64,000 nt of DNA from Gelidibacter japonicus (lineage in GTDB: Bacteria > Bacteroidota > Bacteroidia > Flavobacteriales > Flavobacteriaceae), in assembly GCF_010725055.1 (NCBI RefSeq), contig NZ_BJKB01000001.1, positions 62,001 through 126,000 on the forward strand, in the 5' to 3' direction. The first letter of the stretch is position 1. Each line of letters begins with the position of its first letter. Both the position numbers and the translations under genes were made by a program. Of this stretch, positions 1 to 64,000 are shown one piece after another. The notes under the pieces were generated by a model. It worked only from the letters and a program-made list of their open reading frames with translations, had not been told where the DNA came from and ran no database searches.

Positions 1-1496
1 CTCTTTATATCAATGGCAAATATGTCACAACTAAAAACACCAAAACCATGTCCCCACCCCATGATCATAAACATGTGGTTGGCACCTATCATTTGGCCGA
101 AAAAAATCACGTAGAGGACGCTATAGCTACAGCTCTTGAAGCGAGAAAGTCTTGGTCACAAATGCCATGGGAGCATCGCGCAGGAATTTTTCTTAAAGCG
201 GCAGAATTGATTGCTGGTCCTTACAGAGCAAAAATCAATGCGGCCACCATGATAGCGCAATCAAAAACCATTCACCAAGCGGAAATTGATTCGGCTTGTG
301 AGCTGATTGATTTCTTGAGGTTCAACGTTCAGTTTATGACTGAAATATACCAGGATCAACCACAAAGCACAAGCGATGCATGGAACAGGGTCGAATACCG
401 ACCATTAGAAGGTTTCACCTATGCTGTAACTCCTTTTAATTTTACCGCCATTGCAGGCAATCTGCCGTCGTGTATGGCTCTAATGGGAAATGTGGTTATT
501 TGGAAACCAAGTAACCATCAAGTTTATTCTGCAAAGGTGATTATGGATGTCTTTGAAGAAGCTGGCGTTCCTCCAGGGGTCATTAACGTTGTTTTTGGTG
601 ATGCCGCAATGATCACCGACACGATTATGGCCAGTCCTGATTTTTCAGGATTGCACTATACGGGTTCGACTTCCGTCTTTCAAAACCTATGGAAAAAAAT
701 CGGAAACAATATTGCAAATTATAAAACCTATCCACGAATCGTAGGCGAAACTGGAGGGAAAGACTTTATAGTTGCCCATAAGACTGCTGATGCCAAACAA
801 GTAGCCACCGCGATTGTTAGGGGTGCATTTGAATTTCAAGGTCAGAAATGTAGCGCTGCTTCAAGGGGCTATATTGCCAAAAGCATCTGGGGCGATGTTA
901 AAAAACATGTTATTGAGGATCTAAAGACCATAAAAATGGGATCTCCTGAAGACATGGATAACTTTGTTACCGCCGTCATCCATGAAGCTTCTTTTGACAA
1001 ATTGGCCAACTATATTGACCAAGCCAAAAAAGATAAGAATGCCACGATCATTGCCGGTGGAAATTACGACAAGAGCAAAGGGTATTTTATAGAACCAACG
1101 GTAATTGAAACTACTGACCCGAAATACCCAACGATGTGTACGGAGCTTTTCGGTCCCGTAATGACTGTTTATGTATATGATGATAAAGATTTCAGCAAAA
1201 CCTTAAAGTTAGTTGATGAAACCAGTGAATATGCTTTAACTGGCGCTATTATGGCAACTGACAGATATGCCATTGACGAAGCGACCAAAGCACTTCAAAA
1301 TTCGGCTGGAAACTTTTATATCAATGACAAACCAACAGGTGCCGTAGTTGGCCAACAACCTTTTGGGGGTGCAAGAGCATCAGGAACCAATGACAAAGCG
1401 GGAAGCATGCAAAATTTGCTGCGTTGGATCTCTCCGAGACTGATTAAAGAAACTTTTGTCACACCTACCGATTATCGCTATCCATTTTTAGGATAA
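1..1496 (+). CDS. pruA: L-glutamate gamma-semialdehyde dehydrogenase, 5' end outside window
   Basis: This NAD-dependent aldehyde dehydrogenase oxidises glutamate-gamma-semialdehyde (from pyrroline-5-carboxylate) to glutamate, the second step of proline catabolism. The frame is open from the window edge: codons before the ATG at 48 read LYINGKYVTTKNTKT, which fits the family's N-terminal region, so the ATG at 48 is internal and the true start lies upstream. Counting from that Met, the general-base Glu is in GETGGKD (about residue 234) and the nucleophilic Cys in GQKCSAASR (about residue 268). The C-terminal FGGARASGTNDKAG is typical. The visible 482 residues are roughly nine tenths of a normal ~540-residue protein. 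A strong terminator follows. The proline biosynthesis genes proCBA lie 31 kb downstream and are not linked. Confidence 0.95.
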   Translation, partial: LYINGKYVTTKNTKTMSPPHDHKHVVGTYHLAEKNHVEDAIATALEARKSWSQMPWEHRAGIFLKAAELIAGPYRAKINAATMIAQSKTIHQAEIDSACELIDFLRFNVQFMTEIYQDQPQSTSDAWNRVEYRPLEGFTYAVTPFNFTAIAGNLPSCMALMGNVVIWKPSNHQVYSAKVIMDVFEEAGVPPGVINVVFGDAAMITDTIMASPDFSGLHYTGSTSVFQNLWKKIGNNIANYKTYPRIVGETGGKDFIVAHKTADAKQVATAIVRGAFEFQGQKCSAASRGYIAKSIWGDVKKHVIEDLKTIKMGSPEDMDNFVTAVIHEASFDKLANYIDQAKKDKNATIIAGGNYDKSKGYFIEPTVIETTDPKYPTMCTELFGPVMTVYVYDDKDFSKTLKLVDETSEYALTGAIMATDRYAIDEATKALQNSAGNFYINDKPTGAVVGQQPFGGARASGTNDKAGSMQNLLRWISPRLIKETFVTPTDYRYPFLG

Positions 1497-1515
1497 GCTG
1501 CCCATATTCAACAAA

Positions 1516-1548
1516 AATCCTCAAACCTGTCGTTTGGGGATTTTTTTT
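1516..1548 (+). terminator. Rho-independent terminator after pruA
   Basis: An 11-bp stem (1516-1526 with 1532-1542, one G-T pair) is followed directly by a run of eight T, 20 bases after the pruA stop codon. Confidence 0.85.
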
Positions 1549-1666
1549 CACTTTAATTAAAAATTTTAGGGCATCAATACCCGATGGTGGAAATAAATAG
1601 TTTCTCCGTTCTAGCTATGAAAGTCAAATCTTTGTATCTTTAAGTCAACTAAAAAATAGATCTCAG

Positions 1667-3325
1667 ATGATAAAAAACTACTTTCTGCTATTATTGATAA
1701 CCAATGCTTTCGTATTTGCCCAAACCCCGGGTAGTGAAAGTCCCGTTATGACTATTGACGCGACCATTCCTTATCAAGGATATGATGAAGTTGCTCCTTT
1801 ATTGGGTTCGGCTCAGTATAAAATCTATTATGACAACGTAGATGGCGTATTGGACAAACCCATCTTTCTCATTGATGGCTTTGATCCAAACGATTCGAGA
1901 GACATCCCAGCGGTGTATGCCTTATTAAATTATGGCAATACCGGATTGAATTTGGGCGATTTAATTAGAGATGAAGGCTTTGACCTCGTTGTTCTTAATT
2001 TTGAAGCCGCCTACCAAAGCCCTACCGATGGCACGACTCTTTTGGGAGGTGCCGACTACATTCAACGCAACGCCTTTACCCTTGTGGAACTTATAAACAC
2101 TGTGAACAGCATGAAATTGGGTTCTGAACAAAATGTGGTCATCGGTCCAAGCATGGGCGGGCTCATCTCAAGATATGCCTTACGCTATATGGAGCAAAAC
2201 ACCATGGATCACGATACACGGCTGCACATCTCATTTGATGCCCCACACCGAGGCGCCAATGTGCCAATTGGATTACAGTATCTTTTTAACTATATGGTGA
2301 ACGGCGATCCTGGAATAACAGAAGCGGAACCATTGGTGAACGGTCTATTGAACAGTCCTGCCGCCAAACAAATGCTGATTGATCATTATTTAGGTCATGT
2401 AGATGCCAATGGCATAAACCAAGATACCTCCGTCCATACGCCTAAAGGCGCACCAAATTTTAGAGATGCGTTTCAAAATGAACTCGACGCTATGGGCTTC
2501 CCGCAAAACACGAGAAATGTCGCCATTACCAATGGTAGCGGAATTGGGCAGATGACCGGCACTCCAGGAATGGAGCTCATCAACCACACCTTTAATACAG
2601 GACAGGTTACTGTCCCCCTTATTGGCAACATCAATACAAGAGCACTGGTAACAGTCCGTTTTGCGCCTGTAGCCAGTCAATCCGTTGAGGTAAGCAATTT
2701 TGTTGGACAGGGCCAATTAATCATATGGTTTGATTTATTCAATTTTAATGCGACAGCAGAATCACTAACTACGTCTGATGGCCTGGACAGCGCGCCCGGC
2801 GGCCAATTCGATTTATTTACTTTTGATGATGGTTCCAATCCACTAATTACTGATTTTTTCAATAATTTCAACTCGCAGTATTTTAATTTTATTCCAACCT
2901 TGAGTGGGTTAGCCATAGACAATGAGCCTAATTGGTACGCAAATCCAGACCTCAACAACTCACCTTTTGCCAACACCTATATCCCACAAGATAACGAACC
3001 CCACATTACATTAACCAATGGGAATGTCGCGTTTGCAGTGACCGAAATTCTTCAAGGCACTCTTGGCACAATGGATTTTTTAAATACTCATAACATCAAA
3101 CTGCAACAAAATCCAGTTACTAACGCCATGACCTTATTGAGTAGTACCGATTTTGCAAATGCACGGATTTCAATTGTGGATCTAACAGGGAAGTTGGTTT
3201 TAAAGACAAAAACCTCACTTTCTAAAAGCACAAGCATTCCTTTGAACCTCGATTCCGGGTTATATTTACTGAACATTCAAACCGAGAATGGGTTTGTCCT
3301 TAATACAAAGCTCCTTGTAAAGTAA
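1667..3325 (+). CDS. Secreted alpha/beta-hydrolase (esterase/lipase-like) with T9SS type A sorting domain
   Basis: This is a 552-residue exported protein. Residues 1-19 are a signal peptide (hydrophobic LLLLITNAFVFA, then AQ). The hydrolase part has an esterase-like strand FLIDGFDP near residue 68 and the nucleophile elbow GPSMGG with Ser162, as in serine esterases and PGAP1-like lipases. The last ~75 residues (LQQNPVTNAM..., DLTGKLVL, SGLYLLNI, KLLVK) are a Por-type A domain, which directs passage through the type IX system and anchoring or release at the cell surface. The substrate cannot be told from sequence. The acid and His of the triad were not located with certainty. It is monocistronic: pruA's terminator lies upstream and a shared hairpin downstream. 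A TATCTTTA box at 1635 could be its -7 element. Confidence 0.82.
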   Translation: MIKNYFLLLLITNAFVFAQTPGSESPVMTIDATIPYQGYDEVAPLLGSAQYKIYYDNVDGVLDKPIFLIDGFDPNDSRDIPAVYALLNYGNTGLNLGDLIRDEGFDLVVLNFEAAYQSPTDGTTLLGGADYIQRNAFTLVELINTVNSMKLGSEQNVVIGPSMGGLISRYALRYMEQNTMDHDTRLHISFDAPHRGANVPIGLQYLFNYMVNGDPGITEAEPLVNGLLNSPAAKQMLIDHYLGHVDANGINQDTSVHTPKGAPNFRDAFQNELDAMGFPQNTRNVAITNGSGIGQMTGTPGMELINHTFNTGQVTVPLIGNINTRALVTVRFAPVASQSVEVSNFVGQGQLIIWFDLFNFNATAESLTTSDGLDSAPGGQFDLFTFDDGSNPLITDFFNNFNSQYFNFIPTLSGLAIDNEPNWYANPDLNNSPFANTYIPQDNEPHITLTNGNVAFAVTEILQGTLGTMDFLNTHNIKLQQNPVTNAMTLLSSTDFANARISIVDLTGKLVLKTKTSLSKSTSIPLNLDSGLYLLNIQTENGFVLNTKLLVK

Positions 3326-3345
3326 TCACATCATATATAGAAGAC

Positions 3346-3372
3346 CAAAGGCTGAATTCAATTCAGCCTTTG
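3346..3372. terminator. Bidirectional hairpin between convergent esterase and rsmG
   Basis: A perfect 12-bp stem (3346-3357 with 3361-3372, 3-base loop) lies between two converging genes and overlaps the last codons of rsmG. Only short T-rich stretches follow on each side, so termination strength is uncertain. Confidence 0.6.
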
Positions 3373-3992
3373 TATTTTAGGGGAAGATGCACCAATTTTT
3401 TTGTTTCAAAAAACGCTTCTTCGTAAAAATCGGAAAGCGCATATACCGTAGCCTTTGGAAACTCTTGTAGTTCCTCATCCAAATCGCCACCTTTTAAATA
3501 GATGATGCCATTTTTAAGTTCGTGATTTTGCTTTTTTGATACTTTCCCTTTGACCCAATGCACAAAGGTTGGCATGGCCGCTACGGCTCTACTTACAATA
3601 AAATCATAGGTCTCATTGATCTCTTCCACTCTACTGTGGGAGGTTTTCACATTGGTCAATTCCAACCAATCCACAACCTCATTGACAACTTTAAGTTTCT
3701 TGGCAATACTATCTACCAAATGAAAGTTAGTTTCAGGAAACATTATGGCCAAAGGTATTCCTGGAAAGCCTCCACCTGTACCAACGTCCATCACTCGAGA
3801 TCCTGGTTTGAAGGAAATCAACTTGGCAATGGCCAAGGAATGGAGCACATGACGTAAATATAATTCGTCAATATCCTTACGCGATACCACATTGATCTTA
3901 AGATTCCAATCTTTATAAAGATCTTCCAACTGCTCAAATTGCCTGAATTGAGTTTCGGAAAAGTCCGGAAAATACTTTCTTATAAGTTGCAT
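3363..3992 (-). CDS. rsmG: 16S rRNA (guanine-527-N7)-methyltransferase RsmG
   Basis: This is the SAM-dependent methyltransferase (GidB) that makes m7G527 in 16S rRNA. The SAM-binding loop is MDVGTGGGFPGIPLA, and VSRKDIDELYLRHVLHS and VSRAVAAM are family-typical. I place the start at 3992 (MQLIRKYFP..., 209 residues), because family members usually begin just before the KYFP segment. A start at 4022 would add ten residues and cannot be excluded. The gene stands alone, convergent with the esterase gene and divergent from the desaturase. Confidence 0.93.
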   Translation of the reverse strand: MQLIRKYFPDFSETQFRQFEQLEDLYKDWNLKINVVSRKDIDELYLRHVLHSLAIAKLISFKPGSRVMDVGTGGGFPGIPLAIMFPETNFHLVDSIAKKLKVVNEVVDWLELTNVKTSHSRVEEINETYDFIVSRAVAAMPTFVHWVKGKVSKKQNHELKNGIIYLKGGDLDEELQEFPKATVYALSDFYEEAFFETKKLVHLPLKYKG

Positions 3993-4074
3993 TATATTTA
4001 AATTTCCGGCAAAATTAGTCATTTTACACAGATTATTTTAGCATATTCGTATCAAGAGCAAAACATTAATTGAT

Positions 4075-4083
4075 TATCTTTGC
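4075..4083 (+). promoter_or_regulatory. Bacteroidota -7 box (TATCTTTGC) for the desaturase
   Basis: This is an exact match to the Bacteroidota primary-sigma -7 consensus TAnnTTTGY, 53 bases before the desaturase ATG. No convincing TTTG -33 box was seen. Confidence 0.5.
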
Positions 4084-4136
4084 AGGATTAATATCATGGC
4101 GCAATTATTGCCGTTATTATAGTAAATTAAAATTCG

Positions 4137-5237
4137 ATGACACAGCAAACCCTTTCATTTTCCAGAACTGATTCCACAAAATTTTTTAGAACACTTAACA
4201 AACGCGTCAATGATTACTTCAAAGACAACAACCTTAAAAGAACTGGAAACTGGAAGATATGGGTAAAAACAGTGGTGATGTTCACCTTATTTTTAACTCC
4301 ATATTTTTTAATTCTTACCCTCAATTTACCGGGTTGGTCAATGTTGCTGTTAACTATTGTGATGGGCATTGGGATGGCTGGAGTTGGCATGAACGTTATG
4401 CACGATGGCAATCACGGTGTTTTTTCAAACAAAGAATGGATCAACCGTTTAATGGGAAGCAGCATATACATTTTGGCTGGAAACGTATACAATTGGAAAG
4501 TACAGCATAATGTACTTCATCACACTTACACGAACATTCACGGTCATGATGAAGATTTGGAAGCGGGAAGGATCTTAAGATTTTCGCAGCATGCCAAATG
4601 GCATAAACATCATAAATTTCAACATTATTATTCGGTATTGCTTTATGGTCTTTTGACAATAAACTGGGCCATTACGACCGATTTTCTTCAAATGAAACGC
4701 TATTTAAAGCGGAAATTATCCTATGGTAAATTCCCCAACCCAGCAACGGAATGGAGTAAATTGGTTATTTCTAAAATAATCTATGTGTCCATTTGGATTG
4801 TATTGCCAATGATATTAACAGACATTGCCTGGTGGAAAGTCTTGATTGGCTTCTTTGTAATGCACTATGTGGCTGGACTTATTTTGAGCGTGGTATTTCA
4901 ATTGGCACATGTTATGGAAGATGCCGAAATGCCCCTGCCCGCAGAAAATGGCACGATGAAAAACACTTGGGCCATCCATCAATTATTGACTACAGTCAAT
5001 TTTGGAACCAACAATAAGATTGTAAACTGGTTTACTGGCGGTCTAAATCACCAAGTGGAACATCATATTTTTCCAAATATCAGTCATGTCCACTATTCTA
5101 AAATCTCTAAAATTGTCAAGTCGACTGCCCTCGAATTCAATCTTCCGTACAAAGAGTACGAAACGACGCGTCAAGCAATTATAGCACATTTCAGACATTT
5201 AAAAGCAATGGGGCTAAAACCAACACTACAAGCTTAA
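4137..5237 (+). CDS. Membrane fatty acid desaturase (acyl-lipid/acyl-CoA type)
   Basis: This di-iron membrane desaturase introduces a double bond into fatty acyl chains of membrane lipids. All three histidine boxes are present: H89-DGN-H93, H124-NVL-H128-H129, and H305-QVE-H309-H310. Hydrophobic pairs around residues 45-90 and 210-260 fit the usual four-helix topology. The third box is the QVEHH type common in front-end and related bacterial desaturases, but there is no cytochrome b5 domain. Regiospecificity cannot be assigned. The aminotransferase gene starts 13 bases downstream, so the two are probably co-transcribed although no metabolic link is obvious. Confidence 0.9.
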   Translation: MTQQTLSFSRTDSTKFFRTLNKRVNDYFKDNNLKRTGNWKIWVKTVVMFTLFLTPYFLILTLNLPGWSMLLLTIVMGIGMAGVGMNVMHDGNHGVFSNKEWINRLMGSSIYILAGNVYNWKVQHNVLHHTYTNIHGHDEDLEAGRILRFSQHAKWHKHHKFQHYYSVLLYGLLTINWAITTDFLQMKRYLKRKLSYGKFPNPATEWSKLVISKIIYVSIWIVLPMILTDIAWWKVLIGFFVMHYVAGLILSVVFQLAHVMEDAEMPLPAENGTMKNTWAIHQLLTTVNFGTNNKIVNWFTGGLNHQVEHHIFPNISHVHYSKISKIVKSTALEFNLPYKEYETTRQAIIAHFRHLKAMGLKPTLQA

Positions 5238-5250
5238 TCATAATTTTTAC

Positions 5251-6435
5251 ATGAACTTACTTTCAGATAGAATTTTAAACATGTCTACCTCTGCCACTTT
5301 AGAAATGGCGGCTAAAGCCAGAGAATTAAGGGCAGAAGGAAAAGACATCATTGGTTTAAGCCTAGGCGAACCAGATTTCAATACACCAGATTATATTAAA
5401 GAGGCTGCCATCCAGGCCATCAATGACAACTACAGTTCTTACACGCCCGTGGACGGTTATGTGGAACTTAAAGATGCTATCATCAAAAAGTTCAAACGCG
5501 ACAATGACTTGACCTATAATCGCAGTCAAATTGTAGTCTCCACCGGTGCCAAGCAATCGCTTGCCAATCTTGCCGCTGTATTGATCAACAAAGGTGACGA
5601 GGTCATTATTCCTTGCCCATACTGGGTGAGTTACGCCGATTTGGTAAAACTCAATGACGGCATCCCTGTTGAAGTACCCACAACCATTGCAACCGATTTT
5701 AAGATGACACCAGAGCAATTGGAAGCCGCAATTACACCTAAGACAAAAATGCTATGGTACAGCTCTCCGTGCAACCCAAGTGGTTCTGTTTATAGCAAGG
5801 AAGAACTGCGTGCACTTGCGGATGTACTGCAAAAATATCCTGATATTATTGTAGCGTCAGATGAGATTTATGAACACATCAATTTTGTAGGTAAGCATTC
5901 AAGCATGGCGCAATTTGAAGACATGTACGACCGCACAGTGACCATTAACGGCGTTTCAAAAGCATTTGCCATGACCGGATGGCGTATTGGCTATATTGGA
6001 GGTCCTGAAAAAATTGCACGGGCCTGCAACAAAATGCAGGGACAAATCACTAGTGGCGCCAATTGTATTGCACAACGTGCCGTAATTACCGCCTTGGAAG
6101 AATCGCCATCAAGGGTTCAATTCATGATTGACGAATTTAAGGTTCGTCGTGATTTAGTTCTCGATCTGCTCCAGGACATCGAAGGTTTTAAAACCAATGT
6201 CCCAGAAGGTGCCTTTTATGTTTTCCCAAACATTTCCTATTATTTCGGGAAGACCCTGAGAGGGAAAACCATCAATAACGCCGCCGACTTCTCTTTGTAT
6301 TTACTTGAAGAGGCTCTTGTGGCCACAGTGGACGGTGGTGCCTTTGGAAATCCTGATTGCATCAGACTATCTTATGCAGCTTCTCAAGAACAGATCAAAG
6401 AGGCCATGTCCCGGATCAAGGCTGCAGTGAATTAA
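5251..6435 (+). CDS. aspC: PLP-dependent aminotransferase, aspartate aminotransferase type (class I)
   Basis: This class I/II aminotransferase of 394 residues most resembles the bacterial subgroup Ib aspartate aminotransferases. It transfers the amino group between aspartate and 2-oxoglutarate. Visible motifs are LGEPDFNTP near residue 39, the cofactor-contacting YSSPCNPSG (about 170-178), ASDEIYEHI (about 202-210), the PLP lysine K237 in NGVSKAFAMTGWRIGY, and the C-terminal substrate-carboxylate arginine in DCIRLSYAAS. It follows the desaturase by 13 bases and is closed by a good terminator. Some relatives act on other amino acids, so the substrate is inferred. Confidence 0.9.
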   Translation: MNLLSDRILNMSTSATLEMAAKARELRAEGKDIIGLSLGEPDFNTPDYIKEAAIQAINDNYSSYTPVDGYVELKDAIIKKFKRDNDLTYNRSQIVVSTGAKQSLANLAAVLINKGDEVIIPCPYWVSYADLVKLNDGIPVEVPTTIATDFKMTPEQLEAAITPKTKMLWYSSPCNPSGSVYSKEELRALADVLQKYPDIIVASDEIYEHINFVGKHSSMAQFEDMYDRTVTINGVSKAFAMTGWRIGYIGGPEKIARACNKMQGQITSGANCIAQRAVITALEESPSRVQFMIDEFKVRRDLVLDLLQDIEGFKTNVPEGAFYVFPNISYYFGKTLRGKTINNAADFSLYLLEEALVATVDGGAFGNPDCIRLSYAASQEQIKEAMSRIKAAVN

Positions 6436-6458
6436 ACTCCCGCCAAACAGATAATATA

Positions 6459-6488
6459 AAAGCCGCTTAAAGTTAAGTGGCTTTTTTT
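6459..6488 (+). terminator. Rho-independent terminator after the aminotransferase
   Basis: A 12-bp stem (6459-6470 with 6473-6484, one G-T pair, closing into a short loop) is followed by seven T. Confidence 0.85.
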
Positions 6489-7031
6489 ATGATATTTTAT
6501 TCTATGATGACTGTCAGATAAGCTGTTTTACATGACATGGAACTATCTTTATCAACAACTATCCTTCCTTAATAAAAAATGCAATCTTCAACATCCTATT
6601 TCCCGCTTCAAAAAGAATTGATTCATTAATATTTATCCAAACCGTTTAAAAGCGAAACACAAAAAGCGAAACAGTTTTAAATGGTATTATAATTACGAAG
6701 ACCAAAATCAAAGCACTAAAATCATAAAGAAGACTGAAAGTTATAATCCTCAGGACTCATTATATCCGTTAATTTTTCAGCACAGTGGACTTATTCGACA
6801 GAATAAACATATAAACAATTAACAAAATTTGAATTATGTTAATTTTTAATTTAGAACCGCCTATAAGAGATTAATTATCAGTCACATACGTCACAAGGTG
6901 AATATATGGAATTATAGATATTAATAATTTTTAACACTTATATCGTAATATTTAGAATTATTTAACACATCCTATTGCTTTATATGTAATTATTCGTTTC
7001 ATTTGCTGCAATAATTCTAACCATTTTATAA
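6489..7031 (+). other. Non-coding leader region upstream of susC
   Basis: This 543-base AT-rich region holds no credible ORF. Its only clear structure is a 12-nt direct repeat at 6648-6673. I found no exact TAnnTTTG box close to the susC ATG. The length is compatible with a long regulated leader. Confidence 0.5.
6648..6673 (+). repeat. Direct repeat AAAAGCGAAACA, two copies 14 bases apart
   Basis: Identical 12-mers occur at 6648-6659 and 6662-6673. A 14-base centre-to-centre spacing is close to one and a third helical turns. The position about 360 bases before the susC start makes a regulator-binding site possible, but this is inference. Confidence 0.5.
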
Positions 7032-10000
7032 ATGAAAACAAAATTCAGTCTAATTCTAACACTTTGTTTAGTGTTGGTTGCACAAATTACATTTGCGCAA
7101 CAAAAATCCATATCAGGAACAGTTTCTGATGAATCTGGTTTGCCATTGCCTGGAGTAAATATTTTGGTCAAGGGAACAAGCACCGGAACACAAACCGATT
7201 TTGACGGTAAATATTCTATAAACGCAAAAGCAGGTGATATTCTTTCATTTACCTACGTGGGATTAAAAACCCAAGAAGTTACTGTAGGGGCAGCAAACAC
7301 CGTGAATGTAACTTTGATGGAAGACGCATCTGTATTGGATGAAGTTATCGTCGTAGGTTACGGTGTCCAAAAGAAATCCGAAGTCACCGGTGCCATTTCC
7401 AGTGTTTCAGGTGCTGATTTGCAAGGCTTGGTCACCCCAAGTTTTGAATCGCAACTAGCTGGTAGAGCCCCAGGGGTCCAGGTAACCTCCAACAACGGTA
7501 TTATTGGTGAGGCTCCAAGAGTCAGAATCAGAGGTATTGCTTCTATCGGTTCTGGCACCTTCCCACTGATTGTTGTTGACGGGATGCCAATTTATTCGGG
7601 TGATATTGGAGGTTATGCCTCAACAAACGGTTTAGCGGATATCAACCCAAATGATATTGAGTCTTATGAAATCTTAAAAGATGGAGCAGCTACTGCCATC
7701 TACGGCTCACGCGCTGCAAATGGTGTTATTTTGATCACCACTAAAAGAGGTAAAAGAGGTGGAATGAAAGTTAGCTATAACAATGTTACTGGTTTTGCTT
7801 CTGCTATTAAAACTTTTGACTTATTAGAGACTCCTGAGTTTTTAATCATTGCAAATGAAAAACGTACCAATCGAGGCCAGGCTCCATGGGCCATAGGAAA
7901 TGAGTTTAATACGGATTGGCAAGATGCAGTTCTAAACTCAAGGGCTCTTCAAACAGATCACAATCTATCCTTGAACGGTGGCTCCGAATCCACTAAATAC
8001 TTTTTCTCTATGGGTTACGCTAATCAAAAAGGCGTGGCTAAAGCCAACAGTATGGCTCGTTATAATATGAGATCAAACTTAGAACATAAGATAAATAAGT
8101 GGTTAACTGTTGGAGGAAGCCTTGCCGTTACCAGAACAGAATACGATGGTCTCAATACGGGATTGAATTCTCTATCCGGAAACATTTTTAATGCGACAAG
8201 ACAATTACCAAACACCCCTATATATAATGCTGACCATCCAACAGGCTATAACCTTTCAGCTGACAATAGTGTTGTTGGACAAGGCACCAATACTGATCCT
8301 GTAGGAGACAACATTTCAAACATTGCCTATGTTTTGGCAAAGAACAAGTATGAATCTAAAGTAAATAGAACGCTTGCAAATGCATTTCTTTCCGCAGACC
8401 TATTTGAAGGTTTAAACTATAGATTTCAAGCAAGTTCCGACAATGTATTAACCTCTGGATTCTTATTTTGGGATCCAACTCATGGTGATGGAAGAGGCTC
8501 TAATGGACGATTACAAAACAACAATGCCGATTTGTTGACTTGGAACATGCAAAACATTCTGTCTTATAACAAGTCATTTAATGATGCCCATAATTTAGGT
8601 GTGACCTTGGTATCAGAATATCAAAAGGCCAAAAACCAATCCTTTTTTGGAACGGGAACTGATATTTTAGATGAATTCTACAATCAAAATCTTGTGACAA
8701 ACGCTTACGGTACGCAAACTTCAGGAGGTAGTATCACTGAGAACGGAATTATTTCTTATGTTGGACGTGTAAACTACAACTACAAGCAAAAATATTTCCT
8801 TCAAGGCTCTATAAGACGTGATGGAATTTCAAAGTTGAGCGAAGCAAATCGTTGGAATAACTTTACAGGATATTCTGCCGGTTGGAATATTGCAAACGAG
8901 GAATTCTTTGGCAATCTTAAAAATACTATCAACGAATTCAAATTAAGAGGCTCGTACTCTGAAGTGGGCAATACAGAAATTGGAAGTTACCCTTACTTGG
9001 GTTTAACCTCTGCAGCTAAATATGGTACTCTTAATGGCCTTACTTTTAGCCAATTTGGTAATGATCAATTACTGTGGGAAACCAGTAAAAAGACTGATTT
9101 TGGATTGGACGCCGCCTTATGGAACAACAAGCTAAGATTAACGTTTGACTACTACAAAAATGATATTGACGGTTTAATTCTAGACGTTCCAGTTCCCGCA
9201 TCATTAGGTGTTCCTGGAGGTAGAATCAAAAAGAATATTGGTGCAATGGTCAACGAGGGCTTGGAGTTTGGTATTGACTACAGAGCTATCTCAAATGAAA
9301 ATTTCAGCTGGAACATTACAGCCAACTTAACCCTTGACAGAAACGAAGTTTTAAGTATTCCTGAAGGTCAGGATATCCCTGGTGGCACATTTAGTGATGT
9401 GAACATCAATCAAAACTTAATTATTAGAGAAGGTGAGTCAATTAACTCTCTGTACGGTTTTAAATATTGGGGTGTAAACCCAGCCAATGGGAATCCTGTA
9501 TATTACAAAGCTGACGGCTCTTTGGTACAAGGCAATATAAGCACCACAAGTTATGCTGTTTTTGATCCTAGCAACCCTGCAGATGTGTCTCAAGCATCGT
9601 CGTTAAGTGCTAACTCTGACAAAGTCATTTTAGGCAGTTCATTACCAAAATATTACGGCGCACTTATTAACAAAATGACTTATAGAAACTTTGATTTAAC
9701 GTTCATGTTCCGTTTTAGTGGTGGCAACAAGATTTTCAACTCCACAAGAAGAGATCTCGTTACCCAAAACTTAAATAACAACAGCACTGAAATTTTAGGC
9801 AGATGGCAAAGTCCAGAAAATCCTGGAGATGGCATCACGCCAAGATTGTGGGCAAGCAGTAATACATTTACTAACTTGACTGGTAGTGCCACTACAAGAT
9901 TTATAGAGGACGGTGACTTTATCAGTTTGGATAATATCATATTAGGCTATCAAATACCTAAGTCGTTTACAGACAGAGTTAAGGTTGACAACATTAGATT

Positions 10001-10136
10001 ATTTATTCAAGGACAAAACTTATTGATCATTTCTGATTACAAAGGATTAAATCCTGAAATGGAAACCGGAGGTGTGGATTTGAATGGAACTCCTAGAGCC
10101 AAAATCATATCTTTTGGTTTAAATGTTAATTTATAA
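7032..10136 (+). CDS. SusC/RagA-type TonB-linked outer-membrane transporter
   Basis: This TonB-dependent outer-membrane protein of 1034 residues imports a glycan, peptide or similar large nutrient together with its SusD partner. Residues 1-23 are a signal peptide ending TFAQ. Next comes a carboxypeptidase-D-like N-terminal extension (ISGTVSDESGLPLPGVNILVKG, about 27-110). The junction DEVIVVGYGVQKKSEVTGA leads into the plug (about 113-225, with RIRGIASIGSG, ILKDGAATAIYGSRAANGVILITTK). The rest is a 22-strand barrel ending ISFGLNVNL. The susD gene starts 11 bases downstream. No glycoside hydrolase, protease, sigma/anti-sigma pair or hybrid sensor lies nearby, so the substrate is unknown. Confidence 0.95.
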   Translation: MKTKFSLILTLCLVLVAQITFAQQKSISGTVSDESGLPLPGVNILVKGTSTGTQTDFDGKYSINAKAGDILSFTYVGLKTQEVTVGAANTVNVTLMEDASVLDEVIVVGYGVQKKSEVTGAISSVSGADLQGLVTPSFESQLAGRAPGVQVTSNNGIIGEAPRVRIRGIASIGSGTFPLIVVDGMPIYSGDIGGYASTNGLADINPNDIESYEILKDGAATAIYGSRAANGVILITTKRGKRGGMKVSYNNVTGFASAIKTFDLLETPEFLIIANEKRTNRGQAPWAIGNEFNTDWQDAVLNSRALQTDHNLSLNGGSESTKYFFSMGYANQKGVAKANSMARYNMRSNLEHKINKWLTVGGSLAVTRTEYDGLNTGLNSLSGNIFNATRQLPNTPIYNADHPTGYNLSADNSVVGQGTNTDPVGDNISNIAYVLAKNKYESKVNRTLANAFLSADLFEGLNYRFQASSDNVLTSGFLFWDPTHGDGRGSNGRLQNNNADLLTWNMQNILSYNKSFNDAHNLGVTLVSEYQKAKNQSFFGTGTDILDEFYNQNLVTNAYGTQTSGGSITENGIISYVGRVNYNYKQKYFLQGSIRRDGISKLSEANRWNNFTGYSAGWNIANEEFFGNLKNTINEFKLRGSYSEVGNTEIGSYPYLGLTSAAKYGTLNGLTFSQFGNDQLLWETSKKTDFGLDAALWNNKLRLTFDYYKNDIDGLILDVPVPASLGVPGGRIKKNIGAMVNEGLEFGIDYRAISNENFSWNITANLTLDRNEVLSIPEGQDIPGGTFSDVNINQNLIIREGESINSLYGFKYWGVNPANGNPVYYKADGSLVQGNISTTSYAVFDPSNPADVSQASSLSANSDKVILGSSLPKYYGALINKMTYRNFDLTFMFRFSGGNKIFNSTRRDLVTQNLNNNSTEILGRWQSPENPGDGITPRLWASSNTFTNLTGSATTRFIEDGDFISLDNIILGYQIPKSFTDRVKVDNIRLFIQGQNLLIISDYKGLNPEMETGGVDLNGTPRAKIISFGLNVNL

Positions 10137-10147
10137 TATTAAATAAA

Positions 10148-11704
10148 ATGAAAAATATATTCAAATTTTTATCAATAGCACTTATTGGAATCGGAATGGT
10201 TTCATGCTCAGAGGAAGATCTTTTAGACCTCAGTCCTGTCAATAATATTTCTCTTGATGATGCCTTTTCTTCACCTTCATTAATTGAAAGCTCTCTAAAT
10301 GGTATGTATAATGCTGCCGCAATAGGTGAGTATACAGGTACTGGAAGAGGTTATATATGGGGTGCAGCATTTGTGCAACAAGGTGATAACAGAGGTGAAG
10401 ATGTTGTTAATACAGCAACTTTTTATCAACTGACCTACACAGCAACTTATGATCCTACTACAGCAAACAATGTGTATTACTGGGTTGATGGTTATAGACT
10501 AATTAACAGAACCAACTTAGTGATAGAGGGTGTTACCAATGCCATCGAAAAGGGAGTCATATCAGCAGAGGTAGGAAATGATTATATAGGACAAGCTAAG
10601 TTCTTAAGAGCTATTACTCATTTTGAGCTCCTTATGTATTTTGCGAGACCATATAATTATACTGCAGATGCATCTCATCTTGGAGTTCCTTACAGAGAAG
10701 TAGGTATTGACACACAAGCTGAAATTGACTCCGAAATTGTTAAAGGTAGAAATACAGTTGCTGAAGTATATGCGAAAGTTTTGACTGACTTAAATGATGC
10801 GGAAAACACGATTACCAACACACAGCTTACAAAAGCATCTAAGGGTGCAGCCATCGCATTTAAAACACGCGTTTACCTTCACATGAGAGATTGGAACAAC
10901 GTGATTGTAGAAGGCAACAAGCTTAATGGTGTATACACATTAACTGATGAGCCTATTGGAGTGTTTGATAACAACTACGGCAATAGTGAGTCTATTTTCT
11001 CAACGCTTCAGGCCTCTACAAACAACCCAGGCGTAAATGCTGCTTTGGCTTCTCAATATAACAGAAGACGTTTAGTAGCTATCAGCCCAATTATCTGGAG
11101 AGACCCAAGCTGGTTAGTAGATGACAAACGCAGAGTGGAAATAGGAGACACTGCATCTCCTGAAGGTATGGTATTCACGGTAGATGGCAGAAAGTATACT
11201 GCCAAATATAGAGATGGTGTGAACTATACAGATGCGGCTCCAGTTATTAGATACGCTGAAGTTTTGTTAAATATGGCAGAAGCCCACGCAAGAAAAGCCA
11301 CACCAGATTTAGCTCAGTCACTGACCTTACTAAATATGGTTAGAAACAGAGCTCTAGCCAATCCAGCTACGCAAGCCTATACTTCATCATCCTTTACAAC
11401 ACCTGCAACAATGGTAGGTGCGATCATAAAAGAACGCAGAATTGAGTTCTTAATGGAAGGCAGACGCTGGTCTGACATTCACAGATTACAAGGTGATGAC
11501 TTACAGCCAATGGATGGTATTCCGATGAAGGTAGCTAATGGAAACCCTCCTGCTACTGCTTACGTATTAGGCACTCCTTACACTGGACCTTATGGCGTTA
11601 ATGCCATCCCAGGATCAGATAGTAGATTTTTATGGCCAATACCTCAAATGGAAGTCGATGCAAACCCTACTTTAGCGGCACAACAAAATCCAGGATGGGA
11701 ATAA
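10148..11704 (+). CDS. SusD/RagB-type surface lipoprotein
   Basis: This is the nutrient-binding lid of the SusC transporter, 518 residues long. The lipoprotein signal peptide ends at C20 (GIGMVSC), and the following SEED acidic residues fit the surface-export signal of Bacteroidota lipoproteins. TPR-like segments (GQAKFLRAITHFELLMYFA, ALTFKTRVYLHM-type helix around residue 235) and the C-terminal RYAEVLLNMAEAHARK...ERRIEFLMEGRRWSDIHRL are diagnostic of the RagB/SusD family. It is transcribed with susC and followed by a strong terminator. Confidence 0.95.
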   Translation: MKNIFKFLSIALIGIGMVSCSEEDLLDLSPVNNISLDDAFSSPSLIESSLNGMYNAAAIGEYTGTGRGYIWGAAFVQQGDNRGEDVVNTATFYQLTYTATYDPTTANNVYYWVDGYRLINRTNLVIEGVTNAIEKGVISAEVGNDYIGQAKFLRAITHFELLMYFARPYNYTADASHLGVPYREVGIDTQAEIDSEIVKGRNTVAEVYAKVLTDLNDAENTITNTQLTKASKGAAIAFKTRVYLHMRDWNNVIVEGNKLNGVYTLTDEPIGVFDNNYGNSESIFSTLQASTNNPGVNAALASQYNRRRLVAISPIIWRDPSWLVDDKRRVEIGDTASPEGMVFTVDGRKYTAKYRDGVNYTDAAPVIRYAEVLLNMAEAHARKATPDLAQSLTLLNMVRNRALANPATQAYTSSSFTTPATMVGAIIKERRIEFLMEGRRWSDIHRLQGDDLQPMDGIPMKVANGNPPATAYVLGTPYTGPYGVNAIPGSDSRFLWPIPQMEVDANPTLAAQQNPGWE

Positions 11705-11770
11705 ATAATTTATGTTAGTCTATAAATAATAGCTATGGATTATTAAAAACAATGTGTATAGCTAACAAAG

Positions 11771-11797
11771 ACCGTCTCGAAATTCGAGACGGTTTTT
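11771..11797 (+). terminator. Rho-independent terminator after susD
   Basis: A perfect 9-bp GC-rich stem (11771-11779 with 11785-11793, loop AAATT) runs into a T tract. Confidence 0.9.
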
Positions 11798-11799
11798 TA

Positions 11800-12129
11800 T
11801 TTGTTCAAATTCTTATTCCGGAAAGAACCACCCCATTAATTTGAATTATGGAAACAAACTCCCTTTCCATTTCTTTTTCTGGAATTAAAAACAGTAATCA
11901 TCTATTGTAAACTGAATCAATATTTGAATGAAGAATGAAATGAAAAACAGCCAGAACAGTATTTCTTTAAGGAGGTCCAGACAAAAAAATCAATCGCTCA
12001 CAAATTCGTTTTTCAGTATGGAGCTTTTAAAGTTTCTGAACATCCTATAATTTTATCTAACTTTAGCAACTTTAACCCTCAATATGAGAATATTTTTTTA
12101 ACCCGACAACAGCTTAGGTGTTACATACT
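11800..12129 (+). other. Intergenic region before the T9SS type B protein
   Basis: About 330 bases with no supportable ORF. A TAACTTTAG sequence at 12058-12066, one base off the TAnnTTTG box, may serve the next gene. Confidence 0.4.
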
Positions 12130-14820
12130 ATGATTAACAAAACTGTTAGCTTATTCCTGCTATTGCTATATGGCACTCTGTCCATGGGCCAAAACGAAAC
12201 CAACAATTGGTATTTTGGTGATCAAGCTGGGCTCAATTTCAGCAATAATTCCCTGAGCATATTGACAGATGGAGCTATGGACACTCCGGCAGGGTGCGCA
12301 ACCATTTCGGACAGCAATGGGGAATTGCTATTTTATACAAATGGACAATCTGTATGGAACCGGAATCATGGGTTGATGGATAATGGCACCGAATTGGCAG
12401 GGGAAATCAATGGCACCCAAACTTCAATTATCATCCCCAAACCAAATGATCCAAATACTTATTACATTTTTGTAACACGACAAAATAGGTCCACAACATC
12501 TCCAGAATTTCTGCCAGGATTGTTTTATTCTGAGGTCCAATTCTCAGATCAGCACCCTTTAGGCACTGTAGTAGTAAAGAATGTAAGGCTTGCTCTTTCC
12601 GTAACTGAACGTCTAACCGCCATACACCATGCAGAAAGCAACACCATAAGAGTTATAGCTTTTGGCAACCTTTCAGGCATCACCAGTGCTCCAAATCAAG
12701 ACTTTATAATATTTAATGTTACAGAAAATGGTGTGGCTACAAGGCCTATTGTTTCCACTCAAAGAAGGACGATCTCTGCAGTTGGCGCAATGAAAATTTC
12801 ACCGAATGGACAATATCTTGCCATTGCTGATTATGGTTCCAATTACATTAATTTATACAATTTTGACAATGACAATGTCACATTTAATCACCACTCTATT
12901 ATAAATTCAGTTCTAGGTTTCGGAACCTATATGCCTTATGGCATAGAGTTTTCACAAGATTCTAAATTGATGTATTTTACGGTCAAAGACACTTATAACA
13001 CTAGTTTTTTAAGAAAACATCTCATAGAAAGCACCACAGGAATCGATCAAACATTAACAATTGCTTATACCAGAGCTTATGAATTTGGAAGCTTGCAATT
13101 AGCCAGAAATGGAAACATTTACGTGGCAAATTTTGAGCAAGACAATCCCTTAACCTCCTTAAACCTAATTGGAGTCATTACAGAAGCTGAAAACTTTGAA
13201 GGTGACAGTGGTTTTCAGCCTTTAGCCATCAATTTAAATCCTGGCCGATCTAACAAAGGGCTACCAAATTTCATTCAATCTTATTTCAGAAATAGGATAA
13301 TCACTGAGAATGTATGTACCAACATACCATTCGAATTTTCGTTGGATACCTATGCTCCTGTCGAAGAAGTTTTATGGGACTTTGGCGACGGCAATACTTC
13401 GACACTCTTGGAGCCTAACCATCAATACAGCACATCTGGCGAGTACATGGTAAAAGCCACCATCACTATAAACAATGCTCAGGCAGATCTTTACAAAAGG
13501 GTTGAAGCTTATGAATTACCTTCAATAGATGCCAATGAACGACTGCTGCAATGTGATTTGGACCATGATGGTTTTTCTTTTTTCAATCTGTACAACATGA
13601 CCGAAAAAATAAACAATCCAAACCCAGATTACGACCTGTTTTTTTATGAGACTAGTCTGGATTTAGATAACGATTTGGCCATAGAGAACCCTGAAACCTA
13701 TGAAAACAGAAGCAACCCGCAAGAGCTTTTTGTGAAAATCATTAGTCCGGAGGGATGCGAAACCACAAGTAATTTCTTTATCGAGACTCTACATATTGAA
13801 TTGCCCAACCTTAGTCCAATATACGCTTGTGAAGATTCAGATGAAATTCCTGATAATGGCAAAGCTACCTTCGATTTAGCTACAAAAGAAAATGAGATAA
13901 GAACTCAATTTCAAATGGCCAACTCATCGCTGCTAACCTTCTATGCCACATTCTTGGATGCAGAGACCAAAATTGATCCTCTTCCATCTAATCATAACAC
14001 CGCTACTACGACCATTTGGGTACGAATTGACAATCCAGACACTGGATGCAACGGAATTGGAAGCATAGACCTAATTGTAAATCCCGAATTACCTTTAGAT
14101 ATTCAACAACGTTATACCATTTGCGATCCAAGTTTACAATCTGTTATTAGTTTGGATGGGAATACGTCGAACGACCGATGGGAATGGAGAAACGCCTCTG
14201 GCGATATCCTATCCACTAATCGGATATTCCACCTTACTGAACCTGGAAACTTCTCAGTAACAGTTTATAAACTGCAACGTGGGATATGGTGTTCACGAAC
14301 AGAAGAGTTTGTTGTCAATGACATCACTCCACCCGTTTTTGATGAGGTGAAAGCTGGAGATTATGAGATTTCGGTTTCCATCACAGGTGATAGCCTCTAT
14401 GAATTTTCATTGGACAGCACCTACTATTACGGCCAAAGCACATCCTATACGTTTTACAACGTCCAGCCAGGAATTCACACTATTTATGTAAGGGATATGA
14501 ACAATTGCGAACCACCAATTGCCACGGAGATTTCATTTATTGGTTTCCCAAAATATTTCACCCCAAATGGCGACGGATACAACGATATATGGAAAATTCA
14601 TGGCATTTCACCTGTATTCTACAGATCAGCACACATCGAAATTTACGATAGGTACGGCAAACTTTTGCACACCATGAATTTAAAAAGCAACGATTCTGGA
14701 TGGGATGGCACCTTCAAAGGTGAAGTCTTAAGATCCACAGATTATTGGTTCACTGCAACCTTGATCGATCTCGACAACAACGCGATCAAACAAAGTGGTC
14801 ATTTTAGTCTAATCTTATAA
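12130..14820 (+). CDS. Large exported beta-propeller/PKD protein with T9SS type B sorting domain
   Basis: This is an extracellular protein of about 896 residues. A signal peptide precedes the mature start near GQNETNNWYFGDQAGLNF. Residues ~20-380 contain repeated propeller-like strands (SPNGQYLAIADYGSNYINLYNF, QDSKLMYFTVKD, LARNGNIYVANF). A PKD domain follows (VLWDFGDGNTSTLLEPNHQYSTSGEY split across about 415-450), then Ig-like segments. The last ~90 residues are a type B (CHU_C/gliding-motility) sorting domain: FTPNGDGYNDIW, IEIYDRYGKLL, GWDGTFKG, DYWFTATL. I chose the ATG at 12130. An upstream GTG at 12118 would add four residues before the signal peptide. The role is unknown; such proteins are usually surface adhesins or matrix components. 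The stop codon abuts the end of the convergent trkH. Confidence 0.85.
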   Translation: MINKTVSLFLLLLYGTLSMGQNETNNWYFGDQAGLNFSNNSLSILTDGAMDTPAGCATISDSNGELLFYTNGQSVWNRNHGLMDNGTELAGEINGTQTSIIIPKPNDPNTYYIFVTRQNRSTTSPEFLPGLFYSEVQFSDQHPLGTVVVKNVRLALSVTERLTAIHHAESNTIRVIAFGNLSGITSAPNQDFIIFNVTENGVATRPIVSTQRRTISAVGAMKISPNGQYLAIADYGSNYINLYNFDNDNVTFNHHSIINSVLGFGTYMPYGIEFSQDSKLMYFTVKDTYNTSFLRKHLIESTTGIDQTLTIAYTRAYEFGSLQLARNGNIYVANFEQDNPLTSLNLIGVITEAENFEGDSGFQPLAINLNPGRSNKGLPNFIQSYFRNRIITENVCTNIPFEFSLDTYAPVEEVLWDFGDGNTSTLLEPNHQYSTSGEYMVKATITINNAQADLYKRVEAYELPSIDANERLLQCDLDHDGFSFFNLYNMTEKINNPNPDYDLFFYETSLDLDNDLAIENPETYENRSNPQELFVKIISPEGCETTSNFFIETLHIELPNLSPIYACEDSDEIPDNGKATFDLATKENEIRTQFQMANSSLLTFYATFLDAETKIDPLPSNHNTATTTIWVRIDNPDTGCNGIGSIDLIVNPELPLDIQQRYTICDPSLQSVISLDGNTSNDRWEWRNASGDILSTNRIFHLTEPGNFSVTVYKLQRGIWCSRTEEFVVNDITPPVFDEVKAGDYEISVSITGDSLYEFSLDSTYYYGQSTSYTFYNVQPGIHTIYVRDMNNCEPPIATEISFIGFPKYFTPNGDGYNDIWKIHGISPVFYRSAHIEIYDRYGKLLHTMNLKSNDSGWDGTFKGEVLRSTDYWFTATLIDLDNNAIKQSGHFSLIL

Positions 14821-16314
14821 TTATCGATTTCTCCAAAAGAAAGGCGTCAATAAAATCAGGACAGTAAACAGTTCCAAACGCCCAATCAGCATTAAAAAAG
14901 AAGCCCACCACTGTGCCAATGGAGGTAATGCGGCAAAATTGTTTACTGGACCAAAATCGCCTAAGGCTGGTCCAATATTACCCAAACTGGATGCCGACAG
15001 TCCAATGGCCGATTTAAAATCAATCTCAAACATTGAAAACACCAAGGCTCCCACTATAAAAGAAATCATGTATAAAATAAAAAATCCCAAAATATTATAA
15101 ACAACCTCGCCTGTAATGGCTTTTGAATTATAGCGTACTGGTAAAACGGCATTTGGATGAATGGCACGCTTAAATTCTAAAAACCCGTTTTTAATCAATA
15201 TGAGATGACGCATAACCTTTACACCTCCTGAGGTACTTCCAGCCGACCCACCCAAAAACATGATCCCAAAAAATAAAACCATTAAAAATGGCGTCCATAA
15301 GGTATAATCTGCAGTAATAAATCCTGTAGTGGTAATTACGGTCACCACCTGAAATAATGCATGTCTAAAAGCACTTTCCGCCTTTCCTAAAACCATGGGA
15401 TGCTCGAGTGTTGAAAGCGACAAGTCGGCTCTAAAATAGATGATCAATGCGGCAATGATCGTAAAAGAAACAATAAATCGGAAATACCAATTCAACTCTT
15501 CATCTCTTAAAGCCTTTTGAACTTTTCCTTTGAAGGCATAATAGCTCAACACAAAATTTGTCCCGGCCAAGAACATGAAGGTGATAATAATATATTGAAT
15601 GAGCGGCTGGTCATTCCAATAGGCAACACTTGCATTTTTCGTAGAAAATCCACCGGTTGACAAGGTACTCATGGCGTGGTTGATAGCATCAAAAAACGAC
15701 ATTCCTGCTGCCTTTAACAATAGGGTCTCCGCCGCGGTATAGCCAAAATAAATTAACCATAAACGCTTTGCTGTATCCGTAATACGTGGGTGCAATTTAT
15801 CGGCACTTGGTCCTGGAGCTTCTGCGGTAAATAGCTGCATCCCACCAATACCCAATAACGGCAAAATGGCAATTGCCAGGACAATTATACCCATCCCACC
15901 AATCCAATGGGTCGTACTTCTCCAAAACAGAACCCCTTTCGGTACCGCTTCAATATCGTTTATTATGGTCGCTCCAGTAGTGGTATAACCGGACATAGTT
16001 TCAAAAAAAGCACTCGTAAAACTCGGAATGACCTCGGTCACCATATAAGGCAAAGCACCCGAGACAGCCATAACAATCCAGCCAAACGTAACCACCATAT
16101 AGCCTTCACGTTTGTTCATTTCCTTGCTGTGCTTTTTGGTCGCTACCATTAAAATAACACCAAAAAGCACCACGGCAAGCCCAGAAAGAAAAAGGTTTGC
16201 CGTAACCCCATCATCATATATATAACTGACTAAAGTTGCCAATAGCATAAATCCACCATTGAACAACAATAACAATCCAAAAAAATAAAAGATGATGTCG
16301 TAGTTGATTTTCAT
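14821..16314 (-). CDS. trkH: Trk-type potassium uptake channel subunit TrkH
   Basis: This integral membrane K+ translocation subunit has 497 residues and four pseudo-repeated M1-P-M2 units. The four selectivity-filter loops are readable: TTGATI, STGGFST, TTTGFIT and SLGNIGP. The segment GGMGIIVLAIAILPLLGIGGMQLF is strongly conserved in TrkH. It works with the cytosolic regulator TrkA, encoded just upstream with a 92-base gap, so trkA-trkH form an operon. Its last codon abuts the stop of the convergent T9SS protein with no intergenic base between them, leaving no room for a separate terminator. Confidence 0.95.
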   Translation of the reverse strand: MKINYDIIFYFFGLLLLFNGGFMLLATLVSYIYDDGVTANLFLSGLAVVLFGVILMVATKKHSKEMNKREGYMVVTFGWIVMAVSGALPYMVTEVIPSFTSAFFETMSGYTTTGATIINDIEAVPKGVLFWRSTTHWIGGMGIIVLAIAILPLLGIGGMQLFTAEAPGPSADKLHPRITDTAKRLWLIYFGYTAAETLLLKAAGMSFFDAINHAMSTLSTGGFSTKNASVAYWNDQPLIQYIIITFMFLAGTNFVLSYYAFKGKVQKALRDEELNWYFRFIVSFTIIAALIIYFRADLSLSTLEHPMVLGKAESAFRHALFQVVTVITTTGFITADYTLWTPFLMVLFFGIMFLGGSAGSTSGGVKVMRHLILIKNGFLEFKRAIHPNAVLPVRYNSKAITGEVVYNILGFFILYMISFIVGALVFSMFEIDFKSAIGLSASSLGNIGPALGDFGPVNNFAALPPLAQWWASFLMLIGRLELFTVLILLTPFFWRNR

Positions 16315-16406
16315 ACCTATTTACGCAAACTCATACAGATTCAAAGCTATTTGTTCCTGGTGGTTTTGAGAATTTACATTCATTTTTTGAATATGCCACC
16401 TATATA

Positions 16407-17756
16407 TTAAAAGAATAATTTCTCAACCTCAGTAATCGCTTTTGGCAGACAACACACCACCACTCTATCGCCACCCTGTACTTTAAAATCGCCCAGCGGA
16501 ATTATTCCCTTGCCATGCCTTATGACGCCACCAATAATTGCCGAGCGGGGAAATTCGATGTCTTTGATCATTTTCTCCGTGATTTTAGATCTGTTCTTTA
16601 CCACAAATTCCAAAAGTTCAGCATTCATATTGTTGAGTTTGGTCATGGCGACCACCTCCCCTTTCCGGATATATCTAAAAATATTATTGGCTGCAAGGAG
16701 TTTTTTATTGATCAATGTATCAATCCCGATGGATTCAGAAATCTGATAGTAATCCATATTTTCCACTAAAGCGATGGTTTTTTTAACCCCTTTGGATTTG
16801 GCTACCAGACAGGACATGATATTGGTTTCTGAATTTCCGGTCACGGCAATAAAAGCATCCATATTGCCAATATTCTCTTCTTCCAAGAGATCCACATTCC
16901 GCCCGTCACCATTGATGACTAAAACCTTGGGCAAATCGTCAGCCAGTTCAAAGGCCACATCCTTATTGCTTTCAACCAATTTGACGTTGAAATTGGCAAG
17001 GCACAAATCTCTTGCGGTTTTATGGCCAATTTTACTGCCGCCAAGAATCATCACATTCTTAACATCTAGCCTCATTTTACCAGAAAGCTTAAACAATTCG
17101 TCACTGCCGCCTTTAGAGGTCACGAAAATCACCTTATCACCTTCCTTAAACTCTGTATCTCCACGCGGGATGATCGTGTATTGTGTTCCAAAGCGCTGGA
17201 TGGCGATGGGTACAAAATGAAGCTGGGGAAACACTTGTGCTGCCTCCTGAACCGTCTTGCCCACAAAGGCCGCAGTTTTGGACAACCTTAAGCTCAACAT
17301 GGTCAATGCGCCCTGTTCAAATTCATAGCCGTCATCAAAACCATACTGATTTAAAAGCAGTTCAATCTCTGCCGCGGCCAAAGATTCTGGAGAAATCAAC
17401 TCATCAATCCCAAATTTGGAAAAACCAACCTCATCTTTCTGTTCAATAAATTCTGTATTTGAAATTCTCGCAATAGTTCGTCTAGCGCCAAGTTGCTTGG
17501 CCAGTACACAGGCTGTAATATTTGTAGTTTCTGAAGAAGTTACGGCTATAAACAGATCTGAATTTGCAACCCTACCATCCTTTAAGACTGCAATGGAGGT
17601 AGTATCTCCTTTAATCACCCTAATATCCAAATGGTCAATGGCATAAACCAAACTTTCCTTTTTTGTATCAATTAAAGTGATTTCTTGGGATTCGTAGGAT
17701 AAAAGTTTTGCCAAATGAAATCCAACTTCACCAGCACCTGAAATGATTATTTTCAT
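16407..17756 (-). CDS. trkA: Trk potassium uptake regulatory subunit TrkA
   Basis: This peripheral cytoplasmic protein gates TrkH in response to bound nucleotides. Its 449 residues hold a tandem RCK_N-RCK_C architecture. The first Rossmann loop is SGAGEVGFHLAKLL at the N-terminus, and the second is LGGSKIGHKTARDL near residue 235. Each is followed by a C-terminal RCK_C lobe, the last reading GDFKVQGGDRVVVCC. It is the first gene of the trkA-trkH operon and has a TATATTTGT box 26 bases upstream. Confidence 0.95.
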   Translation of the reverse strand: MKIIISGAGEVGFHLAKLLSYESQEITLIDTKKESLVYAIDHLDIRVIKGDTTSIAVLKDGRVANSDLFIAVTSSETTNITACVLAKQLGARRTIARISNTEFIEQKDEVGFSKFGIDELISPESLAAAEIELLLNQYGFDDGYEFEQGALTMLSLRLSKTAAFVGKTVQEAAQVFPQLHFVPIAIQRFGTQYTIIPRGDTEFKEGDKVIFVTSKGGSDELFKLSGKMRLDVKNVMILGGSKIGHKTARDLCLANFNVKLVESNKDVAFELADDLPKVLVINGDGRNVDLLEEENIGNMDAFIAVTGNSETNIMSCLVAKSKGVKKTIALVENMDYYQISESIGIDTLINKKLLAANNIFRYIRKGEVVAMTKLNNMNAELLEFVVKNRSKITEKMIKDIEFPRSAIIGGVIRHGKGIIPLGDFKVQGGDRVVVCCLPKAITEVEKLFF

Positions 17757-17781
17757 TTAATACATCTATTCAAAAAGAGAT

Positions 17782-17790
17782 ACAAATATA
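17782..17790 (-). promoter_or_regulatory. -7 box (TATATTTGT) for trkA-trkH
   Basis: This is an exact TAnnTTTGY match on the minus strand, with its near edge 26 bases before the trkA ATG. Confidence 0.45.
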
Positions 17791-17944
17791 AGATATTTAC
17801 AAGTCTCTTATTTAATTTAGAAAGGATATAATGGTTTTCTATCATTTAAAAGTCCAATGTATAATGTCCTGCTGTATCATTGGTCATGGCTAACATTTTT
17901 CAGCTTTTCGCATCATATTGACAAAATTGCAATGAAAAAATATG

Positions 17945-17953
17945 TAGTTTTGC
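17945..17953 (+). promoter_or_regulatory. -7 box (TAGTTTTGC) for ubiE-porT
   Basis: Exact TAnnTTTGY match 13 bases before the ubiE ATG, implying a very short 5' leader. An ATTG about 24 bases further upstream could act as the -33 element. Confidence 0.5.
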
Positions 17954-17966
17954 CAAAAATATTGCA

Positions 17967-18695
17967 ATGTCAGAAAAAGTAAAACCATATAAGGATAGTC
18001 AGGCGAACAAGAAGGAACAAGTGACCAAAATGTTCGATACTATTTCAAAGGAATACGATGGTCTCAACCGGGTCATTTCATTTGGAATTGATATTAAATG
18101 GCGAAAAAAAGTTGTGGACATCATTGCAAAAACACAACCTAATCGTATCCTTGATATTGCCACCGGAACTGGTGACCTAGCCATCAACCTTGCACAGACA
18201 AGTGCGCAGGAAATTATTGGATTGGACATTAGTGATGGGATGCTTGAAGTAGGCCGTAAAAAAATTGCCGATAAAAAGCTCAACAATAAAATACAAATGA
18301 CGCTGGGCGATTCTGAAAACCTTCCTTTTGACGACAATAGTTTTGATGCAATCACTGTCGCTTTTGGAGTTCGAAATTTTGAAAATTTAGAGAAAGGACT
18401 TTCCGAAATCTTGCGTGTTTTAAGACCTAATGGCACTTTTGTGATTTTAGAAACGTCCGTGCCCATCAAAACCCCTTTCAAACAAGGTTACAAATTCTAT
18501 ACGCGATATATTTTACCAAGTATCGGAAAACTCTTTTCAAAAGATCGGGTAGCCTATTCTTATTTAAGCGAATCGGCATCTGTTTTTCCTTATGGTGAAG
18601 ACTTAAACAATATTTTAAGACAAATTGGGTTTAACAATGTTAAGGATTTACCTCAAACCTTTGGTGTGGCCACCATTTATAGGGCGACCAAGTAG
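17967..18695 (+). CDS. ubiE: Demethylmenaquinone methyltransferase UbiE/MenG
   Basis: This SAM-dependent C-methyltransferase performs the last step of menaquinone synthesis, 242 residues. Visible motifs are [21 protein letters not shown] near the N-terminus, the SAM loop [14 protein letters not shown], and [17 protein letters not shown], all family signatures. As Bacteroidota normally respire with menaquinone, the MenG role is the likely one. The porT-like gene starts 36 bases downstream in the same direction and is probably co-transcribed. Confidence 0.95.
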
Positions 18696-18731
18696 TGATC
18701 CGTAATAAATTGACCTAGACATCTCAATACA

Positions 18732-19430
18732 ATGAAAAAAACTGGAATCATCATTCTACTTTTACTGATCTGCAATTCGGCATCAGCGCAACTATTTACC
18801 AAGGAAAGAGTAAAAAATCAAGAGAATTTTGATAAGGACCTTTTAACCTGGGGCTATTTTCTAGGTTTTAACAGTTATGACTTTAAGTTTCAGTATGAAG
18901 CCGACCTAAAAGACATCGTGGTCCAAACCAGTGTTGGATTTAATGTAGGATTAGTTGGAGATTTGCGCATCAACGATTATTTTAATTTACGCCTTGAACC
19001 GGGATTGTACATTTCCAAAAGAAATCTGCAATATGATTTTGCCACCACCAATCCGTCAGATTTGTTCCGAGAGGTCAATTCCACCTATATCCACTTTCCG
19101 TTATTATTAAAAGCGAGTACGAAACGCATCAACAATTTCAAGCCTTTTGTCGTAGGCGGTCTTTCAACCGCTTTAAATTTATCGAGCAATCAAGACAACC
19201 CAGATGACAATAACTCAGGACAGTTCCGAACAAAAAAAGGCATGCTCTTTTATGAAGTTGGCTTTGGAATTGATTTTTATTTGGAGTGGTTTAAGTTTAC
19301 GCCGTCCATAAGAGGTGTTTTTGCCATCAATGATGAATTGGTTAGAGATTCAGATCCGGATAGCCCATGGACAGGCAATATAGCCAACATGAAAACACGT
19401 GGTGTTTTTGTGAATTTTACGTTTCAGTAG
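18732..19430 (+). CDS. porT: PorT/SprT-like type IX secretion outer-membrane protein
   Basis: This is a 232-residue predicted 8-stranded outer-membrane barrel. The signal peptide ends near ASAQ at residue 19. The motifs LLTWGYFLGFNSYDFKFQY, SVGFNVGLVGDLRINDYFNLRLEPGLY and THHFPLLLK-type strands, as in STYIHFPLLLKAST, match the PorT/SprT family needed for T9SS secretion and gliding in Flavobacteriia. Location just after ubiE also agrees with my memory of the flavobacterial arrangement, though I cannot verify that here. The window encodes two T9SS substrates (near 1.7 and 12.1 kb). Alternative: a general PorT-domain beta-barrel protein. Confidence 0.82.
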   Translation: MKKTGIIILLLLICNSASAQLFTKERVKNQENFDKDLLTWGYFLGFNSYDFKFQYEADLKDIVVQTSVGFNVGLVGDLRINDYFNLRLEPGLYISKRNLQYDFATTNPSDLFREVNSTYIHFPLLLKASTKRINNFKPFVVGGLSTALNLSSNQDNPDDNNSGQFRTKKGMLFYEVGFGIDFYLEWFKFTPSIRGVFAINDELVRDSDPDSPWTGNIANMKTRGVFVNFTFQ

Positions 19431-19713
19431 ATTCGGGTTTCGAGTTTCCCGCGGTTTCCGCAGATTTTCGCAGATTTTCGCAGAATAAGTAGTTATAAAA
19501 TACATTATCTCCCTTGTGCAACTTCGCGTCTACTTTGTGATCCCTTTGTGCAATAGCTTTTATTTTAAGACACCAAGTTGCCCATCAGGCAGGGGCGGGT
19601 TACACAGATTTCTCGATAGATCATTTTGGCAATAATTTCAAAACCGTCGACTAAAAACAAATAAAACTGCATGGACAGGTTCTTGGTTTATGGGTTCCCG
19701 CGGATTACGTAGA

Positions 19714-19849
19714 TTTCGCAGATGATAACTGATATAAATTAATGGGTCAATACTTCACTAATCCCTAATGCCTCATATTGTTTTGAGCTTCTTGTTTCCC
19801 GCAGATTTCGCGGATTTTCGCAGATGATAACTGATATAAATTAATGGGT
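19714..19849 (+). repeat. 34-nt perfect direct repeat (19714-19747 and 19816-19849)
   Basis: Both copies begin TTTCGCAGATGATAACTG and end AATTAATGGGT. Each is preceded by a diverged TTCCCGC(A/G)GATT word, so the duplicated module is about 52 bases long. A related word, TTCCGCAGATTTTCGCAGAT, recurs at 37731-37750 after rpoD. Confidence 0.85.
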
Positions 19850-19894
19850 TAATTTTCTAATTGAATGTCCCTGATTAGAGTTGACCGTTATTCC

Positions 19895-19943
19895 ATCTTC
19901 AAAATTCAAAATTCAAAATTCAACAATCAACAATCTTCAATCG
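19895..19943 (+). repeat. Heptanucleotide tract, AAATTCA type
   Basis: Seven 7-bp steps in one register: ATCTTCA, AAATTCA three times, ACAATCA, ACAATCT, TCAATCG. The word changes while the 7-bp phase is kept. Confidence 0.8.
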
Positions 19944-20115
19944 TTATTTAAGTGAACCGTCTATTCACTATCCTCTGCTCCCTAATCCCTCTATTTTCTA
20001 TTCTCTATACTCTTGTTTCTCGTTAAATGTTTATCTCAACTTCAATTTCAACTTCAACTTCAATTTCATTCGGGTTAATGTTCAAAGTTATACTGATTTA
20101 TAGTTAGAGTGATTG

Positions 20116-20150
20116 CACTAATCCCTAATCCCTAATCCCTAACCCCTAAT
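20116..20150 (+). repeat. Heptanucleotide tract, CCCTAAT type
   Basis: Five steps: CACTAAT, CCCTAAT twice, CCCTAAC, CCCTAAT. It ends 2 bases from the stop codon of the minus-strand methyltransferase. A shorter three-step version (CACTAAT CCCTAAT GCCTCAT) lies at 19756-19776. Confidence 0.85.
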
Positions 20151-20152
20151 AT

Positions 20153-20878
20153 CTACGTCCGCCTCTTAAACTCACTCAGCAAAATAGCTGTAGCCGTTGC
20201 CACGTTCAAACTTTCCGTCTCTTGATGTTTACTAAAATGCGGAATGCCAATTTTATTCTCAATTAGGGTTTCTATTTCAGAAGAAATCCCGTTGGCCTCA
20301 TTGCCCATTATCAAAATACCTTGTTTTGGCAGGGTGGCCTTATATATGTTTTGGCCATCCATAAATGATCCAAATTTTTGAAGCTTTGAGCTTTTCAAAA
20401 AATCTTCCAAGTCCAGATATGTGACATTCACTCGGGTCAAAGATCCCATTGTCGCCTGAACTACCTTCGGGTTAAAGCAATCTACCGTCGTTTCACTACA
20501 CACCAAATGTTCAATTCCAAACCAATCGCACAACCTGATAATGGTCCCTAAATTTCCCGGATCACGAACGGCATCCAAAGCAAGAATCAATGTATCATTA
20601 GTCACTTTTTTCGCCTCCGGAATTTTAAAAACAGCCACAACATGTTGCGGTGTAGCCAAAGCACTTATTTTTTTGAGATCAGTTTCAGAAACGAGATTAA
20701 ATTTTTCTGGAGGACAGATATAATCAGCGCTCAGAGCGTATATATGATGCGGCTCAAAGGACGACTTTAAAAATTCATCGACCGTTTTTTTACCTTCTAC
20801 GATAAATAACCGATATTTCATTCGGTTTTTCTTTTGTCGCAAACTCGTAATTAATTTGATTTGATTCTTTGTCAACAT
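20153..20878 (-). CDS. SpoU/TrmH-family RNA 2'-O-methyltransferase
   Basis: This SPOUT-class enzyme of 241 residues probably methylates a ribose 2'-OH in rRNA or tRNA. An N-terminal substrate-binding domain (KYRLFIVEGKKTVDEFL) is followed by the SPOUT fold with motif 1 LDAVRDPGNLGTIIRLCDWF, motif 2 LIMGNEANGIS and motif 3 IPHFSKHQETESLNVATATAILL, which contains the conserved SLNV. It is closest to RlmB-type enzymes, but the exact nucleotide cannot be assigned. It is transcribed divergently from tamL. Confidence 0.9.
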   Translation of the reverse strand: MLTKNQIKLITSLRQKKNRMKYRLFIVEGKKTVDEFLKSSFEPHHIYALSADYICPPEKFNLVSETDLKKISALATPQHVVAVFKIPEAKKVTNDTLILALDAVRDPGNLGTIIRLCDWFGIEHLVCSETTVDCFNPKVVQATMGSLTRVNVTYLDLEDFLKSSKLQKFGSFMDGQNIYKATLPKQGILIMGNEANGISSEIETLIENKIGIPHFSKHQETESLNVATATAILLSEFKRRT

Positions 20879-20933
20879 TAAAATGTATTTACTTTTGTTT
20901 CGTTATTAATTCCTATCAACGATCTTTGTAATG

Positions 20934-20966
20934 TTTGTTTTACCACCTATAAAAACAGTAAATTTG
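20934..20966 (+). promoter_or_regulatory. Bacteroidota promoter for tamL (TTTG-N21-TAAATTTG)
   Basis: The -33 TTTG is at 20934-20937 and the -7 TAAATTTG at 20959-20966, with a 21-base spacer inside the usual 17-23 range. It ends 29 bases before the proposed start codon. Confidence 0.55.
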
Positions 20967-20995
20967 AGCCCATCAATACTTATGTCAATTTCCAC

Positions 20996-23530
20996 TTGAA
21001 AGTTAAGGTAGCAAAAATATCACTTATTATGGCAATATTAATATTGCTATCCTCATGTAATGCCGTAAAACGTGTTCACAAAGGTGAACATTTGCTCATG
21101 GACAATACGGTTTATGTCAACGACAAAAAAAATAACACGGATGCCCTCAACAGCTTATTGTTTCAAAAACCAAATGGCAAATTTCCATTGTTTGGAATCC
21201 CAATACGACTCCATATTTACAATCTGGCACGACCAAATATTGATTCCATCTTAAACGCAAAATATAGGAACCCCGAAAAACCAAAAACCGCTCTCAAAAA
21301 CTTCATTTCACTTAAACAATATGAAGCGCTCATCAGCTCAAAAAAGGACTTCAATACTTGGCTAAAAAAGACTGGAGAACCTCCCGTCACCATCGATTTT
21401 CTAAAAACCCAAAAATCAGCCACCAATCTTAAAACCTACTATTACAAAAACGGTTGGTTCAATGCAGATGTGTCATACAAAATTGATACAATAGATGCGC
21501 AAAGAGCAAAAATGAACTATTATATAACCACGGGAACTCCTTATTTTATGGATTCTATCCGTACCAGGATAGCGTCTCCCGTTATCGATACGTTATATCA
21601 AAGTCTTAAAAAAAATTCGTTGTTGGTAAAAGGCGAGCAGTTTAAGGAAGAGAACTTGACCAATGAGCGCGAACGTTTAACTACAGAATTACGGAACTCT
21701 GGATTGTATCATTTTGCCCAAGATTATATCACCTTCGAAATTGACACCATTAATACCAACAAAAAAGTAAACACCGATCTAATTATCCAAAATCGGATCA
21801 TCAGATATGACGATTCAATTCAGGTCAGGCCATTTAAGATTTACAAAATAAAGGATGTCAATATCTTTACGGATGATACCTATCAAAACAAAAACCTCAT
21901 CCCAACCGATACCATAAATTATAAAGGCTTTAATATTTATAGCTACGGAAAATCAAAGTATAGGGCAAAAGCATTAACAGACGCCATTTTCATTACAAAA
22001 GGTGATATTTTCAAAGACATTAACCGCACGCGGACCTACCGTTATTTGAGTGAATTACGGACTTTTAAATATCCAAATGTGGAATATGTGGAACATGTTG
22101 AAGACACGACCTTGACCACTAATATTTATTTGATCCCCAAGAAAAAATTTGGACTGAATTTCAATGCGGAAGTCTCTCAGAGCAATATACAAACCATAGG
22201 GTTAGGTTTTAGCGGCGGACTCCTGATCAGAAATGTATTTAGGGGCGCTGAAACTTTAGAGGTTTCAGGTCTTGCTGCTATTGGCTCTTCAAGAGAATCC
22301 GGAAGTAAAAATGACGCCTTTTTCGATATTACTGAAGTGGGCGCCACGGTCAAGCTTACCATACCCCGTTTATTTTTTCCATTAAACACCGATAAGGTCA
22401 TTCCAAAATACATGTCGCCAAGTACTAGGATTAGTGCTGCCGCTACAAGTCAGCGCAATATAGGATTGGACAAGCAAACCTTTACAGGAAATCTGAGCTA
22501 CAATTGGTACCCCAATACAAAAGTGACCAACACTCTTGACCTCTTCAATGCTCAATACGTAAAAAACCTGAATGCCGATAACTATTTTGGAGTGTACCAG
22601 AATTCATATAATAGCCTTAACAGTATTGCAAGAAACATTAATTACATTGGAAATACGGACGAATTAACCATTCCCGATGGCGCCGATCAATTTATAGCCG
22701 ATGTTCTAAACAACAACACCAGCTTGGTCCCAACAGATCCCAATTACAAAAATGTCAGCAATATTGATCAACGGAAAACAAGATTGACCGAAAACAACCT
22801 TATCATTTCTTCAAGTTTCAACTACGTGAAAACCCGACGGGAAAGTATTTTTGACAACGACTTCTCCACCATTCGATTTCGTGTGGAGTTTGCGGGAAAT
22901 ATCCTAGCCAGTATTTCAAAATTAACCGGGGAGAAAAAAAATGCGAATGGACGTTATGATATTTTCGGGGTGGCTTACTCACAATATTCAAAGGCAGAAG
23001 TAGATTATGTCAAATATTGGGATTTAGGAAAGAAGAATGTTTTCGCGGTAAGGAGTTATGTTGGAATTGCCGTGCCTTATGGCAACTCCGACAACATTCC
23101 GTTTTCCAAAAGTTTCTTTGGTGGCGGCCCTAATGACAATCGGGCGTGGACGGCCTATAACCTTGGCCCTGGAAGCACCAAGTCGACCAACGAATTCAAT
23201 GAAGCTAACTTTAAACTCCACTTTAGCGCCGAACAACGTTTTAATCTTTTTGGATCATTATATGGTGCCTTTTTTGTGGACGCTGGCAATATCTGGAACG
23301 TTTTTGACAATGTTACAGATCCAACCCAGACCTTCAACAATTTGAGTTCTTTAAAGGATATAGCCGTAGGTTCAGGTTTTGGTTTGCGATATGATTTCAG
23401 CTTTTTTGTACTTCGTTTAGATGTCGGCTTTAAAACCTATGATCCATCCTACAACTTAGGAAATCGATGGTTTAAGGATTATAACTTTGGAAATGCCGTT
23501 TACAATATTGGTATCAACTATCCATTTTAA
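20996..23530 (+). CDS. tamL: TamL, lipoprotein Omp85 (translocation and assembly module)
   Basis: This BamA/TamA-family outer-membrane assembly protein has 844 residues, with the Bacteroidota variant in which the N-terminus is a lipoprotein signal (ILILLSSC, Cys21). POTRA-like segments occupy about residues 30-370. The barrel follows, with the Omp85 segment FGLNFNAEVSQSNIQTIGLGFSGGLLIRN near 385, the conserved PYGNSDNIPFSKSFFGGGPNDNRAW loop around 690-715 (the surface lid motif), and the closing strand YNIGINYPF. The start is a TTG. It is favoured because it gives a complete lipoprotein signal just after a good promoter. An ATG eleven codons later would remove the charged n-region. Confidence 0.88.
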   Translation: MKVKVAKISLIMAILILLSSCNAVKRVHKGEHLLMDNTVYVNDKKNNTDALNSLLFQKPNGKFPLFGIPIRLHIYNLARPNIDSILNAKYRNPEKPKTALKNFISLKQYEALISSKKDFNTWLKKTGEPPVTIDFLKTQKSATNLKTYYYKNGWFNADVSYKIDTIDAQRAKMNYYITTGTPYFMDSIRTRIASPVIDTLYQSLKKNSLLVKGEQFKEENLTNERERLTTELRNSGLYHFAQDYITFEIDTINTNKKVNTDLIIQNRIIRYDDSIQVRPFKIYKIKDVNIFTDDTYQNKNLIPTDTINYKGFNIYSYGKSKYRAKALTDAIFITKGDIFKDINRTRTYRYLSELRTFKYPNVEYVEHVEDTTLTTNIYLIPKKKFGLNFNAEVSQSNIQTIGLGFSGGLLIRNVFRGAETLEVSGLAAIGSSRESGSKNDAFFDITEVGATVKLTIPRLFFPLNTDKVIPKYMSPSTRISAAATSQRNIGLDKQTFTGNLSYNWYPNTKVTNTLDLFNAQYVKNLNADNYFGVYQNSYNSLNSIARNINYIGNTDELTIPDGADQFIADVLNNNTSLVPTDPNYKNVSNIDQRKTRLTENNLIISSSFNYVKTRRESIFDNDFSTIRFRVEFAGNILASISKLTGEKKNANGRYDIFGVAYSQYSKAEVDYVKYWDLGKKNVFAVRSYVGIAVPYGNSDNIPFSKSFFGGGPNDNRAWTAYNLGPGSTKSTNEFNEANFKLHFSAEQRFNLFGSLYGAFFVDAGNIWNVFDNVTDPTQTFNNLSSLKDIAVGSGFGLRYDFSFFVLRLDVGFKTYDPSYNLGNRWFKDYNFGNAVYNIGINYPF

Positions 23531-23707
23531 GCCAGGGATACCATCTCATTACGCCAATCAGCCAAAAATTTGATTTACACCAAATCACTGAGACCATTTT
23601 ATGACGATATTTGAGATAAGCCAATATACTACAAGGTTATCGTGGCAAACACATCCATTGTTCACAAAAAACAATATGGCCAAACCCTTATTTTGCTTTA
23701 ATTTCAT

Positions 23708-23716
23708 TATTTTTGA
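23708..23716 (+). promoter_or_regulatory. Possible -7 box (TATTTTTGA) for fbaA
   Basis: TAnnTTTG match 26 bases before the fbaA ATG, but the base after G is A rather than a pyrimidine and no clear -33 box is in range. Confidence 0.35.
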
Positions 23717-23741
23717 AACTAATTATAACAATAAAATCATT

Positions 23742-24809
23742 ATGAGTCACAACATAAAACCAGGTGTTGCTACCGGCAAAGAGGTGCAAGCTATTTTTAA
23801 ACTCGCAAAAGAAAAAAAATTCGCATTACCAGCAGTCAACGTCATAGGATCTAACACGATCAATGGAGTATTGGAAACTGCAGCAAAGCTAAACGCTCCG
23901 GTAATCATCCAGTTTTCCAATGGAGGTGCTGTTTTCAATGCAGGGAAAGGCTTGAGCAATGACGGTCAAAAAGCAGCCATAGCAGGTGCAATTGCGGGTG
24001 CAAAACACGTACACCACATGGCTGAAGCTTATGGCGTTCCGGTAATATTGCACACGGACCATTGTGCGAAAAAATTATTGCCTTGGATTGATGGACTATT
24101 GGATGCCAGTGAAAAACATTTTAAGGAAACCGGCAAACCACTCTATAGTTCACATATGATCGATCTATCAGAAGAGCCACTTGAAGAAAACATCCAAATC
24201 TGCAAGGACTATTTGAAACGCATGAGCAAAATGGGAATGACCCTTGAAATTGAATTGGGGATTACTGGCGGCGAAGAAGATGGGGTGGACAATACCGATG
24301 TGGACGATTCAAAACTCTACACGCAACCTTCAGACGTGGCTTATGCCTATGAAGAATTAAGCAAGGTAAGCGATCAATTTACCATTGCGGCAGCTTTTGG
24401 AAACGTACATGGGGTCTATAAGCCAGGAAACGTCAAATTAACGCCGAAAATCCTTAAGAATTCTCAGGAATTTTTATCCAAGAAACATAATCTACCGCAC
24501 AACCATATCGATTTTGTATTCCATGGTGGATCAGGATCAAGCGTTGAAGAAATAAGAGAAGCTATTGGTTATGGGGTGATCAAAATGAATATTGACACCG
24601 ACATGCAATTTGCGTTCATGGGTGGTATTCGTGATTATTTCAAGCAAAATGAAGCTTATTTACAAACTCAAATTGGAAGTCCTGACGGAGAGGATTCGCC
24701 AAACAAAAAGTACTATGATCCTCGTGTATGGTTGAGAAAAGGTGAAGAAACCTTTGTTGAAAGATTGAAAAAGGCGTTTGAAGATTTAAATAACGTAAAT
24801 ACTTTATAG
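23742..24809 (+). CDS. fbaA: Class II fructose-1,6-bisphosphate aldolase
   Basis: This zinc-dependent aldolase of glycolysis and gluconeogenesis cleaves fructose-1,6-bisphosphate to DHAP and glyceraldehyde-3-phosphate. I start it at 23742 (MSHNIKPGVATGKEV, 355 residues), the normal length. The frame is open for 47 more codons upstream, but that stretch has no family similarity. Metal and active-site motifs: ILHTDHCAKKLLPW, the Zn His in AAFGNVHGVYKPG, and DFVFHGGSGSS for phosphate binding. The C-terminal codons EDLNNVNTL-stop form the first part of the 153-bp tandem array that fills the gap to accD. Confidence 0.95.
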   Translation: MSHNIKPGVATGKEVQAIFKLAKEKKFALPAVNVIGSNTINGVLETAAKLNAPVIIQFSNGGAVFNAGKGLSNDGQKAAIAGAIAGAKHVHHMAEAYGVPVILHTDHCAKKLLPWIDGLLDASEKHFKETGKPLYSSHMIDLSEEPLEENIQICKDYLKRMSKMGMTLEIELGITGGEEDGVDNTDVDDSKLYTQPSDVAYAYEELSKVSDQFTIAAAFGNVHGVYKPGNVKLTPKILKNSQEFLSKKHNLPHNHIDFVFHGGSGSSVEEIREAIGYGVIKMNIDTDMQFAFMGGIRDYFKQNEAYLQTQIGSPDGEDSPNKKYYDPRVWLRKGEETFVERLKKAFEDLNNVNTL

Positions 24810-25792
24810 TTTTGCGGAGAATTGTTGGAGCGTCGTTTTTCCAATAAGTAGGAGATAATTATATGAATAGCTCGAAATAATTATAAAATAGCATATAATA
24901 ATAAGATTCCTGCCTTCGCAGGAATGAGGTTTGAAGATTTAAATAACGTAAATACTTTATAGTTTTGCGGAGAATTGTTGGAGCGTTATTTTTCCAATAA
25001 GTAGGAGATAATTATAAAAATAGATCGAAATAATTATAAGATAGCATATAATTATAAGATTCCTGCTTGCGCAGGAATGAGGTTTGAGGTTTTAAATAAC
25101 GTAAATACTTTATAGTTTTACGGAGGATTGTTGGAGCGTTAATTTTCCAATAATTAGGAGATAATTATAAAAATAGATCGAAATAATTATAAGATAGCAA
25201 ATAATAATAAGATTCCTGCCTTCGCAGGAATGAGGTTTGAAGATTTAAATAACGTAAATACTTTATAGTTTTGCAGAGAATTGTTGGAGCGTTATTTTTC
25301 CAATAAGTAGGAGATAATTATAAAAATAGATCGAAATAATTATAAGATTCCTGCCTGCGCAGGAATAAGGTTTGAAGATTTAAATAACGTAAATACTTTA
25401 TAGTTTTGCAGAAGATTGTTGGAACGTAATTTTTCCAATAATTAGGAGATAATTATATGAATAGATCGAAATAATTATAAGATTCCTGCCTGCGCAGGAA
25501 TGAGGTTTGAAGATTTAAATAACGTAAATACTTTATAGTTTTACGGAGGATTGTTGGAGCGTTATTTTTCCAATAAGTAGGAGATAATTATAAAAATAGA
25601 TCGAAATAATTATAAGATTCCTGCCTGCGCAGGAATGAGGTTTGAAGATTTAAATAACGTAAATACTTTATAGTTTTGCAGAAGATTGTTGGAACGTAAT
25701 TTTTCCAATAATTAGGAGATAATTATATGAATAGCTCGAAATAATTATAAGATAGCATATAATAATAAGATTCCTGCCTTCGCAGGAATGAG
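24776..25792 (+). repeat. Seven-copy 135/153-bp tandem array spanning the fbaA stop codon
   Basis: Units begin with GTTTGAAGATTTAAAT at 24776, 24929, 25082, 25235, 25370, 25505 and 25640, giving lengths 153, 153, 153, 135, 135, 135, 153. A partial eighth copy at 25793 runs into the accD promoter. The 18-base difference is the segment ATAGCATATAATAATAAG, or a variant of it. Each unit holds (1) a copy of the last ten fbaA codons and stop, (2) a TAGTTTTG(C) promoter-like box (TAGTTTTAC in units 3 and 6), (3) a stem TTGTTGGA/TCCAATAA, (4) paired ATAATTAT words, (5) a perfect hairpin ATTCCTGC-N4-GCAGGAAT. Hairpins start at 24906, 25059, 25212, 25347, 25482, 25617 and 25770. Confidence 0.95.
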
Positions 25793-25823
25793 GTTTGAAG
25801 ATTTAAATAACGTAAATACTTTA

Positions 25824-25832
25824 TATCTTTGC
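25824..25832 (+). promoter_or_regulatory. -7 box (TATCTTTGC) for accD
   Basis: Exact TAnnTTTGY match 77 bases before the accD ATG. It sits at the point where the last partial copy of the tandem array diverges: the array has CTTTATAGTTTTGC, this copy has CTTTATATCTTTGCC. Confidence 0.5.
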
Positions 25833-25873
25833 CTAATATAAAACTAACTTTCGATTACTTTTTTGAAACTCAA

Positions 25874-25908
25874 AAATCGTAAATCGTAAATCTAAAATCA
25901 TAAATCAA
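25874..25908 (+). repeat. Heptanucleotide tract, AAATCGT type, abutting the accD start
   Basis: Five steps in register: AAATCGT twice, AAATCTA, AAATCAT, AAATCAA. It ends one base before the accD ATG, so it occupies the ribosome-binding region. No purine-rich Shine-Dalgarno is present. Confidence 0.8.
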
Positions 25909-25909
25909 T

Positions 25910-26767
25910 ATGTCTTGGTTTAAAAGAAAAACAAAAGGAATCACCACTACTACGGAGGAGAAAAAAGACACGCCTAAGGGCTTGTGGTATAAATCTCCAA
26001 CGGGTAAAATTATTGATACTGATGAACTTGAGAAGAACTTTTTTGTTAGCCCAGAAGACGGATACCACGTAAGAATTGGCAGCAAGGAGTATTTTCAGAT
26101 TCTATTTGACGACAACAAATTTAAGGAATTGGATGCCAATTTATCTTCCAAAGACCCCTTAAAATTTGTGGACACCAAGCCCTATCCGGACCGGTTAAAG
26201 GCCGCTGAAGATAAAACCAAACTTAAAGATGCCGTGCGCTGTGCCGTTGGAAAATCCAAAGGAAAAAACATCGTTGTGGCCTGTATGGACTTTGCTTTTA
26301 TTGGTGGCTCCATGGGTAGCGTGGTTGGCGAAAAGATTGCACGTGCAGGCGAATATGCCTTAAAGAAAAAATTACCTTTTGTCATCATTTCCAAATCGGG
26401 TGGTGCCAGAATGCAGGAAGCTGCTTTATCGTTGATGCAATTGGCCAAAACTTCGGCCAAACTCGCTCAATTGGCCGATGCAGGTATTCCGTATATTTCT
26501 TTATGTACAGATCCAACCACGGGTGGTACAACCGCCTCTTTTGCCATGTTGGGCGATATCAATATCAGTGAACCTGGCGCTTTGATTGGGTTTGCCGGAC
26601 CGCGTGTGGTAAGAGATACTACCGGACAGGAGTTGCCCGAAAACTTCCAAACTGCCGAGTTTTTATTGGAACACGGCTTCTTGGATTTTATTACGGAGCG
26701 TAAGGATTTGAAGAATAAAATCAATCAGTATATCGACTTGATTACCAATCAGCCGTTGCGGGTATAA
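25910..26767 (+). CDS. accD: Acetyl-CoA carboxylase carboxyltransferase subunit beta, without zinc-ribbon cysteines
   Basis: This is the beta half of the carboxyltransferase that moves the carboxyl group from biotin to acetyl-CoA, the first step of fatty acid synthesis; 285 residues. The crotonase-like core is intact ([60 protein letters not shown]). In the N-terminal zinc-ribbon region the family usually has two Cys-X2-Cys pairs. Here the matching stretches read [10 protein letters not shown] and FVSPEDGYH, with no cysteine in the first 95 residues. The sequence remains collinear otherwise, so the fold may persist without zinc. A bidirectional terminator follows. Confidence 0.95.
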
Positions 26768-26773
26768 AACAAA

Positions 26774-26802
26774 AAAGTGAGCCAATTGGCTCACTTTCTT
26801 TT
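26774..26802. terminator. Bidirectional terminator between accD and the lipoprotein gene
   Basis: A perfect 10-bp stem (26774-26783 with 26788-26797, loop AATT) has a T-rich run on both sides and sits between convergent genes. Confidence 0.85.
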
Positions 26803-26815
26803 TATAGTTTGGAAC

Positions 26816-27664
26816 TCAATTTAAAGTTATGTCCACTACCGTTCCATTGTTAAAAGTAAATGTGGCTTGATTATTACAATTGCCATCACCATAGTCAAAT
26901 ACACCGCCAAAATTGGCACGTTGCACAGCTACGCTTCCACTGACAAAGTAATAACAAATCACTTCTCTTCGCAACGGAATGACTACGTCGTAGGTATACC
27001 TATTGCCATTGGCAAACGTCGTGTTCCACTTACCGGTGACTTCAAACACGTTGTCACTCCATAGTCCACTACCGAAACCTTCGATCCATTCTCGAACCTT
27101 TTCGCCCTTTCTGCTTGCTTGTGCCCCATTAGGCCATATTAAGGTCAGGTCTAAGGTATGTGTAAATTGTGGGTTACCATTCTGGTTGGATCGTTGTTTC
27201 ATGATGGTTTCGTTGCCAAGAATGTTTTTGGCATCCAGATAAAAATCCACCAATTCATAACTGATACTTACTTGTTGCGCCTCTGGATTTCTTTCGTATG
27301 TAAACACAATTTGTCCTTTAAGCAGATGGTCTCGTACCATACAACCTTCGTTGCCAAAATCCATGGTCACTTGTCGGTAGCCCTTATCCATGACCATTGT
27401 TATGTTCACACAATCCGGAATAGATCGCTGTTGCGGCAATCTGGCGGATACTTCCGCCTCCTGATATTCATAAGACTCGATGATCAAATCGCCCAAAAAA
27501 CCTTCTGCTTCATCAATCTCTGACGATTTTGTGAGTTCTGTAGTGCCTTGCTCTTCTGAGGTCATCTTATCAGTCTCTTCATTACTGCAGTTTGTAAAAG
27601 TCAGCCCAAAAACCACAAGGACCAACATCCACTTTACAGTTTGTTGATTAAGTTTTTTCATCAT
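26816..27664 (-). CDS. Predicted lipoprotein of unknown function
   Basis: I do not recognise a family. The product is about 283 residues. A lipoprotein signal (WMLVLVVFGLTFTNC) places the lipidated Cys near residue 26, followed by SNEETDK, consistent with outer-membrane localisation. The mature part is rich in beta-strand-like, alternating hydrophobic segments (NITMVMDKGYRQVTMDFG, GQIVFTYERN, VFEVTGKWNTTFANGNRYTYDV), as in small beta-sandwich lipoproteins. The start at 27664 (or the next Met at 27661) is chosen because the longer frame from 27700 would put 12 extra residues before the signal peptide. It is transcribed alone, convergent with accD. Confidence 0.7.
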   Translation of the reverse strand: MMKKLNQQTVKWMLVLVVFGLTFTNCSNEETDKMTSEEQGTTELTKSSEIDEAEGFLGDLIIESYEYQEAEVSARLPQQRSIPDCVNITMVMDKGYRQVTMDFGNEGCMVRDHLLKGQIVFTYERNPEAQQVSISYELVDFYLDAKNILGNETIMKQRSNQNGNPQFTHTLDLTLIWPNGAQASRKGEKVREWIEGFGSGLWSDNVFEVTGKWNTTFANGNRYTYDVVIPLRREVICYYFVSGSVAVQRANFGGVFDYGDGNCNNQATFTFNNGTVVDITLN

Positions 27665-27788
27665 TATATTTTTTAATGTTAATATAATGTTAAGACGCAA
27701 ATGGATGGAGATGGTTTAATATCCACAGAAACATTTAACAGGAATCTCCTTTACAAAAAACAATCTATTGTGTAAAAGTCGATGGGTT

Positions 27789-28886
27789 TCACGCCTTCTT
27801 GAAGTAGATTTTAAAACGTGAGCCCACATTCACTTCGCTTTCAACCTCTATTTTCCCGCCCATACTTTCGATATGGTTCTTGGTAATGAACAAACCAATC
27901 CCCCGGGCATCCTGTCGTTGATGGAAGGTTTTTTCAAATTGGAACAAATCAAATTTATGTTTAGCCAAATCAATTCCCAAGCCATTGTCGATCACTTCCA
28001 AAATGACAAAATCGTCAGTCTCAATTGTACGTAATTTCACATAGGATTGACGTTCCTTCGAACTGTATTTTAATGCATTGGTCAAAAGATTGAGGATGAT
28101 ACTATCCAAATAGACCGCAAGGGCCAATACTTCAATCTGCGAATCGACTTCATTGATAATCTCACATCGCTCTTGGCGTGCTATGGCATTGATATTATAG
28201 ATGGCACGATCTACAAAAGCGCTCAAAACTTTTGGTTTTAGGTTGCTTTTTAGATAGAAATCTTCTTTTCTGACCTCATTAAGGTTTGTGATGGTTACAT
28301 CGAGCTGAGCCAGCGATTCTTTGAGCATTTTAAAGTTCTCATCATTTTTGATACCTTTTAACTCCTCTTCCATAAATCCAATGATCATCCCTAGGTTGCC
28401 CAGATGGCTCCGGATATCATGGGTAGCGATATGTGCAAAGTCCTTTAGTTTTTCATTTTGGGTCTTCACAATTTCTGTAATGGAATTCATTTCCCACAAC
28501 ATTCCTTTTTGATCAGTAATGTCCACTACTTGGGTAATAAAGTAGAGCGGACTACCATCCAAATGTAGTTGTAAAGAAACCGATAGCAACACCCATACAA
28601 TATGTCCTTCCTTATGGAAATAACGCTTCTCAATTTGATAACTATTTGTTTCGCCGCTCAACAATCGCCGCAGTTGTTCAATATCGACCTCTATGTCATC
28701 TTTATGTGTAATATCAGGAAATTTCAAGGCGTAAAATTCCGCTTCAGAATAGCCCAAAATCTTTGTCATTCCGTGATTGACCTTCACCCAGCGATAATCC
28801 AAACCCACAATGGCAATTCCATTTGGAGCATGATTGAAAATGTTTTCAAAAAGTCTGTCCTTTATTTTAACTAGGTTTGTAGGCAT
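27789..28886 (-). CDS. Soluble PAS-domain sensor histidine kinase
   Basis: This 365-residue protein has no transmembrane segment. A PAS/PAC sensor domain (about residues 10-130: ENIFNHAPNGIAIVGLDYRWVKVN..., GHIVWVLLSVSLQLHLDGSPL) is followed by a dimerisation/phosphoacceptor helix with the H-box FAHIATHDIRSHLGNL (about 150-165). The HATPase domain contains N-box LLTNALKYSS, G1 DNGLGIDL, F-box and G2 ARGIGLFITKNHIE. It would autophosphorylate on the H-box His and pass phosphate to a response regulator. None is encoded next to it, so it is an orphan kinase here. The ligand is unknown. Confidence 0.9.
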   Translation of the reverse strand: MPTNLVKIKDRLFENIFNHAPNGIAIVGLDYRWVKVNHGMTKILGYSEAEFYALKFPDITHKDDIEVDIEQLRRLLSGETNSYQIEKRYFHKEGHIVWVLLSVSLQLHLDGSPLYFITQVVDITDQKGMLWEMNSITEIVKTQNEKLKDFAHIATHDIRSHLGNLGMIIGFMEEELKGIKNDENFKMLKESLAQLDVTITNLNEVRKEDFYLKSNLKPKVLSAFVDRAIYNINAIARQERCEIINEVDSQIEVLALAVYLDSIILNLLTNALKYSSKERQSYVKLRTIETDDFVILEVIDNGLGIDLAKHKFDLFQFEKTFHQRQDARGIGLFITKNHIESMGGKIEVESEVNVGSRFKIYFKKA

Positions 28887-29028
28887 GTATCAATATCAAT
28901 TATTATCAAAAATAACTGAGTTCAACCGATACCATTAACCCATTAACAATTATTTATACTCGTTTTCCCGCTATTTCTGCCATCAAAGAAATTTTCATCT
29001 GAAGTATTATTCATGTGATATTAATCAC

Positions 29029-29037
29029 TATCTTTGC
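29029..29037 (+). promoter_or_regulatory. -7 box (TATCTTTGC) for rpsO
   Basis: Exact TAnnTTTGY match 54 bases before the rpsO ATG, typical spacing for a leader that could carry S15 autoregulation. Confidence 0.55.
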
Positions 29038-29091
29038 ACCGTGATTCGAAAATCGAGTCCGTACATAACAATCATTTACAATAATATTAGC

Positions 29092-29361
29092 ATGTATTTA
29101 GATCAAAAAGAAAAAGAGGCCATCTTTACAAAACACGGTAAAGGTCCACAAGACACAGGTTCTGCAGAAGGGCAAATTGCTTTGTTTACCTACAGAATCA
29201 ATCATTTAACAGAACACTTGAAACAAAATCGTAAAGATTACAATACAGAGCGTTCATTGGTAAAATTAGTTGGTAAGCGTCGTGCATTGCTCGATTACTT
29301 AACTAAGAAAGATATCTTAAGATATCGTGCCATTGTCAAAGAATTAGGATTGAGAAAATAA
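29092..29361 (+). CDS. rpsO: 30S ribosomal protein S15
   Basis: Small-subunit protein that binds the 16S rRNA central domain early in assembly. The start at 29092 (MYLDQKEKEAIFTKHG) gives the standard 89 residues. An upstream in-frame GTG at 29041 would add a non-homologous leader overlapping the promoter region. Conserved LVGKRRALLDYL and the basic C-terminus are present. A terminator follows, then pnp, the classical rpsO-pnp neighbourhood. Confidence 0.97.
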   Translation: MYLDQKEKEAIFTKHGKGPQDTGSAEGQIALFTYRINHLTEHLKQNRKDYNTERSLVKLVGKRRALLDYLTKKDILRYRAIVKELGLRK

Positions 29362-29372
29362 TCACTATAAAG

Positions 29373-29397
29373 ACCACGCCTTTCAGCGTGGTTTTTT
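29373..29397 (+). terminator. Rho-independent terminator after rpsO
   Basis: Perfect 7-bp stem (29373-29379 with 29386-29392) with a 6-base loop and a T tract, 11 bases after the stop codon. Confidence 0.85.
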
Positions 29398-29573
29398 GTT
29401 ACATTAATACACCTACAAGACCTTAAAGTCCTTGCAGGATAAATTAAAAGAAGCGAAATCCGGAATTGGTCCGGAAAAAGTTTTTCATTGGTCAACACAC
29501 AACACTACACAACAACACAACCCTGTCCGTCCAGTAAGGCGGAGACCATTGTTTAATTTGAATTAAAAAATTT

Positions 29574-31841
29574 ATGATTCCAAAAGTTTTTAAAGAGGTC
29601 ATTGACCTTGGTGATGGACGTACAATCTCCATCGAAACCGGAAAATTGGCTAAACAAGCTCATGGTTCGGTTGTTGTGCAATCTGGAAAATGTATGTTAT
29701 TATGTACTGTAGTTTCCAATTACCAGCAAAGTGATGTTGACTTTTTACCGTTAACTGTTGACTATAGAGAGAAATTTGCAGCTGCAGGCCGTTATCCTGG
29801 CGGTTTCTTTAAAAGAGAAGCACGACCAAGTGATGGTGAAGTATTGACCATGCGTTTGGTAGATCGTGTATTGCGTCCATTATTCCCAAGTGACTATCAC
29901 GCTGAAACCCAAGTGATGATTCAGTTGATGTCGCATGATGACGATGTGATGCCAGACGCTATGGCCGGATTGGCAGCCTCTGCAGCCATTCAACTATCTG
30001 ATATACCATTTGAATGCCCAATCTCCGAAGTAAGAGTAGGTCGTATCAATGGCGAGTTCATCATCAACCCTACCCGTGCTCAATTGGAAGATTCAGACAT
30101 CGATATGATGATCGGGGCATCTGCCGATTCAGTGATGATGGTAGAAGGAGAAATGGACGAGATCTCAGAAGAAGAAATGGCAGAAGCCATTAAGTTTGCT
30201 CACGAAGCCATTAAAGTACAATGTGCTGCTCAGGTAAAATTGGCTGAGGCCTTTGGAAAAAAAGAAGTTCGTGAATACGAACCTGAAAGAACGGATGAGG
30301 ATCTAGCCAAGAAAATCCATGCTATGGCCTACGATAAAGTGTATGCTATTGCTAAAGCCGGATCAGCTAAACATGAAAGAAGTGCTGCTTTTGATGCCAT
30401 TAAGGAAGAAATCAAAGCGACGTTTTCTGAAGAAGAATTAGAGGATTATGGCGGTATGATATCCACCTATTATTATAAAGCCGAAAAGGATGCTATCCGT
30501 GACCTTACCTTGAACGAAGGTTTGCGTTTGGACGGCAGAAAAACAGATGAGATCAGACCAATTTGGTGTGAAGTGGACTACTTGCCTTCAACACATGGTT
30601 CTGCACTTTTTACACGAGGTGAAACTCAAGCCTTGGCTACAGTGACTTTGGGAACTTCAAGAGAGGCCAACCAAATTGACATGCCTTCTTTTGAAGGTGA
30701 AGAGCGCTTCTATTTACATTATAACTTCCCTCCTTTTTCAACCGGTGAAGCACGTCCTATACGTGGCACTTCCCGTCGTGAAGTAGGACATGGAAACTTG
30801 GCACAACGTGCCCTAAAAGGAATGGTACCTGATGAGTGCCCATACACCGTACGTGTTGTTTCAGAAGTTTTGGAATCAAACGGTTCGTCTTCAATGGCAA
30901 CAGTTTGCGCTGGTACTATGGCCTTGATGGATGCTGGGGTTCAGTTAAAGAAACCTGTATCCGGGATTGCCATGGGCTTGATTTCTGATACAGATTCTGG
31001 AAAATATGCAGTTCTTTCAGATATTTTGGGTGATGAAGATCACTTAGGTGATATGGACTTTAAGGTCACCGGTACCGCTGATGGTATCACGGCATGCCAA
31101 ATGGACATTAAGGTTAAAGGCTTGTCTTACGAAATCTTAGTGAAGGCATTAAAGCAAGCACGTGAGGGTCGTTTGCATATTCTTGACAAATTGGTAGAAA
31201 CTATTGCAGAACCAAATGCCGATGTTAAGGCCCACGCTCCAAAAATGGTTACCCGTGTGATCCCTAACGAATTCATTGGTGCATTGATTGGACCAGGTGG
31301 AAAAGTCATTCAAGAATTACAAAAAGAAACCAAAACCACTATTGTTATCAATGAAGATCCTACTACGGAAGAAGGTATCGTTGAGATATTAGGTACTAAT
31401 CAGGAAGGTATTGATGCGGTATTGGCGAAAATCGATTCGTTAATGTTCAAACCAACCGTTGGCTCATCGTACTTGGTAAAAGTGATCAAGATGCTCGATT
31501 TTGGTGCCGTGGTTGAATATGAAGACGCTCCAGGAAACGAAGTCTTATTACACGTTAGCGAATTGGCTTGGGAACGTACAGAAAACGTAACCGACGTCGT
31601 CAAAATGGGTGATGTCTTTGAGGTGAAATACTTCGGAGTGGATCCTAAGACACGTAAGGAAAAAGTTTCACGTAAGGCCTTATTGGAAAAACCTGAAGGT
31701 TTTGTATCAAGACCACCAAGAGACAATAATAGAGATAACAGAAGCGGTGGACGTGACAATCGCGGATCTCGGGATAATAGAGGTCGTGACAATAGAGGTC
31801 GTGACGACCGTAAACCAAGAGAAAATAAAAAAGAGGATTAA
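29574..31841 (+). CDS. pnp: Polyribonucleotide nucleotidyltransferase (PNPase)
   Basis: This phosphorolytic 3'-5' exoribonuclease of the RNA degradation machinery has 755 residues. Two RNase PH-like domains flank a helical region; the second carries [24 protein letters not shown] and [12 protein letters not shown] domain ([16 protein letters not shown], about 565-620) and an S1 domain ([20 protein letters not shown]..., about 625-695) follow. The last ~50 residues are an unusually Arg/Asp/Asn/Gly-rich tail (repeats of RDNRG), probably disordered and RNA-binding. A strong terminator follows. Confidence 0.97.
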
Positions 31842-31870
31842 TTTCTGATTTATATTCTTAATATATTACC

Positions 31871-31906
31871 AACCTCACAGGTTTTGAAAACCTGTGAGGT
31901 TTTTTT
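31871..31906 (+). terminator. Rho-independent terminator after pnp
   Basis: A long stem pairs AACCTCACAGGTTT with AAACCTGTGAGGTT and runs into a T tract, about 30 bases after the pnp stop. Confidence 0.9.
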
Positions 31907-32626
31907 ATGTCGATAATCGTAATTTTCCAATAAGAAATCAGGATTGCTTCGTTCATAGAACAACCCATTATTGATTGGAAATCCATAGTTTTATATTGGC
32001 AGACTGAAAATCTGCTCCGTGAATTAGCTGGAAAATAAGATGTAAAAATGCATAATGATTTATGTACCCGCCTGATTGGACGGGCAGGTTCGTAGCTAAA
32101 ACGTGTATAGAAACCAAAGTAGCTGCAATGACTCCCGAAAGCAATCGAAATGAATGTACCTCATTAACAAGAACACAGCGCTTAAAATAAAATTGCTCGA
32201 TCTCGCCCCTCTGTAATTTCTTTCTAAAAAGTAAGACATTAATTTGAAAAATCTCATAACGTTCTTTCCTTTATATGAGCCTATTGACTTTTATAATATT
32301 TTACGTGACACTAATGATCCATAATAGAAGATTATTTTTTTTAGATTTTTTAGAATACAAATTCAACCTCTCAGAGGTTTTTTTAATACCCTTACTTGAG
32401 TTATAAACCCGACAAACTTGCAAAATCCCGACATCCTGTCACCTTCCCAAATTTTAACAATTGAGGATATGGTAAGATTTACATGTCATAATTCAGAATT
32501 CGATAACCCATGGCATTCAAACTTATCAAATTGATGAATCCCGAAAATCGGTCGTATATATCCGGGCTTCCGTACAGTCCTTGCAGCTATAATGGAAATT
32601 AATAGTGATAATCAATAACTTAAATA
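31907..32626 (+). other. Gene-free region between pnp and proC
   Basis: About 720 bases with no ORF of gene quality on either strand. It contains imperfect GC-richer words such as CCTGATTGGACGGGCAGG near 32082, resembling inverted-repeat intergenic elements, and AT-rich filler. I see no clear promoter box for proC. Confidence 0.5.
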
Positions 32627-33430
32627 ATGAAAGTATTAGTCATTGGAGCAGGAAATATGGGATTGACCTATGCGGAAGGCATGGCCAACTCCCCTTTGCT
32701 CACTAAACATAAACTCCGGATTTTTGACACGGATCCGAAAAAAATCGAAACATTAAAACAACAATCCCAATTTCATGTTTACGACACGCTTGACGATTGT
32801 CTGCCAAAATCGGACCTCGTATTTATCGCCGTCAAACCTTATCATAGTGCCGATTTATTCAAGATCATGACACCTATGCTCAACGACGATCAGATATTTG
32901 TATCGTTAATGGCCGGCGTTACTATAGAGACGATCCAACAACAATTGGGAAAATCCAAAGTGGTACGGACCATGCCTAATCTTCCTGCCCAAGTTGGAAA
33001 AGGTGTCACCTCCTACACCGCATCAAAATCGGTTTCAAGGGTAGAGTTACTCATGGTGAGAAATCTATTGGATACCACAGGGACCTCAATACACGTCAAT
33101 ACAGAGAAATTCATTGATGCCTCTACAGGAATCTCCGGAAGTGGACCGGCCTATGTGTTCTACTTTATGCAATCGATGTTGGACGCCGCCTTAAAAATGG
33201 GCTTTTCAGCATACGATTCCAAGGTTTTGGTGAGCAACACCTTTGAAGGGGCTATTGAACTCTTTAATCAGAATGATATGTCGCCAAAATCATGGATTGA
33301 AAAAGTGGCATCCAAAGGCGGTACCACACAGGCAGCCATAGATTCTATGGACGACAACAATGTAAAACAACTTATCCAGGACGCGGCCTATGCGGCATTT
33401 GACCGAGCCGTCGAATTGGGAAAAAAATAA
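32627..33430 (+). CDS. proC: Pyrroline-5-carboxylate reductase
   Basis: Last enzyme of proline biosynthesis: it reduces pyrroline-5-carboxylate to proline with NAD(P)H. The 267 residues include the N-terminal Rossmann loop VIGAGNMGLTYAEG, the segment VVRTMPNLPAQVGKG, and the C-terminal signature GISGSGPAYVFYFMQSM with ASKGGTTQAAID. The proB start is 2 bases after its stop, so the two are translated from one message. Confidence 0.95.
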   Translation: MKVLVIGAGNMGLTYAEGMANSPLLTKHKLRIFDTDPKKIETLKQQSQFHVYDTLDDCLPKSDLVFIAVKPYHSADLFKIMTPMLNDDQIFVSLMAGVTIETIQQQLGKSKVVRTMPNLPAQVGKGVTSYTASKSVSRVELLMVRNLLDTTGTSIHVNTEKFIDASTGISGSGPAYVFYFMQSMLDAALKMGFSAYDSKVLVSNTFEGAIELFNQNDMSPKSWIEKVASKGGTTQAAIDSMDDNNVKQLIQDAAYAAFDRAVELGKK

Positions 33431-33432
33431 AA

Positions 33433-34221
33433 ATGGAAACGAAACGAATCGTAGTAAAAGTTGGTACCAACGTACTGACCAATAAAGACAATCGAATTTT
33501 AGGTCCCGTATTAAGGGAATTGGTAAGACAAATATCCGTACTTAACGAAAGAGGCGTCGAAGTGATATTGGTCTCTTCAGGATCGGCTATTGCCGGAAAG
33601 GAAATCTTGGGCGAGACGAGTATCATCGATCCGTCCATCAGAAGACAAGTGTACTCTTCAGTAGGGCAGCCGCGGATGATGCGTCATTATTATAGTCTGT
33701 TTCATGATTATGGGATGCGCTGTGCACAGGTCTTGGCCACCAAACGTGATTTTGACCCGGGCAAGCACCGTGAAAATATGGTCAACTGTTATGAAGGTCT
33801 CCTTGCAGAAGGGGTTACGCCAATTGCCAATGAAGATGACGCCACCTCATTGACCATGTCCATGTTTTCCGATAATGATGAACTGGCAAGTTTGGTAGCA
33901 GAATTATTGGATGTGGACCGATTGATCATTCTCTCGGATACCAATGGCTTATATACAGGACATCCAGACGATAAAGACTCCAGACAATTGAAAGAGGTCT
34001 CCGTTAATCAGGAGGTAGAACAATATGTTATGGCTTCCGGCAAAAAAGAAGGCGAAGGCCGCGGCGGAATGGCTTCTAAATTAAAGATTGCCAAAGGGAC
34101 GGCCAGAAAAAACATACCCACTTATATAGCCAACGGGAAACGTGAAAATGTGATCGTCGATATTATTGACAACAAGGAAGTTGGGACGAAGTTTGTTTCT
34201 GAACAAGGTATTAAGTATTAA
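33433..34221 (+). CDS. proB: Glutamate 5-kinase, short form without PUA domain
   Basis: First committed enzyme of proline synthesis: ATP-dependent phosphorylation of glutamate. The 262 residues contain the amino acid kinase fold only: VVKVGTNVLTNKDN, LVSSGSAIAGKEIL, NEDDATSLTMSMFSDNDELASLVA, ILSDTNGLYTGHP and GRGGMASKLKIAKG. The C-terminal PUA domain of the ~370-residue enterobacterial enzyme is absent. The last codons, for Ile-Lys-Tyr and the stop, lie inside a TATTAAG heptanucleotide array (34209-34271), so the C-terminus is partly repeat-encoded. Confidence 0.95.
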   Translation: METKRIVVKVGTNVLTNKDNRILGPVLRELVRQISVLNERGVEVILVSSGSAIAGKEILGETSIIDPSIRRQVYSSVGQPRMMRHYYSLFHDYGMRCAQVLATKRDFDPGKHRENMVNCYEGLLAEGVTPIANEDDATSLTMSMFSDNDELASLVAELLDVDRLIILSDTNGLYTGHPDDKDSRQLKEVSVNQEVEQYVMASGKKEGEGRGGMASKLKIAKGTARKNIPTYIANGKRENVIVDIIDNKEVGTKFVSEQGIKY

Positions 34222-34271
34222 GTACTAAGTATTAAGAATTAAGTACTAAGTATTAAGTATTAAGTATTAAG
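34209..34271 (+). repeat. Heptanucleotide tract, TATTAAG type, containing the proB stop codon
   Basis: Nine consecutive 7-bp steps: TATTAAG twice, TACTAAG, TATTAAG, AATTAAG, TACTAAG, TATTAAG three times. The first unit and the start of the second encode the end of ProB and its TAA. Confidence 0.92.
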
Positions 34272-34501
34272 AGGTAGGACTAGGAATTTAAAATTTAGAA
34301 GAATTCCCTCCACCCTCCATTGAGCCTGTCGAAATGAAGGGAATTTGGATTCAATTCCATAAAAGGAATTGAAGACGGAAGGGTTACAAATTTTATCCCA
34401 ACAAGATTTCCAATCGGCCCATAAGAACCTTCTCAATATCCACTGAACGAAGTGCAAGAAGTATTAATCAGATAATATTAATTTAAATAAAACATAACAT
34501 A
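34272..34501 (+). other. Spacer splitting proB from proA
   Basis: With the heptad array this makes a 280-base gap inside an otherwise compact proline operon. It contains an imperfect stem CCCTCCATT/AATGAAGGG (34313-34341) around GAGCCTGTCGA, a REP-like intergenic word. No terminator with a T-run was seen, so read-through into proA remains possible. Confidence 0.5.
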
Positions 34502-35701
34502 ATGAAACTTTTAAATACAAACATAAAAAACAAGGTGCTACAATCAATGATGACTATTATTGATAAGGAGCGAAACAATATTTTAAAAGCAAATCAAAAA
34601 GACTTGGATGCCTTTGGCAAAAGTGATCAAGCCCTTTATGACCGCTTGGTGGTTGATGATTCCAAAATTGATGGGATGATCAAGGCCATCTCGGAAGTAG
34701 AAGCCCAAGAAGATCCTGTAGGGCAGGAGATCTCAAATTTGACTTTGGACAGTGGCTTGCAAATCACCAATAAAACCGCCCCATTTGGTACGATCATGAT
34801 CATTTATGAATCGCGACCGGATGTGACCATTGAAGCTGCCGTATTGGCCTTTAAGGCCAACAACAAGATTCTTTTGAAAGGCGGAAAAGAGGCGCTCCAC
34901 AGTAACCTTATTCTCGAAAAATGTTGGCACCAAGCTTTGGAAGACAACGGTCTTTCCAAAGACTGGATCCAACTGTTGCATCTTCAACGTGAAGAAACAC
35001 AGGAATTCTTAAGGAATCCGACAGAAAAGATCGATTTGATTGTCCCAAGAGGTGGCGAACGTTTGATTAAATTTGTAAAAGACCATGCCACTTGTGCAGT
35101 ATTGATCAGCGGCAGAGGAAACAACTTCCTATATGTTGCCCAGGATGCCGATTGGGAAAAAACAGTCAAGGTGATCGTCAATGCCAAAACCGATAAGATT
35201 TCGGGATGTAACGCTTTGGATAAGGTCCTGATCGATAAAAGGCTTCCAAATTACGACACCAAATTGAAAGATCTTCAGGCCATTTTACACAATCTGGAGG
35301 TGGAATTGCTTGTGGATGAAAAGGTCGGCAACATTCTCACCAACGAAGCCAAAATCGAAAATGAGGACACTTGGTACGAAGAATTTTTGGCCATGAAACT
35401 TGTCATTGCAGAAGCTGAAAATGAGGATGTTGCTATTGAGATGATCAACACCTACTCTGGTGGGCATTCGTCCTCCATTCTCACCGAAGACAAAAAATTG
35501 GCGCAGAAATTCATGGAGCAAGTTGATAGTGCTGCAGTATACCATAATGCGTCCACACGCTTCACTGACGGCGGACAAATGGGCGTTGGCGCAGAGCTGG
35601 CCATCAGCACCGATAAACTGCACCACAGAGGTCCATTGGGGCTAAAGCAATTGGTCACCAATAAGTATTATGTGTTTGGCGACGGACATGTGAGGGCTTA
35701 A
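34502..35701 (+). CDS. proA: Gamma-glutamyl phosphate reductase
   Basis: Second enzyme of proline synthesis: NADPH-dependent reduction of gamma-glutamyl phosphate to glutamate-gamma-semialdehyde. The 399-residue product has the aldehyde-dehydrogenase-like fold with TAPFGTIMIIYESRPDVT, FKANNKILLKGGKEA, LIVPRGGERLIKFV, the catalytic Cys in TDKISGCNALDK, and the C-terminal GGQMGVGAELAISTDKLHHRGPLGLKQL. A heptanucleotide tract begins 15 bases after the stop. Confidence 0.95.
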   Translation: MKLLNTNIKNKVLQSMMTIIDKERNNILKANQKDLDAFGKSDQALYDRLVVDDSKIDGMIKAISEVEAQEDPVGQEISNLTLDSGLQITNKTAPFGTIMIIYESRPDVTIEAAVLAFKANNKILLKGGKEALHSNLILEKCWHQALEDNGLSKDWIQLLHLQREETQEFLRNPTEKIDLIVPRGGERLIKFVKDHATCAVLISGRGNNFLYVAQDADWEKTVKVIVNAKTDKISGCNALDKVLIDKRLPNYDTKLKDLQAILHNLEVELLVDEKVGNILTNEAKIENEDTWYEEFLAMKLVIAEAENEDVAIEMINTYSGGHSSSILTEDKKLAQKFMEQVDSAAVYHNASTRFTDGGQMGVGAELAISTDKLHHRGPLGLKQLVTNKYYVFGDGHVRA

Positions 35702-35716
35702 GTGGTTTCGGGTTTT

Positions 35717-35838
35717 GAGGGATGAGGGATGAGGAATTAGGGATGAGGGATTAGTGGTGAGTGGTGAGAGGTGAGAGGTGAGAGGTGAGAGGTGAGAGTC
35801 AATGTCGACTGTCGACTGTCAACTGCTGACTGCCGACT
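35717..35838 (+). repeat. Heptanucleotide tract with drifting word, after proA
   Basis: About 17 steps keep one 7-bp register while the word changes: GAGGGAT twice, GAGGAAT, TAGGGAT, GAGGGAT, TAGTGGT, GAGTGGT, GAGAGGT four times, GAGAGTC, AATGTCG, ACTGTCG, ACTGTCA, ACTGCTG, ACTGCCG. Confidence 0.9.
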
Positions 35839-35898
35839 AAAAAAGTTAAAGAATCATAAAAACTTGTATTTGTCAAAAATTAAACTATCTTATTGCCT

Positions 35899-36273
35899 AT
35901 GGTTCATACAGATAAAGAAAAATATTCGGAAATTTTAAGTACCTCTTTAGAATACTTAGAGAACATTGGTTTTGAGAATATCAAAGCAGACGCGGAGGGT
36001 TACGAAACCCCAAAATCATACCTCAAAAAAGGGAGTGATATCAACATAACACCCGATATTGTAGCAGAAAAGGAAGGGAGAAAACACTATTTTGAATTGA
36101 GTTTAAAGTCGGATAAAACACGCTTATTGAAATCAAAATGGCTGTTTTTAAATACCTTAAGCGCCATGAGTGCTTCCCGTTTCAAGATCATAACTACCCG
36201 GGGGCATTACAAATTCACGAATGAGATGTTGGAAGACATCAATTTGACGGATAAAAAATTGATCAAACTTTAA
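35899..36273 (+). CDS. Small protein of unknown function, possible PD-(D/E)XK nuclease-like fold
   Basis: I do not recognise a named family. The start at 35899 (MVHTDKEKYSEIL, 124 residues) is an ATG; a TTG two codons earlier is less likely. An N-terminal helix is followed by KKGSDINITPDIVAEKEGRKHYFELSLKSDKTRLLKSKWL. The PD...FELSLK arrangement recalls the core of restriction-endonuclease-like folds, but the acidic-X-Lys spacing is not canonical, so this is a weak suggestion. The C-terminal half has SASRFKIITTRGHYKF. There is no signal peptide. A strong terminator follows, so it is an independent unit between proA and rpoD. Confidence 0.7.
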   Translation: MVHTDKEKYSEILSTSLEYLENIGFENIKADAEGYETPKSYLKKGSDINITPDIVAEKEGRKHYFELSLKSDKTRLLKSKWLFLNTLSAMSASRFKIITTRGHYKFTNEMLEDINLTDKKLIKL

Positions 36274-36280
36274 CTAAAAC

Positions 36281-36316
36281 AAAAGACTTTTAGCCGCTGC
36301 GCTAAAAGTCTTTTTT
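36281..36316 (+). terminator. Rho-independent terminator after the small unknown gene
   Basis: Perfect 14-bp stem (36281-36294 with 36301-36314) with a 6-base loop and T tract, immediately after the stop codon. Confidence 0.92.
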
Positions 36317-36531
36317 CTTTGATAGGCCTTCCAAAGCAATCCTATGGTCCTTCCATAGAAATAACAACTGAAAACGATTCACCGCCACCTATGGTTTGAA
36401 AGAGATCATTTAGTGTAGCTTTCTATAGATTAAAATTAATTTCAACTTTCTTGTAACATTTAGAGCGTCTTTTACGTATAACTACTTACGAAAGGATTAT
36501 TCACCATTTTAAATTAGAGAGGCACATTTAA

Positions 36532-37395
36532 ATGAGACAACTCAAAATTACGAAGCAAGTAACCAACAGGGAAACGGCTTCGCTAGACAAGTATCTCCAA
36601 GAAATTGGAAAAGTTGACTTAATTACCGCAGATGAGGAAGTAGAATTGGCGCAACGCATCAAAGCTGGAGATCAACTGGCTTTAGAAAAGTTAACCAAAG
36701 CCAACTTACGTTTTGTCGTATCGGTAGCAAAACAATATCAAAATCAAGGGTTGACCTTACCAGATTTAATCAATGAAGGTAACTTAGGCCTTATTAAAGC
36801 GGCACAACGTTTTGATGAAACACGTGGATTCAAATTTATTTCCTACGCCGTGTGGTGGATTCGTCAATCCATTTTACAAGCGTTAGCTGAGCAATCGCGT
36901 ATTGTACGGTTGCCATTGAATAAAATTGGCTCCATCAATAAGATCAACAAAACTTTTGCGTTTTTGGAGCAAAGTCATGAACGTCCGCCAAGTGCAGAGG
37001 AAATTGCCAAAGAATTGGACATGACCATCAATGATGTAAAAGAGTCCATGAAAAACTCTGGCCGTCACGTATCGATGGATGCGCCTTTGGTTGAAGGTGA
37101 GGATTCCAACCTCTATGACGTTTTACGCTCTGGCGAATCTCCAAATCCGGATAAGGATTTGTTGCATGAGTCGTTGCGCACAGAAATTGAACGTGCGTTG
37201 GAAACATTGACACCTAGAGAAGCCGATGTCATCCGATTGTACTTTGGTTTGGGAGATCAACACCCTATGACCTTAGAAGAGATTGGTGAAACATTCGACT
37301 TAACTCGTGAACGCGTCCGTCAAATTAAAGAAAAAGCAATTCGTAGGTTGAAACATACCTCACGAAGCAAAATATTGAAAACCTATCTTGGATAA
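36532..37395 (+). CDS. rpoD: Primary RNA polymerase sigma factor (RpoD/SigA), short Bacteroidota form
   Basis: Housekeeping sigma-70 factor of 287 residues, which lacks region 1.1 and the long non-conserved insert of the proteobacterial protein. Region 1.2 ([25 protein letters not shown]), region 2 ([47 protein letters not shown]), region 3 (about 135-210) and region 4 with the -35-binding helix-turn-helix ([24 protein letters not shown]) are all present. It should recognise the TAnnTTTG promoters seen across the window. Confidence 0.97.
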
Positions 37396-37534
37396 AGATT
37401 AAATCCAAATTTAAAGCGCCCCGTCTGCCGACAGGCAGGCAAATTCCAAACGATGATTTTGGAACATCGGCCTTAAATCCTGAAACTTCGGGAGGAATTT
37501 GAAGACAACAAACAGCATATTCTCTTAAATGAGA

Positions 37535-37552
37535 TACCTGCTTTCGCAGGTA
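37535..37552 (+). repeat. Hairpin TACCTGC-TTTC-GCAGGTA
   Basis: A perfect 7-bp inverted repeat with a 4-base loop. It is closely similar to the ATTCCTGC-N4-GCAGGAAT hairpins of the fbaA-accD array, suggesting one family of intergenic palindromes. No T-run follows. Confidence 0.7.
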
Positions 37553-37581
37553 GTAAGCTGTTCGTTTTTTGATTGATGAAA

Positions 37582-37616
37582 GAACCCTCGGCTGATTACC
37601 GGGGGTTCATTTTTTT
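37582..37616 (+). terminator. Terminator downstream of rpoD
   Basis: A 10-bp stem (37582-37591 with 37599-37608, one G-T pair) is followed by A and eight T. It lies about 187 bases after the rpoD stop, so the message would have a long 3' untranslated region. Confidence 0.85.
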
Positions 37617-37775
37617 TAGCCCACTTATAAACCTCTTCTTGAGAAGAAAAAGACTAACAGGTCTACTTATTATTCTGTATTGAGAAACACTTCAGATGAG
37701 TGCTCTATCTACATTTAAAAGTTTCCCACAGATTCCGCAGATTTTCGCAGATAACGAGCCGGAGGTGGGGTTAAC

Positions 37776-38398
37776 GATTGATGATTGATGATTGATGATT
37801 GATGATTGATGATTGATGACTGATGATTGAAGATTGATGATTGATGATTGATGACTGATGATTGATGATTGAAGATTGAAGATTGATGATTGATGACTGA
37901 TGATTGATGATTGAAGATTGATGATTGATGACTGATGATTGAAGATTGATGATTGATGATTGATGATTGATGACTGATGATTGATGATTGAAGATTGATG
38001 ATTGATGACTGATGATTGATGATTGAAGATTGAAGATTGATGATTGATGACTGATGATTGATGATTGAAGATTGATGATTGATGACTGATGATTGATGAT
38101 TGAAGATTGAAGATTGATGATTGATGACTGATGATTGATGATTGAAGATTGATGATTGATGACTGATGATTGATGATTGAAGATTGAAGATTGATGATTG
38201 ATGACTGATGATTGATGATTGAAGATTGATGATTGATGACTGATGATTGATGATTGATGATTGATGATTGATGATTGAAGATTGAAGATTGATGATTGAT
38301 GATTGATGACTGATGATTGAAGATTGATGATTGATGATTGATGATTGATGATTGTTGATTGTTGATTGTTGATTGAAGGTTGATGATTGAAGATGGAA
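37776..38398 (+). repeat. Giant heptanucleotide array, GATTGAT type, with 77-bp higher-order period
   Basis: At least 88 consecutive 7-bp units (GATTGAT with variants GACTGAT, GATTGAA, GATTGTT, GGTTGAT) run in unbroken register; for example 38343 is exactly 81 units from 37776. GACTGAT units start at 37818, 37853, 37895, 37930, 37972, 38007, 38049, 38084, 38126, 38161, 38203 and 38238, alternating 35 and 42 bases, which gives a 77-bp (11-unit) higher-order repeat. The minus strand is open in all three frames through the array because 7 is not a multiple of 3. That open frame is a by-product, not a gene. Confidence 0.97.
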
Positions 38399-38440
38399 AA
38401 ATGTGAAACAAAAGAAATAAATTGTCAGAAAACTGAGACC

Positions 38441-38468
38441 GCCAACTGCAGACTGCAGAATGCCGGCT
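38441..38468 (+). repeat. Heptanucleotide tract, GC(C/A)(A/G)ACT type
   Basis: Four steps: GCCAACT, GCAGACT, GCAGAAT, GCCGGCT. Confidence 0.6.
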
Positions 38469-38590
38469 TTTTATCCCTGACCCGTCCTCAAATAACTATA
38501 CCGGTTAAAGAATAAATCCTGATACAGTTATACAAAACATTTTGGCAAACCTTATATTTTGCATAAATAGGCAATGTTATTTAGAACAAA

Positions 38591-38663
38591 GAAACCTGAA
38601 ACTCGAAACTTGAAACAAAATTTGAAGAACCAACTGTCAACCGCAGACTGCCAACTGCCAACT
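38591..38663 (+). repeat. Two heptanucleotide tracts before rpe
   Basis: GAAACCT, GAAACTC, GAAACTT, GAAACAA occupy 38591-38618. CAACTGT, CAACCGC, AGACTGC, CAACTGC and a last CAACT occupy 38631-38663, ending 10 bases before the rpe -7 box. The two tracts are not in the same register. Confidence 0.75.
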
Positions 38664-38672
38664 TTTTTTCTC

Positions 38673-38681
38673 TATCTTTGC
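38673..38681 (+). promoter_or_regulatory. -7 box (TATCTTTGC) for rpe
   Basis: Exact TAnnTTTGY match 22 bases before the rpe ATG. Confidence 0.55.
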
Positions 38682-38703
38682 AAAAACTTTACAACAACTC
38701 TTT

Positions 38704-39366
38704 ATGTCTTCAAAACTCATTGCCCCTTCAATTTTAGCAGCCGATTTTGCCAACCTCCAACGTGACATCGAAATGGTCAACCACAGTGATGCGGATTGGT
38801 TCCATATTGACGTCATGGATGGCCATTTTGTACCTAACATCTCTTACGGAATGCCAGTCATTTCCGCCATTAAAAAACATGCCACAAAACCATTGGATGT
38901 GCATTTAATGATTGAGAAACCAGAGCGCTATATTGAAGAATTCGCGAAAGTTGGAGCAGACATTATCACGGTGCATTACGAATCTACCGTTCACTTGCAT
39001 AGAACCTTAAGGCAAATCAAAGATGCCGGCTGTAAAGCAGGTGTAGTATTGAATATAACAACACCTCTTGTAGTTTTGGAAGATATCCTTCCAGAATGCT
39101 ATATGGTCTTGTTAATGTCCATTAATCCTGGTTTTGGTGGTCAGAAATTTGAAGAAGTCACTTATAAACGCATTAAGAATCTGCGTCAGATGATTGATGC
39201 CCAAGGTTTGGACACGCGTATTGAAGTTGATGGTGGCGTCACTGATAAAAATATTCAAAAATTAGTTGAAGCAGGTGCCGATACTTTTGTGGCTGGTAGC
39301 CACGTCTTTGGAAGCGCTAATCCAACGGCAACTATAAAAGCCTTGAGAGACTTGGCCAATTCATAA
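38704..39366 (+). CDS. rpe: Ribulose-phosphate 3-epimerase
   Basis: Interconverts ribulose-5-phosphate and xylulose-5-phosphate in the pentose phosphate pathway. The TIM-barrel protein has 220 residues with the metal/catalytic motifs IAPSILAADFANL, FHIDVMDGHFVPNIS, DVHLMIEKPE, ITVHYEST, MSINPGFGGQKF and EVDGGVTDKN. Its own promoter is immediately upstream. Confidence 0.97.
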   Translation: MSSKLIAPSILAADFANLQRDIEMVNHSDADWFHIDVMDGHFVPNISYGMPVISAIKKHATKPLDVHLMIEKPERYIEEFAKVGADIITVHYESTVHLHRTLRQIKDAGCKAGVVLNITTPLVVLEDILPECYMVLLMSINPGFGGQKFEEVTYKRIKNLRQMIDAQGLDTRIEVDGGVTDKNIQKLVEAGADTFVAGSHVFGSANPTATIKALRDLANS

Positions 39367-40105
39367 AGATTAACGACTTGCCCGAACGTACCGTTTCCTT
39401 TATGATGGAATTCGCATAATCCGTCGGTACGGGCGGGCTGACGATTAGTGAAGTGTGAGTTCAGTTCTGCCTGTGCAAGGATACCATGAAATTGACGTTA
39501 CAGCGCCTGTCCATCCTAAACAAAGCTTTGTCGGAAAACTTTTGTAGAGGCGGGCAACTCCTGTGAAGGCAGGAAATTGAAATTGAAGTTGAAACAAAAC
39601 ACTTGAAATTACAAACTCCATTTAATGGATAGACTGGTTTTTCCGCCCTAGTTGGTGTTTATCACCGACAATTCTAAACCGCTCAATACTACTATCAGCC
39701 TAGTTTTGAATCTATCATACATAGAGTCTTTAGTCCCGTATTTTGGCCATTAGGTTACTTTTAATCAAACGATTATTTTCGTTGGAAACATTATAGTTCA
39801 TTCCAATGAAGCTATTTCACAACCCATTAATTAAATTTAACACTTGTGGCTTTAAGGTGCCTTTATCCTGCCTTTATCCTGCCTCTATCCTAACAGCACA
39901 TACGGACTAAATTTTTCATACATTCCGGTACAATTTCTACCAAAATATCCAAATCCAACAACCTAATACCAATTTCGCATGAACTAGTGGTAAGAAGACT
40001 TTTTCTGAAACCAAATACTTAATATCTCTTTTCATAAAATGAATCATAACTAAATAAGGGCATTACGCCTGTCTACTGCCCTCTACGCACTTCCCTCTAT
40101 CCTCT
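39367..40105 (+). other. Gene-free region between rpe and the CBS gene
   Basis: There is no credible ORF in 739 bases. Features seen: TTGAAA/TTGAAG 6-bp steps near 39571-39593 (reverse complement of the TTCAAC/TTCAAT tract near 20040), GC-richer words with GGCGGGC and CAGGCAG-like parts, and an 11-bp triplet at 39859. Confidence 0.5.
39859..39891 (+). repeat. Three tandem 11-bp repeats
   Basis: GCCTTTATCCT twice, then GCCTCTATCCT. Confidence 0.85.
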
Positions 40106-40522
40106 TTAAAGCCGCATAATCAAAAAATTAATCAGATCGGTAGTCGTCACAATCCCCACGAGCACGTCATCATCAACAACCGGTAAGGCGTGAAACTCTT
40201 TTTTGGCTAAAATCTCGGCAACCTCTTTAATGTTCGCTGTAGAAGGCACACTGACCACATTTTTGGCCATCACCTGCTCTATGGTAAACATATTGTAGAC
40301 CAAACTTTCAATCTCACCATCATCATCTACGGCATCCACAAAACTAATTCGCAATAAATCGGTGTAGCTCAACATACCTATTATGGATTCACCTTCTACC
40401 ACAGGGATATGTCTGATTTTGTGCCGTTTAAACAAACGTTCTGCCGTTTCAAGTTCATCGTCCTTTTTAAGCGTAATGATCTTGGTGGACATTATTGAAG
40501 AAATCAATGGTATATTTTTCAT
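40106..40522 (-). CDS. Tandem CBS-domain protein
   Basis: A 138-residue soluble protein made of two CBS motifs (IMSTKIITLKKDDELETAERLF...HIPVVEGESIIGMLSYTDLL and VMAKNVVSVPSTANIKEVAEIL...ALPVVDDDVLVGIVTTTDLI). Such pairs bind adenine nucleotides and usually act as energy or ligand sensors. There is no catalytic or membrane domain, so its partner is unknown. It stands at the left border of the polysaccharide locus, 98 bases from the end of wzc. The region between has no terminator hairpin that I could recognise. Confidence 0.9.
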   Translation of the reverse strand: MKNIPLISSIMSTKIITLKKDDELETAERLFKRHKIRHIPVVEGESIIGMLSYTDLLRISFVDAVDDDGEIESLVYNMFTIEQVMAKNVVSVPSTANIKEVAEILAKKEFHALPVVDDDVLVGIVTTTDLINFLIMRL

Positions 40523-40620
40523 GGTTCTTGTGTTTTATAAATCACTAATAAAGATAGCCTATAAAACCTGTAACAAGTATGATAAAAATCAGGTTTGCCT
40601 ATAAACTGAAACCGATGCTC

Positions 40621-42960
40621 CTATTCATGGCTACCATAACCATAATTGTAACCATAATTGTAACTATACCCATAAGATCTACTTTCACCGACACCATTAA
40701 TCACGTAGGCCATATTTTTTAATCGCCCCGTTTCAGCTAAATTTTTAGAAAAATCAAGAAGATTTTTTTCAGTAACTCCTGCACGTACCATATACAAAGT
40801 AACATCGGCGAGCTCTGAAATTAGCAAAGTATCCGTTACCAAGATTGTCGGGGCAGTATCTACAACAATATAATCATAGATTTCTTTGGCATCATTCAAC
40901 AGTTGTTCAAAACGACCGTTGGTCAACAAATGAGCCGGATTCGGAGGAATGGTTCCAGAAAGTAAAGTATCATGATCTGGATGCTTCGGAAAACCTTTAA
41001 TCAAAGCACTTCGCCAATCAAAAGAATCATCATATAAATAATTGGATAATCCTAGCTCATTCTTATCCATTTGTGGTATTGTATAATGATGGATTTGCGG
41101 ATTCCGCAAATCGGCACCAATCAGCAAAACCTTTTTATTTAAGCTCGTAAGGGCCAATGAAAGATTAATTCCAGCATAAGTCTTACCCTCACCCTTTATT
41201 GTAGACGTTATATAAATAACTTTCCCTTCTTCCGAAACACGAGGTAAAACATAATTAACATTTGAACTCAGTATTCTAAACGCTTCCGCTTGGGTTGTAC
41301 GGTCTGTAGGATCAGCAAATACTAAATTCTCATCTTTTATCTTCGGAAGCTCCGCCAAGACAGGGATTTTAGGAACCCTTAATTCGACATCCTTTTTTCC
41401 TTGGACTTTTGTATCCAACAAAATACTAACGTAAATAACCCCAAAAGGTACAAGTAAACCGATTGCAAATGCCAAGAGGTATACGTTTTTTCTGTTTGGT
41501 GATATTGGTGCACCGCCAGAGATAGCATATTCTACAACTTTTATCGAAGGTTCTGTAATTGCTAAATTAATCCCCGCTTCCTCTCTTTTTTGAAGCAAAA
41601 ACAAGTATAAAGTTTCCTTAATAGCCTGCTGTCGTTCAATAGAACGCATGATTTTCTCTTTTGCCGGAATGGCGGAAACTTGAGAGGAAAATTTAGCATT
41701 TCTTTTGATTAGTTGATTTTTAGTAGCTTCCAATTGTGATTTGTAAGCCGATATGGAGTTACTGATGTTAATTGCCAACTCTTTCAGCTTTTCATTCAAT
41801 GATAACACCATTGGATTATTTTTCCCACCGCTGGTCAAGTAATTATCACGTTCGAAAATCAGCGAATTATATGTGTTGATAAGCTCATTCGTATTAACAC
41901 TCGAAATCCCAATATTGGCCGGCAACAATTGATAGTCATTATTTCGCACGTCCAAAGATTCAGCTAACATGTTTGAGAGCAAAATTTGACTTTCAATCTC
42001 AAACACTTCATTCTCTGCCTCTGTACGTTGAGAAATTCCCAAAGCTGCATCAGACTCAACATTAAAAAAATTGTTGTTCTGTTTATAATCTCGTTTATTT
42101 CCCTCAATGGAATCCAATTCACCGGCCAAAAGCTCGAAGCGTTCTTCAATAAACGCAATGGTCCTCTTAGATACCTCTTGACGGTCCACGATTCCGTCCA
42201 TATTGAATACCGAAATCACCTCATTAAGGATTCGCTCTGATTTCTGCTTGCTTTCACCACTCAGACTGAGCTGTAAGAGATCACTATCTCTTCCCATTAC
42301 AGAAACCCCCAAACTACCTTTTAAGCTTTTTGCTGCTGCCGTAATGGGTGAAAGCTTAAAAATATAGGTTTTTCCTTTATTTTCTTTAATACTCTTTAAA
42401 CTTCCCGCTTCCAATTCAAAAGGCAGATCATGACTCACATTAAAAGAACTATAATTCGGAAATATTATGGGCTTCTCTGAATTCCCTCGATATACTTCAA
42501 ATCCCTTTTCCTTAATCAATATCTTAAAGGATTGGTGAGATTTAATACTATCGTTGGGGATTGTTTTAGTCAGGCTAAAAGGAAATCCCGCTATTTCGGA
42601 AGTTCTTACATTCCCTTCTTCATAGAAAGCCATGGTCAAATCGAGGTTTCTAACTACTAGCTCACTAATGCGTAAGGATTTTATGACTTCCATCTCATTT
42701 TCCAAATTAATGGTAGAGCGATTAAAAATAAAGGCAGAAGAAGGCATCTCTATCCCTTTGCTTTTATTTAAAATTTGAATTTTGGAAGTGGTTCTATAAA
42801 CGTTTGGGGTATATCTTAAATAGATAAAGGCAACGCTAATAGAAATGAGGGCAATAATTACAAACCAAAACCAATAACGTAAATATTTTTTAACCTCGTT
42901 CTTTATAAGTTCACCTTGATCAGTTTTTCCAGTAAGGGTATTCACTCTTTCTTGATTCAT
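40621..42960 (-). CDS. wzc: Polysaccharide co-polymerase with tyrosine autokinase domain (Wzc-like)
   Basis: This inner-membrane protein of 779 residues controls chain length and export of exopolysaccharide. Two transmembrane helices (about 30-48 and 505-525) bracket a periplasmic Wzz-like, coiled-coil-rich domain. The cytoplasmic BY-kinase carries Walker A KGEGKT (589-594), Walker A' LLIGADLRNP (about 613-622) and Walker B YIVVDTAP (about 703-710 by my count, within a few residues). The C-terminus is a tyrosine cluster (SYGYSYNYGYNYGYG), the autophosphorylation tail. The Wza gene is 2 bases upstream. No low-molecular-weight tyrosine phosphatase (Wzb) gene is visible in the window. Confidence 0.92.
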   Translation of the reverse strand: MNQERVNTLTGKTDQGELIKNEVKKYLRYWFWFVIIALISISVAFIYLRYTPNVYRTTSKIQILNKSKGIEMPSSAFIFNRSTINLENEMEVIKSLRISELVVRNLDLTMAFYEEGNVRTSEIAGFPFSLTKTIPNDSIKSHQSFKILIKEKGFEVYRGNSEKPIIFPNYSSFNVSHDLPFELEAGSLKSIKENKGKTYIFKLSPITAAAKSLKGSLGVSVMGRDSDLLQLSLSGESKQKSERILNEVISVFNMDGIVDRQEVSKRTIAFIEERFELLAGELDSIEGNKRDYKQNNNFFNVESDAALGISQRTEAENEVFEIESQILLSNMLAESLDVRNNDYQLLPANIGISSVNTNELINTYNSLIFERDNYLTSGGKNNPMVLSLNEKLKELAINISNSISAYKSQLEATKNQLIKRNAKFSSQVSAIPAKEKIMRSIERQQAIKETLYLFLLQKREEAGINLAITEPSIKVVEYAISGGAPISPNRKNVYLLAFAIGLLVPFGVIYVSILLDTKVQGKKDVELRVPKIPVLAELPKIKDENLVFADPTDRTTQAEAFRILSSNVNYVLPRVSEEGKVIYITSTIKGEGKTYAGINLSLALTSLNKKVLLIGADLRNPQIHHYTIPQMDKNELGLSNYLYDDSFDWRSALIKGFPKHPDHDTLLSGTIPPNPAHLLTNGRFEQLLNDAKEIYDYIVVDTAPTILVTDTLLISELADVTLYMVRAGVTEKNLLDFSKNLAETGRLKNMAYVINGVGESRSYGYSYNYGYNYGYGSHE

Positions 42961-42962
42961 TA

Positions 42963-43721
42963 TTATTTTGTTATTAAAATCACCGTACTCAATACTATAG
43001 AAAACACTGAAATAAAAGTTCCCACGTTACCTACAAAACCAGAGCTTTTAACTTTAGGGGCATTAGGATTTACCATTATCACATCATTGGGGTTAATATA
43101 GTAATAAGGACTCTTTAAAAGCGCTGCAGAAGTTAAATTCAGATGTGTGGTTTTAAAGACGCCATCTGTTTCTCTAATTAATAGCACATCCTCACGCTTT
43201 CCATTAATAGTCAAATCACCGGCATATCCCAAAGCCTGCAATAAGGTGACACTTTCCTCCGTAAAATTATAAGTTCCTGGAGTTCTAACTTCACCTAAAA
43301 CAGTAACTTTTGCATTAAGAAGCCTCACATTGACCGTTGGATTTTTTAGATGGCCACCATCCTCCAATAGTTTCGTCAATTCTTCCTGTAGCTGCGTCGT
43401 GGTTTTACCTTTTGTAGAGATAATACCTAATTGTGGAAAATTTATGGTGTTACTTTCAGAAACCAAATAACCTTCAAGCCTCATTAAATCAATGCTAGAT
43501 TGACTAATTCCTGGAGATACTTTGTTATATGGAATCGCTGCTTCCGGAACGAGAGCTCCTACCGTAATTTTCAAGATATCATTTGGCTGAAGAGTTGGTT
43601 TGCTATAATTGATTTCAGTATTGTCAAACTCCTTAGAATCCTGAAAATAAAGGATTTCCTTTTTCGTGGCACATGAATTCAAAAAAAAGAGGGCTATTAA
43701 TCCCAATAGAATGTATTTCAT
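42963..43721 (-). CDS. wza: Polysaccharide export outer-membrane lipoprotein (Wza-like)
   Basis: It forms or contributes to the outer-membrane channel for polysaccharide. With the start at 43721 (252 residues) the lipoprotein signal is MKYILLGLIALFFLNSC, Cys17. A start at 43748 would add nine residues but lies only 22 bases from the -7 box. A Poly_export domain (LQPNDILKITVG...) and an SLBB-like segment (VTVLGEVRTPGTYNFTEE) follow, then a C-terminal hydrophobic helix (GTFISVFSIVLSTVILITK), the amphipathic or membrane-spanning helix of Wza-type proteins. It is translated with wzc. Confidence 0.9.
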   Translation of the reverse strand: MKYILLGLIALFFLNSCATKKEILYFQDSKEFDNTEINYSKPTLQPNDILKITVGALVPEAAIPYNKVSPGISQSSIDLMRLEGYLVSESNTINFPQLGIISTKGKTTTQLQEELTKLLEDGGHLKNPTVNVRLLNAKVTVLGEVRTPGTYNFTEESVTLLQALGYAGDLTINGKREDVLLIRETDGVFKTTHLNLTSAALLKSPYYYINPNDVIMVNPNAPKVKSSGFVGNVGTFISVFSIVLSTVILITK

Positions 43722-43769
43722 TAAAATTATTTTGAAATGTTTGAACATAAGATTTTATACAAGTGATCT

Positions 43770-43778
43770 GCAAAAGTA
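43770..43778 (-). promoter_or_regulatory. -7 box (TACTTTTGC) for wza-wzc
   Basis: Exact TAnnTTTGY match on the minus strand in the 56-to-83-base gap after the WecA-like gene, suggesting wza-wzc can be transcribed separately from the rest of the locus. Confidence 0.45.
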
Positions 43779-43804
43779 AGGTGTTTTTTATAAAATGTAC
43801 TCAA

Positions 43805-44929
43805 TCAGTGCGTCTCTTTCGCCAATTCAGATTTAGATTTTGAATTTAAAGCCCAATGGTATAAAAAAATCAAAGAATACAAAATAGTTCCAATTAAAAG
43901 CAAGAGAACCAACTGAAGATGGATTTCAAATTCCTTAAAAAGAACCGCCAAAACAAATAAAACCACATTGATGATCACAATACACATTGTAGTTTGAGCA
44001 TGTGAATATCCCATCTTTAGAAAGCCATGGTGCAAATGGTTTTGATCGGCATGAAACGGACTTTTTTTATGAAGTATTAGGCGAATAAAAAAAACGCGGA
44101 ACGTATCTAAAAGTGGAAAAAACATTATCGCCAAAGCTAATACAGGAGCAGAATTAAAAAAAATAGACCCACGGTACAACTGAGCTTCACCAATAAATCG
44201 GACTACGAAAAAGGAGAGCAAGAACCCAATCACCATGGAGCCTGTATCGCCCATAAAGATTTTTCTTTTCTTAGCAAAATTTAATCTCAGGAAAGGTATT
44301 AAAGAGCCTATGGTTGCTACTGCAATAGTAGCCATACTTATATCCTGAGTTTTCAAAAACACATAAGCAAAAGCAGCACAGGCAAATAGAGCCAAACTTC
44401 CAGCCAGCCCGTCAACCCCATCGATAAGATTATAAGCATTAATAATCAGTATATACACAAACAATGTAAAAGCTACGGACAACCAATAGGGCAATACTGT
44501 AATCCCAAAAATTCCAGAAAACCCAATGATACGAGTATCGGTAAAAATTATCAACACCAAAGCGGCCATAAGTTGTCCCAAAAATTTTTTTCTAGGTGAT
44601 AGCACCAGTAAGTCATCTTTGAGGCCTAAAAAGAACAAGATGGTCATCCCGCCCAAAAGCAGCAATAACACCTTAGTATTCAATAGTCCACCAAGCGTCG
44701 TAATGACCACGACCAAGCTCACAAAAATTGCAATACCACCTAGTGTAGGTGTCCTTTTTGAGTGAACACTTCGTGAACCAGGCTCGTCCATGAGTTGTTT
44801 CTTTACAGCAATCATAAAGATGGCCGGAAAGGTGTTAAAAGATACAAAAAGTGCAATGAGGAATGCCAGAAACAACCAAATGACCACATGATCGAGTGGA
44901 TCAAAATAGGAAAGCAATTCTTGAATCAT
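43805..44929 (-). CDS. Undecaprenyl-phosphate sugar-1-phosphate transferase (WecA/MraY family)
   Basis: This polytopic membrane enzyme (374 residues, about 10-11 helices) loads the first sugar phosphate onto undecaprenyl phosphate, so it is the likely initiating transferase of the repeat unit. Diagnostic motifs: the Asp pair FLGLKDDLLVLSPRKKFLGQ, NAYNLIDGVDGLAGS, MGDTGSMVIG and the His-rich loop HADQNHLHHGFLKMGYSH, which is WecA-like rather than MraY-like. The likely donor is UDP-GlcNAc or a related UDP-HexNAc. It has its own upstream promoter box. Confidence 0.9.
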   Translation of the reverse strand: MIQELLSYFDPLDHVVIWLFLAFLIALFVSFNTFPAIFMIAVKKQLMDEPGSRSVHSKRTPTLGGIAIFVSLVVVITTLGGLLNTKVLLLLLGGMTILFFLGLKDDLLVLSPRKKFLGQLMAALVLIIFTDTRIIGFSGIFGITVLPYWLSVAFTLFVYILIINAYNLIDGVDGLAGSLALFACAAFAYVFLKTQDISMATIAVATIGSLIPFLRLNFAKKRKIFMGDTGSMVIGFLLSFFVVRFIGEAQLYRGSIFFNSAPVLALAIMFFPLLDTFRVFFIRLILHKKSPFHADQNHLHHGFLKMGYSHAQTTMCIVIINVVLFVLAVLFKEFEIHLQLVLLLLIGTILYSLIFLYHWALNSKSKSELAKETH

Positions 44930-44976
44930 GATGTGATAGGTTTAAATTTCAATGCGCAAATCCTGGGGGAATTTTG

Positions 44977-44985
44977 ACAAAGATA
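44977..44985 (-). promoter_or_regulatory. -7 box (TATCTTTGT) for the WecA-like gene
   Basis: Exact TAnnTTTGY match on the minus strand, 48 bases before the start codon. Confidence 0.45.
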
Positions 44986-45116
44986 CGTGTAAAGTGTTAA
45001 TTTTCACAAGCTTTTGAATTATAAAATCATCCAATTTCGCACTAAAATTATATGGGTTCAAAAATAATGCTCTCAGTTATATTTGATTAGCTCAAAACAT
45101 TAAATCTTTTCACTAA

Positions 45117-45881
45117 TTATTCTGGATGTTTGAAAAGCCATTGCGGAATTTTGGAGAGATTTTTTGAAAGGATGACTTTTAACGGAAAGGGAATCTTGTT
45201 CATACTGGCGGCATTAAAGTCTTCCTTCGTTTTTTGAAAAAGGTTTTTAAGACTTCTATTGCTCGCCCCACCTACTCTCATTTTAGTAATGGTCAAGGGC
45301 AAATATTTAAACTGATGCTGTTCTTGTTTAAACACTCTTAGAATAAAATCATAATCGGCAGCAATTTTATAGTCCAAATTAAATTGTCCAAATTGCGAAT
45401 AGACCTCCTTTTTCAAGAACAAGGTAGGATGTGCCGGCATCCATCCGCGGGTCAATAATTTTGGATAGAAGGGCTGGCTTACCCAGTTGCGTACAATTTT
45501 GGAAGTATCGTCAAACTGCACATAATGCAAATTCCCATAGACACCATCAAGGGTTTCAGACTTAAAAGCTTCCGCAATTTGTGCAACCACTGTAGGGTCT
45601 GCAAGAAAGTCATCTGAATGCACAAACCCAATAACATCGCCCGAAGCCTTGGAAATCCCTTTGTTTAAAGCGTCGTAAATACCTTTATCTGGTTCAGAAA
45701 CAACGATAATATTAGTGTGTTTTTCTGCTTTTGAATTGATTAAATTGAGGGTATCGTCTTTAGAGTTACCGTCAATGATAATATATTCAATGTCCTTATA
45801 AGTTTGTTGCAACACGGAGTCCATACAGACCTCCAAGGTTTTGGCACTATTATATGTAGCGGTTATAACAGAAATCTTCAT
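45117..45881 (-). CDS. Family 2 glycosyltransferase (WcaE/WcaA-like)
   Basis: This soluble GT-A fold transferase of 254 residues transfers one sugar to the lipid-linked repeat unit. It shows the N-terminal ISVITATYNSAKTLEVCMDSVLQQTYKDIEYIIIDG signature (split here), NKGISKASGDVIGFVHSDDF with the metal-binding DD, and WMPAHPTLFLKKEVY in the acceptor half. It lies 14 bases downstream of the wcaF-like gene, as in colanic-acid-type clusters. The sugar is unknown. Confidence 0.88.
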   Translation of the reverse strand: MKISVITATYNSAKTLEVCMDSVLQQTYKDIEYIIIDGNSKDDTLNLINSKAEKHTNIIVVSEPDKGIYDALNKGISKASGDVIGFVHSDDFLADPTVVAQIAEAFKSETLDGVYGNLHYVQFDDTSKIVRNWVSQPFYPKLLTRGWMPAHPTLFLKKEVYSQFGQFNLDYKIAADYDFILRVFKQEQHQFKYLPLTITKMRVGGASNRSLKNLFQKTKEDFNAASMNKIPFPLKVILSKNLSKIPQWLFKHPE

Positions 45882-45895
45882 TTAGTATCGATGTT

Positions 45896-46444
45896 TTATT
45901 CAGTTCTAATTCTTAACCTTATTTCCTTAGCAGGGTTTCCTTGATATATATAATACGGCTTTAAATTTTTGTTAGCCACAGATTTTAATGTCAAGACAGA
46001 ATGACTTTGACAAGTAACACCCAATGAAACAACAGCTTGAGCTCCAATCCACACACCATCCTCAAGAATAATTGGACCTATAAGTAAATCAAATGCTGGT
46101 TTAGTATAATCATGACTTCCACATAAAATCATGGCTCCTTGTGAAAGACAGACATTCTTTCCAATGGTCACCTGGGCTAGATTATCTATCCAAACATCCT
46201 CTCCTATCCAGGTATTATCATCAACAGATAAAAACCAGGGATATTTAATATTAACCCTAGGTTTTATAACAACACCACTTCCTATTTTAGCACCAAACAA
46301 ACGCAGTAAACTCCGTTTTATTGACGATATTGGAACTAAGGGACTTCTAAAAAATAAAATATTTATCAAATACCATAACACACATTTAAATCGAGAACCT
46401 GGATGATACCATGTATTGTTATATGAGGACAAATCTGTTATCAT
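45896..46444 (-). CDS. wcaF: WcaF-like sugar O-acetyltransferase
   Basis: Left-handed beta-helix (hexapeptide repeat) acyltransferase of 182 residues, predicted to O-acetylate a sugar of the exopolysaccharide. It shows YNNTWYHPGS at the N-terminus, hexapeptide turns (IGSGVVIKPRVNI, IGEDVWIDNLAQVTIGKNV), the catalytic His in LCGSHDYTKPAFDL, and the closing GNPAKEIRLR. It is co-directional and closely spaced with the following GT2 gene. Confidence 0.88.
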   Translation of the reverse strand: MITDLSSYNNTWYHPGSRFKCVLWYLINILFFRSPLVPISSIKRSLLRLFGAKIGSGVVIKPRVNIKYPWFLSVDDNTWIGEDVWIDNLAQVTIGKNVCLSQGAMILCGSHDYTKPAFDLLIGPIILEDGVWIGAQAVVSLGVTCQSHSVLTLKSVANKNLKPYYIYQGNPAKEIRLRIRTE

Positions 46445-46912
46445 AACTGTATGCTATTTACAAATATTACACTATCAATTAAAAATAGAAATCAACAACG
46501 CATTCTAAGGTTTATTAATACGCCAGTCTTTACAAAACAGTATTAAGAAGCTCAAAATTGGACGCATGAACAAGAAAATTTAATAGATTTTCTCTGAGGC
46601 TTTATTTTTATTCATTAATGTTAGTATGAGCGTTCGTTTTTTTAAACCTCAGTCGTAAGAAAGGCGGTAGCAGAATTTACCTTTTCATGAATGCTGAACA
46701 ATTACCGAAACGCAACACTTTTGCTTAGGACGACATTAAATTATTGGACAAATTAAGATCATAAAGATTCAGGGCGGTTTTACTTTTCATTATTAGTTAC
46801 GACACACAAATCTTATTTTAAGACTCTTAAGATATAGACACTTAAATTTAATTCTAACAGCCTCTCGAAATTTCAAGTAGAAATATTGATTGCTATTTTA
46901 ATTATTATAATA
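46445..46912 (-). other. Gene-free AT-rich gap inside the polysaccharide locus
   Basis: 468 bases without an ORF on either strand and without a recognised promoter or terminator. It separates the wcaF/GT2/WecA block from the carbamoyltransferase block and may be a scar of a lost gene or a transcription-unit boundary. Confidence 0.45.
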
Positions 46913-48622
46913 TTATTTTATAAGTACATAGTTTTGCAATACTAGAACATCAAGATTCGTTCTAAAAAAACAATCCAATGCTTCTTTGGGATGGTTTACT
47001 ACAGGTTCATTTTCATTGAAAGATGTATTAATGAGTATTGGTACTCCAGTTTTTTCGTAAAACTTGGTGATCAATGCATGATAACGTGGTCTAAGTTCCT
47101 TGTTCACTGATTGTAATCTTCCACTACCATCTACATGGGTTACGGCAGGGATTTTTGATCTCATTTCCTGTTTAATTGGCAATACACGTTCCATAAAAGG
47201 AGTGAACTGATAGTTTTCAAAATATGTTGATCCAAACTCTTCTAAAATACTGGGTGCAAATGGTCTAAATGATTCGCGCTTTTTTATTTTCTCATTGAGT
47301 AATTGCTGAGCTTTCTCATTTCTCGGATCTGCCAAAATAGAACGACTGCCTAAGGCTCGTGGTCCAAATTCAGCTCTACCGTCAAAAAATCCAACAACCG
47401 CACTGGTACTAATTTGTGTTGCTAAATATTCAAAAAGCTGTTCATCTTCCATGTAAGTAGCCTCCAAATTCAATTCATCCAAAATTCCTTTTATTTGATC
47501 ATTGGTAAACGAAATACCTAAATTCGCATTATACAACGGCTCAATACGTTCGTTTTTTAAATCATTAAAGTAGTAATACTGCGCGGCTCCCATTGATATT
47601 CCTGCATCATGCCCAGCACTTGGTATATACAATTGTTTAAATGGCGTATGTTCCAAAACCTTACCATTTGCCACACTGTTTTGTGCAACCCCACCAGCAA
47701 TACAAACCTTATCTAATCCAGTAAGTTCAAAAGCTCGTATCAAGATCTCAAATATGAGTTCTTCTGTTCTCTTTTGAACACTACTCGCTATATTTTTATG
47801 ACGCTGTTCAAATTCATCTGTTTTTGACTTCTTCTTACCAAATATAGATTCTATTTTTTCCTTTTTAAATAGAGTGCTGACTATAGGCATATTATTTTCA
47901 TACGAAATCACACCACCTTCTAAATCAAAGTAACTTTTGTCCCATTCTAAAATCGTTTTTTTTCCGGACCATATAACTTTGCGCATTTCCTCCAAAAAAA
48001 CGGGCTGTCCATAGGGCGATAAACCCATAACCTTATACTCATCTCCATAATATGGAAACCCTAAGAATTGAGTAAATGCGGAATAAAAAATACCTATACT
48101 TACGGGGAAGTCCTGAGACTCCAAAACTTCAATGGTATTGTTTTTGGCTCTCCCAATCATGACTGTCGAAAAATCACCTGAACCATCTATTGAAACAACT
48201 GCAGCTTCATCAAAAGGACTGGAAAAAAAGGCGGATGCCAAGTGTGCACGATGGTGTTCTATATATTGGACAGGAGGACAATAACCAAAAGTCTCTGTTA
48301 TCTGGCCTTCAATAGATTGTAAATCATTCCTATTCGAAAAACGTTGTTTAAACATTGCCATCGCAATTTTCCTATTGCTAAGGGTGTATCTTATTTTATT
48401 TTTCAATTTTGCTTTGGGATCACGCCCAATGCAAATAGCGGCCACATCTTTAATGGATATGCCTTCCGCTTCCAAACAAAACGCAATAGATTTCAAAGGT
48501 AATCCTGCCCAATGTTTAATGCGCTCAAAACGCTCTTCTTCTGTCGCGAAAATAACTTCTCCATTCCTCAAAAGTGCCGCAGAACTGTCTGCATGATATG
48601 CGTTTATGCCTAAAATATACAT
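46913..48622 (-). CDS. Carbamoyltransferase (NodU/CmcH family)
   Basis: This 569-residue enzyme should transfer a carbamoyl group from carbamoyl phosphate to a sugar hydroxyl. The N-terminal Kae1-like domain starts ILGINAYHADSSAALL, with the metal-binding HHRAHLASAF and SIDGSGDFSTV. The C-terminal domain has VCIAGGVAQNSVANGK, DGRAEFGPRALGSRSILADPR and SFNENEPVV. In polysaccharide loci these modify sugar residues; in other contexts they act on Nod factors or antibiotics. The gene follows the UDP-xylose-forming enzyme by 4 bases. Confidence 0.92.
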   Translation of the reverse strand: MYILGINAYHADSSAALLRNGEVIFATEEERFERIKHWAGLPLKSIAFCLEAEGISIKDVAAICIGRDPKAKLKNKIRYTLSNRKIAMAMFKQRFSNRNDLQSIEGQITETFGYCPPVQYIEHHRAHLASAFFSSPFDEAAVVSIDGSGDFSTVMIGRAKNNTIEVLESQDFPVSIGIFYSAFTQFLGFPYYGDEYKVMGLSPYGQPVFLEEMRKVIWSGKKTILEWDKSYFDLEGGVISYENNMPIVSTLFKKEKIESIFGKKKSKTDEFEQRHKNIASSVQKRTEELIFEILIRAFELTGLDKVCIAGGVAQNSVANGKVLEHTPFKQLYIPSAGHDAGISMGAAQYYYFNDLKNERIEPLYNANLGISFTNDQIKGILDELNLEATYMEDEQLFEYLATQISTSAVVGFFDGRAEFGPRALGSRSILADPRNEKAQQLLNEKIKKRESFRPFAPSILEEFGSTYFENYQFTPFMERVLPIKQEMRSKIPAVTHVDGSGRLQSVNKELRPRYHALITKFYEKTGVPILINTSFNENEPVVNHPKEALDCFFRTNLDVLVLQNYVLIK

Positions 48623-48626
48623 GTTA

Positions 48627-49571
48627 TTATACGTGTTTTAATAAATTATCAAAATAAGTAATTGTTTTCTTCAAACCTTCCTCCAGATGCACTTTTGGCT
48701 CCCAACCATTCAGTTCTTTTTTCGCCAAATCAATGACCGGCCTGCGCTGTAAAGGATCATCCTGTGGCAATGGCATATGCACCAATTTTGATTTTGAATT
48801 GGTCAATTTAATAACATTATTTGCCAACTCCAACATGGTAAATTCTACAGGATTGCCAATATTTACAGGCCCTGTAAAGCCATCTCGACTGTTCATCATT
48901 CTAATGGTGCCTTCCACTAAGTCATCTACGTACTGAAAACTTCGCGTTTGTGTCCCGTCACCAAAAATAGTGATATCTTTTCCTTGTAAGGCTTGCATGA
49001 TAAAGTTGGAAACCACACGCCCATCATTTGGATTCATATTTGGCCCATAGGTATTAAAGATTCTGATGATCTTAATATTGACGTCGTTTTGAATATGGTA
49101 ATCCATAAACAAAGTCTCTGCACAGCGTTTTCCCTCGTCATAACACGATCTTAAACCAATAGGATTGACGTTCCCCCAATAGGTTTCTGGTTGCGGATGC
49201 ACTGCTGGATCGCCATAAACTTCACTGGTGGATGCCTGTAATATTTTAGCGCCAACACGTTTTGCCAATCCCAACATATTGATGGCGCCCATAACTGAAG
49301 TTTTAATTGTTTTTATGGGATTGTATTGGTAATGCACTGGCGAGGCAGGACAGGCAAGGTTATAAATCTCATCTACTTCAATCATATAAGGATTGATAAC
49401 ATCATGTCTTACCAACTCAAAATAATGATTGTCCATGAGATGTTCAATGTTTTTCTTACTGCCCGTAAAATAGTTATCTAAACAGATCACTTCATTCCCC
49501 TCTTTCAATAATCGTTCACATAAATGGGAACCGACAAATCCAGCGCCTCCTGTAATAAGTACTCGTTTCAT
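48627..49571 (-). CDS. UDP-glucuronate decarboxylase (UDP-xylose synthase), SDR family
   Basis: NAD-dependent extended SDR that converts UDP-glucuronate to UDP-xylose. With the start at 49571 ([17 protein letters not shown], 314 residues) it begins directly at the Rossmann strand; 20 upstream in-frame codons look non-homologous. Motifs: [45 protein letters not shown], the catalytic Tyr-Lys in [11 protein letters not shown], and [21 protein letters not shown]. No UDP-glucose dehydrogenase is visible in the window, so UDP-glucuronate must come from elsewhere. Confidence 0.9.
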
Positions 49572-49692
49572 ACGTGTTTTATAATCTTTTTTATTTTCAA
49601 TACAGTATACACTATCGACAAACAGGTGCAATCCCCTATTGATTATTTTTTTATACGATAACGTTTTACCATTCTCGGTTCATTTTTTCATT

Positions 49693-50832
49693 TTAAGAAT
49701 TCAAAAACAAGGCTCTATTTTGTGCTATGAGTTCAGGATTTTGAGTGAATTCATCAGCAAATTCAAGGGCTGCCTGTGACCATCTTGAATACTCCAATGG
49801 AGACATTTGTGTAGCCTTATTGATCGCATTAATAATCTCCTCTTCTTTTTCGATATTGACATCCCAACCAATCGATTTGGATTCCAAATCCTTCCAAGGG
49901 GTGTTACTAGAAATTAAAACAGGCAGGCCGCTTGACAAAGCTTCGATTATGGCATGTCCAAAATTTTCTCCTTCTGAAAGCAAGATCAAGTAATCATAAT
50001 CGTTCAATGCATTGGGAACGTCTTCACTTGCAAGTACACCTTTGTATTCCACTTTTAAATTTTCAGGAAGTTCGCTTATACTGTTTTGACATTTGCTCCA
50101 ATATTCTGAATCATATATTGGCCCATAAATTTCTATAATGATCTCCGAGGTGATTGTTCTCATCGCCTTAATCATTTTTAAAGTCCCCTTTTCGATTGAC
50201 ACTCTTGCGATATTAACAAAACGCGTAGGCCCTTCATGCTTTTGTTTAGCTTTTGTGCTACCTTGCGTTTTTCGAGGAAGGTTAGGCGCTATATTCATGC
50301 CTTTAAAACATTTTATATGAGATTCAATTTGGATGGCCTCATCTCTATTAGTGGCATGAAAGTGAACATTCTTATAAAGCTTAATTGCATTGGCCAAAAT
50401 TAAAAACAGCTTCTTTTTAAATTTCTTAACTGTAAATGCTTGAGCATTCAACATACCCCGCGCAGAAACAATAGTTTTATGCTTTTTATCTACCAACAGA
50501 ATGGGCAGGATTGAAAAAAACCAACTGTATATCCCATTGACATACAAGATGTCAAATTCAGTGTTCTTTATAAGTTTAGCAAGGTTATTTCGAGTCAAGT
50601 TTTCCTTAGAAAAATAATAGATTGACGTGTGTTTGTTATACCGGTTCCATGAGTCCGAGTGGATGGTGTCATAAACCTCTTCTGAACAGTAATCCGTATC
50701 TCTGGTGATGATTAAAAAATCATAAAATTGGCTTAAATGATCAATCATATTGGCATAAGATCGCACTGGACCTCCTGATTTTGTGCCTGGCAAAAACCAA
50801 TCAATGGTAATTAGAACTCTCTGACGTTTCAA
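49693..50832 (-). CDS. Family 4 glycosyltransferase
   Basis: A 379-residue GT-B fold transferase. The N-terminal acceptor loop is GTKSGGPVRSYANMIDHLS, the domain junction carries FVNIARVSIEKGTLKMIKAM, and the donor-binding Glu pair is in SEGENFGHAIIEALSSGLPV. Its first 32 bases overlap the end of the polymerase gene, indicating translational coupling. Donor and acceptor sugars are unknown. Confidence 0.85.
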   Translation of the reverse strand: MKRQRVLITIDWFLPGTKSGGPVRSYANMIDHLSQFYDFLIITRDTDYCSEEVYDTIHSDSWNRYNKHTSIYYFSKENLTRNNLAKLIKNTEFDILYVNGIYSWFFSILPILLVDKKHKTIVSARGMLNAQAFTVKKFKKKLFLILANAIKLYKNVHFHATNRDEAIQIESHIKCFKGMNIAPNLPRKTQGSTKAKQKHEGPTRFVNIARVSIEKGTLKMIKAMRTITSEIIIEIYGPIYDSEYWSKCQNSISELPENLKVEYKGVLASEDVPNALNDYDYLILLSEGENFGHAIIEALSSGLPVLISSNTPWKDLESKSIGWDVNIEKEEEIINAINKATQMSPLEYSRWSQAALEFADEFTQNPELIAQNRALFLNS

Positions 50833-52114
50833 TAGATCTTTGTTTATTTAATAAGTTCCGCTGAAGATATCTATACAAGAATCCTCTAACTATAAAGAAT
50901 ACAATAAGGCCTTTTATCAAGTGATTCAGCACCATGTAAAATTCGTTTCCGGGCCTGATGAGATAACTGAATAAAAAAGGCAACCAAATCAGGTTTAACA
51001 TATTATTGCTGATATAGGAATTATAAAACCAAAGTGAGATTCTGGAAAAAAACATGCCCAATAAAAAAAGTGCCAATATCGACCCATAAAAGCCGAAATT
51101 AATATAAACGTCTCCAATGACACCAATACTCATTGAAGTAGTTGCATTTAATCTATAGCCCGTATAATAATTAAACCGTTGATAGTCGTTAACGACACGT
51201 TTGTCTGGGTACAAAAACCGTGGTACCATTGAAGAAGCTATATCTTCCATCAATGCCGTTCCATTTTCAAAAGGCACATGTGTGGGAACATGACCTATTA
51301 CCATTGACGTCTGAAAACCCTGATTCAACCTACTAATCGTTTGTAACACCGAGTCATTATTATCAATATCTTCACTAAATGTTTCTTGAATGGAACTGAA
51401 TGTTATTAATTCTGAAAGCAAACCTACTTTTTCTTCAAAAGATATCTCTTGCTCCCAAACCAACTCTCTATATTCAGCTTTTATGCCTTGATAAATAGTT
51501 AAAAACAGCATGCCCGTTAAAGCCACTGCTATCTTAATCTTAGTTGATATTTTGTAACGAAGACTAATATACATCAATATAAAAATAGAGAAAACGATAA
51601 ACTCTATTAACAGTGCATTCAGAATCGAAGTAACAGCTATTTCTAAAAACACAATAATAACAAATAATTTATCAATCTTCTTTTCTGAAAAGATTAAACT
51701 AAATACCCCTGGCCATTTCAATATTATGAAAAATGTCACAATGGATCTTAAAGAATAGGGAAGAACGAGCATTGCAAGACTGCTTAGAAGGCCAATTGAA
51801 AAAAAGATTCGCCCCAAAGCTGATGCCATTTCAGGATCAATTTGTAAAGGCTTTAATTTTAATTTTGGCCTAAACACAAATAAGCCAGCGATAAACGATA
51901 GACTTGCATACGTGGCAAATGGCAAATATTGATCGCTAGGAACGGCCATACTTCCTAGGTCTCCATATTTATACTCCAACATGGGCGCAATACCGTACTG
52001 AAGTATATACAACAGGGCTGTCAACTCAAATAAGGGGAAGGATTTGCCCATATTCTTAACCAGCCTATAGCAGAAAAAAAAGAACGCAATGATAAGAATG
52101 TATTCAGTCATCAA
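50801..52114 (-). CDS. O-antigen/EPS polymerase candidate (Wzy-like membrane protein)
   Basis: A 437-residue polytopic protein with roughly 11-12 hydrophobic segments. A large loop lies near residues 220-310, containing YREL and FSEDIDNNDSVLQTISRLNQGFQTSMVIGHVP (split), and is followed by PYR-like FLYPDKRVVNDYQRFNYYTG. The topology, size and position among glycosyltransferases fit a Wzy polymerase that joins repeat units in the periplasm. Wzy proteins diverge strongly, so the call rests on context. It overlaps the neighbouring GT4 genes by 32 and 11 bases. Confidence 0.7.
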   Translation of the reverse strand: MMTEYILIIAFFFFCYRLVKNMGKSFPLFELTALLYILQYGIAPMLEYKYGDLGSMAVPSDQYLPFATYASLSFIAGLFVFRPKLKLKPLQIDPEMASALGRIFFSIGLLSSLAMLVLPYSLRSIVTFFIILKWPGVFSLIFSEKKIDKLFVIIVFLEIAVTSILNALLIEFIVFSIFILMYISLRYKISTKIKIAVALTGMLFLTIYQGIKAEYRELVWEQEISFEEKVGLLSELITFSSIQETFSEDIDNNDSVLQTISRLNQGFQTSMVIGHVPTHVPFENGTALMEDIASSMVPRFLYPDKRVVNDYQRFNYYTGYRLNATTSMSIGVIGDVYINFGFYGSILALFLLGMFFSRISLWFYNSYISNNMLNLIWLPFLFSYLIRPGNEFYMVLNHLIKGLIVFFIVRGFLYRYLQRNLLNKQRSIETSESSNYH

Positions 52115-53246
52115 TCCTATTCAAAAATTGCTTATGTTTTTCTCTAAACCCCTCATAGGAAAAGTGTTCTCGCGCGACGGCTACGGCACTTGTTGACATC
52201 TCTTCAAATTTAAATTCATCATCAATTAAACTTTTAATACATAAATGATGCTTTTCCAAGTCAAAAGGATCTATACAATAGCCATTCTTCTCCAGAACAA
52301 TGGCCTCTTGGGAACCATCTTGGTTACCTACTATAATAGGAGATCCGCAGGCCATTGCCTCTAAAGGAGTTAAAGGAATGCCTTCGCCTCTGCCAACGCC
52401 CCGGTCAGACACTAAAGAAAAAATACGGGCCGCTCTATAAAATTTAGGCAAATCGTCTTCATGAACCATTCCTGAAAAATAGACGCGATGAGACACTTGA
52501 TGCACTTCTGCTAACTGTTTTAGGTGGTCAATCATGTCACCTTTTCCAGCAAAAATCAACACTGATTTATCATCAGTTTTGACAACTTTTGAAAATACTT
52601 CAATCAGTCGTTCATAGCCTTTGTGAGCTGCGGTGAAAGACAAACGTCCTAAGCTCAGGATCCAAGGGGAATCTATCGGGTTAGGCAGATGATACCTCTT
52701 ATAAAAATCATCTTCAATTTTCGGTTTTAACGGCGTGAACTTTTCCAGATCAACACAGTCCCATATCACTTCGGTCGTGGCTTTCGCTCTAATACCCTCA
52801 TCCTCAATGTAGTTTGCTGTAAAATGACAATCACTAACAACATAATCTACTTTATTAAACCCCTCTTCCACTTTAGGGCGTAATCCACTCCACACTTCCA
52901 GCCCATAAACGTTTAGAACACTTTTTGCTTTATCAAAAAGCTTAAAACGCACTAAAATCTCGGTGAGATTTACATGTCCTAACCAAATGATGTCCGGTTT
53001 CCAAAAATAAACAGCTTGTAAAACCTTAATAAGAAATTTTAGTTTGCTCAATTTTGAAATACCCGATGCATGCCAGGAAACTTCAAACGGTTCTTCAAAT
53101 CCTCCATCCTGTGGCGCCAGCAGTGAAAAAACCTTAACATTATTTGCTCCTTCTATTTCACGCAACGCACTGATTTGATACCGGTTATATCTACTGATAC
53201 CGCCTTTATCAAAACACCCAGGTGAGAGATATAAAATTTTCTTCAT
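52104..53246 (-). CDS. Family 4 glycosyltransferase
   Basis: A 380-residue GT-B transferase. N-terminal KGGISRYNRYQISALREI, central ILSLGRLSFTAAHKGYERLIEVF, and the C-terminal Glu pair region RGEGIPLTPLEAMACGSPIIVGN (split) followed by GSQEAI. It overlaps the polymerase gene by 11 bases and lies 5 bases from the acyltransferase gene upstream. Confidence 0.87.
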   Translation of the reverse strand: MKKILYLSPGCFDKGGISRYNRYQISALREIEGANNVKVFSLLAPQDGGFEEPFEVSWHASGISKLSKLKFLIKVLQAVYFWKPDIIWLGHVNLTEILVRFKLFDKAKSVLNVYGLEVWSGLRPKVEEGFNKVDYVVSDCHFTANYIEDEGIRAKATTEVIWDCVDLEKFTPLKPKIEDDFYKRYHLPNPIDSPWILSLGRLSFTAAHKGYERLIEVFSKVVKTDDKSVLIFAGKGDMIDHLKQLAEVHQVSHRVYFSGMVHEDDLPKFYRAARIFSLVSDRGVGRGEGIPLTPLEAMACGSPIIVGNQDGSQEAIVLEKNGYCIDPFDLEKHHLCIKSLIDDEFKFEEMSTSAVAVAREHFSYEGFREKHKQFLNRIDD

Positions 53247-53251
53247 GAAAT

Positions 53252-53887
53252 TTATTTTTTTTTATAAACAGAATTGGGTGTTAATACATCAGTACTGTTT
53301 AGACAACTCATAACACCAATCCATGTGCCATCAGGAACTAAAGTGCCTGGCAATAAAACAGAGTTCAAACCAATGGCAGCCCTATCACCAATAACTACGT
53401 TACCAACAATCATAAATTGATCATCTTTATCCGCCATTGTTGAAAATGAATATCTTTTCTGATCGTTCTTATCATTGAGGTTTCTATAGTGATGAGAAAG
53501 ACTGTAAATTTTGCTTCCAGAGGCGATTGTTACATTTTCTCCAATAGAGACGCCTCCATGGGATTGTATTAAACTAAATGGTGCAATATGAACACCATTT
53601 CCTAATAATAAATCGCCCCAAGGAATTTTGTTTTCCCCGGTCTTATGAACCTTTCTTCGGTCAGAATTAAAAGCACCTCCCAATAAAATGGTGTTCTTAT
53701 CTATCCACACGTTACTACCAACACTTATAGTATGAATGTTTTCGAAATACACCCCCTCATCTATAATGACATTTTCACCACACGATTTAAATTTTTTCCT
53801 ATAATACATATAGCGCAGTCTTCTGCCTATCCCTCCAGAAATAGGGCGTATAAAAGACTCCACTAGTTTACCAAAATGATTACTCAT
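53252..53887 (-). CDS. Hexapeptide-repeat acyltransferase
   Basis: A 211-residue left-handed beta-helix acyltransferase, probably O- or N-acetylating a sugar of the repeat unit. Hexapeptide turns are readable (CGENVIIDEGVYF, VGSNVWIDKNTILLGG, GNGVHIAPFSLIQS, IGENVTIASGSKI, IGDRAAIGLNSVLLPG). The candidate catalytic His is in IQSHGG or LSHHYRNL. It overlaps the DegT aminotransferase gene by 8 bases, so an amino-sugar N-acetyltransferase partnered with that aminotransferase is a reasonable inference. Confidence 0.8.
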   Translation of the reverse strand: MSNHFGKLVESFIRPISGGIGRRLRYMYYRKKFKSCGENVIIDEGVYFENIHTISVGSNVWIDKNTILLGGAFNSDRRKVHKTGENKIPWGDLLLGNGVHIAPFSLIQSHGGVSIGENVTIASGSKIYSLSHHYRNLNDKNDQKRYSFSTMADKDDQFMIVGNVVIGDRAAIGLNSVLLPGTLVPDGTWIGVMSCLNSTDVLTPNSVYKKK

Positions 53888-54977
53888 TCAGCAATTGGAT
53901 TATGACATCACACACAAACTTAACCTGTTCTTCCTTGAGGTCATAGTAGGTTGGAAGGTTAATACCTTGTTGGTAAACTCGATCCGTTACGGGGGTATTA
54001 TTAACATCCTTCAAGTACGGCATTTGCGACATCGGATAAAAAAATGGACGTGAATCCACACCACGTTTCTTGAGTTCAATCATAAATTTCTCGCGTGTGT
54101 TCCAGTTCCAATTTTTATTTTCCAAACAGATTAACCAATAGGCATTTTCAGCCCATGATTCGGTATTATTTAAATTGACACTATCAATCTTGCCCAAGTA
54201 CTTAGTGTACCAATCAAAGATTACTTGACGTTTTTTCATAAAGTCATCAATGCGTTCCAATTGTGCACAGCCGAGCGCTGCTTGAACATTGGTCAGTCTA
54301 AAGTTAAAACCGGCTGCGGTATGCCAATACCGCTTTTCTTTGCTCATGGCATGATCTCTCAAATACTTACAACGATTGTAAAAATCTTCGTCATCCGTGG
54401 TGATCATGCCTCCTTCTCCAGTGGTTAAATTTTTATTGCCATAAAAACTAAAAGTCGCACAATGCCCCCAGGAGCCTACGCGTTTCCCGTGAATTTTAGC
54501 ACCATGCGCCTCAGCGGCATCTTCAATAACCCACAAGCCATGTTTATTGGCTATTTCCAAAATGACATCCATTTGAGCCGGATGCCCATACAAATGGACT
54601 GGCATTATGGCTTTTGTCTTTGGAGTGATCAAAGCTTCTATGCTTTTTGGATCAATACACAAATTAAACTCATCGATATCTGCAAAAACTGGCGTGGCAT
54701 TACAATGTAAAACAGCATTTGCAGTGGCAATAAACGACAGGTTGGGCATGATGACCTCATCGCCTTCTCCAATGCCGTGAGCGGTTAATGCCAATTGAAT
54801 AGCTACAGTACCATTACTTACGGAAACAGCATAACGAGATTCGCAAAAATCGGCAAACTCTGCTTCAAAACGATCAATATATTTGCCTAAACTGGAGACC
54901 CAGGTGGACTTGACTGCATCTGTAACATAGTCTATCTCTAACTGTGTAATGGACGGTTGTGATATGGGTATAAACAT
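53880..54977 (-). CDS. DegT/DnrJ/EryC1/StrS-family sugar aminotransferase
   Basis: PLP-dependent aminotransferase of 365 residues that makes an amino sugar from a nucleotide-linked ketosugar. It has VSNGTVAIQLALTAHGIG, VIMPNLSFIATANAVLHCNATPVFADID (split), the PLP lysine in FSFYGNKNLTTGEGGM, and LRDHAMSKEKRYWHTAAGFNFRLTN (split). Closest in feel to perosamine/PglE/LegC-type enzymes. No matching nucleotide-sugar dehydratase is seen in the window, so the substrate is undefined. Confidence 0.9.
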   Translation of the reverse strand: MFIPISQPSITQLEIDYVTDAVKSTWVSSLGKYIDRFEAEFADFCESRYAVSVSNGTVAIQLALTAHGIGEGDEVIMPNLSFIATANAVLHCNATPVFADIDEFNLCIDPKSIEALITPKTKAIMPVHLYGHPAQMDVILEIANKHGLWVIEDAAEAHGAKIHGKRVGSWGHCATFSFYGNKNLTTGEGGMITTDDEDFYNRCKYLRDHAMSKEKRYWHTAAGFNFRLTNVQAALGCAQLERIDDFMKKRQVIFDWYTKYLGKIDSVNLNNTESWAENAYWLICLENKNWNWNTREKFMIELKKRGVDSRPFFYPMSQMPYLKDVNNTPVTDRVYQQGINLPTYYDLKEEQVKFVCDVIIQLLNE

Positions 54978-54980
54978 TTT

Positions 54981-55955
54981 TTAAATTTTTGATAGTATAT
55001 ATTTTAATCTAATTTCATAAGTATGGTCACTATGTGCCCTTTTGGCACCCGCTTCCCGAATTTTTTTCATTTCGTCTGGAAATCTTTTAGCCTTATCCAA
55101 AATCGCAAGTAATTCATCATAACAATTGAAAATTAATACCTCATTACCTGGTTCAAAACAAGCTTCAATTGATTTTCTGCTATCCAAAATATGGAGACCG
55201 CCACAACCTGCAATTTCAAAAGCTCGACAATTAACAGAGTCAAACTCTCTCATAGGGCTAGTATTTAAAACACCTAAGCCACTTCCAAATATTTTAGATT
55301 TTTGCTCTTTAGTTATGAATTTTTTCGTGTGATTTAGTATAATTTCCTTGTACGCCCAATTTGGCGGCGGCGGACCATACAAACCTAATTCAACTTCGTC
55401 CTGAATTAACTTTTTTGTAATAAACTGTCTATAATCATAAAAAGAACCAGCAATGACCAATTCATTATTAGATTGCTGATGTGTAGGCTTATGCCAGACA
55501 GGATTCATGGCTTCCAAAAGCTGTTCTGCATTAATTCCTAAACTCTTCACTTTATGGGCAGCATAAGCGTCTTTTATATAAACAAAATCCCAATATTCTG
55601 AGAGCACACCTCTTTTAGTCATGTTTGCGGCAGGATCACCCCACCAAGACACCGTAACAATTCCTTTTTTCTTACATTCATATAAGACAGATTCATCCAA
55701 ACTTTGTGTCAAGGAAATCATCAAGTCAATCTTTGTAGTATGAATGGTTTCTAAAATGAACTTTTCTTGATTTGATAATTGTGGGAATAATTTACTCTGG
55801 ATATCCTTGACCGCACGATAAATTTTGGAATAGGATTTACTTACAGAGATTGTTCCCATATGAATAACCTCATGACCCATTTGTTTCAAAGTAAAAGAAA
55901 CATTGTCAACAAAGCTATCGTCGAGGCAGTAATTAGGTATTAATATCTTCATCAA
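54981..55955 (-). CDS. CgeB-like glycosyltransferase
   Basis: A 324-residue protein resembling the CgeB/Glyco_trans_1_2 group: short GT-B-like proteins with a C-terminal segment NCRAFEIAGCGGLHILDSRKS (split), FEPGNEVLIF and AKRAHSDHTYEIRLKYIL, the typical end of this family. The N-terminal half reads MKILIPNYCLDDSF and VTVSWWGDPAANMTKRG. Its start overlaps the end of the next gene by 23 bases. It probably adds a sugar to the repeat unit. Confidence 0.8.
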   Translation of the reverse strand: MMKILIPNYCLDDSFVDNVSFTLKQMGHEVIHMGTISVSKSYSKIYRAVKDIQSKLFPQLSNQEKFILETIHTTKIDLMISLTQSLDESVLYECKKKGIVTVSWWGDPAANMTKRGVLSEYWDFVYIKDAYAAHKVKSLGINAEQLLEAMNPVWHKPTHQQSNNELVIAGSFYDYRQFITKKLIQDEVELGLYGPPPPNWAYKEIILNHTKKFITKEQKSKIFGSGLGVLNTSPMREFDSVNCRAFEIAGCGGLHILDSRKSIEACFEPGNEVLIFNCYDELLAILDKAKRFPDEMKKIREAGAKRAHSDHTYEIRLKYILSKI

Positions 55956-57012
55956 ATTTTTCTAATAAAGTAGCATATACTTCTTCGCAAAAGTATGGAC
56001 TTTGTTTGTAATATAATCCTTTCTTACTCAAAGCTTCTCGAAATTGGAATGTGTCCAAATTTGCAAAATCAACTAATAGCATTTTTGGAAATGTTTTTTC
56101 AATAATATAATCTTGAGCAGTAATTAATTTATCAGAACACCAGACATCTAAATCTAAAGCTAAATACTCAAAGATTTTATTTGGCGCACAATATTTAACA
56201 TTTAAAGAATTTGCCTTATAAAGAACGAGGCCAACATCGTATAGGCCTCTTAAACTAGGAATGTCAATATAATTAATACTTCCTTTATACTCGACGTTTT
56301 TATATGAATTCAAAGTGTTAATAATTTTTTTATTTGATGTATGTGAATAAAATGTAATTTCAAATTTATTGTTATTTCCATATTGTGTCAATATTTCATT
56401 TAAGTACATTCCTTCAAACGAAAGTGAACCTATATATAAAAGTTTAATTGTATTGTTCCCTTTTACATTTTCCTTTGAAGCATATTTAGAGCTCTCGATC
56501 GACCATAATCGTGATGGATAATTGGGCATAACCTGTAGTTTTGAAATGTCTAGGGTAGGAAAATCATTTTTAAAAAAATTAAGGCGATCATTATTGGTAT
56601 GTGAGACCCACCTAGCACTTTTTAAAATTGGCAGTTCGTATTTTCTTCCCAAACGCTCAAATAAAGATTGTTTTTTATAATCTGCCATGGAAAAATATTC
56701 GTGGTAATGGACAAAAATATTATATTTATTTAATTGAAATATTTTTTGAAATATTGCCAATGGAGAGACACTTATTGATTCAAAATATAATATATTTTTA
56801 GGTTTGAAAATCAGTAAACCAAGACCCTTTATGGTGTAGTTGAAATAGTCAAAAGTGGTTAATATTTTGTTAACTATGCTAAAGTTTGAAGTTCTTAGTT
56901 TTTTAGTAGTTATTAATTTATAATCCACATCTTGTTCGTCTAAAAATGATAGAAGATTTAATAAAGGTGGGTAGAGCTCCTTTGGCCGGTAATGTAGAAT
57001 TAGTAAATTCAT
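55933..57012 (-). CDS. Glycosyltransferase, divergent GT4-like
   Basis: A 359-residue protein starting MNLLILHYRPKELYPPLLNLL at 57012. An upstream frame to 57054 overlaps the next gene and is less likely. KLLYIGSLSFEGMYLNEILTQ (split) matches the GT-B linker, and KYCAPNKIFEYLALDLDVWC is the donor-site helix of GT4-like enzymes. The gene looks markedly richer in A and T than its neighbours, which may point to separate acquisition. Substrates unknown. Confidence 0.75.
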   Translation of the reverse strand: MNLLILHYRPKELYPPLLNLLSFLDEQDVDYKLITTKKLRTSNFSIVNKILTTFDYFNYTIKGLGLLIFKPKNILYFESISVSPLAIFQKIFQLNKYNIFVHYHEYFSMADYKKQSLFERLGRKYELPILKSARWVSHTNNDRLNFFKNDFPTLDISKLQVMPNYPSRLWSIESSKYASKENVKGNNTIKLLYIGSLSFEGMYLNEILTQYGNNNKFEITFYSHTSNKKIINTLNSYKNVEYKGSINYIDIPSLRGLYDVGLVLYKANSLNVKYCAPNKIFEYLALDLDVWCSDKLITAQDYIIEKTFPKMLLVDFANLDTFQFREALSKKGLYYKQSPYFCEEVYATLLEKFDEDINT

Positions 57013-57016
57013 TACA

Positions 57017-58120
57017 TTAATAATTGTTAATTGCTTTAATAATTCGTGCCCCAACTATAGCCCAAGTATTGTTTTGTAACGCATTAGACCGAGCCTTTAC
57101 TCTCATAGATTGATACTTTTCGGGATTAATTATCAGTTGTTCCATCCAAAATCTCAACTCATTGGGATCTCTTGGATCTTTTATTAGATATCCTGTCTGA
57201 CCATCAATTAAATATTCTGGAATGGCAAATCTATCTGATGCAATTGACACACATCCAAAATAGGACAGCTCATTTATGACTAATGTATTAGTATCTTTCA
57301 ACGTTGGATGTATTAAGGCAAATGTATTTTCGAAAATCTTAATGAGATCTTTCTTATCTTTCTTATCTGCTTTATTAAAAAAGCCTAGATATTCTACTCC
57401 GTTGACCTCTTTAATTTTCTCCCCTGGATCTTCTCCAACAATCCACAAATTGATGAAGTCATAAGATTTTTTTAATGTCTGAAATGCTTCAACTACAACT
57501 CTTCCTCCTTTCGGAATAAATTCTCTTGAAATAAATAAAAAATTAAATCCTTTGGTGTATTTATCTTCTTTAGGAATATCGATGAACCCCCCCACTCCAA
57601 CATTTAGAAAGTTATTACCACCCAGATTATAGGCTTTTTTGGTCTCATTTAAAGCCCACTCTGATCTAAAAAAAACCTTTTCAGCATTCTTTAGCCAATT
57701 CGCTTCTTTTTTATAAATTCTATCTAAGTCTTTTTTCTTAAACTCATTTTTATCATTATAGATTTCAACATAAGTAGCAAAGCAGGCATCATTAAAGCAA
57801 TAATAGGGCTTATCGGGTTGGGTGGAAATCCATTGCGTAAAGCCATGAAAAAAATAGGCATCAAACTCACCTTTTTTATCCTCAAATTGATTGCCTACAT
57901 CAGTAAGTCGTCGTTCCGAAAAATGATGATAATCTCTTTTTAAATGAAACCTTTTACGTAGGACTGACTTAATTTTAGACATAACATCAGGCTTGGGGTT
58001 TATTAAATAATAATCCGTGTCAAAGGAATCCTTGAGGTGATTATAAGTTGCAAAATTAACCCCAGAGCCCCCTCCACTCGATTCTTTTAAACTTGTATTT
58101 GTAATATAGGCTAATCTCAT
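57017..58120 (-). CDS. Family 4-like glycosyltransferase
   Basis: A 367-residue GT-B protein: N-terminal acceptor loop SSGGGSGVNFATYNHL, FLFISREFIPKGGRVVVEAF at the domain junction, and TLKDTNTLVINELSYFGCVS with IASDRFAIPEYLIDGQTGYL (split) in the donor half. It is separated from the next gene downstream by 4 bases. A 207-base gap lies on its upstream side, so it begins a sub-block of the locus. Confidence 0.83.
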   Translation of the reverse strand: MRLAYITNTSLKESSGGGSGVNFATYNHLKDSFDTDYYLINPKPDVMSKIKSVLRKRFHLKRDYHHFSERRLTDVGNQFEDKKGEFDAYFFHGFTQWISTQPDKPYYCFNDACFATYVEIYNDKNEFKKKDLDRIYKKEANWLKNAEKVFFRSEWALNETKKAYNLGGNNFLNVGVGGFIDIPKEDKYTKGFNFLFISREFIPKGGRVVVEAFQTLKKSYDFINLWIVGEDPGEKIKEVNGVEYLGFFNKADKKDKKDLIKIFENTFALIHPTLKDTNTLVINELSYFGCVSIASDRFAIPEYLIDGQTGYLIKDPRDPNELRFWMEQLIINPEKYQSMRVKARSNALQNNTWAIVGARIIKAINNY

Positions 58121-58327
58121 TTTGAAAACGATTTTAAATCAAAACTAAATGATTAAGAAAAACTCCATTATGAATAAACACTTTACCGACCATGACCACA
58201 TATTAGTAGTTGCGCACCATTTAACCCATTTATAAAGACCGTGGACTAAATATAAAAAAATGAGATTCAGTCGCTAATATTAAAATATGCATACTTTACT
58301 TTTATGAAACCTTTAATGATTTTTATA

Positions 58328-59497
58328 TTACAAGGATTTAATCAAATTTTCAATAATAAAGTCGTAAGAATATTCCTTTATTATCTCTCCACTACTTGTT
58401 CCCATTCTCTTTGCAATCTCTGGATTTTTAGCTAGGAAATCAATTTTTGAACTTAAGTCATTAATGTCTCCCATCTCATAAACATAGCCATTCTCAGCCC
58501 TACACAAGTCCACAACAGATCCTACAGTGTTTGATAATATTATTGGCAAATTAAAATTCATGGCTTCATTAACCACTAATCCCCATGTTTCCAACTGACT
58601 TGGTAATACCAAAAGATCTCCCGTTAGGTAATAATCCAATAAAGCCCCTTGATTTTTAAAACCCACCATTTTAATTGTGTTGGGTGGATATACTTCACAA
58701 GCTTGTTTGACTTCATTATACAACTTACCATCACCTACAATGGTGAGATGTACTCTTTCATTAATTTTTCCAACGGCCTCAATTAAATCAAAAATCCGTT
58801 TTTCCGGATGAAGCCTTCCAATAAAGAGAACATTAAACTTATTTGGAATACCCAATTTGTTGCGTATTTCTTCATTGTTATTTTTATGTGCCTGATAATA
58901 ACTTTCAAATTTGGCATTATCTATGGCATGCGGTAGATGAAGAAGCTGTTCTTCCTTTACCCCGTAAGACTGAAAAAAAGATTTATTCTGTGTGCCTACA
59001 TAACTGATTTTGGTATATAATGGAAATAGAAACATCCCATATAGAAAATGTTTTATTTTTCTCATCCAACCCACTAATCTTTTATCTCCTTCTATTGAGT
59101 TATCTCCCCGAACGTACACTTTTATTTTTAACAACTTACAACAAAAAACAGCCCAGACCATTGTAAAATAATTCCAACCATTTATAACGAGAACATCAGG
59201 CCTTTCTTCTTTAAGTCTGCCATAGATACTAAAGTTCATCAAACCAAAAAAACCATTGAACATCCCCTTTTTAAATGCTTTGTTTTCTAAGATCTCGTGC
59301 GGATGCCCAGCAACTAAATCCACGTCCCAATTGGGGAGTTCGCCGAGCTCAGGATGGAAGCGCATTCCGTCTTTAGCCAAACCATAATCAGTACAATAGT
59401 AAACCTTTAAATCGATTAATTTACTTTGTGTCATTCTATCATAAAGCGGTGAATGGTATTGAATAGGATGTGATTGTAAGAATGATATTTTATACAT
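58328..59497 (-). CDS. Family 4 glycosyltransferase
   Basis: A 389-residue GT-B transferase. N-terminal FLQSHPIQYHSPLYDRM, the junction VLFIGRLHPEKRIFDLIEAVGK (split), and the Glu pair in SQLETWGLVVNEAMNFNLPI followed by SNTVGSVVDLC. It overlaps the neighbouring glycosyltransferase start by 8 bases. Confidence 0.87.
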   Translation of the reverse strand: MYKISFLQSHPIQYHSPLYDRMTQSKLIDLKVYYCTDYGLAKDGMRFHPELGELPNWDVDLVAGHPHEILENKAFKKGMFNGFFGLMNFSIYGRLKEERPDVLVINGWNYFTMVWAVFCCKLLKIKVYVRGDNSIEGDKRLVGWMRKIKHFLYGMFLFPLYTKISYVGTQNKSFFQSYGVKEEQLLHLPHAIDNAKFESYYQAHKNNNEEIRNKLGIPNKFNVLFIGRLHPEKRIFDLIEAVGKINERVHLTIVGDGKLYNEVKQACEVYPPNTIKMVGFKNQGALLDYYLTGDLLVLPSQLETWGLVVNEAMNFNLPIILSNTVGSVVDLCRAENGYVYEMGDINDLSSKIDFLAKNPEIAKRMGTSSGEIIKEYSYDFIIENLIKSL

Positions 59498-60752
59498 TTC
59501 TAATCTCTAAAGCTTTATTTATACCACCAACCAATGATTTAGCTGAGGCCTTTGCACTGTATTTTTCCAAAGATTCTAACTTAACGTTCCAATTAACCTC
59601 ACTTAAGAAATAGCTCCTTAATAAGTTTTCAAGCCTTGCATTCAAATCTTTATCAGATTTATTTTCATCATAGGTCATTAAAAACTGGTCAGCATTGCAT
59701 TCTCTTAAAATATCAACAACCGTACTTTTCTCATGGAAAAAAGCGAAAACGGGGCGTTTACTTAAAATGGATTGAAAAATCTTAGAGGCTGTATAATGCG
59801 GTGAAGGACTTCCTATGGCCAACACCCCTTGTGCCTGACCCAAATAATATAGGATATTTAAAAATGGTAATCGGTCCCTTTTTTCAATAACAACATCGGA
59901 TAGACCATAGTCATTTGCAAGCTCCTGAATTGTTTTCCCAGGATATAGTCCTGTACCAATAAAGTAAAGTTTGATATGATCATTCCATTGATTACTATCT
60001 TTAAAACCCTTAATGACAGCAAAAAACTTATGAAAAAAAGAAACTGAATTGGGCAAGAACGCGCCAGCATAGATGTAGGGAATTACATTTTTTTCATGGT
60101 TCCATGGCGTTTCAATATCTAACTTTATATCGTGGTCCGTAGGATCAAAACCATAAGGCATGGCCACATCTACTTTGTTTGCGACTTTATCATTTCTGTC
60201 CAAAACACCTTGATAATAGGCTTTTGCTACCCCAGAAATCAAACTTGCCCTTTTCACTGCAATGGGTTCCAAAAATTGGGCTACTTTTAAGGCCAGTCTC
60301 TGTCGCAACCCTGAGCTCGGATAGTTTTTCATGTCTCGCACCCATGGGTCAATATAATCAATTCCATACGGAATTTTATATTTTGAATAGAGCATTCTTC
60401 CTAATAACGAAGGATAATAAGATGGTATCGGAATCCAAATGAAATCAATTTCCTTTGCTGCGATAATTTTTTTGGCACCTCTATAAAGTTGCCAAAAAGA
60501 CCGAATCCCAATATCACCAAATATTCTGATTTTACCTAATGGAAAGGCATTAACGCGATGCACCTCAAAATGATCTTTAAATGTCCTTTTAAAATCTAAG
60601 TCAGGTACTTCCTCAAAAAACTCTTCTTTGACCGTAAGAATTATTGGGTGCCAACCAAATTGCGGCAAAAAGTTACCAATCAATCGAGGTCTATGAACAC
60701 CGGCTAAATTTGCAGGATGCCAATGCGGATATATGATCAAAAGGTTTTTCAT
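59490..60752 (-). CDS. Glycosyltransferase (GT-B fold)
   Basis: A 420-residue protein. The N-terminus IIYPHWHPANLAGVHRPRLIG is typical of a Bacteroidota GT4-like group. The C-terminal half has PYIYAGAFLPNS, FYFIGTGLYPGKTIQELANDYGL and the donor-site region PHYTASKIFQSILSKRPVFA. It shares a 4-base overlap with the upstream gene and an 8-base overlap with the one downstream, so these genes are tightly coupled. Confidence 0.8.
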   Translation of the reverse strand: MKNLLIIYPHWHPANLAGVHRPRLIGNFLPQFGWHPIILTVKEEFFEEVPDLDFKRTFKDHFEVHRVNAFPLGKIRIFGDIGIRSFWQLYRGAKKIIAAKEIDFIWIPIPSYYPSLLGRMLYSKYKIPYGIDYIDPWVRDMKNYPSSGLRQRLALKVAQFLEPIAVKRASLISGVAKAYYQGVLDRNDKVANKVDVAMPYGFDPTDHDIKLDIETPWNHEKNVIPYIYAGAFLPNSVSFFHKFFAVIKGFKDSNQWNDHIKLYFIGTGLYPGKTIQELANDYGLSDVVIEKRDRLPFLNILYYLGQAQGVLAIGSPSPHYTASKIFQSILSKRPVFAFFHEKSTVVDILRECNADQFLMTYDENKSDKDLNARLENLLRSYFLSEVNWNVKLESLEKYSAKASAKSLVGGINKALEIRNV

Positions 60753-61945
60753 TTAACAATCTCTTTCAATATACTACTTTGGGTTTCCCAAGAAAATGCC
60801 TTTGCCCGCTTCCAGCGTTCAACTTTGAATCTGAGTTGTAATAACTCTCTGTCCAATTGGCGAATTTCATCGCTTAACGATGTTTCTATGATTATACCTG
60901 CTTGCTTCCCTAATTTCTTTAAAAAATGAGTTTGACCAAAAGTATCAGTAGCTAGTATAAATAGTCCCGCTTGAGCATAGGCTAAAAATTTATTGGTCAA
61001 ACAAATATCTCGATTTCCATCCGCGTCTCTATTTTCCAATGCTAAACCAACATCCATTTTAGATAGAAACTTATGTAAATTATGTTGGCTCATCGGAGGA
61101 TGTATGGCTACATTATCTGAGATTTCCATCCGTTGTATAAAACTCGGGTTAGGATTCCCTATCAAGTGAAATTTGATGTCTAAAAACTCCTTCGCAACTT
61201 CAAAGACCTCTTCCAATCCTCTTTTTGGACTAATATTCTGTGAGAACCAAACGAAGTTAAGCTTTTCATTAGTCGCGATTGGTTCTCCAAAATCAACCGA
61301 TCTAAAAGAATTAATAATCACGGCTCTTTTTGTCTGTTGCTTAAAGCTAAAAATAGTTTCACATTTTAATTTAATACCTTGTGAAGCATAAGTTATTGCA
61401 TCGGCAATATTGAAAGCGGACTGCATAATTACGATTCTGTTCTGATATTCATGCTTTTTGTTAAAATACAATGCTTCTCCCGGATGGTAATCTTCAATAT
61501 CCAATTGTAACTTTATAGAAGAATTAATGGCTAATTTATAGGCCGGGTAAAAAGCTCCTAAATTGTGGGCAATTACTCTCGATAGATTTACATTTCTGAA
61601 TAATCGATTTGATCTGAACCACAATTGTGGTGCCTTATCATTATTGGCAAAGGCACAAATTTGGGTGTTATTTTCAAAAAAACCATTGAATACAATTGCC
61701 ATTTTGTGTATGACTCTGGATACAAGAGTTTCCAGAAATACTTTTTTTCGATCTATTTCTATAAAATTGACTTCAGGGTTTCTTAATTTGATTTCTTTAG
61801 TCAAGGCCATACTCCAATCGTCACTCAAAAAGTACATAACGTGACATTTAGCATTGTTTTTCAATGTTTCAAATTCCTTTACCAACCTAGGATTTGTCGC
61901 TAAATTCCCCGTTGTAATAAATAAAATTTCAGATGTTTTATTCAT
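60749..61945 (-). CDS. Glycosyltransferase (GT-B fold)
   Basis: A 398-residue protein beginning MNKTSEILFITTGNLATNP at 61945. The longer frame to 61978 adds 11 non-homologous residues. Junction segment FVWFSQNISPKRGLEEVFEVAK (split) and donor-site helix DICLTNKFLAYAQAGLFILATD. Its stop overlaps the next start by 4 bases. Acceptor and donor unknown. Confidence 0.8.
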   Translation of the reverse strand: MNKTSEILFITTGNLATNPRLVKEFETLKNNAKCHVMYFLSDDWSMALTKEIKLRNPEVNFIEIDRKKVFLETLVSRVIHKMAIVFNGFFENNTQICAFANNDKAPQLWFRSNRLFRNVNLSRVIAHNLGAFYPAYKLAINSSIKLQLDIEDYHPGEALYFNKKHEYQNRIVIMQSAFNIADAITYASQGIKLKCETIFSFKQQTKRAVIINSFRSVDFGEPIATNEKLNFVWFSQNISPKRGLEEVFEVAKEFLDIKFHLIGNPNPSFIQRMEISDNVAIHPPMSQHNLHKFLSKMDVGLALENRDADGNRDICLTNKFLAYAQAGLFILATDTFGQTHFLKKLGKQAGIIIETSLSDEIRQLDRELLQLRFKVERWKRAKAFSWETQSSILKEIVK

Positions 61946-62044
61946 TTGATACTCCGTTCTCGAAATCATCATTTCCAAAATAAAAATCCAGATTTGAAAA
62001 TTCGAAGATACTTAGATGAGAACCATTAACCATAGTTCAACCGT

Positions 62045-63079
62045 TTACTTTGGTAAGCCATGCAGTTTTTGCTCGTATAGTCTTATATACTCTGAAGAAA
62101 TCGATTCAACAGAAAATCGTTTTACAGCATCCTTCCTCACAGTTTCCAAATTAACTTCATTCAATCTGTTAACAGCATCGGCCATGCCGTTCACATCTTC
62201 AACTATAAATCCATTGATTCCAGATTTAACAACTTCTGGCACTGAGCCTCTATTAAAGCCGATGACAGGAACCCCACAAGCCAGTGCCTCTGCCATGACA
62301 ATTCCAAAAGGTTCTTCCCATTTAATTGGAAAAAGAAAGGCTTTAGATTTCTGAAACAGCTCTAATTTTTTATCATCATTGATAGGGCCGACATAGCTTA
62401 TCAAATGATTATCCAAAAATGGTTTGATAGACAATTCAAAATAATCCTCAAAGCCACTAGAGATATTTCCAGCAATCACCAACTTTTCTTGCGTCATAAG
62501 TGCTACCTCAATAGCTTCTTTAGTCCCTTTTACATTTTCTATACGTCCCAAAAAAAATAAAATCTCCTTCTTCACGTCATTATTTGGAACAAAAAAATTG
62601 GTGTTCGTGAAATTATGAATTGCTGTACACTTAGGTCTAATTGGATGGTTTTTAATCATGTGCTCACCACAAGAGGTAAATGAAAGTTTTTTACCAGCAA
62701 TTTTGCTAGCCATGACACTTGATTTTTCACTTATTTCACGTTGGTAAGATTGAATGACAGGAATCTTAGCAATTAAAAAAGAAGGATATAAATAAAGCAG
62801 GCGACTAAAGCTATGGATGATGTCGGGCTTAATTTCTCTAACTACTTTCGTAAGATATAGAGTATTACTTAAAACATTAAGAATGCCCCTAGAATGTAAC
62901 TTTGGCCATCCAAAAAGTTTCACTATATTCTTGTTTTTCGAATCTGGATGGGCAACCAAATACACTTCATGTCCTTGATTGCTAAATGCTGTTATTAAGC
63001 CATCTACTATTCTTTCTATACCTCCATAGTTGGTAGGAGGAACAGGTATCTCGGGATCTACTGTTAAAAGAATTCTCAT
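62045..63079 (-). CDS. Family 4 glycosyltransferase
   Basis: A 344-residue GT-B transferase with textbook motifs: N-terminal VPPTNYGGIERIVDGLITAF, junction ILFFLGRIENVKGTKEAIEV, and EEPFGIVMAEALACGVPVIG with NRGSVPEVVKSGINGFIVED. It lies 99 bases from the next gene downstream and about 190 from the one upstream, where no strong promoter box was found. Confidence 0.9.
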   Translation of the reverse strand: MRILLTVDPEIPVPPTNYGGIERIVDGLITAFSNQGHEVYLVAHPDSKNKNIVKLFGWPKLHSRGILNVLSNTLYLTKVVREIKPDIIHSFSRLLYLYPSFLIAKIPVIQSYQREISEKSSVMASKIAGKKLSFTSCGEHMIKNHPIRPKCTAIHNFTNTNFFVPNNDVKKEILFFLGRIENVKGTKEAIEVALMTQEKLVIAGNISSGFEDYFELSIKPFLDNHLISYVGPINDDKKLELFQKSKAFLFPIKWEEPFGIVMAEALACGVPVIGFNRGSVPEVVKSGINGFIVEDVNGMADAVNRLNEVNLETVRKDAVKRFSVESISSEYIRLYEQKLHGLPK

Positions 63080-63268
63080 ATCATTATTTTAAAGCAACTT
63101 AATTAATTACGTTAACTTTAGTTGGCAGAATACATTCCTTAAAAATTACTGCTATGTGTTTTGATTATAGAAATTATGCTGAGAGCTAACACTTTCTTCC
63201 TAAAGTTCATTGCTATTTATCTTAACATTGTGCCTTTATAAAAAGGATTTCATCAAAGTATTCTCAAC

Positions 63269-64000
63269 TCAATTTAAGATTTTCAAAACATTATTATCAT
63301 AGCTATTTTTGTTGGCAAAGGCCTTTCTTTTTTCAAATAGCGAGATGTTGGATATATTATCCCAATCTTTTATTTGTTGACCAAAGAATTCAGGAAAGCG
63401 CGAGTTATCAAATGTAGTCAACATTGGAAAGAGGTTTTCATTATCATACATACTAATCCTCGTGGAAATTATGGGTTTTCCTGTAGACAGATATTCCATG
63501 ATTTTATGGGAATTCGAACATTCATTCTTGTCAAACTTATAATCATAGCACACTAAAAAGGCATCAATATTTTGATATGCTGCAGCCAGTTCTTCAGGTG
63601 TTACAATACCATGGAGCACACAATTTTCACTCTGACTTAAAAAATCAATAAATTCATAAGTATCTGGAGACGTGTCCACCCCAAGATTCGTATCGGCTGT
63701 TTCATACGCGCCATAAAAATGGAACTGCAGCTCTGAATGATTTGAAACGATTTTCTTTAGGACCAACTTATCCAAAATGGGACCTATAAGCAAATTACCT
63801 ACATACGCAATGTGTTTTGGTTTTGAAACCTCCTTATACTTGTAATCCTTTTGTGAGAAAAAGGGACTGAGACCATGATGCAACAATTTCTTAGATGAAA
63901 AATTGGGAAAGGCTCGAAGGATTACTGGAGAAATCGATATTAGTTCATCAAAACCATTATAAGCTTCTCTATACTTAACATTCACTTGATCTACCGGAAA
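63269..64000 (-). CDS. Glycosyltransferase, 5' end outside window
   Basis: The frame is open to the window edge: five codons (FPVDQ) precede a GTG at 63985, so the gene starts outside. The visible ~243 residues are the C-terminal half of a GT-B enzyme with HIAYVGNLLIGPILDKLV, QNIDAFLVCYDYKFDKNECSNS (split) and SHKIMEYLSTGKPIISTRI as the donor site. The YDYK...HKIMEYLSTGKP arrangement is seen in capsule-type transferases. The polysaccharide locus therefore continues to the right. Confidence 0.82.
   Translation of the reverse strand, partial: FPVDQVNVKYREAYNGFDELISISPVILRAFPNFSSKKLLHHGLSPFFSQKDYKYKEVSKPKHIAYVGNLLIGPILDKLVLKKIVSNHSELQFHFYGAYETADTNLGVDTSPDTYEFIDFLSQSENCVLHGIVTPEELAAAYQNIDAFLVCYDYKFDKNECSNSHKIMEYLSTGKPIISTRISMYDNENLFPMLTTFDNSRFPEFFGQQIKDWDNISNISLFEKRKAFANKNSYDNNVLKILN

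Follow-up and report, generated by a model that had tools for sequence, protein, structure and literature searches.

A hairpin-containing tandem array between fbaA and accD of Gelidibacter japonicus and one-sided duplications at REP-like hairpins of the genus

Genes and repeat units between fbaA and accD

The analysed stretch of DNA (64,000 bp, called the window in the following) comprises positions 62001-126000 of the first contig of the Gelidibacter japonicus draft genome (4.67 Mb). Within the window, the interval between fbaA and accD harbors seven head-to-tail units, which together span 24776-25792, and a partial eighth copy. The genes and features of this region are given below; accD was named by similarity, the Pfam family itself being Carboxyl_trans.

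23742..24809, plus strand: fbaA, class II fructose-bisphosphate aldolase (ORF; Pfam PF01116, E 1e-84)
24776..24928, plus strand: unit 1, 153 bp
24807..24814, plus strand: TAnnTTTG box of unit 1, overlapping the fbaA stop codon
24906..24925, plus strand: REP-like hairpin of unit 1, 20 nt
24929..25081, plus strand: unit 2, 153 bp
25082..25234, plus strand: unit 3, 153 bp, box altered to TAGTTTTAC
25235..25369, plus strand: unit 4, 135 bp, with an 18-nt gap
25370..25504, plus strand: unit 5, 135 bp
25505..25639, plus strand: unit 6, 135 bp, box altered to TAGTTTTAC
25640..25792, plus strand: unit 7, 153 bp, two substitutions relative to unit 5
starts 25059, 25212, 25347, 25482, 25617 and 25770, plus strand: hairpins of the remaining units, 20 nt each
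25793..25831, plus strand: partial eighth copy, its 3' end being TATCTTTG, the box nearest accD
25824..25831, plus strand: box closest to accD, TATCTTTG
25910..26767, plus strand: accD, acetyl-CoA carboxylase carboxyltransferase beta subunit (ORF; Pfam PF01039)

Unit 1 opens with the final 34 nt of fbaA, and the units follow each other with lengths of 153, 153, 153, 135, 135, 135 and 153 bp. Each of them starts with the last ten fbaA codons and TAG (34 nt, including one extra base in front), over which stop the TAGTTTTGC box is located. The middle of the unit is made up of an AT-rich leader of about 70-88 nt containing a TTGGA...TCCAA stem, and the unit ends with AAG-ATTCCTGCNTNCGCAGGAAT-GAG (AAG in unit 4). 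The hairpin ATTCCTGCNTNCGCAGGAAT is exact in all seven units; with up to three mismatches allowed, 16 matches were counted in the window (each of the seven on both strands, plus two weak sites) compared to 0.09 expected in shuffled sequences. An exact TAnnTTTG box, positioned 31 nt after the unit start, is present in units 1, 2, 4, 5 and 7; units 3 and 6 contain TAGTTTTAC and the partial eighth copy contains TATCTTTGC. In total, accD is preceded by six exact promoter-like boxes. These data bear out the original prediction of seven copies and a partial eighth, of a perfect hairpin in every unit, of an exact box in five of the seven units, and of a repeat that begins inside fbaA and thereby preserves the end of this gene. 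The two predicted unit lengths were found as well, with the correction that they differ by one 18-nt gap adjoining a repeated ATAAGAT; the lack of these 18 nt in units 4-6 is the sole length difference between the units. Three stems per unit, which had also been proposed, were obtained in the minimum-energy fold of unit 5, the one 135-bp unit folded, but not with units 1 and 2, the two 153-bp units folded, which gave a branched structure whose hairpin arms pair elsewhere.

The leader parts of three of the seven units folded better than shuffled sequences (z values of -3.6, -2.9 and -2.3). Comparison of the units disclosed 2 substitutions between units 5 and 7 and 3 each between units 2 and 4 and between units 2 and 6, as opposed to 13 between units 1 and 3. 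The low divergence of the first three pairs fits block copying of unit pairs. Another array lies at 37776-38394 of the window (619 bp, 7-nt unit of the TGATTGA type); its neighbours are the gene of a sigma-70 factor and, as named by eye, an rpe-like gene, and a single minus-strand ORF (37692-38411) reads through it.

Since fbaA and accD are neighbours at all 89 loci compared (the window, eight other Gelidibacter and 80 others), the linking of the two genes is not special to the array. The gap between them measures 1103 nt in the window versus 24-538 nt at the 88 other loci, two of which (L042 and L043) represent genomes already counted under another record. Among the matches listed, the closest named relatives are Gelidibacter species, with an FbaA identity of 96% in G. 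gilvus. In the comparison of one genome per species (G000 for G. japonicus, G002 taken as G. gilvus), the number of hairpins at the fbaA-accD site was 0, 1 or 2 in the relatives, mostly imperfect, versus seven exact ones in the window. In G001 the fbaA tail runs straight into the accD leader without a hairpin. One hairpin with one stem mismatch was found in G004, and G002 contains one full unit, whose hairpin has one mismatch, and a partial tail copy. G005 and G003 have two hairpins each: in G005 a longer loop distinguishes one of them from the exact copy, and in G003 both have enlarged loops along with 1-2 mismatches; in the latter genome the first box copy is broken and the second box is intact despite the decay of its tail copy. 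In G006-G008 an unlike 20-nt hairpin, whose pairing is preserved by G-U changes as judged by eye, occupies the place of the REP-like hairpin. It was considered as a second REP family and rejected, as each of these genomes has a single site at up to one mismatch. The site states do not fit the tree in one simple order of gains, and we therefore make no claim on which state came first.

Promoters of the Bacteroidetes type consist of a TTG at -33 and a -7 box TAnnTTTG. The latter is conserved upstream of accD: all nine Gelidibacter genomes retain at least one box, which in this genus is located at the fbaA stop codon, and the spacing between the last box and accD is equal in the window, in G. gilvus (L029) and in G001 (L035). 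In other genera a box at the fbaA stop was found at only 3 of 78 loci. Nevertheless, gaps of at least 75 nt contained a box in 29 of 41 cases, versus a mean of 5.8 and a maximum of 11 in 100 rounds of shuffling; for gaps shorter than 75 nt the number was 13 of 37. A TTG at the usual distance from the box was not found, the nearest one being situated 26 nt upstream, which is longer than the usual spacing. The retention of the box in Gelidibacter and its enrichment in other genera lend comparative support to the predicted promoter role and make it likely that the box at the fbaA stop is the resident accD promoter, which has been multiplied by the array. The amplification would then have copied a promoter-leader module.

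The hairpin as a dispersed REP-like element

Exact copies of the hairpin occur 47 times in the G. japonicus genome, seven of them in the array. They are distributed over the strands in a ratio of 37 to 10, and the reversed sequence used as control gave none. When unit 1 was taken as query against its own genome, matches beyond the array spanned only the hairpin end, by which the whole unit was rejected as a dispersed element. The hairpin is present in seven of the nine Gelidibacter genomes, and a stricter 23-nt GAG-tagged form was detected in 68 of 299 sampled genomes of the family, own genome included. It is thus a short palindrome with many dispersed copies, a REP in the broad sense, and is mostly located outside genes: by a simple ORF rule, 20 of 147 Gelidibacter hairpins fall within ORFs of 90 aa or more, and in other genera 6 of 69. 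The stem ATTCCTGC/GCAGGAAT, whose constancy is imposed by the search pattern, encloses a loop NTNC with variable positions 1 and 3. Flanking bases are constant on the 5' side, with G in all 147 at -1 and A in 95% at -2; the 3' flank varies in Gelidibacter. An intrinsic terminator was rejected as there is no T run directly after the hairpin on either strand, and so was a known RNA family, the best Rfam match being FtrB with 23-25 bits versus a cut-off of 66.

Comparisons with published systems refer to those parts of the cited papers that were covered. The usual tag in Gelidibacter is GAG (98 of 149) or AAG (32). GT[AG]G, the tag of the GTAG REPs, was not found at the 5' foot of any of the 149 Gelidibacter copies and in only one of 69 from other genera, which were sampled with a GAG-tagged pattern. 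Another class are the CGTC-tagged REPs (dRS3-like), for which Bacteroidetes are among the listed phyla and which are tabled as rarely clustered and without a transposase (PMC3733652). They share with our hairpin the intergenic position and the shape, an 8-bp stem (8-9 bp in the class) starting from AT pairs and a loop of 4 nt (4-5 nt in the class). Unlike them, the Gelidibacter hairpin exhibits neither CGTC nor TGTC in any of its 149 copies (CCTC in 10). Among the 69 hairpins of other flavobacterial genomes (L222-L281), 22 have TGTC, the variant tag of the CGTC REPs, when their 3' side is read on the opposite strand, which hints at a common origin; none has CGTC or CCTC. The string CTGCCTTCGCAGG was not found in the main texts of the papers searched, and none of the REP/RAYT papers among the matches listed deals with flavobacteria by title.

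The 3' foot of the hairpin is frequently located close to a gene. Of 126 such feet in Gelidibacter, 57 are at most 9 nt away from a gene, either before a start codon (21 of 62) or at the stop of an antisense gene (36 of 64), compared to none of 127 nearer than 17 nt on the 5' side; gene calls followed the same simple ORF rule, and orthologous sites were counted apart. The corresponding numbers in other genera were 44 of 61 on the 3' side versus 2 of 62 on the 5' side. At hemH (ferrochelatase) the hairpin, exact or changed, precedes the ATG by 5 nt in G000, G002, G003, G004 and G005. It is absent at this position in the remaining four Gelidibacter genomes, three of which (G006-G008) have unlike stems near the start codon, as seen by eye. 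REPs near gene ends are already known; a strict orientation is not stated in the part of PMC3733652 that was covered.

One-sided duplications at the 3' foot and RAYT-like genes

We aligned the 130 nt after each hairpin to the 900 nt before it, using 147 distinct hairpins of six Gelidibacter genomes (45 of 47 in G000, 60 of 60 in G002, 19 of 19 in G003, 9 of 9 in G004, 5 of 5 in G001 and 9 of 48 in G005, the latter among the matches listed; the single hairpin of G008 was left out). The 3' flank repeated upstream DNA at 50 of the 147 hairpins (score at least 22; best score of five plain shuffles per hairpin, 15.5). At 26 of these 50, which we call first-copy junctions, the upstream copy is by an automatic rule not itself preceded by a hairpin; orthologous loci are included. 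In 20 of the 26 the copied DNA restarts 0-6 nt past the 3' foot, while the other six offsets were 13, 26, 58, 60, 67 and 76 nt. The mirror test, in which the 5' flank was compared with downstream DNA, gave 46 matches and 17 first-copy junctions, only three of which were within 6 nt, two internal to the fbaA-accD array and one at L145. When 2000 positions were drawn at random from these loci, an upstream copy was seen for 86 of them, for 57 at an offset of 0-6 nt. Such copies arise since every point within an array is repeated one unit upstream, for which reason the mirror test is the better control. Around the hairpin, duplications in Gelidibacter are one-sided, which is a new observation.

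Among the first-copy junctions, those of L008, L023, L026, L124, L170 and L184 have an upstream copy behind a half or degenerate hairpin. By our reading there are about six clean independent junction loci. Their genes were named from Pfam, metH and trpB being read from broader families.

fbaA: offset 3 nt
purine nucleoside phosphorylase gene: offset 2-6 nt
beside the dUTPase gene (L123): offset 5 nt
CopA-like gene: offsets 0 and 2 nt
split metH region: offsets 0 and 3 nt
trpF-trpB: offset 13 nt

Similar hairpin arrays are found at unrelated genes, and several are antisense to the neighbouring gene. In G002 (L127) trpF is separated from a trpB-like gene by a hairpin array, and the trpF ORF itself contains an additional hairpin. 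The CopA-like ORFs of G000 (L040) and G002 (L145), which have three HMA domains, contain a hairpin adjoining the repeated N-terminal metal-binding region, where it would encode linker residues. In G003 (L129) the phosphorylase tail, spacer and hairpin occur three times; behind them lie a RAYT-like gene and another hairpin, which is imperfect. In other genera (13 genomes, 60 loci, chosen among the matches listed for the GAG-tagged pattern) an upstream duplication was seen at only 2 of 69 hairpins, with offsets of 8 and 1 nt. This result indicates that the hairpin alone does not cause duplication. Moreover, in G004, G006 and G007 the tail of atpG (named from Pfam and NCBIfam) is arrayed without the REP-like hairpin, so gene-tail arrays can in Gelidibacter also arise by plain slippage. 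These arrays (L217, L219 and L218, respectively) consist of the tandem atpG tail (AEALNN, stop) downstream of atpG; at the same place four other Gelidibacter have the hairpin, exact or changed, and two have neither hairpin nor array.

Matches to the RAYT model NF047646 reached 29-79 bits, which is below its curated cut-off of 80. In the REPtrons of GTAG REPs a RAYT gene stands between cognate hairpins. Hairpins on both sides of a RAYT-like/Y1 gene were found in G003 (L129) and G005 (L130); in G005 this is the same locus as the phosphorylase array of G003. In the window genome a weaker RAYT-like ORF (L040, 29 bits), whose product is 45% identical to the L129 protein, lies near one hairpin just upstream of the CopA-like ORF. 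The seven Y1 matches of this genome have no REP-like hairpin within 1.5 kb on either side, and none was found within about 2 kb of the RAYT-like genes at L036, L038, L039, L175 and L194. In three species a RAYT-like Y1 domain shares one open frame with HemF (oxygen-dependent coproporphyrinogen oxidase): L006 (region of G000:C4:192622-192963), L152 (G002) and L201 (G005), with 492, 499 and 525 aa, respectively. In G003 a Y1 match resides within a 502-aa open frame.

The TnpA-Y1/RAYT proteins of subclass 2.6 from Bacteroidetes have atypical hairpins, not GT[AG]G-tagged, that are copied elsewhere in the genome (PMC6006769, part covered). Host phylum and dispersed non-GT[AG]G hairpins are alike in Gelidibacter, and the proteins of L003 and L005 have WQ and YIHNNP (by eye). 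The L129 gene with NHFH and YIHLNP does not fit this subclass, and the hairpins could be set against the text description only.

Origin of the array and its possible meaning

Amplification of a REP-like hairpin together with its flanks, which the original prediction had favoured as the simpler origin, is well supported by the dispersal of the hairpin and by similar hairpin-anchored arrays at other Gelidibacter genes. We consider it probable that the array was generated by tandem amplification anchored on this hairpin and subsequent unequal crossing-over or slippage, perhaps initiated by a RAYT that cuts at the hairpin foot. The unit would comprise the fbaA tail with the overlapping probable promoter box, the accD leader and the dispersed 20-nt palindrome. 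In a first duplication, DNA 3 nt past the hairpin may have been joined back into the fbaA tail, giving the order tail-leader-hairpin-tail. From there the number would have grown to seven as the copies underwent unequal crossing-over or slippage, and one 18-nt slippage deletion is probably common to the three middle units; this order of events is our reconstruction. As the fbaA end is intact in each copy, the process should be nearly neutral for this gene. One-sidedness could stem from a RAYT-type (Y1) transposase that cuts a single strand at the 3' foot, after which the free DNA end may re-copy upstream DNA. The case for a RAYT step in array formation is circumstantial.

Plain replication slippage or unequal crossing-over, by which the hairpin was included by chance and had no causal role, appears doubtful to us. 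The short repeat beside the 18-nt gap can explain this gap, and both the atpG-tail arrays and the rarity of duplications at hairpins of other genera agree with such a process, but the accumulation of first-copy junctions directly at the 3' foot, with few on the mirror side, speaks against it. We regard it as unlikely that the array is a selected regulatory device, in which serial TAnnTTTG promoters and structured leaders tune accD by copy number. The persistence of boxes throughout Gelidibacter, their enrichment elsewhere, the intact boxes in five units and the partial copy, and the folding of three leaders are compatible with such a device; on the other hand, two of seven boxes are damaged, the distance to the nearest TTG is longer than usual, one or two boxes suffice in the relatives, and similar arrays occur at unrelated genes, several in antisense orientation. 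Less likely still, the hairpin would act as a functional RNA element in the leader of accD, a start-proximal stem with the array following from it and the DNA-element history being secondary, which would agree with the different hairpin at accD and the unlike hemH stems of G006-G008, but not with its absence in G001 nor with the window, where about 120 nt (partial tail copy and other sequence) separate the last hairpin from accD so that it is no longer start-proximal. Returning to hairpin-anchored amplification, any effect on accD would be a by-product; regulation by copy number is possible but unproven.

In the parts covered, REP clusters of Pseudomonas fluorescens SBW25 (PMC3116915) and GTAG REP clusters (PMC3733652) are described as ordered tandem repeats of a palindrome with flanking sequence, some beside a RAYT gene. 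The Gelidibacter array is alike in its tandem repeats of palindrome and flanks, but is built from a single hairpin instead of a doublet, has a different tag, and its unit holds a gene tail and the probable promoter of the next gene. A one-sided junction is not mentioned for these clusters in the covered parts of the two papers. A rolling-circle model for the growth of BIMEs by RAYTs assumes that a REP is cut and the free OH primes replication, resulting in tandem growth (PMC2817692, part covered). Cutting, priming and tandem growth are shared with our proposal; the BIME model starts from REPs on both strands, whereas in Gelidibacter one orientation is enough.

A bolder proposal, to which we attach little confidence, is that the 3' foot of the hairpin is an active cut-and-join site, at which a RAYT nicks and the free end re-copies upstream DNA, forming a one-ended duplication machine in Gelidibacter and perhaps other Flavobacteriaceae. 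If true, such a machine would fuse gene tails and the promoter of the next gene (a coding domain in the CopA-like gene) behind the hairpin, and promoter arrays and domain duplications would be built by hairpin-directed duplication. REP palindromes and tyrosine transposases are widespread; how they reshape neighbouring DNA is in our judgement poorly known, above all in Bacteroidetes. The rule for the start of the one-sided duplications, together with a foot abutting start or stop codons, offers a concrete entry point to the chemistry. Should this view hold, hairpins of this type would locally generate variation in the copy number of promoters and domains at genes of core metabolism.
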